From a virus, in IMG/VR virus record IMGVR_UViG_3300009163_000042, positions 1-55,667 of that record: a stretch of 55,667 nucleotides of DNA; one strand, 5' to 3'. Shown here piece by piece: positions 1 through 55,667 of this stretch. A model generated the notes under the pieces. The model was not told the origin of the DNA. It searched no databases and saw only the letters and a program-made list of their open reading frames with translations. The translations under genes were made by a program, and so were the position numbers. Numbering within the stretch: position 1 is the first letter of the stretch; each line of letters opens with the position of its first letter.

Positions 1-302
1 AATGTAATACCACCACCATCGGCTGTGGCATTCGTAGGACTATCAACGGCACCTAATTCAATGTTCTTATCATCAACGTTTAGAGTAGCAGTATTAATGG
101 TAGTACTAGAACCAGTAATAGTAAGATCACCGGTGATAGTAACGTTACCACTAATCGTACCGCCAGCTGTTTCAAACTTTTTATAATCGAGCGTGGCAAA
201 GTTCAAGTCAATATCATCATTCGACAATTGACTTCCACTTACATCTGCGCTTCTTACGCTACCTACAGCTGGTTTTGAAACTCTGTATTTTAGAAATGCC
301 AT
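1..302 (-). CDS. Tail fibre / virion structural protein, N-terminal part (runs off the window)
   Basis: The first 100 codons of a gene that continues beyond position 1. The start at 300-302 has an AAGGA ribosome site a few bases upstream. The protein opens MAFLKYRVSKPAVG and then shows a run of short beta-type repeats (GGTISGNVTITGDLTITGSS) followed by DDKNIELGAVDSPTNATADG. This block is common at the start of fibre and virion proteins of aquatic T4-like phages. It lies at the end of the long tail operon, next to three other fibre-type genes, so a distal tail fibre or adhesin is likely. The C-terminal receptor-binding part is not visible. Confidence 0.7.
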   Translation of the reverse strand, partial: MAFLKYRVSKPAVGSVRSADVSGSQLSNDDIDLNFATLDYKKFETAGGTISGNVTITGDLTITGSSTTINTATLNVDDKNIELGAVDSPTNATADGGGIT

Positions 303-329
303 TTCTTTTTTCCTTAAATTTCTATACTA

Positions 330-337
330 TATTTATT
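330..337 (-). promoter_or_regulatory. Possible T4-type late promoter
   Basis: AATAAATA on the minus strand differs in one base from the T4 late consensus TATAAATA. It sits 28 bases before the start codon of the fibre gene at 1-302, a spacing similar to that of the two better late promoters near 27100. It would give this distal gene its own late transcript. A one-base mismatch in AT-rich DNA is weak evidence. Confidence 0.35.
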
Positions 338-341
338 GACA

Positions 342-1793
342 TTAGAATACATCTGAACTGCCATAGCCAGTAGCATTACCTTGATAATTATATTCAACAT
401 CTGGAATTGGAGGAGGGGCAAACGGTGGATACATAGCACCAGAAGTATTATTCATCGATCCACTTATAGAAGTATATGTCGGTGTTTCATTTCCAAACAC
501 TTTAACCCAGGCAGAATTTCTCTTAACGTAGACATTAGGAATTGTAAGCCATTGACCATTTCGTTTTACTTTAACTTCTTCAATAGGTTTCCATTCATTA
601 ATTCCTGTTACTGTTTCAACTGAGTTTACATTATAATTATCTCTTGTAGTCCAAAGGGGAATTCCTGTTGCAGTGCTACCACTATAAATTCTAGCAGCAA
701 CTCCGCCAAGGCCTCCAAGATTCGTATTCTGTATAGTTATAGTATGATAACCTGCTGTAAGCTTTACTGTTCTAGAATTAATTGAATTCCAATTACTTAC
801 TTGAGACTTAGATAAATCTATCATTGTAAAATTATCTATTTTCATAATACCATAATCATTTAGTGTTAATTGTATATGATAATTTCCGCTTGTGGGAAAA
901 TACACATTCCAAGTAAACGTGTCACTTCCAATAGTATTTTTTACTGGAGTATAAAAATCATATGCATATGCCCAATCCCATTCACTGTCATCTGACATAA
1001 CTCGAGAAGCATATACATATTGTCCGCTGTATGGTTGAGCTTTAGCTATAGAATCTGGTGGAGGCGATGAGCTTGGTCCATATACTTTTACACCATCGAT
1101 AACTACGCAATACGATTCTGGATAAAAGTAAAAATATCTAAGTTTTCCCAATACGTAATACCCTGATGCTCCAGCTGGTATCGTATTAAAATCAGTACCA
1201 GTCCATCCTCTTGTAGTTGGAGCTGGTCCAGCAAATGGATTAGTCCATTGATTACTAGTGTATGCTCTAATATTGCTACTAATTGCAAGTTTATAAGATA
1301 GATTTAATAATCCACTAGAATATGATAGCTGATCCAAATCGTTTAATGGAGTATAATACTTAGGTTCTGATAATGGATTAATTTCACTAAGAGTGGTCCA
1401 AATCTCAGTAATTTCTGATGTGAATGTTTCAGAAACTGAAGTAACAGAAGTTAAGATTTGTTTTAGATATGTTATTCTTCCGCCAACGCCAGCAGGACCA
1501 CCATAATTTCTGGCATACGCTGTTACTGTATGCCAACCAATAGTAATACGTTTCGTAACAGTCGTAGTTAATAACCATGAACTAAAGTCACCATCGCTAG
1601 TGTATACTATGCGCGTGTCATCTACCAATAACTCTCCATAATTATCTGCAGTTAATTCAAAAGTATAGTCCTGAGTAACTGGAAAATATACTTTCCATGT
1701 TAGTTTACACGATATATCGCTGCCTATACTTCCAGTTCCTGGAACATCTCTTAAAGGCCCAGACCATACAGCATAGGTATTCATAAAACTCAT
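342..1793 (-). CDS. Tail fibre-like protein with two PA14-like lectin modules
   Basis: A 483-residue protein with two related beta-rich modules, roughly residues 1-110 and 270-385. Each has the pattern W-x-V-Y-F-P followed by Y-x-x-x-L-T-x-(D/N)-(D/N)-Y-G and a closing GWHT/GYHT, then a GG-V-A/G-x-R-I. This resembles PA14/GLEYA-type carbohydrate-binding folds, so recognition of surface sugar is plausible. The C-terminal about 90 residues carry EVKVKRNGQW and VYVKRNSAW repeats and a proline-rich stretch. The start has a good AGGAG site. It lies between other fibre genes in one transcript. The family assignment is from pattern only. Confidence 0.6.
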   Translation of the reverse strand: MSFMNTYAVWSGPLRDVPGTGSIGSDISCKLTWKVYFPVTQDYTFELTADNYGELLVDDTRIVYTSDGDFSSWLLTTTVTKRITIGWHTVTAYARNYGGPAGVGGRITYLKQILTSVTSVSETFTSEITEIWTTLSEINPLSEPKYYTPLNDLDQLSYSSGLLNLSYKLAISSNIRAYTSNQWTNPFAGPAPTTRGWTGTDFNTIPAGASGYYVLGKLRYFYFYPESYCVVIDGVKVYGPSSSPPPDSIAKAQPYSGQYVYASRVMSDDSEWDWAYAYDFYTPVKNTIGSDTFTWNVYFPTSGNYHIQLTLNDYGIMKIDNFTMIDLSKSQVSNWNSINSRTVKLTAGYHTITIQNTNLGGLGGVAARIYSGSTATGIPLWTTRDNYNVNSVETVTGINEWKPIEEVKVKRNGQWLTIPNVYVKRNSAWVKVFGNETPTYTSISGSMNNTSGAMYPPFAPPPIPDVEYNYQGNATGYGSSDVF

Positions 1794-1823
1794 AGTTTTT
1801 CTCCTAAATACTTTACTATATAA

Positions 1824-3434
1824 TTAACCATTGTAGTATGATGGTGGCATAGCGTTATCTTCAACTTGGATATATTCCCAGTCTTGTAGATATGGAGCTT
1901 TTGGATAATATGCTGGAGTATTTACTTTAGTGTATTCCACTCCATTTACGCTTTTCGTATATACGAATGCGTTAGTTTGCAATGAATCGAAGGCTGCATA
2001 TCCATTTGTATCATTGTCATATACATTAACATCCCAATTGCCTCCATATGAACCAGCTTGTCCTACATTAATATCATATACAGGAGTTACTTCTGGTGAA
2101 AGGTATGACATACCATTAGAACCAGCTTGTCCTCCAGTATCACCGCCTGGAGCAGTTCCGCCAGATCCGCCACGATATCCACCACCGCCGCCGCCAGCAC
2201 CGCCGCCGTCTCCACGATGATATTGACCAGCTGCACCGCGCGTATCATATAATCCATTCGCTGATTGCGAATACGCATAAGCTCTCCTAGGAACTAAATC
2301 AATATCAAATGTAGATCTAAAACTAAAACACTGAACTACGTTTCTTTGAAAATAACCATCTGATTCACTAAAAACCTCTCCCATATATTCAGTTGGGACA
2401 GCAAGTTTTGGAGAAATATTAACATTGTTTGTTACGCCCTGAACTATCTTTCCATTTATAACAACGATAACCATCGAGCCATTAAAGAGCTCTACAGAGC
2501 CTTCATTAGCACCATCATAATATGCTCGACCAAAAACATAATATCCAGACTGCCCAGGAGCAAGTATACCATGCCAAGGATCCTGACTCATTGATCCAAC
2601 ATATGTTTTTTCTACTATAGGATTTGCACTTATATATCCAGGACCGAAACAACCGCCACCGCCACCGCCACCACCGCCAGCAGCAATTGCAACAATATTA
2701 TTACTGCCATAATTAGGCGTCTGTATTCTTTCTTCTACATCATAAATTGTAATAAAATCGCCACCGCCGGGCCAAGTTTCCCAAAGTGCATATTCAGATG
2801 ATATGAATTTATTAGCCAAATATTCAATTGGAGGATAAGTTGTACTATGATATACTATAGCGCCATTAATAACTACCCACCATTCGCGCAAATCACGCTG
2901 ATTATTAATACTATTGTTTCTAGTTAAAGCTTCAGCGCTTCTAACGAAAAATCCATTACTGGTTGCAAGTGGACGTATTAAATAAAATGGAGAAAAATTA
3001 CCAGTGATGTATGAAGATTTATGAATGACAGATGTATAAGTATATGTCACTTCTCCAAGAGTTGGCGTTAAAGAATTTTTCCATAGCACAGTGGCACCAC
3101 CGCCACCACCGCCAGAACCACTAGCGCCACTAGGCCCAGAGTTTCCTCCTCTGCCTCCAGAGAAACCGTCTATTGAAGTTCCTCCTACACCTCCAGGTTG
3201 AGTATACCAACCTCCAACCCCTTGGAGGCCTCTACTAGCCACAGCACAATAGAGAATATCTCCCTTTTTTAATGATACTTTTCCATTTAAAGTATCACCA
3301 CTTATACCTGTAGATGGGCCATATCTATCATAGCCTCCAGGTGCACCTCCAGCGCCAACTAATACAAACGACAAAACGCAATCAGCGATCGCGGTCAATT
3401 TTTTAATTGTGCCATCAAATGTAAATTCAATCAT
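1824..3434 (-). CDS. Glycine-rich tail fibre / adhesin
   Basis: A 536-residue protein with several glycine runs (for example seven to nine consecutive Gly around residues 110 and 255, and GGGAGGGGGGYRGGSGG near 410). The runs are separated by aromatic-rich segments, and the N-terminus MIEFTFDGTIKKLTAIADCVLSFVLVGAGG is typical. Glycine-rich adhesins of this kind form the host-binding tip in T4-like phages (polyglycine-II sandwiches in the T2/T6 gp38 type). Its start follows the preceding gene's stop by a few bases with no clear ribosome site, which suggests translational coupling. A receptor-binding role is inferred. Confidence 0.6.
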   Translation of the reverse strand: MIEFTFDGTIKKLTAIADCVLSFVLVGAGGAPGGYDRYGPSTGISGDTLNGKVSLKKGDILYCAVASRGLQGVGGWYTQPGGVGGTSIDGFSGGRGGNSGPSGASGSGGGGGGATVLWKNSLTPTLGEVTYTYTSVIHKSSYITGNFSPFYLIRPLATSNGFFVRSAEALTRNNSINNQRDLREWWVVINGAIVYHSTTYPPIEYLANKFISSEYALWETWPGGGDFITIYDVEERIQTPNYGSNNIVAIAAGGGGGGGGGCFGPGYISANPIVEKTYVGSMSQDPWHGILAPGQSGYYVFGRAYYDGANEGSVELFNGSMVIVVINGKIVQGVTNNVNISPKLAVPTEYMGEVFSESDGYFQRNVVQCFSFRSTFDIDLVPRRAYAYSQSANGLYDTRGAAGQYHRGDGGGAGGGGGGYRGGSGGTAPGGDTGGQAGSNGMSYLSPEVTPVYDINVGQAGSYGGNWDVNVYDNDTNGYAAFDSLQTNAFVYTKSVNGVEYTKVNTPAYYPKAPYLQDWEYIQVEDNAMPPSYYNG

Positions 3435-3436
3435 AT

Positions 3437-5059
3437 TTAGACTTTAAACCAGAAGTCACCTTCTACCGCTGTTGTTGGCTCGGTGGTTTGAATAAATTTG
3501 CGAGAGGTTCCCCACATCGGTTGCTGCTCGTCAACATAAACTTTTGACGCTCTTGTAGAAACTGCATTAGAAATTGCATTATTCATACCTGTAGTTGTGG
3601 TATAATTAGTGAACGTAGTATCAGTTGCTGTCTTAGTATAATAACTAGTTAGTGCTGTAGTTATTTTACCATCTACTTGAGTAGAAGTAGAATAAGAAAC
3701 CAGCGCGGCTGCAATCGCAGCATCAGTAGCTACGCCAGTATAATAATCTAATAAAGTTTTACTAATTCTATTAACTACATATTGAGTATTAGCTATTTTC
3801 GTAGAACCAACTTCAATAAAAACAGGTGCTACAAGCGCATTATATCCAGGATCACCTTGAACTCTAAATCTTCCATCAGTTGTTACTGGTGTTGGAGTAG
3901 TTGGGAAAACATCATTTGCATCTTTTGTTAAAGCAGGAGCTGCAAGAGGTGCTTTTAAATTTAACGCAGTATTAATTTCTGTTCTATGTAACCAAACAAA
4001 TTTTGTGTTTGCAATTGTTGCGCTATTGCTAGAGATTAATGCATCAGGAGTTTGAGCGCTTCCAGTAAATACTGGATTTTCTAATGGCGCGAATGTAGAA
4101 GTTACACTATTTAAGCGATAAAATAAATTTGTAGTATTAGCCCAAACATCTCCATTTTCTGGAGTAGTAGGTTGAACGTTATATGGAGGAATTCTTAAAG
4201 AAGCATAATTAGCTGCACCAGGAGCTAATCTTAGTCTACCTGTCATTTGCTCTCCGCCGCCAATACCAACTACTGCAAGGTTAGTACGAGCACCTACTGC
4301 ATCAGTAGAACCAGTTCCACCATTAGTAATTTGAACTACACCATCGACATCAGTTGCAACGTCGGCGTGATCAGCATTATATGCATCATCGGCGTATCCA
4401 GTTAAGTGACCAATAAAATTAATTGCAGTTAAACTACTATCGCCGTCTCTTACTGCGATAGTATTTGGTGCAGATGAAAAAGAAGGTAGCTTATCTTGGA
4501 GTTTCCAAGAGTTTAAATTTGCTTGAGCAGCACTTAATGCATTGATTTTATCTCTTACAGAGGTTGAATTAAAATCAATTGTGTTTAGTTTTTGAGTTAA
4601 TGAAACTCCAAGATATTTAAAGTTGTTATCTAGTTCTTCAATGGTTAATGGATAACCCTTTTCAGCACGAAGAATAATAGAAGATGGAATGCTTGCACCT
4701 TGAATCTTTAAGTTAATAGAGAACTTTTCAAATTCTATATTTCCACTTCCTACTGTAGTACTTCCATTAGTACTAATCACCCAACCAGTATCTGCTAGGT
4801 TATCGCCTTCTTGAACGAATACAATCGTACCACCATCTACACTAGATGCTGCTGCAAAATCAGAAGCTCTAGTCCAACTTCCATTAGAACCAATTGTGTA
4901 TATGCCGTTCTGAGATCTATCAGTTTGTGCTTTAACTAAAATTCTATTACCAGATACGACAATGACTCCATCAATCCTACTTGTGCCTAATGTAAGATTG
5001 GTAGATAAGTTTACATACTCTAAAGTACCTAAACGTACAGGATTAAACGTTGTTGCCAT
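3437..5059 (-). CDS. Tail fibre protein
   Basis: A 540-residue repetitive protein. It begins MATTFNPVRLGTLEYVNLST, has a beta-rich domain near residues 25-115 (NRILVKAQTDRSQNGIYTIG, a phage fibre module), then VVQITNGGTGSTDAVGARTNL near 235, a very common phage fibre linker. GDVWANTTNLFYRL and GDFWFKV mark further fibre modules, the last at the C-terminus. The start is preceded by AGAGGAAA. It sits just downstream of the small coiled-coil gene and the DUF4815 protein. It is probably a long or short tail fibre subunit; which T4 fibre it replaces cannot be told. Confidence 0.7.
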   Translation of the reverse strand: MATTFNPVRLGTLEYVNLSTNLTLGTSRIDGVIVVSGNRILVKAQTDRSQNGIYTIGSNGSWTRASDFAAASSVDGGTIVFVQEGDNLADTGWVISTNGSTTVGSGNIEFEKFSINLKIQGASIPSSIILRAEKGYPLTIEELDNNFKYLGVSLTQKLNTIDFNSTSVRDKINALSAAQANLNSWKLQDKLPSFSSAPNTIAVRDGDSSLTAINFIGHLTGYADDAYNADHADVATDVDGVVQITNGGTGSTDAVGARTNLAVVGIGGGEQMTGRLRLAPGAANYASLRIPPYNVQPTTPENGDVWANTTNLFYRLNSVTSTFAPLENPVFTGSAQTPDALISSNSATIANTKFVWLHRTEINTALNLKAPLAAPALTKDANDVFPTTPTPVTTDGRFRVQGDPGYNALVAPVFIEVGSTKIANTQYVVNRISKTLLDYYTGVATDAAIAAALVSYSTSTQVDGKITTALTSYYTKTATDTTFTNYTTTTGMNNAISNAVSTRASKVYVDEQQPMWGTSRKFIQTTEPTTAVEGDFWFKV

Positions 5060-5062
5060 TGA

Positions 5063-5302
5063 TTATTTTCCTCTAAGAACTTGGCTAAGCATTTGCTTTA
5101 TTTCTTCTATATCAGACTTTAGAGAAGCAATTTCTTGCGACTGTTGTTCTACTATTTGTTTTTGTTTTTTTTCTGAGAATCTTTTTCTCTGATATGCAGT
5201 AAATTCATCATCATTAGTAGAAACTATAGCATGAGAAGACATGTCTCTTACAAAAGATTCATGCCCTTCTACTTTTGCGAATTGTGGAATTACGCGGCGC
5301 AT
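5063..5302 (-). CDS. Small coiled-coil protein of the tail operon
   Basis: A 79-residue protein with an N-terminal motif IPQFAKVEGHESFVRD and a charged C-terminal coiled coil (residues 40-79, QKQIVEQQSQEIASLKSDIE). Small proteins of this layout recur in aquatic T4-like phages next to fibre genes. Its start overlaps the end of the 2,246-residue gene by 13 bases, so translation is coupled. It could be a fibre trimerisation or assembly factor; no function is established from the sequence. Confidence 0.6.
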   Translation of the reverse strand: MRRVIPQFAKVEGHESFVRDMSSHAIVSTNDDEFTAYQRKRFSEKKQKQIVEQQSQEIASLKSDIEEIKQMLSQVLRGK

Positions 5303-8300
5303 GCAATTACTCTAAAATCTTTAATACGTGGTACCTGAGATTTATTTATGGATTTCATAACTAGTTTAACCATCACACTATCAAATGCATCTAATCCTTC
5401 AATATCACATGTGATATCAGTGAATTCAGTTAAAGACTTAGTATAGCCAGATTTTGGTTCAACTTTATTATAAGAAGATGCAATAAAGTCTCCGCTTACG
5501 CTTAAACCTGTTTTATAATATACTTCAACATTTGCATCTGGTGGAATAACTGCTGCAAACATAATTTTAAGCATCTCGGAAGGACGTGAGAAATTAATTT
5601 TCTTAGTCACATATTTACTATGAGTAGAACCTCCAGATGGAGCATAATCTGATTTAAAGTGAGATAACCAGAATATCTGTGCACCTATTGCATTAACAGT
5701 ATCTTGAATAGTGGTAACTCCATCAAATCCAACTAATGTGATATACAACACCGGAGTGCTTCCATTTAAAACTACTGATATGCTCTTAATAACCATATCG
5801 CGAGTGGCATTAGTAATTCCATTATACGTAAATCTTAGAACATGACCAGCTAATAAATTATTAGAGCAATGATTATATAGCGCAGTTTGAGCTAATGAGT
5901 CAACTGTTAATGATTTGCTGTCATCAGCATTAGTTACTAGAACAAATGGTTTGCCGCTTCCAATCTCTGCATTATGAGAATTTACAGTACCGCCACCAGT
6001 CAATCCACTACCAGAAGCTGATGCAGTAAATGTAATTCCAATTGATGCAGCTGTAGTATTAGACGGTCCTCCTACAGTAGAATAATTGGTACCGGCTGTT
6101 GCAATAGTGTAAGTTACACCCTGAATAATAGAAGTTGCAGCAACTCCATTTGCACCAGAAATTCTAAAATAATCTAACTCAGTGTCATTAACTGATAATG
6201 TTGGATCATCAATTTTATTACTTACGAGAGTCATTGCTAGTCTTCCTAGATCAATAACTGGAGAAACAGAATTTAAAGATGAAGAAGGATATAAGGTAGC
6301 AATAACACTTAATCCAGATGGGAATGTAGTGCTAGTATAATTCATAGAAGAAGGATATACTTTCGTTTCTGGGAAAGTATAATTTTCTTTTGGAATCATT
6401 GGAAATTCGCTTGAAACATCGCTATGGTTAATTACTTTAGCGCTATAAGAAATGCTTGTTCCAGGTGGAACGATTTCTGCAATCTCAATCATCGATGTCT
6501 GGAATTCATAGTTTTCAGTCGCAGTAATATACGAACCTCCAACTTGTCCACTTGCATTAGATGCAGTTGGGAACTCTACGATATAATAATCTAATTCTAC
6601 ATTTGAAATTGTATATCCAGTATTTCTGAATATTTCAGTTGCTGGAATTCCATTAATACTATCAATGACTTGACGAGAAGTAAATTTAACAACTTCGCCA
6701 TCGATCATACCATGATTTGAATGATTAACTCTACACTTCTTACTTCCACTAATAAAGTTAAATGGGTTAAAATCTAAAGTTTTAGCAGATAGTTTTGGAG
6801 GAATCAATTCAATTGATCTAGACTGAGAAGTATCAAATACTGCTCTACGAATTACAAACTTCATATCCTGCGTTTGATCAGCAGTCCATGTAGAACCATT
6901 CTGCGATTTGAATAGTACGCCATTATATGGCTGAGAACTAATTCTCACCTTTGTTGCTACATCAAGAGTATCTGTTTGTGAGATCCAAATTTTGTATATG
7001 TTAGAATCAGATAGCGCAACTAATGCGTATTCAACACCATTTTGTAAAAATACTGGAGAAGGGAATGTAAACGTTGTAGCTATTGTGCTATCTGTACTAG
7101 TAGCAATAGAAGCTGCTTTCTTCTCAACTCGTGAGAATGGAATAACAGCACTTCCTGGATAGCCATTTACAACTTCACGAATTTCGATTCTCATAGGAAT
7201 CTTTTCGTCTTTACTTTCAAAGAATAAATCAATTGAAGTAATAAATGCTCCACCTTCTTGTTGAACTAAGAAAGTTTGTGCTAGTGGATCGAACCAACCA
7301 GTATCACGCGTTACTCTATCGCTTGTGCTAACGATTGTATTTTGATCAGAAACTTGCGTAGAAGTAACTGAAGCTGTTCTTGTAGAAAGAATTGTACGTT
7401 GTTTAATTTCTACTAAACCATTTGCCTCATAAATCATTCCTCCACTCGTAGATTCTTGATCTCCGCGTGTTGCTGGATTTGTAGAAGAACTATCAGAGAA
7501 GCGAAGTTCACGCTTACCTGTTCTAAATTTAACTAATGGACTACTTGGAATTCTAAAAATACCAGTGATTAGACCAGTTAGCGAAGACACTAAACTTGTG
7601 TAATCTGTTCTTCCACCAGATACAAACTTTGCTCTTGGTTTTAAACCATTTGTTGAAAGATATTCGCCTTCAAAGTATGCATTACTTGCAGTCGAGAATT
7701 GACCGTTACCCTTAATGTTTAACACATGAAGATAATAATCAGTTCCATAAACTTCTTGTCCTACTACAATAGCAGTATTGCCAGTAGCAGTACCATTCAC
7801 GTATTCTTTAATTACTTCACCGTGGTTGAATGCTACTTCAACTTCTTCAGTAGTATGTTTAGGACCAATAACCTTAGCAGATACGCCAGATTCTGTTGCT
7901 GCTGTCCATGCTGGAGAAATTACTAAAGTATCATTATCAGTAATAGCAGTTACGGTGTATTTAGTCGGAGTTCCAACGTTTAGAATATCACCAACTTCAA
8001 CCTGTTGAGTAAATGCAGTTGCAAGTCCTTCAACGCTAGTGCTATTTAATGTTAGAGTGATTGTGCCAGAAATAGCCGTACCGTCACTATAGTATACAGT
8101 ACGTGTTGGTTCAGAAACTGCTGAGCCTGCATTACGCACTGTATCAAACTTAGCTTCATATCCATCTATTTTAGCAACTTTTAATCTAGTTGCTGGAGTA
8201 ATATAATCTTCTACAGATGTATTATCGAAATATGAATACATTCTTGTAGATGGTTTAAATCCATACCCCGTAAACAATACTGCTCGTGGACGAATATATG

Positions 8301-11300
8301 GAACAATCTGTGTATCAACTACACGATCATCAAGAATTTTAGAATCAACTTTATCGACTATAAAGCTTCTTACGCCCGCACGTGCTTGGGTTGTTTCTGT
8401 TGCAGATGTTTCAACTGTGACTACACGTGAACCAGCAACACTACTTGCTTGAGCAGACCAAACATCACGATTAGTATTACCAATTAAGTCTAGTTCTTCT
8501 GCAGTAAACGTAGAACGACTACGCCAGAAAGTACCACCGTTATTAGAGGCATTAAGAACTTCATTATCAGCTGTCGACCATTGACCAAGATTTGATTTTC
8601 TTTCTGCAAGAGACTTAGTAGAAGAGAATACTGTTTGCCAAGCATTCCATACTGTACCTAGAACTCCATCTTTTTCAGCTTTAGTCTTAACAGCAATATA
8701 TTGGCTTTCATCAGTAAGAATAATATCAGGACGATATTGAGTTGCAAACCAAGTGTCAGACCAAGGATTAATATCCACAATTCCTTTCCAGCTATAAAGA
8801 GCATACGGATTTAAGAATTCTGATATAGAAGCTTTACGCTGTGCAATAAGTTCAGTTTCAGTATACGGCAATGTAACTAAGTCACCAGAAACTTTATATG
8901 TTCTGCTTGCAGCAGATACGTTTTCAAGTAGCGAAACCTGTTTTTGCGAGAAGAATGGGCGAAGTTCTTTGTTCTTCGTATCAACAGAAGCATTCCAATC
9001 TTCAGATCCAGTATTACCAACGCCCTGTCCATCAAAAGAATCAACTAAGAATCCATTTTGATAACGTTCATTACCGTCTGCGTCAACAATTCTCATGTTT
9101 TTGGTTTCTAACTCAGTTAAAGTTAGAGACGTGTAATACTCAAGATCTTGAATACGACGCTCAAGAGAACCAATATCACGCATAGTATAGCGTTTATTTT
9201 CTACTCTATCAACTAAGATACCATTATTACGGCTTCCTTTAAATGTATACGGTTCTACACTTAGTCTTGCCAATTTCATAGAATTGGCTGGAATAGTTGG
9301 TTCAGATGGAAAATCTGATGGAACTCCGCGATTAAGAATAAATTGTCCAGTATTAGTTAAAGAAACATTATCGATTCTAGAATAGTAATGTGTATATTTA
9401 AATGATGCAGTAGTTCCATATTTTGGGAAGTACTTTAATGCAAATCCAGCTCCACTGGCCATTGCACGGAAGTCGACAGAATCACGAAGAGATAGATTAG
9501 ATACTGAATAAATCTGATCATACGTCATACGTGAATCATCAGAATACGTATATGAATTTACGCCAAAGAATCCACCTGGATCTTGAGAACCAGTGGCAAG
9601 ATATTCATATGAAATTCTAATAGGACCAGTTGGAGCAGATTGACCAGGTGCTAGTGTAATGCTAGCTAAATCCATATGACTACTCTTTTGTGAAGAGTTG
9701 AAATTATATCTAGAAGTAATATTAAGACTATAAACTGGATTTGCTGCAGTCTGAGTAGTAAATCCACGTGCATCCATCAATATAGATGTAATGCGAGTAA
9801 CATATGGATGTCCTAATGTTATAGTAGTTGCAGTAGCTGCAGCTTGAGCTGTAAGTTGAAGCGGTGACGCTAAATCAGTTACTGTAAAATTAACTTCTGC
9901 ATTAACTGCGTCTGATCTTTTCATTGCAGCAAATACTGTATAAGATTGAGTGTTAGTCAATCCAGTGATAGTAAGTTTATTATTAGTTGCAGTTAAATTG
10001 CTTCCTGCTACTAATGCCACAGCAACACCAGTAGTATTATTCATTAGAACATAATTGTCAGAATCAAATATACTTTCGAATGTATATCCAGTTGGCGCAT
10101 CCTGTTCAATCTTTGAGCTAGATGCAACTTTAGTAAATGGTATTACCACAGAATAAGTTGCTTCTAGTATACTGCTTACTGCATAATCTGGAAGAGCATA
10201 AATTAATGAATCTCCTACTGGATTATTCATCGCTGTAATGCCATTTTGTAATACGGTATTACATCTAAATGCAGTTGCAGAATTAGCGTTATTAGTAATA
10301 GATAAAACGTTCTTAAAATCCTTAGCAACATTCATCTTGACATCAAACAAAAATAAATTGTAAGTCCATAACGCTGGGCTGACATTACTAGTGTCAAGCT
10401 TTTCTAGTGCGCGAACTCTTGCAGTACCAATAACAGTACCAGTTGAAATGCTACCTTTAACTGCACTATGTAGATTTACAGTCGGTAAATCAACTAAGTT
10501 TGGAAAATAATCAAGTCCAGTTACCTGTACGTATGATCCACTTGAGACATCAATATCAACAGTTTTACTAGGAGAAATTGAATCCTGTATAGCTGGTAAA
10601 GAATTTGCTGCAAAGAAAGTTGCTAAAGCTGCACTACCAACTGGAAGATTTCTAGATTTTTGAATAGGTAAGAATTCTGTAGAAAGTTTTTCAATTTCGT
10701 AACCACGAACATAAGCTTTTCCACTTTCTACACCAATACAAGAATGACCAGCCAAACGGATGTGGTCATTTAATGTAAATGTAGAATATTCAGAATCGCC
10801 TGCTGTGAATGTGTATACGCCCTGATTAAAGTCAGGATATAAAACATATTCCCAAGTAATATCATTATCCGTTATAGAATCTATAGTTTGAAGACTAAAT
10901 CCAGTTGGCTTATTAGTTTTAAATGCAGCGGGTTTAGAAGATAAGTTCGAACTAGTACCATTAGTTACTGCAACGAAATACCAGAATCCAGTAGATCCAT
11001 CGGTAACTTTGATGATATCTCCTTGAATGAATTTCTCACCTGCAGCCCAATCTCCACGTAAATTATTACGTAACTCGCGCACTTGCATATTAAATGGTGA
11101 TAATGAGTAATCTCCGGATTCATCATATGTACGACGAGCAAGAGTCTTCTCTAATTCTGCGTATTGTGTACGATCAACTTTAAATATAACTCTGCCTTCT
11201 TGTAAAGCTAATAGATCAATAAAGTCTTCATCATTTGACGTATTGAAATCTGAGAATGGGCTTGCACTAACTCTTAGGTCTATTTTACTAAGCACTAAAT

Positions 11301-12030
11301 CCATGAAATAACGAGCTGCTCCTGGAGCAGAATAATTAGGTGAGCCTAAAGCGTTATCTAATAAGTTTTCATCGTCTTCTGGATAAATAACTTCTTCATT
11401 TAATTTCAAACCAACTCTATAACTTGGAGTTGTAGTATACTTGTCAAGAATAATAGTTTGATCTGTAACTAAAACAAAATTCTTTTTGATGTAATATACA
11501 CCACGTTGAATTGTCGCAGAACATCCTTTACCAGTTGGAAGAGCGATATCAGCAACAGTAACATTATAGCCAGTGCTTCCATCAACCGGAGTCAATATAT
11601 CATTTGGAGCAAACGCAGATACGTTGATGCCAGTAATAGTTTGAACAGAATTTTGATACTTGACAAAGATAGTGTCTAAATCATTATTTTCTTTTAACGT
11701 ATAAGTTACAACTTTAGCAATTAATCCAAGAGAATTCCTAATTTCTTTACCGACGATTCCAGATAAAATGTTTTCAGCTTTAACTCCTGCACTAAAAGAA
11801 AGCTTAACATAATTAAGATTTAAATCATAAGAGATTTGCCCTGGAATGACCATTGCACCTTCTTTGAAGATGTGATCACCGTGACGACGAACTTGCTCTT
11901 GAAGAATTGTTTGAAGTTGCGTTAACTCTCTTGCCTGAACCGCATAACCAGGTCTAAATAAAATTTTATAAAATTTATTGTCTTCTGAATAATCGTCAAA
12001 GAATGGTTCAATTGAAAAATCTAGTGCCAT
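5290..12030 (-). CDS. Giant DUF4815-domain baseplate/fibre protein
   Basis: The largest gene of the window, 2,246 residues. The N-terminus (about residues 1-60, with FFDDYSEDNKFYKILFRPGY and QARELTQLQTILQEQVRRHGD) matches the DUF4815 domain found in large virion proteins of myoviruses. A phage fibre module with GVTYTIATAG and GITFTASASG lies near residues 1970-2015. The rest is long, beta-rich and repetitive. In T4 gene order this position, after gp8, belongs to gp9/gp10, the wedge proteins that attach the fibres. A gp10-like or fibre-anchoring role is therefore likely but not proven. The short gap to gp8 and the AGAG ribosome site fit the same operon. Confidence 0.75.
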   Translation of the reverse strand: MALDFSIEPFFDDYSEDNKFYKILFRPGYAVQARELTQLQTILQEQVRRHGDHIFKEGAMVIPGQISYDLNLNYVKLSFSAGVKAENILSGIVGKEIRNSLGLIAKVVTYTLKENNDLDTIFVKYQNSVQTITGINVSAFAPNDILTPVDGSTGYNVTVADIALPTGKGCSATIQRGVYYIKKNFVLVTDQTIILDKYTTTPSYRVGLKLNEEVIYPEDDENLLDNALGSPNYSAPGAARYFMDLVLSKIDLRVSASPFSDFNTSNDEDFIDLLALQEGRVIFKVDRTQYAELEKTLARRTYDESGDYSLSPFNMQVRELRNNLRGDWAAGEKFIQGDIIKVTDGSTGFWYFVAVTNGTSSNLSSKPAAFKTNKPTGFSLQTIDSITDNDITWEYVLYPDFNQGVYTFTAGDSEYSTFTLNDHIRLAGHSCIGVESGKAYVRGYEIEKLSTEFLPIQKSRNLPVGSAALATFFAANSLPAIQDSISPSKTVDIDVSSGSYVQVTGLDYFPNLVDLPTVNLHSAVKGSISTGTVIGTARVRALEKLDTSNVSPALWTYNLFLFDVKMNVAKDFKNVLSITNNANSATAFRCNTVLQNGITAMNNPVGDSLIYALPDYAVSSILEATYSVVIPFTKVASSSKIEQDAPTGYTFESIFDSDNYVLMNNTTGVAVALVAGSNLTATNNKLTITGLTNTQSYTVFAAMKRSDAVNAEVNFTVTDLASPLQLTAQAAATATTITLGHPYVTRITSILMDARGFTTQTAANPVYSLNITSRYNFNSSQKSSHMDLASITLAPGQSAPTGPIRISYEYLATGSQDPGGFFGVNSYTYSDDSRMTYDQIYSVSNLSLRDSVDFRAMASGAGFALKYFPKYGTTASFKYTHYYSRIDNVSLTNTGQFILNRGVPSDFPSEPTIPANSMKLARLSVEPYTFKGSRNNGILVDRVENKRYTMRDIGSLERRIQDLEYYTSLTLTELETKNMRIVDADGNERYQNGFLVDSFDGQGVGNTGSEDWNASVDTKNKELRPFFSQKQVSLLENVSAASRTYKVSGDLVTLPYTETELIAQRKASISEFLNPYALYSWKGIVDINPWSDTWFATQYRPDIILTDESQYIAVKTKAEKDGVLGTVWNAWQTVFSSTKSLAERKSNLGQWSTADNEVLNASNNGGTFWRSRSTFTAEELDLIGNTNRDVWSAQASSVAGSRVVTVETSATETTQARAGVRSFIVDKVDSKILDDRVVDTQIVPYIRPRAVLFTGYGFKPSTRMYSYFDNTSVEDYITPATRLKVAKIDGYEAKFDTVRNAGSAVSEPTRTVYYSDGTAISGTITLTLNSTSVEGLATAFTQQVEVGDILNVGTPTKYTVTAITDNDTLVISPAWTAATESGVSAKVIGPKHTTEEVEVAFNHGEVIKEYVNGTATGNTAIVVGQEVYGTDYYLHVLNIKGNGQFSTASNAYFEGEYLSTNGLKPRAKFVSGGRTDYTSLVSSLTGLITGIFRIPSSPLVKFRTGKRELRFSDSSSTNPATRGDQESTSGGMIYEANGLVEIKQRTILSTRTASVTSTQVSDQNTIVSTSDRVTRDTGWFDPLAQTFLVQQEGGAFITSIDLFFESKDEKIPMRIEIREVVNGYPGSAVIPFSRVEKKAASIATSTDSTIATTFTFPSPVFLQNGVEYALVALSDSNIYKIWISQTDTLDVATKVRISSQPYNGVLFKSQNGSTWTADQTQDMKFVIRRAVFDTSQSRSIELIPPKLSAKTLDFNPFNFISGSKKCRVNHSNHGMIDGEVVKFTSRQVIDSINGIPATEIFRNTGYTISNVELDYYIVEFPTASNASGQVGGSYITATENYEFQTSMIEIAEIVPPGTSISYSAKVINHSDVSSEFPMIPKENYTFPETKVYPSSMNYTSTTFPSGLSVIATLYPSSSLNSVSPVIDLGRLAMTLVSNKIDDPTLSVNDTELDYFRISGANGVAATSIIQGVTYTIATAGTNYSTVGGPSNTTAASIGITFTASASGSGLTGGGTVNSHNAEIGSGKPFVLVTNADDSKSLTVDSLAQTALYNHCSNNLLAGHVLRFTYNGITNATRDMVIKSISVVLNGSTPVLYITLVGFDGVTTIQDTVNAIGAQIFWLSHFKSDYAPSGGSTHSKYVTKKINFSRPSEMLKIMFAAVIPPDANVEVYYKTGLSVSGDFIASSYNKVEPKSGYTKSLTEFTDITCDIEGLDAFDSVMVKLVMKSINKSQVPRIKDFRVIACAA

Positions 12031-12043
12031 ATTTTTTTCTCTG

Positions 12044-14449
12044 TTAGAATGAAATTAGAGTAGATACCGCAACAGTTTGATCTTCCGAAGATACAAACTT
12101 AACTCTATTGTCTATGTATAATAGTTCTCCGGAGTACTTATTATAATCTGGAACTTCGACCGAAGTCACGCTAATACTAGCTGTTGAATTGCCTACATTT
12201 TTATAAAGAGTAGAGCCTTGGGATGGAAGTTGTTTAAAATTATTATTAATTTGCGCAACTAAATAGTATTTATTATCTATTTGTGTCTTCTCTATTAAAG
12301 TAAATGTTTTAACTGAGTCACTACTTAAATATAAAATATCATCCTTTACCAATAAGGAATATGTAGCAGTATTAGTAGCATTAACTTCAGATGTGAATAC
12401 TAAACAAGAAGAACCTACTGCTTTTCTAAAGAATGAATCTGATGAATATTCTTTAGGGTTTTTAATGATAGCAATTTGTCTAAAGTCATTAGTGATTGGA
12501 ACGCCTTTATTTTCTTCTTTTACTAAACGCGTTTGTAACATAATAGTCTTAGCATAAAGTTCTCCAATAGCATCTTTACCATGTCCTCCCTTTGGAGAAA
12601 TGATTGCTCTTAATTGAGCTCGCGATAAACCAGATTGATCAGGGCCATCGCCAATATTAATTATCACAGTTGCGTTAGTGTAATTTTGTCCTGGGTTAGT
12701 AACTATCACTCTGGTAATCTTACCTGATACGATTACAGGTTCTGCAGTACAACCAGACCCATCGCCAATAACTGTTAAACGAGTACCAGTGTATGTTACA
12801 ATACCATTAGAATCAATCGTCTTATTGAATGCTGGATAACCGTTCCCACCAAAATCAACTTTAATAACTGGAATAGATCCATCAACTGCCAATAGCTCAA
12901 CGTTAGATTGTTTAGTTTCAATATCGCCAATGCCAAAATTTAACAAGATACTAGCATCTAAGAATCCAGTAAGACCTATGTCGGGATTACTAGCATTTTC
13001 TGGAGTTATAGTTATAAGAGGGCTTGCTAAATTTCCTGGTACAAGTCTTTTCTTACATACGACTTTTACAGAAGCAAATGTATAACCAATTCCAGGAGAA
13101 GCAATTGTAAGAGATTCAACCTCTCCACTTGCATTAATTAATGGAAGAAGCTCTGCTTCATTCTTTTGCGTGGTTTCATCGAAATTACATGTAAATCCAC
13201 CAGTTGATAATACTGTAGAACTTACATTAGCTGTACCAACTGTAGATCCAGAAAATAATAATCTTTCAGTGTATCCATAACCACCATCCACTACAGTTAC
13301 CGTATCTACTTCAAACTTAGAAGCATTAGGAGCAGCTTTGTTTCTAAATGCAACAGTGATTGTTGGTCTGCGACCATAAGACTTTCCAGGAGGAGGGAAG
13401 ATGAATAAATCACCACTAGGCTGAGTGTCAAATGTTCCTCTGTTGAGAATGTTGACTCTCTTTAGCGAATAAGGATTCAATACATTATATCCATCACCGG
13501 TTATTTGAATTTCAGTAAAACCATTTGCATCATCTCTTTCATACTCAATGATATAATCAAATCCTCTTGCAGTAGTTAGTGGACTAGTTACTGTAAACTT
13601 AGGTTGATTAATATATCCAGAACCTTGATTAGTAATAGTAATTGTGGCAATACCGCCATTAGAATCATAACTTGTGATAGTGCCTGTAGCACGAACTCCG
13701 CCAGCTGATGCTGCATCAAAGGTAATAGTAGAACCAGTGTAATTAATACCACCACTAAGAACAGTAACTCGTTTTACTTTCCATAGTGACTTGATGTATT
13801 TTAAACCTCTATTCTCAATAGCAAATCCAGTGATGGATCCATTTGAATAGAATTGATTAGTCAACGCCGTTAACACTGGCATATAACTTGTTGTTAAGAA
13901 TTTATTACGAAGATATAATGGAACAGTATACATGAACTTCCATAGATATCCGTCATCCATTAAAATGGCTTCAGTGCTAGTGCTTATAGGCTTACTAGTA
14001 GAAGCGGAATCGTTATTATTAAATAGACACTTATAAACGTTGAATTCATCAGTGATCGCATAAAACAATGAATCTGCAGTAGAAGTAGCACCAGTATATG
14101 ATGGTGCATCAGACGTATAGTCGTCATACATATCATATACTGTGCCAGGTTGCCAATTAACTCTATTAACAACTACAGCAACGTCATTAGAGTCGATATA
14201 TTTAGAATAAATCATGTTTCTGCGAGTTTCTAATTCATAAGGATATGAATCAGACACTGCTGGTGGATCCTCTTCGCTAGAAACAGTATAAACTTGATTT
14301 TGATTATCTATTGCTGTGACGGTAGGCCACACAGAACTTCTCCCAAAGGTGTAATAGTATCTTGACACCTTTGAGATAATTTCAAAGAAAATCGACTTAA
14401 CGATATTCGTCTTTAACGAATATTTAAGTAAGGTCGTTCCAGTTGCCAT
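12044..14449 (-). CDS. gp8: Baseplate wedge protein gp8
   Basis: An 801-residue protein. The N-terminus has SRYYYTFGRSSVWP, matching the ITFGRSEPW segment of T4 gp8, followed by an aromatic-rich conserved region (NWQPGTVYDMYDDY, YKCLFNN, DGYLWKFMYTVP). The C-terminus (RQIAIIKNPKEY, SGELLYIDNR, DQTVAVSTLISF) matches the end of T4 gp8, where the same order ISIITNP, SGEMIYMENR and DQTEEINILFTF is found. It is far longer than T4 gp8 (about 330 residues). The extra middle, about residues 210-620, contains repeated GGxGY-type beta segments, a known expansion in aquatic phages. It is part of the six-fold wedge of the baseplate. Confidence 0.85.
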   Translation of the reverse strand: MATGTTLLKYSLKTNIVKSIFFEIISKVSRYYYTFGRSSVWPTVTAIDNQNQVYTVSSEEDPPAVSDSYPYELETRRNMIYSKYIDSNDVAVVVNRVNWQPGTVYDMYDDYTSDAPSYTGATSTADSLFYAITDEFNVYKCLFNNNDSASTSKPISTSTEAILMDDGYLWKFMYTVPLYLRNKFLTTSYMPVLTALTNQFYSNGSITGFAIENRGLKYIKSLWKVKRVTVLSGGINYTGSTITFDAASAGGVRATGTITSYDSNGGIATITITNQGSGYINQPKFTVTSPLTTARGFDYIIEYERDDANGFTEIQITGDGYNVLNPYSLKRVNILNRGTFDTQPSGDLFIFPPPGKSYGRRPTITVAFRNKAAPNASKFEVDTVTVVDGGYGYTERLLFSGSTVGTANVSSTVLSTGGFTCNFDETTQKNEAELLPLINASGEVESLTIASPGIGYTFASVKVVCKKRLVPGNLASPLITITPENASNPDIGLTGFLDASILLNFGIGDIETKQSNVELLAVDGSIPVIKVDFGGNGYPAFNKTIDSNGIVTYTGTRLTVIGDGSGCTAEPVIVSGKITRVIVTNPGQNYTNATVIINIGDGPDQSGLSRAQLRAIISPKGGHGKDAIGELYAKTIMLQTRLVKEENKGVPITNDFRQIAIIKNPKEYSSDSFFRKAVGSSCLVFTSEVNATNTATYSLLVKDDILYLSSDSVKTFTLIEKTQIDNKYYLVAQINNNFKQLPSQGSTLYKNVGNSTASISVTSVEVPDYNKYSGELLYIDNRVKFVSSEDQTVAVSTLISF

Positions 14450-14473
14450 TGTAGCCCCGTAAAATTAAACTGA

Positions 14474-14995
14474 TTAGCTAATTGTGATTGTCCAAGTAAC
14501 TGTTAATGCGTCAGCTGGAAGCTTAGTAACAGTTGGGAAAGTAGTACGGCAAAGCATTGTACCTGCTGTTGCTGCGTTAAAGATAGCGGCTTCGCGTAGA
14601 ATAGCGCCGCCTGCAGGAGCAGATGGATTATTTGCTGGGAAGTTAGCAGAATAAGTTACAGTATTATTTGTAGCAGTTGCAACAGTCAAAGCTGCTCTTG
14701 AATAAGAAGTATAGCCACCACCAACTGTCAATTCGGCGCCAAGTGCTGTATCACCTGCACCAATACCAGGACCGCCAGCTACTTCAGCTGTTGCACTAGT
14801 ACCAATACCAATGTGAGACATAACTGCAAATGTAGTACCTAACATACGAGAAGCGATAAACTTCTTGCCGTCATAAACTACAATGTTTGGAACATACACT
14901 TCTTGCTTAACGATGTTTTGCTCTGTATCTGTAAGAATAAGAGATAGTGCACCTTCAATTTCGATAGTGTTCTTATATTTTGGAATTAAAATCAT
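14474..14995 (-). CDS. Virion structural protein (small, between gp8 and gp7)
   Basis: A 173-residue protein with a strong TAGGAG ribosome site. The middle is rich in Ala, Gly and Thr (IGIGTSATAEVAGG, GAGDTALGAEL), and the end is REAAIFNAATAGTMLCRTTF then LTVTWTITIS. This pattern occurs in tail-associated proteins of many phages. The position between the gp7-like and gp8 genes suggests a baseplate or fibre-joining part. The exact role is unknown. Confidence 0.6.
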   Translation of the reverse strand: MILIPKYKNTIEIEGALSLILTDTEQNIVKQEVYVPNIVVYDGKKFIASRMLGTTFAVMSHIGIGTSATAEVAGGPGIGAGDTALGAELTVGGGYTSYSRAALTVATATNNTVTYSANFPANNPSAPAGGAILREAAIFNAATAGTMLCRTTFPTVTKLPADALTVTWTITIS

Positions 14996-15015
14996 TTGTT
15001 TCTCCTAATAGGATT

Positions 15016-17958
15016 TTAAGTTATTGCCGTGAAGGCGTTATAATCCGACAATAGAACGAAATAACCTGTAGATGGATCGTCATTGCCGTATGGATTTTGT
15101 CTAATTAAACCAGGACTCAATATATTTATTGAATCGCTAAGACCCTTTGTATAATCTTTAGTATATGATGCTTCTTGAGCAAGAATACTATCAATTAAGT
15201 TTTTAGTAAATTCCCCTACCTGATATGCATCAATTAGGCTTAATAATTCTTCTGGAAGATTTTTAGTCAATTGTGGGGCGTATGCATCAGTTGATACTAA
15301 TGATTCAACATGATTTTTAGTAATATCATGTCCAAGTAAAGGATTACTTAACGTTAACGTTTCAGTGTGATTCTTATCATATAAGTTTTGATATACGTCA
15401 GTAGCAAATAGTTCAACGATATCAAGTTTAGTAAGAACGGGTTTACCATCATCTATTAAAGTTACAATATTAGATTTAATAAGTTCTGGAGTATTAAAAT
15501 ACGTATCCGATGTACTTACTGTATCTTCTGGAAGATTTTTAGTCGTAAAGTTAGATAATGGATCTGTTACAATCAATGTCTCTAAAGGCATATCCTTAAA
15601 ATAATCTTTATTGATTACTTCGTTAGTGATGCTTAGAATTTCCTCTGGCATATTCTTAGTGAAAGCTTTTGGATACGTATCTGACGTACTTAGAATTTCC
15701 TCTGGCATATTCTTAGTGAAAGCTTTTGGAATTAGCAATCCAGTTGTAGCATCTAATTCAGTTAATGATACTGAATCAACATGAAGTTTAGAAACAATTA
15801 ACGCTGGTCTTCCAGAATCAGAAACAATTAAATTGCCACTTGGAGTATGAGTAACGACTGTTCCAGTTAAGCTAATAGTATATGCATCATAATTAAAACC
15901 AGCATCTTGTGGAATAGCTAAATCACCGATTCTTTGTCCATCGCCATCAAGACTAATACTGCCAGATATATTAACTGGAACTACTTTACTTACAAATTTT
16001 GGTGGTGTAACGTTACCTGTGCTTGGCAATAGTGAACCAGCATTAGTTCCATCTTGATAAGTATATGGAGTGGAAACTGCATCAACTAATAAATTCTTAG
16101 TAAAAGCTTTTGGTGGTGTAACGTTACCTGTGCTTGGCAATAGTGAACCAGCATTAGTTCCATCTTGATAAATGTAAGGCTGAGTTAAACTTTCAAAAAG
16201 ATTCTTTGTAGCAAAATATGCTAACTTGCCTTGACTTGAGAATACTTGATTTGCGCCTTCAACTAAAGAAATGCTTACATCAGAAAATAATTTATTTGAA
16301 CCATCAATCGAATATAATCCGTTAAATGTTACGCCATAATTATCATATCCATAACCTCCATCATACACAGGTTCTGTATCAGAAAACTGTAGAAGTCGTA
16401 ATGGATTACTCTCAACAAGAGATAGTTGTAAAATATTAAAAATAGCGTATTCTGAATATCCTCGCATACCTGCAGGATGTAATAGTGATTTTACGATATC
16501 TGCGTATTTGCGAAGCTCTTCTTCAACTTTAATGACATATGAAAAAGCCTGATAATACTTACCATCATGAATATACATTTCATCTGAAATGAATCCATCA
16601 GCTTTTAAATAATATCCTGGATACTTAGCAACAGCACCAAGATTAATTTCAATAATTGCTAAATCTTCATCAATTACTTTTGTTGTCGTGTCAGCATAAA
16701 ATTGCTGAACAATTTCGCCGACATAAGATGGATCAGCGAAGAAACGATCTGCTCTATTTTCAGGTGCACCAACTGGAATACTCTCGTCATAAAAGAAATA
16801 TGTTTGCTTACTTGCAAAACCATAATCGACAAAACCACCAGAATTTTCTATATATGATGGATTTGATAATCCACGAAGAGTAACGACGTCTCCATTTTGA
16901 AGATCATAGATATTAACATTAAATCCAGTCGTAGCTGCATATCTTTTTGGAACAAATGTTACCCCAGAACGCGTCACTTTAACGTCAAGCGATGGAACAT
17001 CTTGATTGATAGCATAATTTACATTAAATGTTTGATATACTGTATTACCGACAATTCCAGTAACAGTGTATGTCTTATTATCAGTCGTTCCAGTAACTTG
17101 CAATGGATGAATATATTCCCAAGCTAAAATATCTTTACTTGAAAGATACGAATAGAATGTTGATTTATAATCTAACCCAAATCTAATAATCTGAAAGGCC
17201 TTAATACCACCATCAGAATTAATTTTAGTAATTTTAATAACGCAACCGCGGCCTAAATTAGTTTTAAGCGCGTACAAATCGCCAATCTTAAATCCTTTTC
17301 CTGCTTTAAATATTTTAATTTTAGAAGGGCATGGAAGAATCTTACCAGTGTACGTAACTCCATTAATAGTAGCAGTGACAATCGATCCTATTTCAATTTC
17401 ATTTAGATAATCACGCTGAATAAAAATTTCAAATACAGTTATAGAATATTCTAAAACATTCTCTACGTAGGTCTGAATCTTCTTTTTTGGAGTTTGTATT
17501 GTTATGAATGTGCCATTAACTGGTGTCAACGTAGTTGTATTACCTGTCATCTCAACAAAAATCGAAACATCCTGTTTCCATTTGCCATCAGAAACACGAA
17601 GAACTTGAGTTGAAGGATAAAATAAAGAAGCTTCTTTATTAAATAATGTTCTAAATAAAAACTTAAAAGAATCTTCACTGCCGCGTGAAAGATAGAATTC
17701 TCTTAAGTGCTTTAATAATTTACGCGGATCTTCAGCAAATTCAATTGGTAAGTTTTTAGCTAATTCACTTTTAAAATTATTGATAAATTCGTCAAGAGTA
17801 GTATCAACATCTCGAATACTTTCAAGATTTTGTGATTGTGTATCCTCTAGCCATCCGTAATAAACTTTTACGAATTCTACGAAAGCTGGATATGTTTCTC
17901 TAACATGTTCAGGTATTTGTCTCTGAACTGCTATCGATTGACTTAATTTGCTGCTCAT
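15016..17958 (-). CDS. gp7: Baseplate wedge protein, gp7-like, with C-terminal tandem repeats
   Basis: A 980-residue protein encoded directly after gp6, with a one-base TAATG overlap. That is the position of gp7 in T4. The N-terminal 130 residues (YPAFVEFVKVYYGWLED, KHLREFYLSRGSEDSFKFLF) match a domain at the start of gp7-type wedge proteins of aquatic T4-like phages. The region from about residue 590 to 945 is unusual. It contains two copies of a 37-residue unit (YQDGTNAGSLLPSTGN) and then many imperfect copies of a 16-24-residue unit built on K-N-(L/M)-P-E-E-x-L-S-x-x-D. The gp7 assignment rests on order and the N-terminus. The repeat region could be an extended arm. Confidence 0.65.
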   Translation of the reverse strand: MSSKLSQSIAVQRQIPEHVRETYPAFVEFVKVYYGWLEDTQSQNLESIRDVDTTLDEFINNFKSELAKNLPIEFAEDPRKLLKHLREFYLSRGSEDSFKFLFRTLFNKEASLFYPSTQVLRVSDGKWKQDVSIFVEMTGNTTTLTPVNGTFITIQTPKKKIQTYVENVLEYSITVFEIFIQRDYLNEIEIGSIVTATINGVTYTGKILPCPSKIKIFKAGKGFKIGDLYALKTNLGRGCVIKITKINSDGGIKAFQIIRFGLDYKSTFYSYLSSKDILAWEYIHPLQVTGTTDNKTYTVTGIVGNTVYQTFNVNYAINQDVPSLDVKVTRSGVTFVPKRYAATTGFNVNIYDLQNGDVVTLRGLSNPSYIENSGGFVDYGFASKQTYFFYDESIPVGAPENRADRFFADPSYVGEIVQQFYADTTTKVIDEDLAIIEINLGAVAKYPGYYLKADGFISDEMYIHDGKYYQAFSYVIKVEEELRKYADIVKSLLHPAGMRGYSEYAIFNILQLSLVESNPLRLLQFSDTEPVYDGGYGYDNYGVTFNGLYSIDGSNKLFSDVSISLVEGANQVFSSQGKLAYFATKNLFESLTQPYIYQDGTNAGSLLPSTGNVTPPKAFTKNLLVDAVSTPYTYQDGTNAGSLLPSTGNVTPPKFVSKVVPVNISGSISLDGDGQRIGDLAIPQDAGFNYDAYTISLTGTVVTHTPSGNLIVSDSGRPALIVSKLHVDSVSLTELDATTGLLIPKAFTKNMPEEILSTSDTYPKAFTKNMPEEILSITNEVINKDYFKDMPLETLIVTDPLSNFTTKNLPEDTVSTSDTYFNTPELIKSNIVTLIDDGKPVLTKLDIVELFATDVYQNLYDKNHTETLTLSNPLLGHDITKNHVESLVSTDAYAPQLTKNLPEELLSLIDAYQVGEFTKNLIDSILAQEASYTKDYTKGLSDSINILSPGLIRQNPYGNDDPSTGYFVLLSDYNAFTAIT
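15632..15730 (-). repeat. Direct repeat, two 42-bp copies, 57-bp period
   Basis: Positions 15632-15673 and 15689-15730 are identical. The period is 19 codons and encodes KAFTKNMPEEILS twice, inside the gp7-like gene. The exact identity shows a recent in-frame duplication. Confidence 0.9.
15997..16171 (-). repeat. Direct repeat, two 64-bp copies, 111-bp period
   Basis: Positions 15997-16060 and 16108-16171 are identical. The period is 37 codons, so the reading frame is kept. Both copies encode YQDGTNAGSLLPSTGNVTPP in the gp7-like protein. Confidence 0.92.
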
Positions 17959-19799
17959 TAATTTCTACTTGACGTAAATGTATAATTGTTTGCTGTTGTA
18001 GTAATACCTGATAAACTAGTATCAGGTATTACGCTAATACTAATTCTAGAATCTGGTATATTTACAATGTAATTACGCAATGAAACTACGTCAAAACTTT
18101 GTGTTTTAATAATGAAATAGAAATTAGCGTCAACTAAGTTCACAATTTTTAATCCTGAAATTTTAACAACACCGTTGGCATAATCAATTGTGCCGATTTT
18201 AGGATTTTTAACAATTTTAGTTCCTGTGCCTTCAACAATACTATACGTACGCACATTACCAGAACCATCATCGTCCATATAATATACCGTATCACTATTA
18301 TCTAAATAAAAGCCAGTAGACGTAAATGATTCTTCTGGCACACTTTCATTATAAATTGGATTGACAATGTTTAATCTATATTCTGCTGCAATGTTATATT
18401 TCGGAGTAACTTCAGCATAAATTTTAAAGGTAGTAATATTACTTAAAATTGATTGATCTGCTGCGTCTATTGCAGCAGAAAATTTTGACATTCTAAATAT
18501 GCCATCAAATTTTCTAAGATTATCATTTCTATAATTCTGAATGCTAATTAGTACAGCATTTTTTATCTCATCCATAGAACGAGTTGTTTTATTTTTATTA
18601 TAATAAATTGAAGTCGTAATCTCTAAATCTAAATAAGATGGATCTACAATTTCAGGCGTAATCGAAACTACGTTACGAGACTTTAGTAACGATTCAGTAA
18701 TATAACTTTTTTCTGGAGGAGTTAAATAAGGTCCATTAGTAGGCTTAAGCGAAAGATACACTTTACCATATTGAGGAGGATCATTATCTTCACCTCCCCA
18801 AACGCTAATAGAATCTAAATTTGGATAAAGTTTCTTTAATAGCGATGTATAGTCGCCCGTAGTAACAGCTCTATTCTGATTAAAAAATGAATGAGAAACG
18901 TTAGAGCGAATTTGATCAACTGTTTCCGATTCTCTTCCGCCATAAGACGTAGCTGTTAATTCGATTGCAATGCCACCGCCAAGTCCAGTTCCAGTGTACG
19001 TAAATACTTTTGCTCCATTACCAGCAGCTTTACTAGTAATTACAAATTGTGCAGTAATTACATTACCAGTTTGAATAGGAATTCCTAAATCGTTTGAACC
19101 AAATGATATTTGGTATGTTCCATCATCTAACTCTTTCACGTAATACACTTTGCTAGTTGGAGTTAGTTGTAAAACATCTACTGCTCTTTCATATCTTTCA
19201 TAATCTGGTTGTTCTCCTGTAGGCTGAACTGTGATAGTAAGAGTAGAAATATCAATGTTCTTATTATTAAGAATAAATTTTTGATATGGCTCGGTACAAA
19301 CAAATAATAAAGTTTGTGGAGTGCCTTCGTAAATATCGATTCCGCTAAATGAATATGCTAAACCATTTCTTTCAGCTGCATAATCCTGTAACGTATAAAA
19401 TGCATAAGGGACTTTATCAATAACTGTAGTAAAACTACTTAGTTTTGGAATATACTTAATTTGAGGAGGGTTTGCAGTACTAACTGGAATAGTCACAGTT
19501 AAATTAAGTTTTGCTCTTGCGGCAAGACATGATTCTGGAGTATAACCAAAATTATTAGCAATAGAAACAACGCTGCTTCTCTTACTTGCAGAATCCAAGA
19601 ACATTTCATTAATTGCTAAGTTTGTATACAGAGCATTGTAATGGGTGTTATAAGCAAGTAAATCTATTAACGTAGAAAGAGCAGATCCTTCAAAGTCATA
19701 ATCGCTAAACTGACTTTGACCTCTCATGAAGGTCTTTAAATTTTCTCTAATCTGATTATAATCTAAATCAGATACTTTAATTCTATTATTCGTAGTCAT
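17958..19799 (-). CDS. gp6: Baseplate wedge protein gp6
   Basis: A 613-residue protein of the gp6/baseplate-J type. The N-terminus (RIKVSDLDYNQIRENLKTFM, DYDFEGSALSTLIDLLAYNT, NEMFLDSASKRSSVVSIA) is the conserved signature. The middle has the gp6 core with DQIRSNVSHSFFNQNRAVTT and DYTSLLKKLYPNLDSISVWGG. Gp6 dimers form the iris-like ring that joins the wedges around the hub. The start overlaps the gp25 stop by four bases (ATGA), and the stop overlaps the gp7-like start by one. Confidence 0.95.
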   Translation of the reverse strand: MTTNNRIKVSDLDYNQIRENLKTFMRGQSQFSDYDFEGSALSTLIDLLAYNTHYNALYTNLAINEMFLDSASKRSSVVSIANNFGYTPESCLAARAKLNLTVTIPVSTANPPQIKYIPKLSSFTTVIDKVPYAFYTLQDYAAERNGLAYSFSGIDIYEGTPQTLLFVCTEPYQKFILNNKNIDISTLTITVQPTGEQPDYERYERAVDVLQLTPTSKVYYVKELDDGTYQISFGSNDLGIPIQTGNVITAQFVITSKAAGNGAKVFTYTGTGLGGGIAIELTATSYGGRESETVDQIRSNVSHSFFNQNRAVTTGDYTSLLKKLYPNLDSISVWGGEDNDPPQYGKVYLSLKPTNGPYLTPPEKSYITESLLKSRNVVSITPEIVDPSYLDLEITTSIYYNKNKTTRSMDEIKNAVLISIQNYRNDNLRKFDGIFRMSKFSAAIDAADQSILSNITTFKIYAEVTPKYNIAAEYRLNIVNPIYNESVPEESFTSTGFYLDNSDTVYYMDDDGSGNVRTYSIVEGTGTKIVKNPKIGTIDYANGVVKISGLKIVNLVDANFYFIIKTQSFDVVSLRNYIVNIPDSRISISVIPDTSLSGITTTANNYTFTSSRN

Positions 19800-20188
19800 C
19801 TAGTTCTCTCTAAGATTAAATTGACTGACACTGGAGTTTGTGTATTCTTTATTTTAAACATAACAGTTATATACGCGTCATTATTTTCTGGACTAAATCT
19901 AACTGCAACTCCAAGAAGATCTACGCGAGGTTCAAAATTAGTAATAGTGTCGCCTATAGTTCTCTCAATCATAGCAGTTAAGATTGGAGTAATTGGTTCA
20001 AATAGTAAAGCCTTTACTTGACATCCAATATTACTTCTAAATGGTCTTTCAAAATTTCTAGTTAGAACTAAATTTCTTATAGATTGTTTAACTGCGTTTT
20101 CGTCATAGCGCACTGCCACATCTTTTGTTGCAGGATGTGGTAAGAAGTTAAAATCTAAATCTGTGAATGTTCTAGTATTACGTGCCAT
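19796..20188 (-). CDS. gp25: Baseplate wedge protein gp25 (lysozyme-like fold family)
   Basis: A 130-residue protein matching gp25: FTDLDFNFLPHP, then DENAVKQSIRNLVLTRNFERPFR, then a C-terminal half with IERTIGDTI and FEPRV. Gp25 joins the wedge core to the sheath end and is conserved in contractile tails and type VI secretion (TssE). The length matches T4 gp25 (132). The four-base overlap with gp6 shows coupled translation. Confidence 0.95.
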   Translation of the reverse strand: MARNTRTFTDLDFNFLPHPATKDVAVRYDENAVKQSIRNLVLTRNFERPFRSNIGCQVKALLFEPITPILTAMIERTIGDTITNFEPRVDLLGVAVRFSPENNDAYITVMFKIKNTQTPVSVNLILERTR

Positions 20189-20211
20189 ATTGTTATTTAT
20201 TTGATTTTACG

Positions 20212-20523
20212 TCATCCGGAAAAAACTCGTGCAGCACCTGAAATAATAGTGTTATTTCCATAAGTATCTCCGATTCTTCCAATTTTCCCGCCAGTTGCAG
20301 AAACTCTACTGGAATAACTATCTAAAGTACTCATATCTGGAGTGCATCCTCCTCTTGGATGTGCTCCAACTAAATCTCCAGCAATGACTACTAAAGTTTT
20401 CATAGCAGAAACTTTACGTTGAGTGGGAGGTCCAGTATTAGTGGTCATTGGAAATTGGCATTTCCATCCAGCACCATCTGGTGAAAATACGGAATCAGTT
20501 CCGCTTCTAGCAACTGCTGGCAT
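20212..20523 (-). CDS. PAAR-domain tail spike tip protein
   Basis: A 103-residue protein that begins PAVARSGTDSVFSPDGAG and ends with SATGGKIGRIGDTYGNNTII, the pattern of PAAR tip proteins (T4 gp5.4 type). PAAR proteins cap the central spike with a sharp metal-binding cone. It is encoded two genes downstream of gp5, as expected for a spike component. His55 (in GAHPRGG) and Cys60 are possible metal ligands. The one-base stop/start overlap with the gene at 20523-21107 is clear. Confidence 0.85.
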   Translation of the reverse strand: MPAVARSGTDSVFSPDGAGWKCQFPMTTNTGPPTQRKVSAMKTLVVIAGDLVGAHPRGGCTPDMSTLDSYSSRVSATGGKIGRIGDTYGNNTIISGAARVFSG

Positions 20524-21107
20524 TATATAGTTCCTTTAGCCAATAAAGCTTTAAATCCAGCTACAGCTGGAGGATAAGACCAATATATGTCTTGCAATAT
20601 TGTCACAGTTTCTTCAGTTTCAGTTAAAATACTTGTAGAAGTATATTTTATTTTAATATTATATGGCACATCCAATTTTTGCTTTATTGAAGGTGGTGAC
20701 CACTTAACAATAGAAAGATATGGTTCTTCAGTGTCAACTGGAAGTATCTTCAAAGACTTATCTTTCATAATAAATTGATAATATGAATCAGTGAATACTC
20801 CTGTTGCACTACCAGAAATTCTGATAATATCGCCAACTTTTGTAAAAGTGATACCCGCAATATCAGATTCGACTGATACTAATTTTGTTATAGTTGCTGG
20901 CTCATACGTGGGTTCACCTTCACCTCCACCTATTGGAGGTACCGGTGCTAAAAAGCCAATATCAATTGAGAATACGTCACCACCCTCGTATACTCCATCT
21001 ATAACATTTTGAGGAGGACCTGCTCCTTCGGGGTCGCTATACTTGCTTTGAATTGCAATTGTAGGGAATCCGCTTTTATTACTTTTCGCTATTTTAAGCA
21101 GTGCCAA
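20523..21107 (-). CDS. Hypothetical tail protein between gp5 and PAAR
   Basis: A 194-residue protein with Pro/Gly-rich loops in the first third (PPIGGGEGEPTYEP), then beta-rich sequence with FTKVGDIIRISGSATGVFTDSYYQF, which resembles an Ig- or spike-like fold. It overlaps gp5 by 14 bases and the PAAR gene by one. That places it in the central spike unit, perhaps as an adapter. I do not recognise the family. Confidence 0.55.
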   Translation of the reverse strand: MALLKIAKSNKSGFPTIAIQSKYSDPEGAGPPQNVIDGVYEGGDVFSIDIGFLAPVPPIGGGEGEPTYEPATITKLVSVESDIAGITFTKVGDIIRISGSATGVFTDSYYQFIMKDKSLKILPVDTEEPYLSIVKWSPPSIKQKLDVPYNIKIKYTSTSILTETEETVTILQDIYWSYPPAVAGFKALLAKGTI

Positions 21108-23802
21108 GATTCGTTAATCCTTGAGAGTGTGTCTTATCATTTAAGAATGTTAAAACTTGTTTCTTACCACTTCCACCGTTATTATATGATAAATGAATCC
21201 AATTAATACGCTTTGAGTTCTTATTACCATTAATCCCAGGATCACGATATTCTAATAGCAATTGATCAATTGGTAATGATGATGCAAATTTAGTTGCCCA
21301 ATCATAATTAATCTTATATCCAAAATTGCCACCTATGGATACGTCGGCTGCACTTCCAGTTAAATGCTGAGAAGTAGCAGATCCTCCTGCAGGAATATAA
21401 TTTCTATAGCATGAAGTAATTTGCCAAGCTTTTCCTACTTGTCCCACTTGTTCATTAATAGGTCCAAGAATATTAACGCATAGAGCTTTAAGATTACATA
21501 CGATTTCTTGAGTAGTGTAATTTCTAGCAGGTTTGCCGAATCTACCTCCAGAAATATTATTGCCTTTTGTGACTACGCCAATAGTCCATTTATATCCTGT
21601 TCTATCTGTGTGTAATACGTATGAATCTGGGAATGATGCCATTCCAAAAATCACATCGCAATCAACATTCGTTGAAGCTTTTTTATTTTCTGGAGGAGGA
21701 GTATTTTCAACTACTACTGCTTTATCACTAGTTTTTGGAGTTTCTCTTTCTTCATGGAATTTTTTAGCGCCATCTTCTTGATTTTCTTCAGGAGTTTCGT
21801 ATCCTAATTCTTCTTCAAGATTTCGTGGAGGTGTTTTCAATTGTTCAAACTTATCAGTGTTCTTCGTACCTTGAGAAACAGCAGCTGCTAAGTCAGCTGA
21901 AGATGCTCTGTCAGCTCCTTCGGCAAGATGCACAGTGGCACCTTCAATCTTAGCTTCACCGCTAGCATTTGCGTGGAATCCTCCAGAAGAAGTAAGCTTG
22001 TTAGATCCTTGAGCAAGAACGTTAAAGTCAGATTCAGAATCCATCTTTATATTAGCAGCTCTTAATCTAAATTCGCCTCCAACACGCATCGATAAGTCAT
22101 TAGCAACACTAATGTCTGCATCACCTGCCATATTAATCGTCGTATCGCCTGTAACATCAATGAAAGCATCTGCTTGAACTAATACGCGAGCAGTTCCATT
22201 AATAGTCACATTGCAATCACCGCCGATAAATACGTACCCATTTCTTTCCATTATGTAATAGCCGTCGCCAACTATACGATTAACTTGTGAGCCATTGGCA
22301 TCAATTTCAGTGTATGTACCTTTACGATGGTACATATGAATACGCTCATTTTCAGGCGTATCATCAAATTCCATTAAATGACCTGACTCAGTTTCCATAA
22401 CTTTATTGTATGGATACTTAGCGTTAAATGGAATATCAGGTTGATCCCATTCAAATTGATCAGCTGTAACTATTCCGTCAAGACGCTTTTCATCTTTATA
22501 TTCAACAATAGTTCCTGCAATTTTTCCGCGAGCTAATCTATTAGTATCTGGCTCTCCAATATAACTACGAAGAGGATACTTCATATTTGGATCGCTAAAT
22601 CCATTTACTAAATTCTTTTGACGATCTTCAGGTAATCCATTCTCAGCAATCGGAACTGGTTGAACGTCTTCTCCCTTTTTAGTAGATTTGTCAGTCTGTT
22701 CTGGAGGTGGAGTATCATCTCCTAAAAAATAATGATAATACGCTTCTTTTTTCGCAAATCCACTCGAAGCACCGCCTACAGCTTTTAATGCTGCTTGAAA
22801 ATATCCAGGATCGGAATCAGAAACTTTTACTCTATCTCTAAAATATTCTACAGCAACTTGAGCAGATACTGCATAATCTACGCTCAATAAACTTGGAACT
22901 GTAAGTATATCTATTCCAGCTAATTTGCCATATCGCGAATAATTAGCACGTCCAGTTATTTGAATAAATCCTCTTCCATAATACCTACCACCATCACCTA
23001 CTTGCGTATTTCCAAGTTGTGATCCGTTGTTTTCTGGAGCATAAAGATAGTTAAAGAATGTTTCTTTAGATCCTTTCCATCTAGCATATTTTGCAACCAT
23101 ATCTGGCTTATTGCTAAATGTTTTAGGGAATACTTTTAATAAAGCTTCACCAGAATAACTAGAACCTTCATCTTGTGGTATCCATCCACATTCGCCGCCA
23201 GCGATTCCTAATATGGCTGCCCTACCATATTTGCCAGTAACTCCTGCTTTATTCATTGCTGCTTTTAACGCATCTATTCCAGGTTTAGCATTTGCTGGTG
23301 GAGCCTTTCCAGGTTTACTTTGCACTGCAGCTTTATCAGTTGCAGAATTTGGCGAAGGATTAGATTCTGTTCCAGTCGTAATTGGATTACCGCTTCCATC
23401 AGTAACTATAGCGCCAGATCCGTCAGTAACAACATTTCCTGCAGGAGTAGATTCTACTTTTGGAGGTTTAATATCAATTGAAATGCTATCATCTTCATCT
23501 TCATCAATTGCTTTACTTTCATCTTGAGGTATGCCGCCAATACTGCCTAGTATAATTGGTTGCTGCTGTTCAATGTCTCTAAACATAATAACAACCCAAG
23601 TACCTTCTACGACTCCAAGTGGCGTAGTGCCAATTCCATTCATTGCAGCAGAAGTTATTGGCTGAAGAGGATAGGCCCAAGGTAAATCTTCAGTTGGCAA
23701 TAAAGTCTTATCATGCGTATGCAGACCAACAACTCTAACTTGGCATCTACCAAGTTTTAATGGATCATTTCTATTTTCTATGCAACCAGTATATAAATTC
23801 AT
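21094..23802 (-). CDS. gp5: Baseplate hub/spike gp5 with GH19-type lysozyme and M15-type peptidase domains
   Basis: A 902-residue spike protein. Residues 1-95 are the OB fold (GRCQVRVVGLHTHD, PWAYPLQPITSAAMNGIG). Residues 165-360 are a GH19-type muramidase/chitinase-like domain: GGEC with candidate catalytic Glu204 and GRGFIQITGRANY at 276-288. This takes the place of the T4-lysozyme fold of T4 gp5. Residues 395-635 are the gp5 C-terminal region leading to the triple beta-helix (MERNGYVFIGGDCNVTING, INMAGDADISV). Residues 700-902 form a peptidase M15-type domain with SCYR, GSATSQHLTGSAADVSI (His813, Asp820) and INWIHLSY (His870). The spike thus appears to carry both a glycan and a peptide hydrolase. 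The 23,804 neighbour is the hub. Confidence 0.88.
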   Translation of the reverse strand: MNLYTGCIENRNDPLKLGRCQVRVVGLHTHDKTLLPTEDLPWAYPLQPITSAAMNGIGTTPLGVVEGTWVVIMFRDIEQQQPIILGSIGGIPQDESKAIDEDEDDSISIDIKPPKVESTPAGNVVTDGSGAIVTDGSGNPITTGTESNPSPNSATDKAAVQSKPGKAPPANAKPGIDALKAAMNKAGVTGKYGRAAILGIAGGECGWIPQDEGSSYSGEALLKVFPKTFSNKPDMVAKYARWKGSKETFFNYLYAPENNGSQLGNTQVGDGGRYYGRGFIQITGRANYSRYGKLAGIDILTVPSLLSVDYAVSAQVAVEYFRDRVKVSDSDPGYFQAALKAVGGASSGFAKKEAYYHYFLGDDTPPPEQTDKSTKKGEDVQPVPIAENGLPEDRQKNLVNGFSDPNMKYPLRSYIGEPDTNRLARGKIAGTIVEYKDEKRLDGIVTADQFEWDQPDIPFNAKYPYNKVMETESGHLMEFDDTPENERIHMYHRKGTYTEIDANGSQVNRIVGDGYYIMERNGYVFIGGDCNVTINGTARVLVQADAFIDVTGDTTINMAGDADISVANDLSMRVGGEFRLRAANIKMDSESDFNVLAQGSNKLTSSGGFHANASGEAKIEGATVHLAEGADRASSADLAAAVSQGTKNTDKFEQLKTPPRNLEEELGYETPEENQEDGAKKFHEERETPKTSDKAVVVENTPPPENKKASTNVDCDVIFGMASFPDSYVLHTDRTGYKWTIGVVTKGNNISGGRFGKPARNYTTQEIVCNLKALCVNILGPINEQVGQVGKAWQITSCYRNYIPAGGSATSQHLTGSAADVSIGGNFGYKINYDWATKFASSLPIDQLLLEYRDPGINGNKNSKRINWIHLSYNNGGSGKKQVLTFLNDKTHSQGLTNLGTA

Positions 23803-23803
23803 C

Positions 23804-25063
23804 TTATGCGCTCAGGTTAACTAATACGGAATTCTTAACAATTTCCATATTACATATATGATTTTCACGTGTAATCGTATGACTTATAGCAGATATTAAA
23901 TATTTGCCAGAAAGAATCTTATCTCTTGGATCTAGATCATCTTTAGTTATTTGTGTAGCTCTTGGTAAATATAAGTCAATTACTCTTCCTACAGTATAGT
24001 CTGTTCTTCCATATACTTGTAAGTTCACTTTATACTTAGAAAGATTTTGAAAGAACGAAATTCTTTTTTGCTGAAACTTAAAAGAAGTGGTATCACCATA
24101 GTTATTAAAATTCCCATAATACTTTGGCATAAGCATTTGAGCACTTTGAGCATTTGCTATAGTGTATTTAGAATATGCTGGATTAGGATTTAATAAAGTA
24201 TCTGGTTTAGGATCTTTCTTTATACTATAATCTTTTACTGTATATTTTTTAGTAGTAATATCGTGCGTAATAAGTCTAGATTTAATTCTACCAGATTGAA
24301 TATCATTCATATAATCAGTTAATACTGGAACACTAATATCAAGAATTCTCTTAAAATCTTCTTGTGGATCTTTAGTACTACCGCCAGACGCAAGCATTGT
24401 TCGTGTATAATTATCTTTAACGAATTTATGAGAAGGTTTAGATTTTAATATTTCATTAATTGAACGAAAATTAAGACCATCTCGATTTTCATAAAATAGA
24501 TACGATGGAGAATAATTAACACTTAAAGCATTTTCACATAAGTAATTTAGACATTTTACTGGTGACCAAAAGTTAGCAACAAATTTAATAGAATTAGAAG
24601 TTGGTTCTATATTAACCTTTTTAGTAGTAGCTAATCCTTTTTCGCCAATAATACTAAAAGCCAATTCATTTACTTTGCCATCGTATGTTTTGCTAATCTT
24701 TTTATTAGCATCAATTAGAAAATCTGAAGATATACACTTGAGCGCATAAACTACTTCTCGTTCTTTAGTGTATTCGCGATCAGTAATCTTATACACATAA
24801 AAACGGCCTTTAATAGGAACATCTAATGATGGAGTCACTATATCAATGTCGACGAACTCTTCTCCCACAAATGGAAATATATTAATGTAATCAACGGATT
24901 CTCTTAATACGATTGTCATTGTCGTAAAAGGCGAAAACATATCTTCATAAATTTCAATCATTGAAACTTGATTAGTTATGTTTGCGGCTTGGCCGTTCAA
25001 CGAATTAAGTTGAACTTCTCTTATCTGTATATCGCCAGCAAATTTTAGAGCTGTAGTTGCCAT
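23804..25063 (-). CDS. gp27: Baseplate hub protein, gp27-like
   Basis: A 419-residue protein one base upstream of gp5. It starts with IQIREVQLNSLNGQAANIT and SMIEIYEDMFSPFTTMTIVL, a pattern of hub proteins with two tube-like domains. It continues through a central region with PVKCLNYLCENALS and a C-terminal GKYLISAISHTITRENHICNMEIVK typical of phage late-D/gp27-type hubs. In T4, gp27 binds gp5 to form the hub. The size (T4 gp27 is 391) and position fit. Sequence similarity to T4 gp27 itself is low, so the name is inferred. Confidence 0.65.
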   Translation of the reverse strand: MATTALKFAGDIQIREVQLNSLNGQAANITNQVSMIEIYEDMFSPFTTMTIVLRESVDYINIFPFVGEEFVDIDIVTPSLDVPIKGRFYVYKITDREYTKEREVVYALKCISSDFLIDANKKISKTYDGKVNELAFSIIGEKGLATTKKVNIEPTSNSIKFVANFWSPVKCLNYLCENALSVNYSPSYLFYENRDGLNFRSINEILKSKPSHKFVKDNYTRTMLASGGSTKDPQEDFKRILDISVPVLTDYMNDIQSGRIKSRLITHDITTKKYTVKDYSIKKDPKPDTLLNPNPAYSKYTIANAQSAQMLMPKYYGNFNNYGDTTSFKFQQKRISFFQNLSKYKVNLQVYGRTDYTVGRVIDLYLPRATQITKDDLDPRDKILSGKYLISAISHTITRENHICNMEIVKNSVLVNLSA

Positions 25064-25064
25064 C

Positions 25065-25856
25065 TTATGGAGTTATTAAATCTTGGAATTCTTTGACGAA
25101 TTGATCGATTAAATTCTTTGAAATTAATTTAATTCTGCGTTTACTTTCGTTTTCTCTTATTTCGTATTCTTCGTTAGTAACAGGATGGTATTCGTCATTT
25201 AGTCTAAAACCATTTGTTGGAACAGTAAAATTAGTTATAGTGGTATAGACATTTTTACCAAGAGATTCGTCATAGCGTATACCATTTAGCGAAACTAAAT
25301 CGCCTGGAGAAAATCTTCCATAGTCTAATAGTATTACAACTGTATTAGTTACAGAATCCACAGATTCTATTCTAGCATTTGCGTATGGATACTTAGTAAT
25401 AAAATCATGCGTTATTTCACGCTGATTTTCTAAGAGATTAGTCGTATATCCAAACTTAATCAGAGGCGTTACAGTAGAAGGAAGTTTTAATGTAGCAACT
25501 CCCTCTACGGTTATGCCATTGCGTTCATAGTGATGAACATATTCTGGATTTTCATATTTGTCTTCGATGTATATGCGTAACTCGTATTCAGTCATTGGAA
25601 AATCGCGCAGATAATCATAACGCTGATTTGCTAGCATTATAACCCAATGAAGTTCTGGGTCACCATATATTTTCTCAGCAATAATTTCAGGAGTTTCTCC
25701 CTCTTGAATATCATATTCATCATAGATAGTAACGTTCTCTAGAATCTCTTTTCTTATTCTAACATTAGTTGTAATATCAGTTAAGATCTGAAGAGTAGTA
25801 GACGTACTATCTTGCGGAAAATCGTAAAATATTTTTGGAAATTGTTTAAAATACAT
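25065..25856 (-). CDS. gp53: Baseplate wedge protein gp53
   Basis: A 263-residue protein with the gp53 LysM-like signature near residues 40-80: DEYDIQEGETPEIIAEKIYG then DPELHWVIMLANQRYD. This is followed by PMTEYELRIYIEDKYENPEY. Gp53 clamps neighbouring wedges around the hub. T4 gp53 is 196 residues; this one has a longer beta-rich C-terminus. It is encoded between the tube cap gene and the hub gene. Confidence 0.9.
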   Translation of the reverse strand: MYFKQFPKIFYDFPQDSTSTTLQILTDITTNVRIRKEILENVTIYDEYDIQEGETPEIIAEKIYGDPELHWVIMLANQRYDYLRDFPMTEYELRIYIEDKYENPEYVHHYERNGITVEGVATLKLPSTVTPLIKFGYTTNLLENQREITHDFITKYPYANARIESVDSVTNTVVILLDYGRFSPGDLVSLNGIRYDESLGKNVYTTITNFTVPTNGFRLNDEYHPVTNEEYEIRENESKRRIKLISKNLIDQFVKEFQDLITP

Positions 25857-25857
25857 T

Positions 25858-27075
25858 TTAAGTAAATTTCTCGATAAGTTCCTTTGACAAAAGCATAAGC
25901 TCTTTGAATGTCAAGGTAATGTTAATCTGAGTTGGCATACCATTTGCAAATGTACTGAATATTCCATTTGGAGTATAATTAACATTCATTTCTGTTAATA
26001 CACATGATGTATGACGATGAATATTCAAATTTTCTTGAGTGCCTTTATAATATACGATATCAAATTCAGATGGATAAATGTATAGGAATCCAGTCGTATC
26101 TTTAAATTCTGGATGCATATGATATTTAAATGATCGAATAATGTTCAATACATTTTCTGCTTCAGTTGCTGATTTTGGAGCAAATTGATAATCAAACGAG
26201 AATGTTCTAAAATCCACATTCTTAAATGCTTGTTCTTTCTTTGGGTTTGCAGCTAATCCAGTTGCAATTCCCATCTCTTTACCCATTGGACCCGAATTAA
26301 GTGCCATTGCAGTTACTATATCTCGCACTAAACCACCACTACGTTTAATATCACCATCTTTACCTAAAGCGCGTCCGATTTCTTCAGCGCCTTTTGCTAG
26401 TGCAGAAAATGCTGCAGTATCTTCTTCTCCCCAAGAAGCAGAATATCTTGCACTAAGTTGATTAGGAATATATAATGCGATTGCTGTCTTCAATCTTTTT
26501 TGAGGACGCGTAAACGTAACGTCCTTTTCATCTCCAGGAGGCACTTCATTATTATTCGCATTAGATGAAATTACTGATGCACCGACAGCTCCAACAGCAG
26601 CACCTGCAACTCCACCTCCACCTGCACTTCCTCCCAGCGCGCCTATTACCACACCACTAGCACCACCAGCTACTGTACTTGCCGTAATTGCTTGAAGACT
26701 AGTAATATTTTGTCCAACCAAAGCGCCTCTTTCATTTCGTTGAACTCCTTCAACTACTTGAGCACCTTCACCGCCATTTGCAAGTACTCGAGAATCTACA
26801 GAAACATTTATATAGAAAACTACTCGATTGTTGCCATATTCTTTGCTTGTCATTAGATTTTCTGGATACGACATACCCTTCAAATCATATTGAGAAGATA
26901 ATTTCGATGCTGTGTAATTTGGCTGAAATGCCTGTATAGACTTTCCAGTTTGAGGAGTGCTATCAGCATATGATCCTAGGACTCCTCCGGTAGCTGAATT
27001 ACCGGATAATCCACTAGGGAAAGCACCAGCTATAGCATCTGTGCCTGTATTTGAGAAGTCGTCTGGATATTCCAT
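25858..27075 (-). CDS. gp48: Baseplate tail-tube cap protein, gp48-like
   Basis: A 405-residue protein, first gene of the big minus-strand tail operon. It has SYPENLMTSKEYGNNRVVFY near residues 70-90, a pattern seen in gp48 proteins of aquatic T4-like phages. A Gly/Ala-rich membrane-like stretch (about residues 130-170) and a C-terminal tail-tube-like domain follow (FRTFSFDYQFAPKSATEAEN, IIRSFKYHMHPEF, GIFSTFANGMPTQINITLTF). Gp48 closes the baseplate and starts the tube. Gp54 is an alternative name; the plus-strand gene at 28111 fits gp54 better. A late promoter lies 37 bases upstream. Confidence 0.65.
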   Translation of the reverse strand: MEYPDDFSNTGTDAIAGAFPSGLSGNSATGGVLGSYADSTPQTGKSIQAFQPNYTASKLSSQYDLKGMSYPENLMTSKEYGNNRVVFYINVSVDSRVLANGGEGAQVVEGVQRNERGALVGQNITSLQAITASTVAGGASGVVIGALGGSAGGGGVAGAAVGAVGASVISSNANNNEVPPGDEKDVTFTRPQKRLKTAIALYIPNQLSARYSASWGEEDTAAFSALAKGAEEIGRALGKDGDIKRSGGLVRDIVTAMALNSGPMGKEMGIATGLAANPKKEQAFKNVDFRTFSFDYQFAPKSATEAENVLNIIRSFKYHMHPEFKDTTGFLYIYPSEFDIVYYKGTQENLNIHRHTSCVLTEMNVNYTPNGIFSTFANGMPTQINITLTFKELMLLSKELIEKFT

Positions 27076-27083
27076 AATGGTGG

Positions 27084-27091
27084 TATAAATA
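27084..27091 (+). promoter_or_regulatory. T4-type late promoter for the gp4 operon
   Basis: A perfect TATAAATA, the T4 late -10 consensus read by the gp55/gp33 polymerase. It lies 30 bases before the gp4 start codon, so transcription would begin near 27098. Confidence 0.75.
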
Positions 27092-27111
27092 TAAGAGGGT
27101 TATAGTATATT

Positions 27112-27119
27112 TATTTATA
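27112..27119 (-). promoter_or_regulatory. T4-type late promoter for the tail operon
   Basis: A perfect TATAAATA on the minus strand, 37 bases before the start of the gp48-like gene, giving transcription from near 27105. It faces the plus-strand late promoter at 27084-27091, so each promoter lies in the leader of the other transcript. Confidence 0.75.
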
Positions 27120-27120
27120 G

Positions 27121-27555
27121 ATGTTTCATAAGAGAAAATATGTTCCGCTATTTCCAGAAAAATACGCTGGTGACCCATCAAACGTGATCATGAGATCAAG
27201 TTGGGAAACCAGATTTGCTATCTGGTGTGATAAGAATCCACAAATAATAAAATGGAGTTCTGAAGAAACAGTCGTACCTTATGTTTCACCTATAGACGGT
27301 AGAATGCATAGATATTTTGTAGATTTTAAAATACAAACGTCAAACAATAAAACGTATCTCGTGGAAATAAAACCAAAGAAACAAACACTTCCACCTGAAG
27401 GCACTAAGAAGACTAAAAAGTTTTTGCTTGAAGCTAGTAACTATTTAGTAAATCAAGCGAAGTGGGAATATGCTAGAAGATATGCTAAAGATAGAAACTG
27501 GGAATTTATAGTTATAACTGAACACGAATTAGGATTAACGTATGGCAAAGGATAG
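27121..27555 (+). CDS. gp4: Head completion protein gp4
   Basis: A 144-residue protein with the gp4 pattern: FPEKYAGDPSNVIMRSSWE, then CDKNPQIIKWSSEETVVPY, then DGRMHRYFVDFKIQT, then VEIKPKKQT. Gp4 (gp50 in older T4 naming) acts at the filled head before tail joining. The E..VD..VEIK arrangement looks like a nuclease-type fold. It is the first gene of the plus-strand late unit and overlaps the next by 14 bases. Confidence 0.9.
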   Translation: MFHKRKYVPLFPEKYAGDPSNVIMRSSWETRFAIWCDKNPQIIKWSSEETVVPYVSPIDGRMHRYFVDFKIQTSNNKTYLVEIKPKKQTLPPEGTKKTKKFLLEASNYLVNQAKWEYARRYAKDRNWEFIVITEHELGLTYGKG

Positions 27556-28114
27556 CCTACAAACAATTTTCGAGAAGAATAAGTTCGATAAATCTATCGC
27601 GCTAAAGTCACAGACGTGGTTTCAACAGCAAACCACTCTTTTAGCAAGAAAGAGAATCGATCATAAAAAGCTATTCTCTCAAGAAAAGATAACTAGTAAT
27701 ATAGTTCCTGGAAAACTCTATATGTTTTTATATGATGCAAAATATAAAGATACACTTCCATATTACGATAGATTCCCATTAGTATTCCCCTATCAAAAAG
27801 TAGAAGGTGGGTTTATGGGATTAAACATGCACTATCTTCCTTATTATTATAGAGTTCAGTTGATGACAAGATTAATGCAATTTTCTTCTAATAAAGCTTT
27901 AGATGAAAATACTAGAATAAGATATTCGTGGGCTTTAATTGCTGGTGTGTCAAAATTCCAGCTTGCCGAATCCTGTATTAAACATTACTTAGCAGATCAT
28001 GTGCGTTCAATGTTTATTGAAATTCCCGGAGATAATTGGCATACCGCAATGATGCTACCAGTAGAAAAATTCACAGTAAATAAGACTAGAGTGTGGGGAG
28101 ATTCTCTTAGATGA
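27542..28114 (+). CDS. Conserved T4-like virion assembly protein, function unknown
   Basis: A 190-residue protein with IVPGKLYMFLYDAKYKDTLP, YYDRFPLVFPYQ and GLNMHYLPYYYRVQLMTRLM. I recognise this arrangement from aquatic T4-like phages, where the gene follows gp4. Its role is not established; in T4 gene order a neighbour of gp4 is gp2, the DNA end protector, but I see no clear motif that proves it. The overlaps with gp4 (14 bases) and with the next gene (4 bases) place it in the late unit. Confidence 0.6.
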   Translation: MAKDSLQTIFEKNKFDKSIALKSQTWFQQQTTLLARKRIDHKKLFSQEKITSNIVPGKLYMFLYDAKYKDTLPYYDRFPLVFPYQKVEGGFMGLNMHYLPYYYRVQLMTRLMQFSSNKALDENTRIRYSWALIAGVSKFQLAESCIKHYLADHVRSMFIEIPGDNWHTAMMLPVEKFTVNKTRVWGDSLR

Positions 28115-28881
28115 GTAAATTAAACGAATTCATATCAAACGTAAAGATAGGAATGGCGAAGACGTCATTCTTCTCGGTAATGTTAACTCTTCCTACAGCG
28201 TTGAGCAATTACGAACCTGCTAGATCGAACATGAATAAGATTCTTTTGTTCTGTGATCAGGCGCAGATTCCAGGAATATCTTTTTCAACAAACCAAGTAA
28301 GATCTTATGGTGAATTTAGAGAAATACCATACGAAAAATTATATGAACCAATTCAATTGAGTTTTTACGTTGACGTAGATATGAACGTGAAAAGATTATT
28401 TGATGCGTGGATAGCAATAGTGCAAGATTCTACTACTCGCGATTTTAATTATCCAGATCAATACACTACTAATAAGTTTGAAATTACAGTGCAAGACAGT
28501 ATGGATTCTCCAAAATATAATGTTACTTTATTCAAAGCATATCCAAAAATTATTGCGCCAATTCAATTAGATTATGCCTCTAAAGATATAATGAAAATGC
28601 AAGTAACAATGGTTTATCAATATTATGAAGTTAGTCAAACCTATAGTCCTTCAGCTATTGGTAGCACTTCTATGATAGGAATAGAACAGCAAATGTATGA
28701 ATCAACTGAAAATACTTCAATGGCAAATATGGATGCATTCTCTATACCAGATCAGTACTTCAATAATTTCGACGAATTCCAAGGGGAATTTAATAATTAC
28801 GATTTTAGTTATGGCGTTAAGTCAATCGACTCTATAGAAAATATGGGCGAAGACTTAGGTTTAGGAGGAATTTTCGTGTGA
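28111..28881 (+). CDS. gp54: Tail-tube-fold protein, gp54-like (baseplate-tube junction)
   Basis: A 256-residue protein with the tube-protein pattern: CDQAQIPGISFSTNQVRSYG, then EPIQLSFYVDVDMNVKRLFD, WIAIVQD and FNYPDQYTT, then FKAYPKIIAPIQLDYASKDI and MQVTMVYQYYEV. These match the gp54/gp19 fold. The C-terminal 65 residues are acidic and Asn/Met/Phe-rich, ending GLGGIFV. Since the tube itself (gp19) normally lies with the sheath gene, gp54, which starts tube growth on the baseplate, is the better guess. Confidence 0.6.
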   Translation: MSKLNEFISNVKIGMAKTSFFSVMLTLPTALSNYEPARSNMNKILLFCDQAQIPGISFSTNQVRSYGEFREIPYEKLYEPIQLSFYVDVDMNVKRLFDAWIAIVQDSTTRDFNYPDQYTTNKFEITVQDSMDSPKYNVTLFKAYPKIIAPIQLDYASKDIMKMQVTMVYQYYEVSQTYSPSAIGSTSMIGIEQQMYESTENTSMANMDAFSIPDQYFNNFDEFQGEFNNYDFSYGVKSIDSIENMGEDLGLGGIFV

Positions 28882-29285
28882 TTATAGATGATAAATTGAG
28901 TCAGGTCTTTGACGTGACACCGATTGGTAATACAGAGGTATTTCCTCAAGTGGCGGCACGACAAATTAAGAATGATCAATTGGATGATGATTATGAAACT
29001 ACTCGTTCTAATCTTCATACAATTTTACAGCAAGGGCAAGATGCGTTATATCATGCACTTGAAGTAGCTAAGGCTAGTGAACACCCTCGTGCATTCGAGG
29101 TTGTAGGTGGTTTAATGAAACACCTTTCGGATATCAATACTCAATTGCTAGATCTTCATAAGAAAAAACAATCTATTGAAGCTCCAACAAAAGAGGAAAG
29201 AAAGAGTGTTACTAATAACGCTATATTTGTTGGTAGCACCAATGAACTTAGTAAAATGTTAAATGATTTGAGAAAAGGAAAATAA
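28878..29285 (+). CDS. gp16: Terminase small subunit gp16
   Basis: A 135-residue protein with the gp16 pattern: DDDYETTRSNLHTILQQGQD, ALEVAKASEHPRAFEVVGGL, and the conserved end NNAIFVGSTNELSKML. Gp16 forms a ring that selects DNA and stimulates the large terminase gp17 during packaging; gp17 is outside the window. The long helical hairpin in the centre fits the family. The ATG overlaps the stop of the gp54-like gene. Confidence 0.88.
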   Translation: MIIDDKLSQVFDVTPIGNTEVFPQVAARQIKNDQLDDDYETTRSNLHTILQQGQDALYHALEVAKASEHPRAFEVVGGLMKHLSDINTQLLDLHKKKQSIEAPTKEERKSVTNNAIFVGSTNELSKMLNDLRKGK

Positions 29286-29286
29286 T

Positions 29287-30000
29287 ATGGCTTTACCAGT
29301 AATGTCAACTCCGACATATGAATTGACTGTCCCATCTTCAAAGCAAAAGGTTAAATTTAGACCTTTCCTTGTTAAAGAAGAAAAAGCATTGTTAATTGCT
29401 CAACAGAGCGAAGATCAAAGTGTTATGCTTGACACGTTAAAGAATGTCATTAAAGCATGTACATCTAATAAATTGGATGTAGAGAAATTAGCAATGTTTG
29501 ACATTGAATATATCTTTACTCAGTTAAGAGCAAGATCTGTTGGCGAAATGTCTGAACTAATTTTTAGTTGTTTAGAATGCAATGATCCTAAAGCTAAGAT
29601 GAATGTTAATATTGATTTAACTACATTAGAAGTTAAGTTTAACGAAGAACATACTAATATTATTAAGCTATTTAATGACGTTGGTATCAAAATGAAGTAT
29701 CCAGGATTATCTATTATTAATAAAATGAAAGATGTTCCTAAAGGAGATGTAGCTTTAGTGTTTGATGTAGTAATAGAATGTATAGATTCTATCTTTGACG
29801 AAGAAAATGTATATCCAGCGCATGAGCAAACTAAAGAAGAGCTTGAAGATTTTATCAATAACCTTACTCAAGAACAATTCGTTAAAGTTCAAAAGTTCTT
29901 TGAAACTATGCCAAAGCTTGAGAAAGATATAGAGTTTGATTGCCCTGTTTGTAATCACCATCATAAACATACAATACAAGGGCTCGACAGTTTTTTTTAA
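29287..30000 (+). CDS. gp26: Baseplate hub assembly protein gp26
   Basis: A 237-residue protein matching gp26: MSTPTYELTVPSSKQKVKFR, PFLVKEEKALLIAQQSEDQS, then ARSVGEMSELIFSCLECND, then LEKDIEFDCPVCNHHHKH. The two Cys pairs (CLEC and CPVC) suggest a zinc site. Gp26 takes part in hub assembly and, with gp51, corresponds to the tail assembly chaperones of other long-tailed phages. The gene ends in eight T followed by TAA. That is a likely ribosomal slip site leading into the gp51 frame. Confidence 0.88.
   Translation: MALPVMSTPTYELTVPSSKQKVKFRPFLVKEEKALLIAQQSEDQSVMLDTLKNVIKACTSNKLDVEKLAMFDIEYIFTQLRARSVGEMSELIFSCLECNDPKAKMNVNIDLTTLEVKFNEEHTNIIKLFNDVGIKMKYPGLSIINKMKDVPKGDVALVFDVVIECIDSIFDEENVYPAHEQTKEELEDFINNLTQEQFVKVQKFFETMPKLEKDIEFDCPVCNHHHKHTIQGLDSFF
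29991..29998 (+). promoter_or_regulatory. Probable -1 ribosomal frameshift site
   Basis: Eight consecutive T at the very end of gp26 give a slip sequence (T TTT TTT) whose next in-frame codon is the stop TAA. After a -1 slip the ribosome continues without stop for 61 codons (29997-30179) into gp51. The extra residues between the slip and the gp51 ATG read LINFCHENLANYYK, which looks like real conserved protein. Confidence 0.7.
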
Positions 30001-30182
30001 TTAATTTTTGTCATGAAAATTTAGCTAATTACTATAAAATGAATTTTGCTTTAATGCAATATCATAAATATAATTTAGCAGACCTTGAGAATATGATTCC
30101 CTTTGAACGTGAAATATACGTTGCTATGCTCATTAATTATCTTGAAGAAGAAAAACAACGATTAGAGAGACAGAAAGCATGA
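29997..30182 (+). CDS. gp51: gp51 hub assembly catalyst, made as frameshift extension of gp26 (or from ATG 30039)
   Basis: An open frame with no annotated start of good quality. From the ATG at 30039 it gives 47 residues (MNFALMQYHKYNLADLENMI, then PFEREIYVAMLINYLEEEKQ), which matches the gp51 type of aquatic T4-like phages. The codons upstream of this ATG, back to 29997, also read as sensible protein (INFCHENLANYYK) and are in the -1 frame of gp26. No Shine-Dalgarno precedes the ATG. I therefore favour expression as a 298-residue gp26-gp51 fusion by -1 slippage, as for tail assembly chaperones. The end overlaps the tape measure start by four bases. Confidence 0.75.
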   Translation, partial: LINFCHENLANYYKMNFALMQYHKYNLADLENMIPFEREIYVAMLINYLEEEKQRLERQKA

Positions 30183-32029
30183 AAGCAATCTTAGAAAAAC
30201 AAACAGCTATTCTTGAAAGTGTCGAGAAGAATCTGACACAAGATAAATTAATCCAATTAAGCCAAGTTGCAGAACAAGCTAAGTTAGATCGAGATCTCAA
30301 TAAACAAGACAATATGATGAACTCCAATATGGAGAAAATCTATAAAGAGATGAAAGATCTAAACAAGGGATTAACTAAACGCGACAAAGAAATTCGTGGT
30401 AAGAAAGCTGAAGAAGTAACACAAAAAGCTGATAAGATAAAGACGTATGATACTATTGGAGATAAGTTCCAAGCAAAGAAAGAAAAGGCTAAAGATTTCT
30501 TTACAGCTCGTGGATTCTTAGATCAAACTGGAATAGCAAAACGTGGTGGTGCTGGAATGCTAAGTAAGATAGCAGATCGTGCTGAAGCTAAAAAAACTTT
30601 TGTTCAACAACAATTAGAAGTAACGAAGAACACCTTTGTTAAGGGATCTCCAGAAGAAAAGACTCGTGCTAAAGCTGCTGGTAAACAATTCGAACAATCG
30701 CAATCTCTTCTTAAAGAAAATAAAAAGAATGAGAGTAAGATTGAAAAAATGAAAGAAGGCGGTTGGGGCGAAGATCAAATTAAAAAGACTGGATTGCTTG
30801 ATACCCGTGAAGACTTAACATCAAAACTGAAAAAAGTCGATAAGAGATTTTCAGATGTCGGCAATGATAAAAAAGAAGAGCCAACTGCTAAACGTGCTTC
30901 TAATATCAGTGAAGAAAAGGGCAAAAAAGAAACTGTTAAACTTTCTAAGAAGAAAGAAGAATCGAAAGACACAAGTCAAGAATCAAATTTAGAATCTCAA
31001 CGTGCATTAGATCATCAGATTGAACTATTAGCTAAGATTGAAGAAAACACTCGCTCAGAAACTGGCGCTGAACCCTTGAAAGAACAAAAACCCAAAAGTA
31101 GTGGTGGTTTCTTAGATTCAATTATGAGTTTCCTCGGTGAAGGATTTATGAGTGCGATTAAGACTATGTTTAGTCCTAAAAACATACTTAAATTCTTGGG
31201 TAAAGCATTTGCAATCACTATGATTATTGGGTCATTAGTAAATGGTATTATGGATGGTTGGAAAGAATTTGCTGAAACCGGCGATATTGGTCAAGCTCTA
31301 ATCAAAGGTCTTGGCGGAGTTTTAGAATTCTTAACATTTGGACTATTTGATGCTAGCACAGTTCAAAACATTGTTGATAGTGTAAGCGAATTTGTTGACG
31401 AGTATATTATTCAGCCAGTAACTGCATTTACGGAAATGCTAGGTGAAGCATTTGACAAATATATTAAGACTCCATTTACAGAATTTATGGAACCTATTGG
31501 TGAATTATTTAACACTATTAAAGATGGTATTGAAAACACTATCACTGGATTCGTCAACGACTACATCATTCAACCAGTAACTGCATTTGCGCAATTGCTA
31601 GGTGAATCATTTGACAAATATATCAAACAGCCATTCACGCAATTTATGGAACCTATTGGTGCGTTCTTTAAAGCCATTAAAGATAGTGTTGTAAATTTTG
31701 TCACTGGATTTGAGATTCCAAAGGTCGCTTTTAAAATTCCTGTGATAGATAAAGAAGTTTCATTTGGCCCATTTAGACCATTTGGATCTGATGCTAAATC
31801 TTCTTCTTCTCCTGAAGCTCCTGCTGCAAAAGCAGCAAATGTTGTAACTGAAAAATCAGCATCTAATGCTGAAGCTGCAGGTAAACCTACTCAATCATCT
31901 GGAGCAGTAGTTGTTAATGCTCCAACCAATGTTAGCAATAGCAAGCAAAATATTACAATGCCAACGCCAGTTCGTAATAATGATAGTGGGTTCCAACGAT
32001 ACACTTCATCTCGCTTTATCTACGGATAA
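30179..32029 (+). CDS. gp29: Tail tape measure protein, gp29-like
   Basis: A 616-residue protein right after the gp26/gp51 pair, the usual place of a tape measure. Residues 1-310 are Lys/Glu-rich helix. Residues 345-405 are hydrophobic (AFAITMIIGSLVNGIM, GLGGVLEFLTFGLF), fitting the segment that inserts into the host membrane. Residues 407-515 hold two copies of a 54-residue unit starting (D)EYIIQPVTAF and NDYIIQPVTAF. The C-terminus has APTNVSNSKQNITMP and ends SRFIYG, as in T4-like gp29. The size matches T4 gp29 (590), so a tail of about T4 length is expected. Confidence 0.82.
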   Translation: MKAILEKQTAILESVEKNLTQDKLIQLSQVAEQAKLDRDLNKQDNMMNSNMEKIYKEMKDLNKGLTKRDKEIRGKKAEEVTQKADKIKTYDTIGDKFQAKKEKAKDFFTARGFLDQTGIAKRGGAGMLSKIADRAEAKKTFVQQQLEVTKNTFVKGSPEEKTRAKAAGKQFEQSQSLLKENKKNESKIEKMKEGGWGEDQIKKTGLLDTREDLTSKLKKVDKRFSDVGNDKKEEPTAKRASNISEEKGKKETVKLSKKKEESKDTSQESNLESQRALDHQIELLAKIEENTRSETGAEPLKEQKPKSSGGFLDSIMSFLGEGFMSAIKTMFSPKNILKFLGKAFAITMIIGSLVNGIMDGWKEFAETGDIGQALIKGLGGVLEFLTFGLFDASTVQNIVDSVSEFVDEYIIQPVTAFTEMLGEAFDKYIKTPFTEFMEPIGELFNTIKDGIENTITGFVNDYIIQPVTAFAQLLGESFDKYIKQPFTQFMEPIGAFFKAIKDSVVNFVTGFEIPKVAFKIPVIDKEVSFGPFRPFGSDAKSSSSPEAPAAKAANVVTEKSASNAEAAGKPTQSSGAVVVNAPTNVSNSKQNITMPTPVRNNDSGFQRYTSSRFIYG

Positions 32030-32052
32030 AAAAAGGAGGACCTAAGTCCTCC
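32028..32052 (-). terminator. Intrinsic terminator of the gp32 transcript
   Basis: Stem GGAGGAC (32035-32041) and GTCCTCC (32046-32052) with a four-base loop. On the minus strand it is followed by seven U. It lies 31 bases after the gp32 stop and touches the end of the plus-strand tape measure gene, separating the two converging units. An 8-bp outer inverted repeat (TATCTACG 32017-32024, CGTAGATA 32073-32080) could extend the structure. Confidence 0.85.
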
Positions 32053-32082
32053 CCACTATCTATCCACGCTTACGTAGATACA

Positions 32083-32982
32083 TCACTCTTCCATAGCAAT
32101 CTTTTTAAAGTAACTCATTGCCTCATCGTCTTCGCCACCAGTTGCGATTTTGACAGCTTTCAATTGAGTACGTGCTGGAGGTACGTACTCATCATCATTT
32201 GACATAGATGCTGCACTTGGAGATGGAGCTGCCATCTCACTATTCAAAACAGACACCATTTTACGTGAAAGTTCTTCATAAGTTTTAAAGTTCTTACGAT
32301 CTAAGAATTCGCTAAGCTTATATTGACTATTGACAATAGCCAAAATTTCGTCTTCGCTATCAGCGACAGCACTAGGTTCTTGGAATGCAGATTGATCGTA
32401 GTTAGGATAGCCATCAACCTTACGCATACGAAGTTTAAAATCAGCACCTTCCCAAAGATCAAAAACATTCACTGGAGTTTCATCTTCAAATGTAGGCTTC
32501 GCTTTATCCATAAGCTTATCAAAGATTTTCTTGCCAAACTTAAAGAGTTTAACCTTACCTTCATTTTCTGGATGCTTAGAATCAGAAACAATAAGAACAT
32601 TTGCGAAATAAGAAAGCTTACGCTTTTGCTTACGAGCAGTTTCCTTGTCAGCGTCAGAACCAGTGTTCCACAAACGTGAATTTAGTTCGCCAACTGGATC
32701 ATTTTCGCCAATTGTAGTTAGAGAGTTTTCGATGTACCATTTTCCAGTAGGACCTTGGAAACCGTGCGAGAAAATTTTAACCCAAGGTAGTTCATCACCT
32801 TCTGCACGTGGGAGGAATCGAATAGTTGCCGTACCATTACCAGCTTTGTCAGCTTCTAGCTTCCAAAAGCGATCGTCTTGGTAGGATTTGGTTTCAGATT
32901 GCGGATTAGCAATCTTGTCGAATTCAGCAGAGATTTTGCCGAAGTCTTGATTACGCATTTTACGAAGTGTATTAATATCCAT
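32083..32982 (-). CDS. gp32: Single-stranded DNA-binding protein gp32
   Basis: A 299-residue protein starting MDINTLRKMRNQDFGKISAE. An in-frame start 18 codons upstream exists, but AAGGA lies just before this ATG and the residues from here match the family. The core has KSYQDDRFWKLEADKAGNGT and RFLPRAEGDELPWVKIFSHG (the OB fold), and the end is acidic (TGGEDDEAMSYFKKIAMEE), as in T4 gp32 where the tail recruits partners. The four zinc ligands of T4 gp32 are not seen; aquatic relatives also lack them. It coats single-stranded DNA in replication and repair and works with gp59, encoded upstream. Confidence 0.92.
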   Translation of the reverse strand: MDINTLRKMRNQDFGKISAEFDKIANPQSETKSYQDDRFWKLEADKAGNGTATIRFLPRAEGDELPWVKIFSHGFQGPTGKWYIENSLTTIGENDPVGELNSRLWNTGSDADKETARKQKRKLSYFANVLIVSDSKHPENEGKVKLFKFGKKIFDKLMDKAKPTFEDETPVNVFDLWEGADFKLRMRKVDGYPNYDQSAFQEPSAVADSEDEILAIVNSQYKLSEFLDRKNFKTYEELSRKMVSVLNSEMAAPSPSAASMSNDDEYVPPARTQLKAVKIATGGEDDEAMSYFKKIAMEE

Positions 32983-33193
32983 TTGTATTTCCTTTTTGTT
33001 TACGTTGTGTTTGCGAAGTATTGTCGTTATATTCATAATCTAAATCATCAGAATCTTCATACTCATCGTAATCATTTTCCTCTGACCAACTATTTATAAC
33101 GCGCATTCCTCTTCCGGGAATGTTTCTAGAATGTTTTACAGGTTTTATTTTGCGACGATCCTCTTCGTCATACTTATTAATAGTGCGGCCCAT
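32972..33193 (-). CDS. Small acidic conserved protein between gp59 and gp32
   Basis: A 73-residue protein when read from MGRTINKYDEEDRRKIKPVK; a start four codons upstream is also open. The N-terminal half is basic, with NIPGRGMRVINSW, and the C-terminal half is very acidic (ENDYDEYEDSDDLDYEYND). It overlaps the gp32 start by 11 bases. The tail may mimic DNA or bind a replication partner. Unknown function. Confidence 0.6.
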   Translation of the reverse strand: MGRTINKYDEEDRRKIKPVKHSRNIPGRGMRVINSWSEENDYDEYEDSDDLDYEYNDNTSQTQRKQKGNTNGY

Positions 33194-33201
33194 ATTGAAG
33201 C

Positions 33202-33798
33202 TCAAAGAATTTCATTCCTAAAATTGTTATAGATTGATTGTATCTTAGTTTTGTCGTACTTTACAAATTTTTTTATCTTATTTAAAATTCTAAGTTGATC
33301 GCCCCAAACTAAAACTAGTGGCTCCCACTTCGGGAGAAAGTTTTCAAAATCATTTAGAATAACAATTGTTTCTAAATGAATATGACCTCCTACGTACATC
33401 TTAAGTAATTCTGGTACGTAGTTATCTATACAAAATAATTCTTCATATTTTTTATTGTTGTCTTCAATGTATTCACGAATATTATCTAATTGACGTTCAA
33501 ATATGTAGGAACGAGATTCTTTTCGTTTTTGCCACGTTTCATAGTTATCATCTGATTCACCAGAGTATATGACATTCTTATTTCCATAGCCAATATTAGA
33601 AACAAAATATTCAATCAGCTCTCTTGGAGTATTAAATTTGTTCCCAAGTTTCTCAAAGAGAAACCTATCATTACGCTTATCAAATGTTTCGCGTGAACCA
33701 CTTACTCTTCCATTCGTTTCAAACACGTCATATCGATCTGTGGTCAAATGCAATTTGATTGCCATAAAATACTTGTAAGTTTCAAAAGCACCGATCAT
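33202..33798 (-). CDS. gp59: DNA helicase loader gp59
   Basis: A 198-residue protein matching gp59: YKYFMAIKLHLTTDRYDVF, then KRNDRFLFEKLGNKF (T4 has RRDKYFFQKLSEKY), then ESRSYIFERQLDNIREYIED and HLETIVILNDFENFL (T4 SFETFILLDSFLNI). Gp59 loads the gp41 helicase onto gp32-coated DNA at forks. The size is close to T4 gp59 (217). The start overlaps the previous gene by four bases (ATGA). Confidence 0.85.
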   Translation of the reverse strand: MIGAFETYKYFMAIKLHLTTDRYDVFETNGRVSGSRETFDKRNDRFLFEKLGNKFNTPRELIEYFVSNIGYGNKNVIYSGESDDNYETWQKRKESRSYIFERQLDNIREYIEDNNKKYEELFCIDNYVPELLKMYVGGHIHLETIVILNDFENFLPKWEPLVLVWGDQLRILNKIKKFVKYDKTKIQSIYNNFRNEIL

Positions 33799-33962
33799 GC
33801 TTTCCAGTCTTTGATTGATATGAGACTAATAACCTGATCACAAATTCTATCATACCATTGTATAGCATCTTCTTCATAATCAAATCGAGGACTCAATTCA
33901 CTTCCATCCTCTTCGTCTATCCAATAATAAATTTGATTCACATCATCGATTGATAGTTTCAT
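33795..33962 (-). CDS. Small conserved protein before gp59
   Basis: A 55-residue acidic protein beginning MKLSIDDVNQIYYWIDEEDG. A longer reading (from 34013) exists, but it overlaps the upstream gene fully, and the ATG at 33962 follows that gene's stop directly. Predicted mixed helix with YWIDEEDGSELSPRFDYEED. It ends inside the gp59 start (ATGA). Function unknown. Confidence 0.5.
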   Translation of the reverse strand: MKLSIDDVNQIYYWIDEEDGSELSPRFDYEEDAIQWYDRICDQVISLISIKDWKA

Positions 33963-33963
33963 T

Positions 33964-34383
33964 TTATTTGTCCAGTTTTTCCACAATAACTTTATCGCCC
34001 ATATCGTCACCAAAAGACATATTCTTATGATGAACTTTCACTAAGCCTTTTCGCGATAATGATTCTATTGCAATAAGAGTTATGAGATGGTTAGTGCGCT
34101 GATGAATTGTATCTAATGTTCCAGATTCTAAACCTTCTGCTGCTGATAACATTTCTGCAATCAGGAGTAGTTCTTCGAAATGAGTGTGGTTCTGATCATT
34201 GCATACTTCAATCAATTCAGCTAAGGAAGCATCAGATAGACCAGCAATAAAATCACCGACTGGCATATATGGATTACTTAATAAATCAGCTGCAAGTAAT
34301 CTAGTAACTGGAAGCATATCCTTTTGATCTAGAACTTTAGCATAGTTTATATGAAATGTAGTATCTTTATCTTCTTCATTCAT
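33964..34383 (-). CDS. Hypothetical helical protein
   Basis: A 139-residue, mostly helical protein with VTRLLAADLLSNPYMPVGDF, LAELIEVCNDQNHTHFEELL and IHQRTNHLITLIAIESLSRK. No catalytic motif. It overlaps the upstream Cys-motif gene by eight bases and is two bases before the next ATG, so it is part of the gp32/gp59 transcript. I do not recognise a family. Confidence 0.6.
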   Translation of the reverse strand: MNEEDKDTTFHINYAKVLDQKDMLPVTRLLAADLLSNPYMPVGDFIAGLSDASLAELIEVCNDQNHTHFEELLLIAEMLSAAEGLESGTLDTIHQRTNHLITLIAIESLSRKGLVKVHHKNMSFGDDMGDKVIVEKLDK

Positions 34384-34624
34384 TCCAATTCTCCGTTTGT
34401 ATGAATTTCTTTTCTTGTATGGTTACTTCTTTAAATATTTTTCGAGGACTAGAACACATTACACACTTCGGGTTTCCGCAATCTAGTGCATGATGTTTAT
34501 GCAATTTATGGGGTTCTTTAATAGGAACTCCATGTGCTTTAGCAATCTTCATCTGTTTGGCAATTGCCGATTCTTCTTGATGAAGACGTTTGCTATGCTT
34601 TTCTTTTGAAAATTCGTCACTCAT
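34376..34624 (-). CDS. Small conserved zinc-motif protein
   Basis: An 82-residue protein rich in His, Lys and Glu with AIAKQMKIAKAHGVPIKEPH followed by HKHHALDCGNPKCVMCSSPR. The Cys/His cluster (CGNPKCVMC) suggests one zinc site. Proteins with the same GNPKCVMC-(x)-PRK block are common in aquatic T4-like phages near gp33. Nucleic-acid binding is a guess. Confidence 0.65.
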   Translation of the reverse strand: MSDEFSKEKHSKRLHQEESAIAKQMKIAKAHGVPIKEPHKLHKHHALDCGNPKCVMCSSPRKIFKEVTIQEKKFIQTENWNE

Positions 34625-34632
34625 ATTATTTT

Positions 34633-34848
34633 CTAAACGTCTAAAGCTGCTTGCTTGGGTAATAGGTTTGCCTCTCGCATATCTCTTTCTATTTTATCCT
34701 TAAGTGTTTTATTAATAAGACTCTTGATATCATCTGGTTCTAGAAAATTCTCTTCACAATACTTTAATACTGCGTCCATATGAGAGATACGATGTTTCTT
34801 TGATAAGTCTTCTATATGAAGAGAAAATGCTGATGCGCCTTTGAACAT
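34633..34848 (-). CDS. gp33: Late transcription coactivator gp33
   Basis: A 71-residue helical protein (FSLHIEDLSKKHRISHMDAV, LKYCEENFLEPDDIKSLINK, ANLLPKQAALDV) of the gp33 type in aquatic T4-like phages. Gp33 binds the beta flap of host RNA polymerase and links it to the sliding clamp at late promoters. It is shorter than T4 gp33 (112). Its presence agrees with the TATAAATA promoters in the window. It is one base from the upstream gene. Confidence 0.75.
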   Translation of the reverse strand: MFKGASAFSLHIEDLSKKHRISHMDAVLKYCEENFLEPDDIKSLINKTLKDKIERDMREANLLPKQAALDV

Positions 34849-35115
34849 TTAAGCCTTTTTTAAGTAATATTCTGCTGTTCTAATTGTTTGGCTGATATCG
34901 CTATATTCTTCATGTTTAATATGATAAAGCTTCCACAATGGATCTTGTCTAGTTGATTTAGACATTTTTTCATCAAACATATCTAAGTATTTGTTAAACC
35001 AACGATCGAGCTTAGATCGAGAATTTACAAGTTCGACATAAATTCCATATAGCTTATCATAATCATTAAATGTATGTGCTATTACGATATCTGATTCAGT
35101 TTGTTTGCGATTCAT
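34849..35115 (-). CDS. Hypothetical helical protein upstream of gp33
   Basis: An 88-residue helical protein (DIVIAHTFNDYDKLYGIYVE, LWKLYHIKHEEYSDISQTIR). Its stop is adjacent to the gp33 ATG, so both are made from one message. A promoter with -10 at 35121-35126 lies just upstream. Small proteins of this type are known in aquatic T4-like phages without assigned role. Confidence 0.6.
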   Translation of the reverse strand: MNRKQTESDIVIAHTFNDYDKLYGIYVELVNSRSKLDRWFNKYLDMFDEKMSKSTRQDPLWKLYHIKHEEYSDISQTIRTAEYYLKKA

Positions 35116-35120
35116 AGTTT

Positions 35121-35149
35121 ATTATATACCATTCATGTTTAAAAGTAAA
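35121..35149 (-). promoter_or_regulatory. Sigma70-like promoter for the gp33 unit
   Basis: On the minus strand TTTACT (35144-35149), a 17-bp spacer and TATAAT (35121-35126). The -10 is only a few bases from the start codon at 35115, so the leader would be very short or absent. It lacks the TCGT block of the other promoters. Confidence 0.5.
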
Positions 35150-35485
35150 TTAACCTCGGCGCATGCGCGCCATTTCTTTAGCTTCATCAGTGCTAAACAC
35201 TGGTACTGCATTTGATTTATGTAGAGTACCAATACCTAACATTTTATCGCCAGTGTATTGCATACGTGGCTTTGAAGAAGCAACTCCATCGCCAGTATTC
35301 AAACTTGGAATCTTAGGTGTTTCACGAACAAATGGTTTTGAAACTATAAGTGAAGACACTATAGCGCCGCTAAGCTTTTTAGTAGGAGCATATTTTTTTA
35401 CAAGAGCATCCCATTCAGCAGCAAGTTCGCGCTGTTTAGCATTTGGCTTTTGGGGTTTACGTTTTGGAATAGAAGTATAAATCAT
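35150..35485 (-). CDS. Conserved phage protein of unknown function
   Basis: A 111-residue basic protein: MIYTSIPKRKPQKPNAKQRE at the start, then WDALVKKYAPTKK, and a conserved C-terminus DKMLGIGTLHKSNAVPVFST then AKEMARMRRG. This C-terminal block is found in many aquatic phages of different morphotypes. The middle is low complexity and probably disordered. Its start overlaps the end of the next upstream gene by four bases. Confidence 0.7.
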   Translation of the reverse strand: MIYTSIPKRKPQKPNAKQRELAAEWDALVKKYAPTKKLSGAIVSSLIVSKPFVRETPKIPSLNTGDGVASSKPRMQYTGDKMLGIGTLHKSNAVPVFSTDEAKEMARMRRG

Positions 35486-35709
35486 CGAATGAGTTCCTGT
35501 ATAGTATACTTGGCTTCAGACACTGAACGACATACATCACCATTTACAGTAATGTGTTTAAAGTGTTTTATTTTTACTTCAAATTCTGGGACACGCAGAG
35601 TTACGAATTCTGGAGATCTGATTTTTTCGACACGGTTACCCGTAGCAAAAAAGAGGGTTTCGCGTAGTTCGTCACCAGCGATTTTTCGTTGAAATTGTAC
35701 ATTTACCAT
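35482..35709 (-). CDS. Hypothetical small protein
   Basis: A 75-residue protein read from MVNVQFQRKIAGDELRETLF; an upstream in-frame start at 35727 would lie upstream of the likely transcription start. The -10 box is at 35716-35721, so even with this ATG the leader is nearly absent. A beta-rich core (EFVTLRVPEFEVKIKHFKHI) is seen. Not recognised. Confidence 0.6.
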   Translation of the reverse strand: MVNVQFQRKIAGDELRETLFFATGNRVEKIRSPEFVTLRVPEFEVKIKHFKHITVNGDVCRSVSEAKYTIQELIR

Positions 35710-35715
35710 AGGTAT

Positions 35716-35744
35716 ATTATACCACAATTACGAATTAATGTAAA
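35716..35744 (-). promoter_or_regulatory. Sigma70-like promoter with TCGT block
   Basis: TTTACA (35739-35744), 17-bp spacer TTAATTCGTAATTGTGG and TATAAT (35716-35721) on the minus strand. It would drive the unit from 35709 towards gp33 and gp32. Confidence 0.8.
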
Positions 35745-35754
35745 CAGTTATTTT

Positions 35755-35829
35755 TGGTCCGGCGTAGAGGAATCGAACCTCTATAATGACTTTAGAAGAA
35801 TCATGTCCTATCCGTTGAACGAACGCCAG
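35755..35829 (-). tRNA. tRNA-Arg (anticodon UCU)
   Basis: A full cloverleaf can be drawn: acceptor CTGGCGT/ACGCCGG, D stem GTTC/GGAC with GG in the loop, anticodon stem TGATT/AGTCA with loop CTTCTAA (anticodon TCT), T stem AGAGG/CCTCT with loop TTCGATT, discriminator A and an encoded CCA. It reads AGA, a codon common in this AT-rich phage and rare in many betaproteobacteria. Its own promoter lies eight bases upstream. Confidence 0.93.
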
Positions 35830-35837
35830 ATAGATCT

Positions 35838-35866
35838 ATTATATCAAATAGACGATTTATTGTACA
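35838..35866 (-). promoter_or_regulatory. Sigma70-like promoter for tRNA-Arg
   Basis: TGTACA (35861-35866), 17-bp spacer ATAAATCGTCTATTTGA and TATAAT (35838-35843). Transcription would start about two bases before the tRNA. The -35 overlaps the last codons of the ClpP gene. Confidence 0.8.
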
Positions 35867-36486
35867 GGCTTTTTTCTTGCTTTTTTTACTGCTGGCTTTT
35901 TGGCTCTAGGCTTAGGCGTGGGCTTATTTGACATTTCTATCTTATTATTTAAACGTTTGACTACTTCTTCACCATCCATCCACATATCTTTATTTTCAAG
36001 CATAGCTTTTATCTCTACTTCTGTCATAAAGTCTTTATAGACTTCATTCATTAGACGCTCTGACCATTTACGTTCATGCTTAAGTTGATCTATCATTTCT
36101 CCACCTTTTCCAAATACTCCACCAGAATAATTGTGGAACATAAAGATAGAATGAGGAGTAACCTCAAATTTATGGCCGCATAAAAAAATCATAGTTGCAG
36201 CTGACATGCATGCACCTTCTACTGAACATACTACAGTAGCTTGGGTATCCGCAAGAACTCTCATAAATTGTATTGCAGTAAAAAGATCTCCGCCCGGACT
36301 ATTGATATAAATCTTAATTAAATCTGTCTCGTCAGCATGTCGAATAGTATCAAACCATTCAACATAATTATCTGCAGTATCAATCTCTTCCGTCAAATAA
36401 AATTCATAAAGATTAGCGATTGGTTTACCCGGAAAAAATCCATTCGAGTGAACTTTAGGTCTTCCAATTTCAAGTGTATCAGCCAT
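35857..36486 (-). CDS. clpP: ClpP-like serine protease
   Basis: A 209-residue protein of the ClpP fold. Catalytic residues are Ser95 (GACMSAATMIFLCGH), His118 (HSIFMFHNY) and probably Asp167 (KDMWMDGEEVV). The INSPGGD motif at 61-67 forms the oxyanion strand. The C-terminus is a Lys/Pro-rich tail (KPRAKKPAVKKARKK), absent in cellular ClpP and perhaps used to bind DNA or acidic partners. The start at 36486 is chosen over 36498 because GGGAG precedes it and the -10 box lies at 36508-36513. It may work with host ClpX or in head or protein turnover; the target is unknown. Confidence 0.85.
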   Translation of the reverse strand: MADTLEIGRPKVHSNGFFPGKPIANLYEFYLTEEIDTADNYVEWFDTIRHADETDLIKIYINSPGGDLFTAIQFMRVLADTQATVVCSVEGACMSAATMIFLCGHKFEVTPHSIFMFHNYSGGVFGKGGEMIDQLKHERKWSERLMNEVYKDFMTEVEIKAMLENKDMWMDGEEVVKRLNNKIEMSNKPTPKPRAKKPAVKKARKKPVQ

Positions 36487-36507
36487 TATATCTCCCATTA
36501 ATATACA

Positions 36508-36536
36508 ATTATATATCGATCACGAATTAATGTAAA
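36508..36536 (-). promoter_or_regulatory. Sigma70-like promoter for clpP
   Basis: TTTACA (36531-36536), 17-bp spacer TTAATTCGTGATCGATA and TATAAT (36508-36513) on the minus strand, with a GGGAG ribosome site and ATG shortly downstream. Confidence 0.8.
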
Positions 36537-36538
36537 AA

Positions 36539-36781
36539 TTATTTACTGGAAACTGGAGTTCTTGTTGAAAATGAATATGCTACACACACTGCGTCATCTG
36601 TTTTTGCGTAAGAGCAACGCACTGACATTGGATTAATTCCAGATGAAATAGCATCTTTTATATTAGACGCCATTAAATTTCTATCATTAACATGATAATG
36701 AGTAAAACCACCAATTCCAATAATCACAATCAGTGATACACATATAACAAAGATCGAATCAATTTTAAAAAAATCTTTCAT
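36539..36781 (-). CDS. Small membrane-anchored protein following the endolysin
   Basis: An 80-residue protein with one N-terminal membrane segment (residues 8-27, IFVICVSLIVIIGIGG) and an outside domain with two Cys (VRCSYAKTDDAVCVAYS). The Cys pair may form a disulfide in the periplasm. It overlaps the endolysin stop by four bases, so it may belong to the lysis unit, for example as a spanin- or antiholin-like part. That role is inference from position only. Confidence 0.55.
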   Translation of the reverse strand: MKDFFKIDSIFVICVSLIVIIGIGGFTHYHVNDRNLMASNIKDAISSGINPMSVRCSYAKTDDAVCVAYSFSTRTPVSSK

Positions 36782-37329
36782 ATTTCTCTATCTTTCTTTA
36801 TGTAAAAAATATGTCTTCCAATCGTAGCAGTATGTTCTACATTCTTCCATCTTGGATTGACGTAATCGGCATGATAAAATAACGCTCCATTAGTTGGATC
36901 GCTAATTCTTTCATAATTAACATATACGAAAGAAGCAATGCTAAGAATATTCTCATAGACGTTATCTCTTCTTTCATGAAGCGCATTGCTTAAAAACATT
37001 TGCTTTTGTTTTTCCTGACAATACCAAGAAAATTGGCATGTAGTATGAGTCTTCTGTGTAACTACATCGCAAATAGAACTTGGAAAGTTTGAAGATTTAG
37101 TTCTATTTAAAGTCACAAATGCTACTGCAACTTTACCAACATCTGGTTCATACGCAGATTCGTAATAAATGTTTTCAGCAAGACATCTCACTTGTTTTTG
37201 GACAGAAGGCGTGAATGAATCGAATGATACTTGAATTTCATTTGATTGTTCATGCTGAATAAAGTAATTATACATTACTGCAATGAATGGCATTAATACC
37301 AAAGACAACAGTATTAGTCTTTTCTTCAT
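36778..37329 (-). CDS. SleB-type cell wall hydrolase (membrane-anchored endolysin)
   Basis: A 183-residue protein. Residues 4-23 are a hydrophobic signal or signal-anchor segment. The rest is the Hydrolase_2/SleB domain: RCLAENIYYESAYEPDVGKV with likely catalytic Glu57, then VAFVTLNR, ICDVVTQ, CQFSWYC and GALFYHADYVNP. These enzymes cut peptidoglycan glycan strands. The N-terminal segment suggests export by the host Sec system, as in SAR endolysins. The ribosome site AAGGAG is inside a perfect 18-bp palindrome (37335-37352), which may restrict translation. Confidence 0.85.
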   Translation of the reverse strand: MKKRLILLSLVLMPFIAVMYNYFIQHEQSNEIQVSFDSFTPSVQKQVRCLAENIYYESAYEPDVGKVAVAFVTLNRTKSSNFPSSICDVVTQKTHTTCQFSWYCQEKQKQMFLSNALHERRDNVYENILSIASFVYVNYERISDPTNGALFYHADYVNPRWKNVEHTATIGRHIFYIKKDREI

Positions 37330-37334
37330 TAGAT

Positions 37335-37386
37335 CTCCTTATTAATAAGGAGAGACGGCGATGCCGTCTCTCTAATCCCAGATTAG
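37335..37386 (-). promoter_or_regulatory. Three adjacent hairpins in front of the endolysin
   Basis: In transcript order: CTAATC/GATTAG (37372-37386) spanning the stop of the upstream gene, a 9-bp stem AGAGACGGC/GCCGTCTCT with a 3-base loop (37351-37371), and the palindrome CTCCTTATTAATAAGGAG (37335-37352), which buries the endolysin Shine-Dalgarno. No U-run follows, so translational control or mRNA stability is more likely than termination. Confidence 0.6.
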
Positions 37387-37658
37387 GTCGACTTTTTGCT
37401 AGTCTTTATATCTTGTTGCGGGATGTTTGAAACGAAACCATTTAAGACTTGTGCCTTTGTAATGATGTCGGTTTCGACAGGATAAGCAGGGAATCCTGGA
37501 TGATCAGGAATCGTGCCTCCATTGATTTTAGCAGATTCGACTTTAGTTTGCCAGTCGTTGCTAATTACTTCACGCTTACCGTAATATTCCTCGGAAAGCA
37601 TATCCTTCGCCATTTTTAAAAGTTCTAGGCGAATCTCGAACGGGGTTAAATTACTCAT
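37383..37658 (-). CDS. Conserved T4-like hypothetical protein
   Basis: A 91-residue protein starting MSNLTPFEIRLELLKMAKDM, a beginning shared by small proteins of many aquatic T4-like phages. The rest is ISNDWQTKVESAKINGG and a Pro/Val-rich end. It has an AGGAG ribosome site. Function unknown. Confidence 0.65.
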   Translation of the reverse strand: MSNLTPFEIRLELLKMAKDMLSEEYYGKREVISNDWQTKVESAKINGGTIPDHPGFPAYPVETDIITKAQVLNGFVSNIPQQDIKTSKKST

Positions 37659-37702
37659 GTTTACTCCTTGTGTGTTATGAGTTGTGTGTATGGTGATTTT
37701 GT

Positions 37703-37730
37703 AAGGTTCACCAACCTTCTATTATTTATT
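37703..37730 (-). promoter_or_regulatory. Hairpin and possible late promoter before the endolysin unit
   Basis: AATAAATA on the minus strand (37723-37730), one base off the late consensus, followed by a 6-bp hairpin AAGGTT/AACCTT (37703-37718). It would give late expression of the hypothetical gene and the endolysin. Confidence 0.35.
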
Positions 37731-37733
37731 AGA

Positions 37734-38168
37734 TTAGAATTTTACAGCTAAACCCAAAGATCCAGTATTACCATTGTATTGGTTAATTCTATCTTGACCA
37801 TAGAAGCGCTCTACGCCTGCAATAAGATCTACACTCTTATTAAGAGCGAGTGTTGCCTTACCACCGACAGTAACACCATAGCCATTAGTCTTATCTGCTG
37901 CTACTAGCGTATCTTGATATACCAGTGAGCCGCCAGCGCTAAATACTACTGGTCCTAATTTAGTAATTTCAAACTGTTTGCCAACTGCATAGCGATTATA
38001 GCGATCTTCGATACGAGTATAGCTTAAACCAATTCCCTGATAAGTAGTGCCAATACGTACGCCAGACTTATCAGTTCCAGTGTAATCAGTTACACCAGAA
38101 ACTGTAACTTCTGCTGCGCTGGCAGCAAGTGATAAAGTTGCCAAAACAGCAATTGTAAATTTCTTCAT
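37734..38168 (-). CDS. Phage-encoded outer membrane beta-barrel protein
   Basis: A 144-residue protein with a Sec signal peptide (MKKFTIAVLATLSLAASAAE, cleavage near 18-19). The remaining 125 residues show alternating strands (GVRIGTTYQGIGLSYTRIED, GYGVTVGGKATLALNKSVDL) and end LGLAVKF. The terminal Phe is the usual outer-membrane insertion signal. The size fits an eight-stranded barrel. It could change the host surface during infection, for example to block a receptor, or be a host-derived surface protein. The signal peptide and C-terminus are clear; the function is inference. Confidence 0.72.
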   Translation of the reverse strand: MKKFTIAVLATLSLAASAAEVTVSGVTDYTGTDKSGVRIGTTYQGIGLSYTRIEDRYNRYAVGKQFEITKLGPVVFSAGGSLVYQDTLVAADKTNGYGVTVGGKATLALNKSVDLIAGVERFYGQDRINQYNGNTGSLGLAVKF

Positions 38169-38192
38169 ATTTTCTCCAAAAGTTAAAACAAA

Positions 38193-38223
38193 TAGTAGGT
38201 TATTCTTTTAAGGAAACCTACTA
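38193..38223 (-). terminator. Hairpin between two exported-protein genes (terminator-like)
   Basis: A 9-bp stem TAGTAGGTT/AACCTACTA with a 13-base loop. On the minus strand it is followed by TTTGTTTT, so it could end the transcript of the small secreted protein. The stem and loop share long identical blocks with the hairpin at 38554-38584 in the tmRNA. Confidence 0.55.
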
Positions 38224-38238
38224 AAACCTTAGAAAAGA

Positions 38239-38430
38239 TTACTTCTTAGCTTCAGCTTTCTTTTCTACTTTCTTCTCATCTTTCTTCACTTCTGCTTTAG
38301 CAGGTGCTGCAGCAGAAACTGCTTTAGCAGGTGCAGAAGCAGGTGCAGCTGGTGCAGTAGCTTTTGCTGGCTCAGCAGCGAAAGATGTTAATGCAAATGC
38401 AGACAAAATTGTAGCGATCAATGTTTTCAT
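38239..38430 (-). CDS. Secreted Ala/Pro/Lys-rich small protein
   Basis: A 63-residue protein with a Sec signal peptide (MKTLIATILSAFALTSFAAE, cleavage after FA). The mature part is low complexity: repeated KATAPAAPASAP and then KAEVKKDEKKVEKKAEAKK. Small exported peptides of this composition are frequent in Burkholderiales genomes. It was probably taken from a host and may reach the periplasm as a charged, unfolded peptide. AAGGAAA precedes the start. Function unknown. Confidence 0.65.
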   Translation of the reverse strand: MKTLIATILSAFALTSFAAEPAKATAPAAPASAPAKAVSAAAPAKAEVKKDEKKVEKKAEAKK

Positions 38431-38601
38431 TTTAATTTCCTTAGAAAAAGTTTTTAAATAATACTATCAACTTGTCAGATTTGTCGCAATGTGTTCAGTA
38501 CGAGATATGTAATGGTATCGGTTGCTGGCATCAAGCATAGACTAACTAACATTGGTAGGTTATTCTGTTACGAGGAAACCTACCGAAACCCTAAGCCGAG
38601 T

Positions 38602-38634
38602 TTAGGCGGCTAATGCGAACTGTGAGTCGTTTGC
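38602..38634 (-). other. tmRNA tag reading frame (ANDSQFALAA)
   Basis: Ten codons GCA AAC GAC TCA CAG TTC followed by GCA TTA GCC GCC and stop TAA, preceded by an A-rich resume region. The tag begins AND and ends LAA, as proteolysis tags do (E. coli ANDENYALAA). It is closer to betaproteobacterial tags than to alphaproteobacterial or cyanobacterial ones. Confidence 0.9.
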
Positions 38635-38778
38635 TTTTACTTTTTTTTGCTTCTACGACCGGGTTACTCCCAATCCTACGGGTTTCACATTCCCGTGCTG
38701 TCCACTCATTTACTTGTTGCCCTGTCGAATCTAGATCACCCCCAACTAATTGCTTTCTTTGTGCCAACCATTTTAAAA

Positions 38779-38852
38779 TGGTGGATATAACGAGAATCGA
38801 CCTCGTATTTTACAAATTCGGAGTTTGCATGTCCTACTTGGACGATATACCC
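38779..38852 (-). tRNA. tRNA-Gly-like sequence (anticodon UCC) inside the tmRNA
   Basis: Seventy-four bases between the two tmRNA halves. Acceptor GGGTATA/TATATCC (one G-U), D stem GTCC/GGAC, anticodon stem TGCAAA/TTTGTA with loop CTCCGAA (anticodon TCC), T stem ACGAG/CTCGT, discriminator A and encoded CCA. It would read GGA, a preferred glycine codon here. Deviations: the D loop is only five bases (AAGTA) without the GG pair, and the T loop starts with G (GTCGATT). It may be a working but reduced tRNA or a tRNA mimic used for RNA processing. Confidence 0.72.
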
Positions 38853-38926
38853 GAAAACAATTAGGTGGAGGTGGGGGGATTCGCACCCCCGTCCAGAACA
38901 CTTTTCTCTTTGCTTCATACAGCAAT

Positions 38927-39499
38927 TCAATAACTAACTAACTTTCTATCTGCTAATGTGAATTCGCTATCTCTCACAAAAGCAGTTAAAATATATTTCG
39001 ATCCACTAATTATACTATCACCTCGATGATACATTGGTTCTTGCATATTATACTTAATAGTAAGACAGCTTCCACGTTTTGGCTTAATTCTCATATTAGA
39101 TTTATGAAAGATTGTATGCCCACCTTCAAAATCATCATTAAGATACATAATCATCGTAGCAATTCTTTGAGATTTAAACCCTGATGTTAGATCTGTGTGA
39201 AAGTCAACATAATCTCCAACATCATATCTTATGAGAAGAAGAGGCTCAATTTTCATAAAGTTTTCAACATTAAAAAAATCAGCTACTCGTTTTAACATAG
39301 AATCGAAGTATTCGTTATTACCATATTCGATTCTATGAATCTTACATTTTCTAGTATCATTAAATATTAGTTCACCATCAACACGAACTTTTGCATCTTT
39401 CCAATTATAATCTTTAGATAAGATCTCTTCAATATCTTTTTCACTTAACCAATTATCGTATTCGGTGATTAATGGATTTAAGCTATGGTATGTTACCAT
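38927..39499 (-). CDS. 2-oxoglutarate/Fe(II)-dependent oxygenase (prolyl-4-hydroxylase-like)
   Basis: A 190-residue protein of the P4H-like fold. Iron ligands are His101 and Asp103 (FHTDLTSGF) and His158 (PMYHRGDS); Lys168 in GSKYILTAFVR should bind the 2-oxoglutarate carboxylate. GGHTIFHKSNMRIKPKRGSC is the usual middle. Such oxygenases are common in aquatic T4-like phages; substrates (protein proline, nucleobase or lipid) are unknown. Its stop lies at the edge of the tmRNA. A promoter-like -10 overlaps the ATG, so transcripts from that site would miss this start. Read-through from 39929 is more likely to express it. Confidence 0.85.
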   Translation of the reverse strand: MVTYHSLNPLITEYDNWLSEKDIEEILSKDYNWKDAKVRVDGELIFNDTRKCKIHRIEYGNNEYFDSMLKRVADFFNVENFMKIEPLLLIRYDVGDYVDFHTDLTSGFKSQRIATMIMYLNDDFEGGHTIFHKSNMRIKPKRGSCLTIKYNMQEPMYHRGDSIISGSKYILTAFVRDSEFTLADRKLVSY

Positions 39500-39526
39500 T
39501 ATATACTAATCGTGATTATTTGTACA
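39498..39526 (-). promoter_or_regulatory. Promoter-like sequence overlapping a start codon
   Basis: TGTACA (39521-39526), 17-bp spacer AATAATCACGATTAGTA and TATAAT (39498-39503). The -10 overlaps the ATG of the oxygenase gene (39497-39499). A transcript from here would begin inside the gene and could serve the tmRNA downstream. Confidence 0.55.
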
Positions 39527-39527
39527 A

Positions 39528-39929
39528 TTATTTTAGAACATCAAAGATATCATTCGTATCAATAGAAGTTGATTCCACCATCAACGTTTGATTCTTCAAC
39601 ATTCCATCCCAAACAGTCAATTTGCTTTCACGCTCTAACTTTTCTATGACGGGCGTATGTATAGCCTTAAGATGAGATAAGAAATTTTCTCTAGTAACAC
39701 CGTGAGATGAAAACGCCCAATCTAATACCGTATTAGCGTCCAAATCGTCTATTTCAATGAAGTTTTTAAGTTGAGTAAACTTTATAGTTGATTCTCCACC
39801 AGCTACACTAGTATGATCACCTCTATTGAACACCACTGACCATGTAACTTTATTGATTACGTTTTTATGTAAATCAGTATTAGTTACAAAGATTTCGTTT
39901 ATATATGCTTCGTGTTTAATATCATTCAT
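39528..39929 (-). CDS. Hypothetical protein at the end of the accessory cassette
   Basis: A 133-residue protein, beta then alpha: KVTWSVVFNRGDHTSVAGGE, then IEIDDLDANTVLDWAFSSHG and ENFLSHLKAIHTPVIEKLER. It overlaps the TIM-barrel gene by eight bases. The pattern resembles small phage proteins of unknown role. No catalytic motif. Confidence 0.55.
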   Translation of the reverse strand: MNDIKHEAYINEIFVTNTDLHKNVINKVTWSVVFNRGDHTSVAGGESTIKFTQLKNFIEIDDLDANTVLDWAFSSHGVTRENFLSHLKAIHTPVIEKLERESKLTVWDGMLKNQTLMVESTSIDTNDIFDVLK

Positions 39930-40791
39930 GATTATTTCCAGTTAGTCTTTGTGTAATTTGTTTTACAGTTTCAATTTTAGCTATATGCTTTATAGCATGA
40001 CCCATATACACTAATCCCTTAGTTCCAGTTTCAATACCTTCTATAAGAAAATTGGTATAATTAGAATCTATATGATGATTTGTTCTTATGTTCTTATTAA
40101 AGACAATACAGTTATGAAAATAAGGACTATTAATCTTTTTTAGCATTGATAGTTTATTTTTATTTGCTATAAGATTATTTTTAACATCATTTGTTATTTT
40201 ACTCTCATTACTTAAAGCAAATAGCGTGCCTATAGAAACTCCATCTGCACCATCCTTAATCATTTCATCTATATCATTCTTATCATATACTCCACCACTA
40301 GCAATTATACGAATATCACTATAATGTTCTCTTATGACTTTAACTTGTTCATTTAAAGTTTTAGTTTGAGGACAATTTAATCCTGCGCTTTTTTCATTCT
40401 TTAAAATTATAGCATACAAAGTATGTGCTATATCTTTTATAGAGGAAACGTTTTCAATGTATACTTGCTTAAGGATAATTTTTATATTATTACGTTTAAG
40501 CTTTTCAAAAGTGCTAATTTGCCTTCTATCATCATAACCAAGTATTTCGACATATGCAGGATTCATAGCAATAATTTTATCAATATTAATAATATCATCT
40601 ATACAAGTTGAAATTACAATATCGTTTGAATTAGTAATCGATTTAAATTTAATCATATCATCACTTAATTCATTGTACAAACTTTTATAATTAAAAACAG
40701 ATAATGATGGCAATACCCCTACATTATATGTAGCAATTGCTAAATTTAAATCTGACACTCTATTCATTGCTGCGCATAATATAAAATACAT
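39922..40791 (-). CDS. Nitronate-monooxygenase-like TIM-barrel flavoprotein
   Basis: A 289-residue protein with the layout of FMN TIM barrels of the 2-nitropropane dioxygenase/FabK group. It starts AAMNRVSDLNLAIATYNVGV with PSLS, and the phosphate-binding end is IRIIASGGVYDKNDIDEMIK then DGADGVSIGTLFALSNES. The GAEAGGH motif of true nitronate monooxygenases is replaced by NEKSAGLNC, so substrate and activity may differ. It is the second-to-last gene in the overlapping cassette with PP-loop and ATP-grasp genes. It probably oxidises or reduces a small intermediate of that pathway. Confidence 0.7.
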   Translation of the reverse strand: MYFILCAAMNRVSDLNLAIATYNVGVLPSLSVFNYKSLYNELSDDMIKFKSITNSNDIVISTCIDDIINIDKIIAMNPAYVEILGYDDRRQISTFEKLKRNNIKIILKQVYIENVSSIKDIAHTLYAIILKNEKSAGLNCPQTKTLNEQVKVIREHYSDIRIIASGGVYDKNDIDEMIKDGADGVSIGTLFALSNESKITNDVKNNLIANKNKLSMLKKINSPYFHNCIVFNKNIRTNHHIDSNYTNFLIEGIETGTKGLVYMGHAIKHIAKIETVKQITQRLTGNNHE

Positions 40792-40800
40792 ATGAATTAT

Positions 40801-41124
40801 TTAAACTACCGCATTCTCTAATAGATATGTATCGTATTCTTCTGGCGCACAATATTCAATTGCTCTATTAAGTTTAATATAATTTTCCGCATTGTATTTC
40901 ACTCTAGCATCAGAAGCTATTTTGATATCTGGAATATCTGCAAATGCTATTAATTCATCAATTGTAGAAAACCAGACAGTTAATGTTTTAGTTGTCATAT
41001 TATCATAGAAGCGAATTCCAGTTCCAGGTAAAGGCGATTTATACTTATCTACGTGTCCTTCTGGAAATTCATAAAATGGAGTCGCTATGCTTCCTCTTTT
41101 TTCTGTTATAGTGCTTTTAATCAT
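40801..41124 (-). CDS. Hypothetical cassette protein
   Basis: A 107-residue protein with PFYEFPEGHVDKYKSPLPGT, WFSTIDELIAFADIPDIKIA and a helical acidic end. It overlaps the PP-loop gene by eight bases, which argues for joint action. Not recognised. Confidence 0.55.
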   Translation of the reverse strand: MIKSTITEKRGSIATPFYEFPEGHVDKYKSPLPGTGIRFYDNMTTKTLTVWFSTIDELIAFADIPDIKIASDARVKYNAENYIKLNRAIEYCAPEEYDTYLLENAVV

Positions 41125-41983
41125 TAATTTTTCTCCTATTTAACCATGCTAATGCTTGCTGTTTAGATCCTATATTTAGATTTTTACATTTAACATATTT
41201 CATAAGATCCGAATAGTATTTTTTCCATTCAGGTATATCATTGAATGTATCTACCTTTTCTCTAATTTCTATGTCAAATAACATAGATTTAGCCAATTGT
41301 TCTTCTTCTTTATCGTTTAAGCAATACATATAACTATGCACTGTATTTGGAAAATATGAAAAAGCAGATCTTGGATGCTTACCATTTCTAGTAATTTGTA
41401 AGATAAAATCTACATCCCAATAATTAAATGTTTGTTCTAAATTCTTATTTATGGATGAGCCGGTTTTGTTATATCCCCAAGTTCCTCCTGGATCTCCATC
41501 ACCGGTTAACAATACTCCATTATGCTTCTTTTCTACATAATCTGCAAGAAACATATTAACATAGCAACCGATATTATTTGTCAAATATTCTTTATGGTAA
41601 TTAGTAACACTATATTGTAAAAATTTAGATGGGGAAACATTAACTACGTATTGAGTATATCCATTCTTCTTACACCAACGCTCGGCCCACTTCAATTCTT
41701 CATTATTATAATCGTCAAATTTTAGGGATATTGGAACAAATTGTATTTTATTACGTTTTAGCACGTTAGCAACATACTCAGAATCTAATCCGCCAGAAAG
41801 AGCAAGATATATAGGACTTGCGTATGTGTTAGCCATATGACACATAGCCCTATCCATTTCTAAATGAAAATCAATAGCAGTTGAATCAGCATAATCTACA
41901 AGCTCTAATTCAAACTTTATTTCATTTCCTTTGATAGTTTGTTTTGGATTAGCCCAACCAAGATATTCTATATTATAAATCAT
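41117..41983 (-). CDS. PP-loop ATP pyrophosphatase (asparagine-synthetase-like)
   Basis: A 288-residue protein with the N-type PP-loop SGGLDS at 63-68 (IYLALSGGLDSEYVANVLKR), which activates a carboxyl or carbonyl group as an AMP ester. Further family features are DDYNNEELKWAERWC and GVLLTGDGDPGG. The glutamine amidotransferase domain of asparagine synthetase is absent, so ammonia or an amine would come from elsewhere. It starts four bases inside the ATP-grasp-like gene. The product is unknown; amide or thio-group formation on a small molecule or nucleic acid is possible. Confidence 0.75.
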   Translation of the reverse strand: MIYNIEYLGWANPKQTIKGNEIKFELELVDYADSTAIDFHLEMDRAMCHMANTYASPIYLALSGGLDSEYVANVLKRNKIQFVPISLKFDDYNNEELKWAERWCKKNGYTQYVVNVSPSKFLQYSVTNYHKEYLTNNIGCYVNMFLADYVEKKHNGVLLTGDGDPGGTWGYNKTGSSINKNLEQTFNYWDVDFILQITRNGKHPRSAFSYFPNTVHSYMYCLNDKEEEQLAKSMLFDIEIREKVDTFNDIPEWKKYYSDLMKYVKCKNLNIGSKQQALAWLNRRKIND

Positions 41984-43038
41984 ATCACCTTTGCAAACGA
42001 TATCATATTTTCTTTTGCTTTTTCGTATGTTTCAGCTGCAGTAATAAAAAGAAATTTTCTTTGTGCATCTTTATTATTTTTCGCAAATGGTATACTCACA
42101 ATATTATGTTTGTTCATCATTGAATTTACATGTGACTTATCTAATACGCTTACTTTAACATAACTCTGATAATATTTAAGTTTAGTAATAGATTCAACTT
42201 TATTTATTTGATCAGACATAAACTTAACACAGTCACTGCAATAATTAGGTTCAAAATGAATTCTTCCCCAAAGACTATTATAGCTAAGACGGTATTGCCA
42301 GTCTGTAGGATACCATATGCGTTCTTTAAAGTTACGTAAGAATTGCAATAAGAATAAAGTGTTTCTAACGCCAGAATTCTTTATAAGTTTTCTTAGATTT
42401 TCTTTAATCTTATCTATTTGAGAATCATCATCTTTATCCCACTCAAGTTGTGCAATCCATCTACCATCTACGAATTCTATTTCATGTATAGATGAAAAGA
42501 ATACTTCGCCTTCACCATTTACAAAACCTTCAACATATAATTGACCATAAGATTCGCCGGCTTTTGCAATTGCATCTTGTATAATATAACCTCTATTAAA
42601 TAACTTCTCAGAAGTTAACATAGCAGCTTGACCTCTTACATTAAGAACATCATCGTAAATTTTATAACAGAATGCATCTCCACTAGAACCAGCAGATAAT
42701 CTAGGTTTTATAATAATAGAATTATCTAAATGATTATTAAACGAGTGTAATGAAGTTAAAAGACTAGTATATAACACATTCATACCAGCATCCTTAAATA
42801 AAGATACATTATCAGCCTTATCGCATAAGGATTTTGGAAAATGAGTTATATTATGTTGCTTAAAATAAGGATCATAAACATCCCAAGATTCATAATGAGA
42901 TACAGTAAATTCACATTTTTTCTCGGTATCGTGTGTTACAATCAGATTTCCATTTTCAGCAAATCTTTTATAAGCTAAAAAATGTCTTTTCATTGCACCT
43001 TTTATTTCAGTGCATTTTGGCATAAAGATATATTTCAT
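41980..43038 (-). CDS. ATP-grasp-like ligase
   Basis: A 352-residue protein. The centre resembles an ATP-grasp domain: a nucleotide-binding strand NSIIIKPRLSAGSSGDAFCY, a partner strand YGQLYVEGFVNGEGEVFFSS, and a late metal-site-like block LLQFLRNFKERIWYPTDWQY. The N-terminal third (MKYIFMPKCTEIKGAMKRHF) would be the substrate side. Enzymes of this fold join a carboxylate to an amine through an acyl phosphate. The usual NxR ending is not clear, so activity needs proof. It is coupled by four-base overlaps on both sides. Confidence 0.6.
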   Translation of the reverse strand: MKYIFMPKCTEIKGAMKRHFLAYKRFAENGNLIVTHDTEKKCEFTVSHYESWDVYDPYFKQHNITHFPKSLCDKADNVSLFKDAGMNVLYTSLLTSLHSFNNHLDNSIIIKPRLSAGSSGDAFCYKIYDDVLNVRGQAAMLTSEKLFNRGYIIQDAIAKAGESYGQLYVEGFVNGEGEVFFSSIHEIEFVDGRWIAQLEWDKDDDSQIDKIKENLRKLIKNSGVRNTLFLLQFLRNFKERIWYPTDWQYRLSYNSLWGRIHFEPNYCSDCVKFMSDQINKVESITKLKYYQSYVKVSVLDKSHVNSMMNKHNIVSIPFAKNNKDAQRKFLFITAAETYEKAKENMISFAKVI

Positions 43039-43469
43039 TTTACGTCTTTACCAAAACCAATCTTATTCCAAACTCTTTCATGAGTATAATAAATTACTAT
43101 ATTCATAATAGTTGCAATAGTTAAGAATGCTATTGCTGATTTCCAAGAACCAGTTGTAAGATATGGAATCATAAAATTATTAAATGTAATCAATGCACGC
43201 CACGTAATCGATTTACTAATAGTTCTTGGTTGTCCGTCAAGAAACATTAAATTGTCTTCCGGTTTTCTATTCCATTGAGCATAATTCCAAGCTCTTTCAT
43301 GAACCCAATGAAGACCCATATTAATTACTGCAGCAATTCCAACAATCTGAGCTCCAATAATCCAAGAGCCTGAAACTATAAAACCATTAATAAAATGACT
43401 AAGCGAAAATAATACTCTAATAGTTAGAGTCTTAAATATACTTCTTAATTGTGTTTCTGTGTATTTCAT
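43035..43469 (-). CDS. DUF2061 membrane protein (two repeats)
   Basis: A 144-residue protein made of two DUF2061 units: residues 8-65 (KTLTIRVLFSLSHFINGFIV to GLHWVHERAWN) and 84-138 (KSITWRALITFNNFMIPYLT to IYYTHERVWNKIG). Each unit has two membrane helices and ends in HER-x-WN. DUF2061 genes are known next to sulfur-assimilation genes in bacteria, but the function is not established. In this cassette it may be a membrane partner for transport or for the binding protein encoded just upstream. Confidence 0.82.
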   Translation of the reverse strand: MKYTETQLRSIFKTLTIRVLFSLSHFINGFIVSGSWIIGAQIVGIAAVINMGLHWVHERAWNYAQWNRKPEDNLMFLDGQPRTISKSITWRALITFNNFMIPYLTTGSWKSAIAFLTIATIMNIVIYYTHERVWNKIGFGKDVK

Positions 43470-44359
43470 TCGTTCACCTTAATGTTTTTAGTAATAGATT
43501 TCCAATATTGTTCTTGCTGTTTATACCAAGCATCTGATATATTATATTCAGTACAAAAATCTAATGTATAGTTATTTTGTACATGTGTTCCTCGTTTTGC
43601 TTTAGAAAATATTTCTTTAAACTTTTCGTGCATTTCATTAGTAACATATGTGTTACTTAACAAAAAGAATGGTTGAACAATTCCTTCTGTTCCATCAATT
43701 CCTTGAGACTTTAAAGTTGGGGTATTAAAAAGAATCTTATTACCACTAAGACCAACGCCATTTAGTGCACCACTTTCTATATGTTGACGAACATCTCCAA
43801 TAAAAGCAATTCCCATATCTAATCTTCCGGCTGTTGCATCAATAATAGATTGAATAGATCCTTGATAAGGCACTATATTAACATTCTTATATTTCTTCTG
43901 AATCTCTAGCGCAACTAAGTGTGTATTAGCTCCAAGCCCAGTTACACCAATATTAATATTTGCATCAACTGGAACATCTTTAAATGTACTATATTTTTTA
44001 CTATAAACTATAGGTGGACTATAGCAAAGACCAACTAATGGTTTAAATGTATTAATATCATATGGGTTATTTGAAAATAATCCTAATCTAATAAAATAAT
44101 TACTTCCAGTTGCAAGAATAGCTGGTGCATTTCTATTTGAAACATACCCTGCAGAAATTGCTCCAGCAGCTCCAGGTTTATTAACAAAAATAAACTTATA
44201 ATCTGATTGTATCACATTAGCTTCATCAACCAAAAATCTAATGTGATTAGCTGTAACTCCACTTGAATTAAATGGCCATACTACTTCAATTACTTGAGAA
44301 GCAGATACTGATGCGTATATCGCAATAAAACTTGCAATTAAAAATTTCATAAATCTCAT
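43466..44359 (-). CDS. Bug/TctC-family periplasmic substrate-binding protein
   Basis: A 297-residue protein with a Sec signal (MRFMKFLIASFIAIYASVSA). The mature part follows the Bug/TctC pattern: FVNKPGAAGAISAGYVSNR (pocket motif VNRPGAGG), NIGVTGLGANTHLVALEIQK, and NIVPYQGSIQSIIDATAGRL. Bug proteins bind carboxylic acids, amides or nicotinate-type compounds and are greatly expanded in betaproteobacteria. A phage copy is unusual. It suggests uptake or sensing of a small carboxylate in the periplasm. No TctAB-type transporter is in the window. It overlaps neighbours by one and four bases. Confidence 0.85.
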   Translation of the reverse strand: MRFMKFLIASFIAIYASVSASQVIEVVWPFNSSGVTANHIRFLVDEANVIQSDYKFIFVNKPGAAGAISAGYVSNRNAPAILATGSNYFIRLGLFSNNPYDINTFKPLVGLCYSPPIVYSKKYSTFKDVPVDANINIGVTGLGANTHLVALEIQKKYKNVNIVPYQGSIQSIIDATAGRLDMGIAFIGDVRQHIESGALNGVGLSGNKILFNTPTLKSQGIDGTEGIVQPFFLLSNTYVTNEMHEKFKEIFSKAKRGTHVQNNYTLDFCTEYNISDAWYKQQEQYWKSITKNIKVNE

Positions 44360-45504
44360 TATATAAATCCTTTCATTTCACCTAAGCAATATGTTTGTTT
44401 GAACTGTTTAAGACCATCAGGCATTCCCAATTCATTATATTGAATATAATCTTTGGCATGTGTTATCAAATAGTCTATACCTCTATTCCAAAGAAGATAT
44501 TCACGAGTGTCTTTCTTTTGATTAAAAAACCAATTTTCAAATTGGTTATTATGAAATAGACCTGTAGACTTATCGGCTTGATACCATTCTTTATTCCATG
44601 TAGTATATAGTATGTCTCTTAAAAGAGGTTCTATAATTAACCTAGATTTTTTATAGTCAGCGCTCTTCCATAATCTTTGTAAAGAAGGCACATATTCTAT
44701 CCACTTTTTTATAATATGACCTTGTTTACAAATTAACTTTGCAGCAGTCTTATCCCAATAAAAGAACTCTACATGAAGATTTGGATACTTGTTATAATCG
44801 TATATTGGTGTTATATTAGCAGTGGTATCATTAAGAAACAAATAGAATTTATTATGCGAAATAAAACTCTTAGGTTTATCCACGCCTGAAACAAATGCAT
44901 ATCTTTTATTTTTATCTAGAGTTTTATTAATGTCTATAAAATCAAAATAATCATATCTAAAAGTTTGACCTATAGATAAATTATCAGTTTTATTTAAGAT
45001 CCAATCTGCATCGTCTTCTTTGCTAAGTGCATTAAATATTTTATCACTTAAATCAAGTATTGTTATCTTAGTTCTTGGTAACTTATCGTACAATTCTTTT
45101 AGACGAGGAATTGCTTGTAATTGATGTTCAGCTGCAAAATTTGTAGAATCTCGATTATTGTGATTCAAAATTGTAACACTCTTAGTTGCATCTGTTACAT
45201 GATTAGTTATAATTTCATCAACATGCAATCCTTGTCGAATAAATGATTGCAACATATTATGACTATCAGCTCCTCCACTATAGCTTAACATTATATAATC
45301 ATATTTTTCACGAAGTTCACGAGCTCTTTTATCGTAAAGTTCATCTAAAGTTTCTTGTGGTTCTATCCACCAAGGATATGTAGAAAATACATCTTGATGA
45401 AACATCCATTGAATAGGCTTCTTAAATTGAGTCGAATATATGCATGCTCTTATTTTAGAATCGAACCTTTTGCCATCGCAGATGTAATAACCACTAGAAG
45501 ACAT
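44359..45504 (-). CDS. Phage PP-loop ATPase (large form)
   Basis: A 381-residue protein with SGGADS at 76-81 (YDYIMLSYSGGADSHNMLQS). Upstream is WMFHQDVFSTYPWWIEPQET and LDELYDKRARELREKYDY; downstream RYAFVSGVDKPKSFISHNKF and VEFFYWDKTAAKLICKQGHI. I recognise this arrangement in aquatic T4-like phages, always of unknown function. It is the first gene of the cassette. With the second PP-loop gene it could activate two different carbonyl groups. Asparagine-synthetase-like C-terminal activity is one reading; a tRNA- or DNA-modifying role is another. Confidence 0.72.
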   Translation of the reverse strand: MSSSGYYICDGKRFDSKIRACIYSTQFKKPIQWMFHQDVFSTYPWWIEPQETLDELYDKRARELREKYDYIMLSYSGGADSHNMLQSFIRQGLHVDEIITNHVTDATKSVTILNHNNRDSTNFAAEHQLQAIPRLKELYDKLPRTKITILDLSDKIFNALSKEDDADWILNKTDNLSIGQTFRYDYFDFIDINKTLDKNKRYAFVSGVDKPKSFISHNKFYLFLNDTTANITPIYDYNKYPNLHVEFFYWDKTAAKLICKQGHIIKKWIEYVPSLQRLWKSADYKKSRLIIEPLLRDILYTTWNKEWYQADKSTGLFHNNQFENWFFNQKKDTREYLLWNRGIDYLITHAKDYIQYNELGMPDGLKQFKQTYCLGEMKGFI

Positions 45505-46166
45505 TAATGACCTTTTAACTTTGAATAGGTTTCACGAAGTTCTAAGAACTCGCCAATCCAATCATCGCGTTTTTCAATGAACACAGAACAATTCGGTTGT
45601 TCATCTACAGCTATTAAAATTACAAGTCTATCTACAGGAATTCCCGTACGTTCTTCAAACATAACTGCATAAGCTGATGTTTGCATGAAGTAGCTATGTA
45701 TATTATTTCGATGTTTTTCTTTCGAAGAAGTTTTAAAATCAATGATCGATAGTCGGCCATCGTATTCTGCAATGCAGTCTACTGTGCCGGCTACTTGAAG
45801 ATGATCGGAATAGAGTTGAGTCTCGAGACAATGTATATTATTGATTTTCTCGAGTTGAGGTCGTATAGACTTGAATGTGTCTAAATCAAATATGTCAGGG
45901 TTGACTTCTTGATTGAGGAGATGATGCTCGCAGAGCGTGTGTATACGAGTACCTCGTCTTGAGGCACGGCTTGATACTCGGTTCGCTTCTTCTTCTCCAA
46001 CTCTTTGGCGCCATTCGCGTATTTGTGCTTGTGAGTGGAGTCCGAGGATTGATGTGACGGAAGGATAGGCGTTACCAGTGGGAGTCTCGTAACGACGTCC
46101 TGATGGCGTATCGATTCTATTGAGTTTGGGTATATCATGTTCGATATGTTTAAACAGAGTCTTCAT
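45504..46166 (-). CDS. PD-(D/E)XK exonuclease (RecB/Cas4/MGME1-like)
   Basis: A 220-residue nuclease. Motifs: RRGTRIH at 70-76 (G-x3-H), AGTVD with Asp130, IIDFKTS with Asp143 and Lys145, and QTSAY at 162-166 (Q-x3-Y). The N-terminus RYETPTGNAYPSVTSILG is the usual opening of the phage form. It should trim DNA ends in recombination or host DNA degradation. The end of phoH overlaps its start by 17 bases. Confidence 0.85.
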   Translation of the reverse strand: MKTLFKHIEHDIPKLNRIDTPSGRRYETPTGNAYPSVTSILGLHSQAQIREWRQRVGEEEANRVSSRASRRGTRIHTLCEHHLLNQEVNPDIFDLDTFKSIRPQLEKINNIHCLETQLYSDHLQVAGTVDCIAEYDGRLSIIDFKTSSKEKHRNNIHSYFMQTSAYAVMFEERTGIPVDRLVILIAVDEQPNCSVFIEKRDDWIGEFLELRETYSKLKGH

Positions 46167-46899
46167 AGCGTAGTTTAGCCAAAATATAATCCTTCACTAA
46201 AGAGCTACGGACAATATCATCAGGCGTAAATTCAATCTTTGTAAAAGCATTCATATGGTATGCAATGTCAAAGAATTTTAAAATTCCTGACATGTCATTC
46301 TTTTTCTTATTTAGGTCTGTCTGACGATAATCACCACACCATAAGATCTTTGAACGATAACCAACACGAGTCATTACTGTGTCAATTTCTTCAAAGGTTA
46401 GATTTTGCATTTCATCGACAATAATGATTGCATCATCAAAAGACATTCCTCGAATAAACGAAGTAGAGATAAACTCAACATGTCCTTGTTCTTCTAATCT
46501 ATCCCAAGCATCTTTGCGACTAAATAATGTATCACAGATTTGTCGATATGGTTGTTGATAAATGTCCATTTTCTCAGATACATCACCTGGAAGATGTCCT
46601 ATTTCACGTGATTGTACTGCTGAGCGTACAACAATAATTTTATTGAAAGGGTTGCTTTTATCAAGTACTTCTTCTAGAGCTTTATATAAAGCACAAAATG
46701 TTTTACCCGTTCCTGCAACTCCATGTAGCGCTACGAAATAATCTCCTCTTTTATATGCATCAAAAAATAATTTTTGATTATCTGTAAGAGGGGCAAAGGT
46801 TTTTAAATCATCAGCTCTTATCCTTAAAGAGTTGTTTATCGGCTTAAACTTTTCAGGTGTTTCATTATCAACTGATTTCAGCGCTGCTTTTCTGACCAT
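46150..46899 (-). CDS. phoH: PhoH-like ATPase
   Basis: A 249-residue protein with Walker A GVAGTGKT (60-67), VVRSAVQSREIGHLPGD, Walker B IIIVDEMQN (158-166) and WCGDYRQTDL. PhoH is among the most widespread genes in aquatic phages. It may act as an RNA-linked ATPase or helicase; its link to phosphate stress is not general. The N-terminal 30 residues are specific to the phage form. It is placed in the early/auxiliary region. Confidence 0.92.
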   Translation of the reverse strand: MVRKAALKSVDNETPEKFKPINNSLRIRADDLKTFAPLTDNQKLFFDAYKRGDYFVALHGVAGTGKTFCALYKALEEVLDKSNPFNKIIVVRSAVQSREIGHLPGDVSEKMDIYQQPYRQICDTLFSRKDAWDRLEEQGHVEFISTSFIRGMSFDDAIIIVDEMQNLTFEEIDTVMTRVGYRSKILWCGDYRQTDLNKKKNDMSGILKFFDIAYHMNAFTKIEFTPDDIVRSSLVKDYILAKLRYEDSV

Positions 46900-46911
46900 T
46901 AGTACTCCTAG

Positions 46912-47157
46912 TTAAAATGCATTCATTTTCTTTAGATCGCTACCTGGCGCTCTTTCATGGATCTTCTGTAATACTTCTTTAAAGCCAGTATCTTTTTTAC
47001 GCACTCCAACGCGAACAGGATCGCATATCATAGGCGCTCCTGCTATCATCGATTCTAATTGGGGGTTTTCTTTTAGAAATTCTTCGCGTGTAGAGATTGA
47101 CATAAATTTTTCAATCTCATCGCCTGTCGTAGTATCACGGAATTTATAAGTTGGCAT
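46912..47157 (-). CDS. Conserved T4-like protein (FmdB-like N-terminus)
   Basis: An 81-residue protein from MPTYKFRDTTTGDEIEKFMS; the longer frame to 47223 lies inside the upstream gene. The start PTYKF resembles FmdB-type small proteins but the zinc Cys residues are missing. The rest is LESMIAGAPMICDPVRVGVR and a helical end. Common in aquatic T4-like phages, function unknown. Confidence 0.65.
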   Translation of the reverse strand: MPTYKFRDTTTGDEIEKFMSISTREEFLKENPQLESMIAGAPMICDPVRVGVRKKDTGFKEVLQKIHERAPGSDLKKMNAF

Positions 47158-47773
47158 ATTGTAGTGGCATTGAAATAATACGGTTAAGTTTCGGCTTGTG
47201 TTCAATATAACAAGCATCATCATATAAAGTATTTATACCATCAGCAAACCAAAGAGGCATTGGAGAGTTAGTCCAACGAGACATTTTCGTCTTATCTCCA
47301 AGATAATAATTACGATAAGACTGAAGACTATCACCAGCTACTTTGTAAATATCAGGCATTGCAGGCGTAGGTTGAGTAAATTGATCATTTGAAATATTAT
47401 TAGGGCTATGGCATAAAGCATTATAAAGTCGAGTAGTTGCATGCTGCTTATCGTAACGATAAGAATATTCGTTTAAGCACTCGCTAAACAATGAAAATAG
47501 CCAGTAGTAATTTTGTCGAGACTTACGACACCAAACTGCTGAAGGATGATTGATATGAGTAGCAGAATAAAGCACAGATTCACGGCCGTCAGGAAGAACA
47601 TATCGAGTTTGTTTTCGACCAGTTTTAGAGAGGCCAATAGATTCAGTACCATCAAGAAAACGATGAGCAGTAGAAAGTAATTGAGCATATTCGAGAATCA
47701 TTTTAACAACATGTTTATCATTGTGCATTTGAGCACAAGTCTTAGGATCATTGTCGAGATAAAAAATATTCAT
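47144..47773 (-). CDS. Conserved phage protein with HxxKHVVKM motif
   Basis: A 209-residue protein starting MNIFYLDNDPKTCAQMHNDK then HVVKMILEYAQLLSTAHR, a well-conserved opening in many aquatic phages. Further on HINHPSAVWCRKSRQNYYWL and YRNYYLGDKTKMSRWTNSP. The repeated His, Lys, Trp and Tyr suggest a nucleic-acid enzyme; a link to pyrimidine-dimer glycosylases has been proposed for similar proteins but I cannot confirm it here. It overlaps neighbours by 14 and 4 bases. Confidence 0.65.
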   Translation of the reverse strand: MNIFYLDNDPKTCAQMHNDKHVVKMILEYAQLLSTAHRFLDGTESIGLSKTGRKQTRYVLPDGRESVLYSATHINHPSAVWCRKSRQNYYWLFSLFSECLNEYSYRYDKQHATTRLYNALCHSPNNISNDQFTQPTPAMPDIYKVAGDSLQSYRNYYLGDKTKMSRWTNSPMPLWFADGINTLYDDACYIEHKPKLNRIISMPLQYANL

Positions 47774-48012
47774 TTTGAATGTTCAACGTAAGGAAGTTGA
47801 ATACGAGGGATTGGTATAAATCCACTGCTGCGAAGTATGTTGCCATTATTATCATGAGTAGTAGCTTGTGATTGAAGTTCTACTTTCATGACTTTATCGT
47901 CTTTAGTATATTCTACCACTTGGAACTGATAAGTTACAACTTGACTTGACGAAATAGTCAATATTGATTGAGCATCGAGTTTTTGTGGAATTGCAGGTGA
48001 ATAGTTATGCAT
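47770..48012 (-). CDS. Hypothetical protein, paralogue of the gene upstream
   Basis: An 80-residue beta-rich protein. Its core FQVVEYTKDDKVMKVELQSQ with FIPIPRIQL matches the C-terminal core FRVAEYVSKNGNITRVELQR with WSTIPRVKI of the gene at 48012-48413. The two are adjacent with a one-base overlap, so they arose by tandem duplication. Function unknown. Confidence 0.6.
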   Translation of the reverse strand: MHNYSPAIPQKLDAQSILTISSSQVVTYQFQVVEYTKDDKVMKVELQSQATTHDNNGNILRSSGFIPIPRIQLPYVEHSK

Positions 48013-48413
48013 TATAGTTCCTCAATTTTAACGCGTGGAATAGTAGACCATCCATCTTCTTGAAGACGTTGAAGTTCTACTCGGGTGATGTTTCCATTTT
48101 TGCTAACGTATTCAGCAACTCTGAATTCTTCATTTTTTCTAATGATACTACCACCGCTAATAGTAGCAGAATTAATTCCATTACTAGTAATTGTGCCATA
48201 CATAGGATGATTGTGATTAGCACCTATAGTTATAGTACCACTATAACGAGTAGTATCATTTATATGATCTGTAGTTTCTTCAATTTCCATATGCTTTATA
48301 ACCTCATTACTAATTTCACGTGCTATTGAATTTAAAACATAATCTTCTATTTCGTTTTTATCCATTTGCATTATCATAGAATGATTAAGCGTAACTGCAG
48401 CAACTAGTTTCAT
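48012..48413 (-). CDS. Hypothetical protein, paralogue of the gene downstream
   Basis: A 133-residue protein read from MKLVAAVTLNHSMIMQMDKN; AAGGTGG precedes this ATG, so it is preferred to the upstream start at 48428. Residues 1-45 are helical, residues 50-85 repeat Gly/Thr/Ile (GTITIGANHNHPMYGTI), and the C-terminus carries the EYV...VELQ core shared with the next gene. It overlaps the HAD gene by four bases. Confidence 0.6.
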   Translation of the reverse strand: MKLVAAVTLNHSMIMQMDKNEIEDYVLNSIAREISNEVIKHMEIEETTDHINDTTRYSGTITIGANHNHPMYGTITSNGINSATISGGSIIRKNEEFRVAEYVSKNGNITRVELQRLQEDGWSTIPRVKIEEL

Positions 48414-48907
48414 TGGCCACCTTGCCACTCCAAGTGTAAACGTGATAATTCGCTTAGTGTGAAGTTAATGTCTTTATGCAAGATAGCAGTGCCGCCTGCA
48501 GCACGATAGTTCTCAACGACTTGTTCTGTATCATCGACTAAGATATGCCAAGGGTGAGCTAATTCAGCTTTTTTCTTTCCGCCTGGAACTACATTAGCTT
48601 TATATGGAATTCCATGATTACACAACCAAACGGTCTTTTGCCAAGTTACTTCTGAATGAAATTTATCTCCACCCGAAGAAGATAAAATTTCTACAGGCAC
48701 GCGTAATTCGTGTACATAATGTAATAGTGTATCTGCATCCTTATGTTTATCTAACGTACTAAAATTAGCACCTTGAATAAACTTTTCCCAATTGGCCCAG
48801 AAATGTTTTGCACGACCTTGAACGTCAGTTGGTCTTTCACCAAAGAGTTCAGTATATCGTTTATCAAAATCTGCTAAGACTCCATCCATATCGAGATAGA
48901 TTTTCAC
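48410..48907 (-). CDS. HAD-family 5'(3')-deoxyribonucleotidase-like phosphatase
   Basis: A 165-residue HAD protein: DMDGVLADFD with the catalytic pair Asp6 and Asp8, motif II Ser (EILSSSG), a Lys in motif III (GGKKKAELAH) and the acidic motif IV ILVDDTEQ. It resembles phage 5'(3')-nucleotidases, which remove phosphate from dNMPs and can adjust nucleotide pools. The start overlaps the stop of the AbrB-like gene. Confidence 0.82.
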   Translation of the reverse strand: MKIYLDMDGVLADFDKRYTELFGERPTDVQGRAKHFWANWEKFIQGANFSTLDKHKDADTLLHYVHELRVPVEILSSSGGDKFHSEVTWQKTVWLCNHGIPYKANVVPGGKKKAELAHPWHILVDDTEQVVENYRAAGGTAILHKDINFTLSELSRLHLEWQGGQ

Positions 48908-49389
48908 TTGTTTCTCTCTGTATCGTAATAATGTTTTGAATGTTCAACTTCGCTAGTTGGTGCTTCTTCTTCCCAGCGTTTGATGTATTTACGCTTATCT
49001 TCATCATTCCAAGAATTAAGATAGTTATTATCTTCATTAAACACACGAAGATATTCTTGATCTGTGATTACACGATGAGAAACGATTTGTTCGCCAAGAT
49101 GTTCTTGAGAGATCTCTTCTGCATCATTCATAACAACAGTATCAAGTGCGTATTCTTTTTTGCCAATAGGTACTTCTACTACATAACGTATACGAAATGT
49201 AGAAACACAGTCAACTAATACTAATTCAGTTTCAAGCTTTGTCATACTATAAGTTCCATTGTTATTGTCAGTCCATTTAATAGTATCTCCTTCTTTCCAG
49301 CCGGCTTCTTCTAGAAGTTCAGCAGGAAGAGGAAGAATCGAATCACCAGTTTCTGGATCTTCTTCCAGAGTAATAGTATACTTAGACAT
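48904..49389 (-). CDS. AbrB/MazE-like domain protein
   Basis: A 161-residue protein read from MSKYTITLEEDPETGDSILP, with GGAG seven bases upstream; the longer frame to 49473 lies in the previous gene. Residues 14-38 (ILPLPAELLEEAGWKEGDTI) are the swapped-hairpin DNA-binding type of AbrB/MazE proteins. The rest is mixed, with a charged end. It may regulate transcription or be an antitoxin-like protein; no toxin gene is adjacent. Confidence 0.7.
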   Translation of the reverse strand: MSKYTITLEEDPETGDSILPLPAELLEEAGWKEGDTIKWTDNNNGTYSMTKLETELVLVDCVSTFRIRYVVEVPIGKKEYALDTVVMNDAEEISQEHLGEQIVSHRVITDQEYLRVFNEDNNYLNSWNDEDKRKYIKRWEEEAPTSEVEHSKHYYDTERNK

Positions 49390-50248
49390 CAAAGTACTCC
49401 AATTTAAAATCATTTGCACGCTGTTCATGATTGATGTAACCACGAGGATTGCACACAATACGAGTTGAACCAATCATATAATCAAACACTTCGTGAGTGT
49501 GACCATGTGTCCATAACTTGATTTGTGGATGGTCAAGAATAAACTCGGATAACTCAGAAGAGTAACCACCATTCATCAGTACTTCTTTTTTATAACGAGG
49601 ATGAGTAGATTGTTTGCTTGGAGCATGATGCCCCACAACAACGAACTTTTCATTCTTACCTTCGATTATAATACGAATATACTCCAGCATTTTCTTATGA
49701 TCTTCAACTGCATCTTCAGGTGAAAAGCGAGCAGGACGAGTTCTAAACTTTACGTTATCATTTTCGTCAAAAGTTCTATACGTAACTTCACGATTGCTAT
49801 TTTCGACAGTGCGAAAGTCATTCATCATTCCTGTCATACTATGCAAAGTCATTGGATCTTCTTTATTCATATCAGTCCAAAGAGTACCACCAATAAATGT
49901 TACGTCATTGATGACTTTAATTTCTTTGTCAAGAAAATACACATTACTTAGCATATGCGATGCTAGCATTGATCGAATCTTTGAAGAGGTTTGAGCAAAG
50001 TCGCCGTGATAGTGTTCATGATTACCCATAATGTAAACTACATGAGGGAATTGGAACGAGCAACGTTTGAAGAAGTCAGCGATGCGAGTGCTGCGTGCGC
50101 CTTCCATAAAATTGTGAGGATCTGGCTTGCCAATATCGGCAGCAACACAGATGTCACCACTGAGAATGAGGACGTCTGCATTGTCAGTATTTTGTAAGTT
50201 GATATCACCGAATTCTAGGTGAAGATCTGAAGCGACTGCAATTTTCAT
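49382..50248 (-). CDS. Calcineurin-like metallophosphoesterase
   Basis: A 288-residue enzyme with the five metal motifs: SDLHLEFGD (9-16), GDICVAAD, GNHEHYHGD, GHHAPSKQ and THGHTHEVFD. It should hydrolyse phosphomonoesters or phosphodiesters with two metal ions. Similar proteins occur in many phages, and the substrate is not known. It has its own promoter (-10 at 50268-50273) and an AGGAG site. Confidence 0.88.
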   Translation of the reverse strand: MKIAVASDLHLEFGDINLQNTDNADVLILSGDICVAADIGKPDPHNFMEGARSTRIADFFKRCSFQFPHVVYIMGNHEHYHGDFAQTSSKIRSMLASHMLSNVYFLDKEIKVINDVTFIGGTLWTDMNKEDPMTLHSMTGMMNDFRTVENSNREVTYRTFDENDNVKFRTRPARFSPEDAVEDHKKMLEYIRIIIEGKNEKFVVVGHHAPSKQSTHPRYKKEVLMNGGYSSELSEFILDHPQIKLWTHGHTHEVFDYMIGSTRIVCNPRGYINHEQRANDFKLEYFDV

Positions 50249-50267
50249 ATTTTTTCTCCTATAGTTT

Positions 50268-50296
50268 ATTATACCATAAAGACGAATTAATGTACA
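50268..50296 (-). promoter_or_regulatory. Sigma70-like promoter for the metallophosphoesterase
   Basis: TGTACA (50291-50296), 17-bp spacer TTAATTCGTCTTTATGG and TATAAT (50268-50273) on the minus strand. The -35 overlaps the last codons of the membrane-protein gene upstream. Confidence 0.8.
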
Positions 50297-50577
50297 ATCA
50301 TGCGAATTAAGCCGATTGTGTCAATTGTTGTTAACAGTATATAGTTAGCGAGCATGCCAAAAGATTTCCTAGTCCAAGAAGCCCAAGCATACAAGGCACA
50401 ACCAGTAATCCAAACAGGATAAAGAGCAAGAAGCGGAGGATGGGGGACTGTGATCGCCATAGTAATACTACAACCAATGCTAATAGCCCAAGCAAGAAGC
50501 TCAATAATAAAGCGAATCCTGTTAGACTTAAAGTCATCGCGAATCCAATCAAATGTAGGTCTTAGTAAATTAAGCAT
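50287..50577 (-). CDS. Small multi-pass membrane protein
   Basis: A 96-residue protein from MLNLLRPTFDWIRDDFKSNR; a TTG three codons upstream is less likely. Three membrane segments are seen: about 24-42 (IELLAWAISIGCSITMAI), 47-66 (PPLLALYPVWITGCALYAWA) and 70-92. It starts on the stop of the gene upstream (TAATG). Related membrane proteins occur in aquatic phages. A holin role is not excluded but not supported. Confidence 0.65.
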   Translation of the reverse strand: MLNLLRPTFDWIRDDFKSNRIRFIIELLAWAISIGCSITMAITVPHPPLLALYPVWITGCALYAWASWTRKSFGMLANYILLTTIDTIGLIRMIVH

Positions 50578-51260
50578 TAATCCCAAAGACCTTGGTAGTA
50601 TTTCCCAAAGAGGCGAAAGCCGTTTTGCATACGATCATGAACTTTTTGCATTCCATCATAATCACATTTGTATGTATGATTAGGACCATCTTCCATACGA
50701 GTAAGTTGTTGACCATTATAAGTTTTTGCTTCTTTAACCCACACAATATCCATTACACCAGTACGGAAAGCATCTTCCCAAGAGTCATCGACCTTGTGTT
50801 CGAACGCAAAGATCATTTCGTCCATAACCCAATCCCAACGTTTATGAGTTAGTTCATAATCGACGTCTTTTTCTTGGCGAGCTTCATCATAAAAGTCAAA
50901 AGTAAGCTGTTGATCATAATCTGGAGTAGAAGTACCACGAAGTTCTTCGGGAACGTCTTCAATATCAACTAAAGCCGATCCATGTTTCACTGATTTTAGC
51001 TGTTTTAGCATCGGGAGGACGATATCAGCCAAAGTATGGTCCATTGACCAAGTATCCCAATAGTCAATCTTCACATAATTGATTTTTGGATTAACTATGT
51101 CCAAAATTTTCTTCAAACCAACTGAAAATGGCTTAAGGCGGTCCGACCATTTTTCAATAATCGGCTCGTCGTAGTCAATTTCACGCCAAAAGAAGACTTT
51201 TTCCAAAATTGTATATGGAGAAAGCCAATGGTCGCGGTAGTTGTTGATATAAATCTTCAT
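50577..51260 (-). CDS. Conserved aquatic-phage protein of unknown function
   Basis: A 227-residue protein with VKIDYWDTWSMDHTLADIVL and PMLKQLKSVKHGSALVDIED, then HKRWDWVMDEMIFAFEHKVD, an Asp/Trp/His-rich pattern shared by many aquatic phages. The conserved acidic and His residues may bind metal, but no catalytic class is clear. One-base overlap with the next gene. Confidence 0.7.
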   Translation of the reverse strand: MKIYINNYRDHWLSPYTILEKVFFWREIDYDEPIIEKWSDRLKPFSVGLKKILDIVNPKINYVKIDYWDTWSMDHTLADIVLPMLKQLKSVKHGSALVDIEDVPEELRGTSTPDYDQQLTFDFYDEARQEKDVDYELTHKRWDWVMDEMIFAFEHKVDDSWEDAFRTGVMDIVWVKEAKTYNGQQLTRMEDGPNHTYKCDYDGMQKVHDRMQNGFRLFGKYYQGLWD

Positions 51261-51266
51261 AATTTT

Positions 51267-51761
51267 TTATTTTTTTTCAATAAATTGACGTAAAAGTTGT
51301 TCGACAAACTGATTTAGAGTCATATCGCTTTCATGAGCACATCTCATGAGCAAAAGCATTTCGCTATCGTCAAGAGTAAGAGGTATACTTATACGAGTAT
51401 CATAAGTTTCACCAGAAAAGATAGCTCGTGATTTTTGCAAGAAGTCTTCATATACTTCTAGATCAATGAAGTCGACATCGTCCCAAGCCTCATCACCAAG
51501 CAATGACTTGATAAATTCAAGACTATTAATGTCAGACCATTCTGGGTTAATGTATCGATAAGCACGTTCATTTTTATAATCGCATGCTTCCATTACATAA
51601 ACTTCTTGAGTTTTAGTATTGAAAACTATATTAAAGCTACTTCCGTCATGATTTCCATCCCAGCTACTAAGACTGTAACAATCAGGAAAATCATATAAGT
51701 TGTAGTCACTGCCTTCAGTGATACGGTAATCTACAAGTTCAAACCAATCTTTCAAATTCAT
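51267..51761 (-). CDS. Hypothetical protein with RHH-like C-terminus
   Basis: A 164-residue acidic protein. Residues 1-110 are unrecognised (DFPDCYSLSSWDGNHDGSSF). The last 40 (ISIPLTLDDSEMLLLMRCAH then MTLNQFVEQLLRQFIE) look like a ribbon-helix-helix unit, suggesting DNA binding or dimerisation. It has an AAGGAG site and a promoter at 51783-51811. Confidence 0.6.
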   Translation of the reverse strand: MNLKDWFELVDYRITEGSDYNLYDFPDCYSLSSWDGNHDGSSFNIVFNTKTQEVYVMEACDYKNERAYRYINPEWSDINSLEFIKSLLGDEAWDDVDFIDLEVYEDFLQKSRAIFSGETYDTRISIPLTLDDSEMLLLMRCAHESDMTLNQFVEQLLRQFIEKK

Positions 51762-51782
51762 AACATAACTCCTTATGATACT

Positions 51783-51811
51783 ATTATAACACAGTTACGA
51801 TTTATTGTACA
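51783..51811 (-). promoter_or_regulatory. Sigma70-like promoter
   Basis: TGTACA (51806-51811), 17-bp spacer ATAAATCGTAACTGTGT and TATAAT (51783-51788) on the minus strand, upstream of the RHH-like gene. The -35 overlaps the end of the previous gene. Confidence 0.8.
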
Positions 51812-52194
51812 TTAGCATGCTCATCACATAGAGTTCTAATCCATCCGCCACTACGTGATTTTCCAACATTGCCGCACGTTTCACATGAGTGTATAGCCCA
51901 AGATTCTGCCATACGAACCATACCGTCAATCTTGTCATCGCCACCAGAGTAATAAAAGCGAAGACCTCCAAACTTTTCTTTAATCTGATTTACAGTAACT
52001 TGAATTACAACAGGATTCTTCTCGTGATTTTTGTTCCACCAATCAGTATGACTTTGAATATTAGCACATAGTGCTTGAATAATAGGCCACCAACCAGGAC
52101 CGGTAGAAACTCCGCCATACGGTTCTGCAAACATCTTAGGATACTTAGTCTCAAGATCTTTGATGAACTCATCATATTTTGCTTCATCCCACAT
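51802..52194 (-). CDS. Conserved phage protein with zinc motif
   Basis: A 130-residue protein with STGPGWWPIIQALCANIQSH, VNQIKEKFGGLRFYYSGGDD and CETCGNVGKSRSGGWIRTLC followed by DEH. The CxxC and C-x2-H probably hold a zinc. The same order (GWWPI, KEKFGGLRFY, Cys/His end) appears in many phages. Function unknown. One-base gap to the next gene. Confidence 0.7.
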   Translation of the reverse strand: MWDEAKYDEFIKDLETKYPKMFAEPYGGVSTGPGWWPIIQALCANIQSHTDWWNKNHEKNPVVIQVTVNQIKEKFGGLRFYYSGGDDKIDGMVRMAESWAIHSCETCGNVGKSRSGGWIRTLCDEHANVQ

Positions 52195-52195
52195 A

Positions 52196-52393
52196 TCAAC
52201 CTCCGAAATAGGGAATTATTTTTTCAAGGCAATAAATCAATTGATGATTGTTTGTTACATCATCCTCATGAAGATATTGGCCATCTTCAATGTGAGCACG
52301 AAGTTCTTCTTTTAGATAACCACAATGATCCTGAAGACTAAGAAGAGTAATCTTCTCAGCAGTGTCCATATCGATTTCTAGTTTTCTAGACAT
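52196..52393 (-). CDS. Small helical hypothetical protein
   Basis: A 65-residue helical protein (LEIDMDTAEKITLLSLQDHC, YLKEELRAHIEDGQYLHEDD). It resembles short phage proteins of the same operon type. Function unknown. It lies seven bases after the SPFH gene. Confidence 0.6.
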   Translation of the reverse strand: MSRKLEIDMDTAEKITLLSLQDHCGYLKEELRAHIEDGQYLHEDDVTNNHQLIYCLEKIIPYFGG

Positions 52394-52400
52394 TTTTTTA

Positions 52401-53195
52401 TCACTTCATCATTAGTGCGTTAAAGTTGCTAGGTACAACAATAGTTTGTACTTTACCCGATTTAATACCTTCAGAGATATTCAGCATAGCTTGTGCCTGC
52501 ATGAAGGCGATTGAAGAACCAGAGTTATTAGCCAATGCAGCCATACGGCGTGATTCAGCTTCAGCAGTCTTAACTTCGACTTCCTTTTGCTTCAATTCGT
52601 TCTTAGCTTTGACTAGTTCATTAGCGCTGGCAACGACTGAGTCAGCTGGAACTACGTTACGAATCAACACTTGACTGATGGTGATGCTACCGTCTAGCTT
52701 TTCTTCTGCAAGGTTACGAACGATTTCTTCTTTGATAAAGTTCTCCATATCAGAACGAGCGTCTGCCATATCCAAAGCTTCGTACTTACGAGCTGCTTTG
52801 TAGATAGAGTTACGAGCATTCTGTACGATGTAGTTGTACATTACATAAGTATCACCCTTGAACTCGGCATGGAAGCTTTTGTTCTTAGTGGAATATAGTT
52901 CAGCCACTTGCTGTGGATTGATGTTATAGACCACGACTGCATCGAAGTCTTTCATAGTCGAGTTATCTTTAGCGACTGGAGTCATGTCGTTAAGAGTTAC
53001 GTTTACATCCTTGATGGGAAATGTCAAAATATTACCAATCAAAGATTGATTGAACGAACCTGGAAGCAGTTCACCAGATTGAACTTGTTTATCAAAACCT
53101 ACACGTACACCAACCTCACCGGTTTCAATACGAGTACATGCAGCCATAGAAGCAACTGCGCCGGCGATCAAAGATAGTTTAACAAAGCGATTCAT
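52401..53195 (-). CDS. SPFH/prohibitin-like lipoprotein
   Basis: A 264-residue protein with a lipoprotein signal (MNRFVKLSLIAGAVASMAAC, modified Cys20). It is followed by an SPFH/band-7 domain: TGEVGVRVGFDKQVQSGELL, TFPIKDVNVTLNDMTPVAKD, DAVVVYNINPQQVAELY, then IVRNLAEEKLDGSITISQVL and a long helix rich in Ala/Glu (ELKQKEVEVKTAEAESRR). SPFH proteins assemble into membrane-bound rings. A periplasm-facing phage copy could shape or protect the envelope, block lysis or limit superinfection. The promoter at 53255-53283 serves it. Confidence 0.85.
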   Translation of the reverse strand: MNRFVKLSLIAGAVASMAACTRIETGEVGVRVGFDKQVQSGELLPGSFNQSLIGNILTFPIKDVNVTLNDMTPVAKDNSTMKDFDAVVVYNINPQQVAELYSTKNKSFHAEFKGDTYVMYNYIVQNARNSIYKAARKYEALDMADARSDMENFIKEEIVRNLAEEKLDGSITISQVLIRNVVPADSVVASANELVKAKNELKQKEVEVKTAEAESRRMAALANNSGSSIAFMQAQAMLNISEGIKSGKVQTIVVPSNFNALMMK

Positions 53196-53202
53196 ATATT
53201 TC

Positions 53203-53379
53203 CTAGAAGATTAACACAATTGCAGCCAAGATGGTGGCTGTTACCAGAGATAAAATTATACCATAAAAAAGAATTTTCGTAAACTCCCACTTTTCAATAC
53301 GAGTAAGAGAGCTAAATTTGTGTATGCTAAGAGCTACGATTAACAGTGTAACTAAAAATACTAAAAGCATGTGTATCAT
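53203..53379 (-). CDS. Small two-helix membrane protein
   Basis: A 58-residue protein too short for usual listing. GGAG lies seven bases before the ATG, which overlaps the stop of the upstream gene. Two membrane segments: residues 3-19 (MLLVFLVTLLIVALSI) and 38-58 (LFYGIILSLVTATILAAIVL). Between them is a charged loop KFSSLTRIEKWEFTK. Hydrophobic pairs of this kind occur in holins and small membrane toxins; here the SPFH lipoprotein gene lies directly downstream, so they may act together in the envelope. Confidence 0.68.
   Translation of the reverse strand: MIHMLLVFLVTLLIVALSIHKFSSLTRIEKWEFTKILFYGIILSLVTATILAAIVLIF
53255..53283 (-). promoter_or_regulatory. Sigma70-like promoter for the SPFH lipoprotein
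   Basis: TTTACG (53278-53283), 17-bp spacer and TATAAT (53255-53260) on the minus strand, lying inside the small membrane-protein frame. The TCGT block is replaced by TTCTT. Confidence 0.6.
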
Positions 53380-53612
53380 GTAATATCTCCAAATATAGGT
53401 TTACCAAACTCGTTAGTTTCAATTGCCCAGTGTACTACAACCCAATCATCAATTGCGGTTTGATTATCTTCAAGTAGTTCTACGCGTCGATCTTCAATTA
53501 CTCTCATGACCCAGTTCTTATACCAAGCGCTTGATAGGATTTGTTTCTCGGACCAAGTCTCCTGAACATGCTGTCCACACTCGCCGGGAAATACGATTGT
53601 CCAGTACTTCAT
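53376..53612 (-). CDS. Conserved phage protein (MKYWTI family)
   Basis: A 78-residue protein from MKYWTIVFPGECGQHVQETW, with AAGGA upstream; the start at 53651 lies in the previous gene. It continues SEKQILSSAWYKNWVMRVIE and ends in an acidic, Trp-rich part. The same pattern (YWTI-FP-E-G, ETWSE-QI) is common in phages. Function unknown. Confidence 0.7.
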   Translation of the reverse strand: MKYWTIVFPGECGQHVQETWSEKQILSSAWYKNWVMRVIEDRRVELLEDNQTAIDDWVVVHWAIETNEFGKPIFGDIT

Positions 53613-53950
53613 CGTGATATCCTTACTTCCGAATCCGGATACTTCAAGCAAGCTCGCCAGTAATTATAAACAAACTTAACGAGTCCTTCATACGAACCCC
53701 ATCCATTCTCAGGATTGAACTTCCTAAACTTTTCAGCATGAGAGTCCAAGTTCATGTAACCTTCCTCGAGATACTTTGTCAAGTCGCGAGCAAATTTCAG
53801 ACCATGTTCGTCGGGTCGCCAAAGCACGTCATAGAGTGTAAGGCCATCACCGACATGACACTCGCCTGCCATCGTATTAAGGTTGTGCGTGATGTTATAG
53901 TTCCACTGTGATACAGGTTCTACTACCATCAGATCTACATCTAGACTCAT
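53609..53950 (-). CDS. Conserved phage protein (WNYNITHNLN family)
   Basis: A 113-residue protein: SQWNYNITHNLNTMAGECHV, LYDVLWRPDEHGLKFARDLT, FRKFNPENGWGSYEGLVKFV and ACLKYPDSEVRISR. The pattern NITHNL, LWRPE and NGWG-YE-LV-FV is found in many phages, also of other types. The role is unknown. Overlaps neighbours by four bases on each side. Confidence 0.7.
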   Translation of the reverse strand: MSLDVDLMVVEPVSQWNYNITHNLNTMAGECHVGDGLTLYDVLWRPDEHGLKFARDLTKYLEEGYMNLDSHAEKFRKFNPENGWGSYEGLVKFVYNYWRACLKYPDSEVRISR

Positions 53951-54213
53951 TCTTCTTCTCCATAAAAAAATTCACGAATCGCTACATAACTGTCAAGACC
54001 GCACTGAACATAACCATCCCAATGTGGGTCCTTCATCATAACTTCATCTTCCAGAACAGGTCTATATTGCTCTTGAACCTGTCGCATACATTCTTGTATA
54101 ATCAACTTAGCAAAAGCTTTCTCGTACATTTCCTTAGTTACGAGAAAGCTAGGAGTGTTCTCGATAACATCCTCGTAAGCCTGTTTTGCAAGTTCTTTAA
54201 TTTTATCGTTCAT
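53947..54213 (-). CDS. Member of the MNERI-type small phage protein family
   Basis: An 88-residue protein starting MNDKIKELAKQAYEDVIENT, with FAKLIIQECMRQVQEQYRPV in the middle. The start at 54213 overlaps the previous stop (ATGA). Two more members lie at 54529-54738 and 55302-55526. Function unknown. Confidence 0.65.
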   Translation of the reverse strand: MNDKIKELAKQAYEDVIENTPSFLVTKEMYEKAFAKLIIQECMRQVQEQYRPVLEDEVMMKDPHWDGYVQCGLDSYVAIREFFYGEEE

Positions 54214-54326
54214 ACGTAATACTCCACACGATGTCCACAATCTTTACATAACAACAGGTAGTACGCATAGAAGTGTACAGCATGCTGGAAGGTGCTCTTC
54301 TTACTAGATTCCACTAGTTCTGTCAT
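54210..54326 (-). CDS. Short CxxC protein (possible second half of a split zinc ribbon)
   Basis: A 38-residue frame from MTELVESSKKSTFQHAVHFY, with CKDCGHRVEYYV at the end. It overlaps the next CxxC frame (54304-54423) by 23 bases in a different reading frame. Either a separate tiny gene or the C-terminal half of a zinc ribbon. Confidence 0.5.
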   Translation of the reverse strand: MTELVESSKKSTFQHAVHFYAYYLLLCKDCGHRVEYYV

Positions 54327-54423
54327 AGTCACGTGCTCCTCTTGAACCCTCTTGAACTGGTCGGCGAAGGGGCTCGTGGAGTACGTTATTCGAGTTACAC
54401 TTATCGCAATAAATGATTTTCAT
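54304..54423 (-). CDS. Short CxxC protein (possible first half of a split zinc ribbon)
   Basis: A 39-residue frame from MKIIYCDKCNSNNVLHEPLR, with one CxxC near the N-terminus and a basic, Gly/Arg-rich end. Together with 54210-54326 it would make a CxxC...CxxC ribbon. GGGGAATTT precedes the ATG. Confidence 0.5.
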   Translation of the reverse strand: MKIIYCDKCNSNNVLHEPLRRPVQEGSRGARDYDRTSGI

Positions 54424-54529
54424 AAATTCCCCATATAATAAATCCCAACACTCCAAGCTCTACTATGCTAGTAAGCAGGACGGCTAGAGAACTAGCCGGA
54501 TTATTCCGTATGTCTTCTAGTATATTCAT
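54401..54529 (-). CDS. 42-residue membrane peptide
   Basis: A short frame starting on the stop of the upstream gene (TAATG). Residues 15-37 are hydrophobic (LAVLLTSIVELGVLGFIIWG), preceded by an acidic helix. The coupled start and the neighbouring dense operon support it as real. Function unknown. Confidence 0.5.
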   Translation of the reverse strand: MNILEDIRNNPASSLAVLLTSIVELGVLGFIIWGIYENHLLR

Positions 54530-54738
54530 TATAATCCGTATTGTCTTGCTATAGCCAATGCAGCCCAAGAAGCGCCGAGGGCTTCCTTATGAGCTTCGTC
54601 CTTTTCTAGAGAATCAGCCATTCTATCAGCACAAGCCAAGCATTCATTGATGATCAACTCGGCGAACTTTTGACGATCCAACCAACCGGTCTTAGGATCT
54701 GATGCCTGTAATGCTAACAATGTGATTCGTTCGTTCAT
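54529..54738 (-). CDS. Member of the MNERI-type small phage protein family
   Basis: A 69-residue protein from MNERITLLALQASDPKTGWL, with GGAG before the ATG; a TTG start at 54750 is less likely. QKFAELIINECLACADRMAD is the shared core. The C-terminus LGASWAALAIARQYGL is seen in many phage relatives. Confidence 0.68.
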   Translation of the reverse strand: MNERITLLALQASDPKTGWLDRQKFAELIINECLACADRMADSLEKDEAHKEALGASWAALAIARQYGL

Positions 54739-55019
54739 TACATACTCCAATATGTTTCAGAAGCTGGATTGCAGCACCAAGGCGTATCAGCAGGAATCTG
54801 TACATCCTTGCCGGTCATCAGGCTCTTAACCGTTTTCATAGTAGGATGATACTCGAACCGCCAGCCTTTTGTTGCAGGATACATGTCATAGACTTCGTTA
54901 CTTTCGCGACGCATACCTGCCTCATCGCGATTAGCCCAGACAGTAGTACTATAAAGGCGCTCGCCGGTTTTACACCGACCGTCACGCTTATAAATGTACA
55001 TAGTATAATCTTGCTTCAT
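54738..55019 (-). CDS. Conserved phage hypothetical protein
   Basis: A 93-residue protein (MYIYKRDGRCKTGERLYSTT, RESNEVYDMYPATKGWRFEY, IPADTPWCCNPASETYW). The YxRDxRCKTGER opening and the Pro/Trp/Cys-rich end are typical of a small phage family with no known role. It has a GGAGAG ribosome site and a promoter at 55046-55074. Confidence 0.65.
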   Translation of the reverse strand: MKQDYTMYIYKRDGRCKTGERLYSTTVWANRDEAGMRRESNEVYDMYPATKGWRFEYHPTMKTVKSLMTGKDVQIPADTPWCCNPASETYWSM

Positions 55020-55045
55020 GATATTCTCTCCGTTTTGATAGATCT

Positions 55046-55074
55046 ATTATATCAAATTGACGAATTGTTGTACA
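55046..55074 (-). promoter_or_regulatory. Sigma70-like promoter
   Basis: TGTACA (55069-55074), 17-bp spacer ACAATTCGTCAATTTGA and TATAAT (55046-55051) on the minus strand. It drives the small-gene cluster from 55019 downward. Confidence 0.8.
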
Positions 55075-55083
55075 CCGTTATTG

Positions 55084-55305
55084 TCATAGTTTCTCTCCAC
55101 AATGCGGACACAGTTTGGTACTAGCTTTACGCATTTCTTTCAGTGTCTTGTTTAGTTTCTTAGCATCAGTCAGCTGACTTTTAATTTTCTTACGATCTCG
55201 TTCGTGTTTGGCCTTGCCGAGTTCAGCTTTAAGATGCAGTTTCATTTTCTGAAGACGACCTTCAAAGATCTCTATAAAGCCTGTTATGCCAGTTGACTCA
55301 CTCAT
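55084..55305 (-). CDS. Small coiled-coil protein with CxxC end
   Basis: A 73-residue Lys-rich helical protein (LQKMKLHLKAELGKAKHERD, LTDAKKLNKTLKEMRKAS) ending KLCPHCGEKL. A single CPHC could hold zinc as a dimer. Overlaps the upstream gene by four bases. Not recognised. Confidence 0.6.
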   Translation of the reverse strand: MSESTGITGFIEIFEGRLQKMKLHLKAELGKAKHERDRKKIKSQLTDAKKLNKTLKEMRKASTKLCPHCGEKL

Positions 55306-55526
55306 TCTTCAACTCCGAAATGTCCTTTAATCAACTTGCCAAAGGTTACGTATGGTAGTGAAATATCGTTTTCATCTACGAGCCGGGCGCATTCCCGCAC
55401 AATCAACTCGGCGAACTTTGCTAAATCTGTTTGAGTGGTATAATAGATTGGTTCAGGTTCTAATGCCAAATCGTCATCAAATTCTAAACCAGCCTGTTCA
55501 GCAAGTTCTCGAATTCGTTCGTTCAT
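55302..55526 (-). CDS. Member of the MNERI-type small phage protein family
   Basis: A 74-residue protein from MNERIRELAEQAGLEFDDDL; the longer frame to 55568 lies inside the previous gene. The core is LAKFAELIVRECARLVDEND. Its ATG overlaps the stop of the partial gene upstream. Confidence 0.7.
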   Translation of the reverse strand: MNERIRELAEQAGLEFDDDLALEPEPIYYTTQTDLAKFAELIVRECARLVDENDISLPYVTFGKLIKGHFGVEE

Positions 55527-55667
55527 ACCGTTTTTCCTCTTCTTCTGATTGCTGCTTGCAACGAACAAAAATCGTCATGTGCTTTACGGGTTGTCTCCGC
55601 GTGTTTGTTGCTATGGCAATGAATAGACCACCACTTTCGTGCAAATTCTTCAACCTCCCTAGCACAC
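55523..55667 (-). CDS. Hypothetical protein, C-terminal part (runs off the window)
   Basis: The last 47 codons of a gene whose start is outside the window. Visible sequence: REVEEFARKWWSIHCHSNKH, then AETTRKAHDDFCSLQAAIRR and RGKTV. It is basic and helical, and its TGA overlaps the start of the next gene (ATGA). Not recognised. Confidence 0.55.
   Translation of the reverse strand, partial: CAREVEEFARKWWSIHCHSNKHAETTRKAHDDFCSLQAAIRRRGKTV

Follow-up and report, generated by a model that had tools for sequence, protein, structure and literature searches.

We found a cassette of eight genes in a phage genome fragment, organized around a PP-loop enzyme (PP1) that shows conserved linkage in related phages with transport proteins, a second and small PP-loop protein (PP2), a DUF2061 membrane protein and an NMO-like barrel. 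We tentatively read the cassette, with somewhat less than even confidence, as part of a modular phage island built around the PP1 ligase family that couples organic-acid uptake to ATP-dependent ligation.

The window, that is, the whole stretch of 55,667 nucleotides analyzed here, comes from a large, uncultured aquatic phage of the T4-like kind and represents part of its genome; the record also has genes for a T4-like baseplate, tail tube, ssDNA-binding protein and helicase loader. The genes can be classed as a phage auxiliary metabolic gene cassette, in which host-type metabolic genes lie on a bona fide phage genome. ORF calling on the window placed all eight genes on the minus strand, running from 45504 to 39528. 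The features of the cassette and its flanks are as follows.

45504..46899, minus strand: hotspot edge, exonuclease (45504-46166) and PhoH (46150-46899), conserved flank
44359..45504, minus strand: g1 (PP1), hub PP-loop enzyme with the N-type ATP-PPase fold, 381 amino acids (SYSGGADS motif, AF2, Foldseek)
43466..44359, minus strand: g2, TctC/Bug periplasmic organic-acid-binding protein with an N-terminal hydrophobic signal-like segment (PF03401)
43035..43469, minus strand: g3, DUF2061 membrane protein with two repeats, 144 amino acids (PF09834, two copies)
41980..43038, minus strand: g4, putative ATP-grasp ligase, 352 amino acids (motifs)
41117..41983, minus strand: g5 (PP2), asparagine-synthase-like PP-loop protein with no glutaminase domain, 288 amino acids (PF00733)
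40801..41124, minus strand: g6, small protein of about 100 amino acids, recurrent unnamed island family (iterated HMM)
39922..40791, minus strand: g7, NMO/FabK-superfamily TIM barrel of the FMN type in which the catalytic His is replaced (PF03060)
39528..39929, minus strand: g8, DUF7936/phrog_7802 protein (profile matches)
38927..39499, minus strand: g9, 2OG-Fe(II) oxygenase 28 bp downstream of the cassette (PF13640, 43.5 bits)
36778..37329, minus strand: other hotspot edge, endolysin-like protein, conserved flank

From g1 to g8, successive genes overlapped by 1, 4, 4, 4 and 8 bp, were separated by a 9-bp gap and overlapped again by 8 bp, confirming the tight cassette described in an earlier, sequence-only reading of this DNA. 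The exonuclease gene upstream overlapped g1 by 1 bp. The GC content of the cassette was 0.27-0.31 and that of its surroundings 0.33-0.40 (about 0.36), marking a low-GC block. The exonuclease and PhoH genes also border islands in the related loci L005 and L016, the exonuclease gene borders that of L129 too, and the endolysin-like gene is shared with all three.

PP1 had no match in Pfam, NCBIfam or PHROGs, and a PDB sequence search with its profile gave no credible match. The AF2 model of g1 is of high confidence (pLDDT 91.8) and shows a HUP-type Rossmann fold, and Foldseek searches with it retrieved PP-loop ATPases, namely GMP synthetase and carbapenam/beta-lactam synthetase (E ≤ 1e-3, probability 0.99-1.0), at low TM-scores of at most 0.36. 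Because the SYSGGADS motif, the model and the Foldseek matches agreed, g1 was assigned to the PP-loop ATPase class despite the absent Pfam match. PP1 thus shares the SxGxDS PP-loop and structural matches with the N-type ATP-PPases (asparagine, beta-lactam/carbapenam and GMP synthetases), but differs from them in the low TM-scores and in having neither a glutaminase domain nor a Pfam or NCBIfam match. The second PP-loop ATPase proposed in the sequence-only reading, g5, was also borne out, as it matched Asn_synthase (PF00733) from residue 57 with 43.6 bits against a cutoff of 21. No glutaminase domain match was found in g1 or g5, whereas AsnB has such a domain at its N-terminus.

At least 94 PP1 relatives were found in IMG/VR and none in 50,697 phage records. 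The other tested families were likewise absent from these records, weak barrel matches aside, in agreement with the suggestion that the gene content was new among phages. These ten barrel matches (Listeria and other unannotated records) resembled bacterial FabK and were set aside. Parts of the block, rearranged around PP1, recur in dozens of uncultured phages and not in the sequenced laboratory phages searched, which points to a seemingly undescribed phage-borne metabolism.

The binding protein and the membrane protein were both assigned as previously proposed. g2 matched PF03401 with 35.3 bits (cutoff 27), and its family profile matched 7ndr and BugD; by a simple hydropathy rule, 33 of 38 members of the TctC family have a hydrophobic N-terminus. 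g2 therefore resembles the Bug/TctC proteins of tripartite tricarboxylate transporters in its profile match and signal-like N-terminus, and related phages also have TctA and TctB-like genes. It differs from those systems in being phage-borne and paired with a PP-loop enzyme, and no TctA or TctB gene was found in the 55-kb fragment. g3 matched PF09834 twice (86.8 bits, cutoff 23.1) and is 82% identical to its counterpart in L001.

The claims on g4 and g7 held in part. An ATP-grasp-like ligase had been proposed for g4, and the motifs IIKPxxGxGG and YPxDWxxR, common to g4 and its divergent homologues in L129 and L149, agree with this putative assignment. In hhalign comparisons with E. coli ATP-grasp enzymes and decoys, the top match was a weak one to the ATP-binding loop of CarB (CarB-N), and other ATP-grasp proteins did not rise above the decoys. 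No profile in the databases searched matched g4 as an ATP-grasp protein, and its AF2 model was unusable (pLDDT 37.5). Single-sequence scans of viral contigs, phages and plasmids found no relatives of g4, which could be linked to others only weakly, by way of L129 and L149. g7 matched PF03060 with 44.5 bits (cutoff 28), and its family profile matched FabK/NMO structures (best E 5.8e-17, a FabK-type structure), in line with the proposed flavin barrel. The His of the NMO/FabK GGH motif is catalytic. It was found in 0 of 48 barrel members, which have a GAGR-type motif at this position (SAGL in the window), and nitronate monooxygenase chemistry is therefore unlikely.

We examined the neighbours of PP1 in 55 non-redundant phage loci against shuffled gene orders within each locus. 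PP1 adjoined TctC in 25 of the 55 loci, where 5.6 were expected and none of 1000 shuffles reached this number; because the test takes no account of phylogeny, a single inherited arrangement may be counted repeatedly. The same comparison gave 16 loci for PP2 (5.9 expected), a family found in 28 of the 55, 12 for DUF2061 (2.0 expected) and 10 for the barrel (2.7 expected). These values lie far above those of shuffled orders, indicating that the grouping exceeds chance. Neighbourhood conservation held for the partners of PP1 but not for the composition of the set, which varies; in 14 loci, on contigs that are often truncated, PP1 was the sole one of six families within 10 kb. The sequence-only reading had named active-site loss and independent occurrence of the genes as arguments against a pathway. 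The outcome was mixed: the SxGxDS PP-loop was intact in 119 of 120 distinct PP1 members and 52 of 57 PP2 members, but membership varies and the barrel is also found apart from PP-loop genes.

Among 40 distinct PP1-TctC neighbour pairs, PP1 came first in 20 and its partner in 7, while 10 were convergent and 3 divergent; the ends lay at most 30 bp apart in 32. The occurrence of all four orientations speaks against one common origin. Such neighbours occurred three times each in L017, L067 and L069, and twice in L074. Divergence of PP1 and TctC was correlated (Mantel r 0.45, 0/2000), and their nearest neighbours agreed in 10 of 34 cases (1.0 expected). PP1 was the more strongly conserved of the two, and its TctC partners seem to have been exchanged.

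TctA permeases were present in four loci (L033, L058, L070 and L074). The gene order was TctC-TctB-like-TctA-PP1 in L033 and PP1-PP1-TctC-ATPgrasp-FA hydroxylase-PP2-PP1-TctA-TctC in L058. The proposal of capture followed by activation gained support from the enriched TctC-PP1 adjacency and from relatives in which TctA immediately precedes PP1, in one case together with a TctB-like gene. A GARS-type ATP-grasp gene directly followed PP1 in four loci and TctC in L058. With duplicates removed, 13 of 42 barrel loci had no PP-loop genes; transporter genes were found in 13 of the 29 loci with PP-loop genes versus 0 of the 13 without (Fisher p 0.003). That DUF2061 stands in for TctB is left as speculation because it does not track TctA; the two occurred together in L074 only. 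Islands of relatives also contain halogenase, desaturase, radical SAM, GNAT, Rieske and other enzyme genes.

We infer the substrate flow, chemistry, product and benefit of the island as follows. Phage-made TctC would be exported to the periplasm and pass an organic acid to a permease, either host TctAB or, in relatives, phage-coded TctA. In the cytoplasm, PP1 and PP2 would use ATP to adenylate a carboxylate or amide-type carbonyl, and attack by an amine would yield an amide-type product. The ATP-grasp protein could carry out a second ligation via an acyl-phosphate. Tailoring of the product would fall to the FMN-type barrel and the 2OG oxygenase, with DUF2061 perhaps acting at the membrane. The end product would probably be a small conjugated metabolite that aids infection. 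In a bolder version, which we regard as rather doubtful, PP1 founds an undescribed system of substrate-specific pairs of importer or binding protein and PP-loop ligase, several per genome, by which chosen acids are imported and conjugated into a specialised metabolite.

Several observations count against uptake coupled to ligation: the varying composition of the set, the loci with PP1 alone, the lack of TctA and TctB in the fragment, the apparent exchange of TctC partners beside a more conserved PP1, and the place of g8, and probably g9, outside a fixed set. The set is modular and reshuffled, and the earlier idea of a complete small pathway was not upheld. It is possible, if somewhat doubtful, that the site is a hotspot gathering unrelated auxiliary metabolic genes, each acting alone, whose closeness reflects the insertion site and co-transcription. 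The window, L005, L016 and L129 carry different gene sets between the same flanks, and the island is AT-rich, modular in content and extended by further enzymes in relatives; what speaks against this reading is that PP1 lies beside TctC, PP2, DUF2061 and the barrel much more often than in shuffles of the same locus, and that PP1-TctC neighbours are repeated within one genome and co-vary.

An unlikely alternative is that a glycoconjugate or lipid of the surface or virion is made or altered by the island, with the PP-loop and ATP-grasp enzymes amidating sugars or fatty acyl groups, and the phage thereby changing the envelope of its host, perhaps to prevent superinfection. Among the PP1 or barrel loci, some have genes resembling in sequence those for sugar-nucleotide dehydrogenases, nucleotidyltransferases and glycosyltransferases, or fatty-acid desaturase and hydroxylase genes, and three Bacteriovoracaceae chromosomes have a PP1-like gene near aminotransferase-, epimerase- and glycosyltransferase-like genes; however, the window's own cassette has no glycan genes, and organic-acid binding proteins and permeases better match uptake. 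That PP-loop chemistry serves to modify phage DNA or host tRNA, in the manner of queuosine-type or thiolation pathways, is very improbable: PP2 is weakly similar to QueC and MnmA, but neither a domain for binding tRNA or DNA nor a partner for nucleobase synthesis was seen beside the genes, and the closest partners are transport proteins.

Phages carry single uptake or metabolic genes, and the literature on the present combination yielded single-gene mentions only. T4-like aquatic cyanophages carry the binding protein gene pstS, thought to raise uptake, and the tryptophan halogenase gene prnA (PMC2984593). These are single genes for phosphate or halogenation, whereas the window ties an organic-acid binder to ATP-dependent ligases. 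Genes of SUP05 viruses in uncultured viral contigs include a tctA domain match, with its role given as unknown, and a 2OG oxygenase (PMC4164917); unlike the window, no PP-loop link or cassette is described in the available part of that report. If uptake coupled to ligation is correct, phages would run their own small import-and-synthesis pathways by way of a recurrent island, encountered here in uncultured phages alone. PP1 is now a named hub family open to expression and assay, and the contig set can serve for testing the hypothesis.

The g6 family was present in 47 loci by iterated HMM search. g8 had no relatives in the other islands, lies outside a fixed gene set and is probably a passenger. 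g9 is a possible extra cassette member, probably also outside a fixed set; 2OG oxygenases recur in related islands.

The eight minus-strand genes between positions 45504 and 39528 (g1 to g8) were present as the sequence-only reading had stated, and their spacing was confirmed from the ORF coordinates. At the first five junctions, neighbouring genes overlap by 1, 4, 4, 4 and 8 bp; the sixth leaves 9 bp between genes, and at the seventh the overlap is again 8 bp. The GC content of the block is 0.27–0.31. The genes are listed in the order in which they are read.

Genes of the cassette (45504 to 39528, minus strand)
g1: PP-loop ATPase family, termed PP1
g2: TctC, organic-acid-binding protein; Pfam-supported
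g3: DUF2061, two copies; Pfam-supported
g4: putative ATP-grasp protein, from motifs only
g5: Asn_synthase, the asparagine-synthase-like PP-loop family termed PP2; Pfam-supported
g6: recurrent unnamed family of approximately 100 aa, found in 47 loci of phage islands
g7: NMO, an FMN barrel family; Pfam-supported
g8: DUF7936; Pfam-supported

No match to g1 was found in Pfam or NCBIfam, and none that was credible in PHROGs. An AlphaFold model built from 38 sequences was confident (pLDDT 91.8), and a Foldseek search with this model retrieved GMP synthetase, carbapenam synthetase and beta-lactam synthetase, all with low TM-scores. The predicted structure places g1, and with it PP1, among the PP-loop ATPases. 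The PP-loop motif is intact in 119 of 120 PP1 and 52 of 57 PP2 sequences. Both families differ from asparagine synthetase in that they lack its glutaminase domain. The profile of the barrel family matches those of both FabK and NMO. NMO activity is unlikely, judging from the sequences, because the histidine at the catalytic position is missing in all 48 members; the barrel of the window also carries SAGL where most members have GAGR.

None of the 50,697 phage records searched matched PP1, but IMG/VR contained at least 94 relatives. Among 84,980 cellular genomes, PP1 was found at four loci. Three are similar chromosomal loci of Bacteriovoracaceae (L145, L146 and L147), and the fourth is a 3-kb contig binned as Methylococcaceae, which carries DctP and two PP1 genes and looks like phage DNA. 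In the three Bacteriovoracaceae loci, the PP1-like gene is conserved downstream of RpiB and a membrane-protein gene, with glycosyltransferase-, aminotransferase- and epimerase-like genes nearby.

We evaluated the linkage of the families at the 55 PP1 loci that remained after near-duplicates were dropped. Within 10 kb of PP1, TctC was present at 30 loci, PP2 at 28, the barrel at 21, the g6 family at 19 and DUF2061 at 13. Relative to 1000 shuffled gene orders, which ignore kinship among loci, PP1 was the direct neighbour of TctC 25 times (5.6 expected), of PP2 16 times (5.9), of DUF2061 12 times (2.0) and of the barrel 10 times (2.7), none of these counts being reached in any shuffle; two PP1 genes were adjacent nine times (3.1 expected; reached in 2 of 1000 shuffles). 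Adjacency of TctC with PP2, or of PP2 with the barrel, was not enriched over the shuffled orders. Thus, PP1 is the hub and the other families are spokes. Counting only those that differ in sequence, there are 40 adjacent PP1-TctC pairs, found in all four orientations, although they are not fully independent events. Three such pairs each occur at L017, L067 and L069, and at the latter two loci one TctC is common to two PP1 genes. The members of the pairs co-vary (Mantel r 0.45), and their nearest neighbours agree in 10 of 34 cases, against 1.0 expected.

Several relatives carry permease genes. At L033, the order is TctC, TctB-like, TctA and PP1; TctA scored 463.6 bits, and the TctB-like protein of 63 aa scored 24.5 bits, under the Pfam cutoff. 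At L058, the order is PP1, PP1, TctC, GARS-type ATP-grasp, fatty-acid hydroxylase, PP2, PP1, TctA and TctC; a carbamoyltransferase gene (L058:15251-16702; PF16861, 180 bits) lies near the PP1-TctA-TctC run. SBP_bac_5 and TctA surround two PP1 genes at L070, and DctP is present in eight loci. Among loci collected with the barrel as the seed, transporter genes were found in 13 of 29 with PP-loop genes and in 0 of 13 without them (p 0.003). This contrast and the transporters near PP1 relatives are the main support for the proposed role in uptake. The proposed capture of a compound followed by its activation is therefore supported by gene linkage and by the permeases of relatives.

The further proposal of one complete pathway, extending to ligation and redox change, was not borne out. 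The window, L005 and L016 hold differing PP1 cassettes at one site, with PhoH/exonuclease on one side and endolysin on the other. L129 has the same exonuclease and endolysin as the window and contains a g4 relative with TauD, TctC, PP1 and the barrel just past its endolysin. With shared flanking genes and different gene sets in these four, the site holds exchangeable modules and not one fixed operon. A hotspot that gathers independent genes is a serious, if less likely, rival to functional linkage, to be weighed between these varying contents on one side and the adjacency and co-variation with PP1 on the other.

The cassette is real and unusual. In the open-access journal papers searched, we found no description of a cassette combining PP-loop and transporter genes. 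Among the genes of T4-like cyanophages are pstS, whose phosphate-binding product is presumed to increase uptake by infected cells, and the tryptophan halogenase gene prnA (PMC2984593). On contigs of SUP05 viruses, a 2OG oxygenase was noted along with a domain hit to tctA, to which no role was assigned (PMC4164917). In an uncultured phage, a tryptophan halogenase gene (L026:7787-9391; 192.7 bits) is located two genes ahead of PP1. Large phage islands (L131, L133, L136; L092, L125) carry the barrel either with PP1-DUF2061 or without PP1, alongside sugar-nucleotide dehydrogenase-, glycosyltransferase- and radical-SAM-like genes.

The window is an IMG/VR virus record of 55,667 bases. Its baseplate wedge protein is nearest to those of Pelagibacter phage Mosig (39%) and the Methylophilales Melnitz phages (37%), and further T4-like genes are present. 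The window also encodes a permuted tmRNA (38547-38976, minus strand; Rfam RF01850, 95.9 bits; RF04321, 119 bits) with the tag ANDSQFALAA. This tmRNA, of the betaproteobacteria type, suggests that the host is one of the betaproteobacteria. Related aquatic phages are on record as having tmRNAs in two pieces (PMC9004378). A tRNA-Arg(CCG) is located at 38779-38852, within the intervening segment, and a tRNA inside a phage tmRNA may be unusual.
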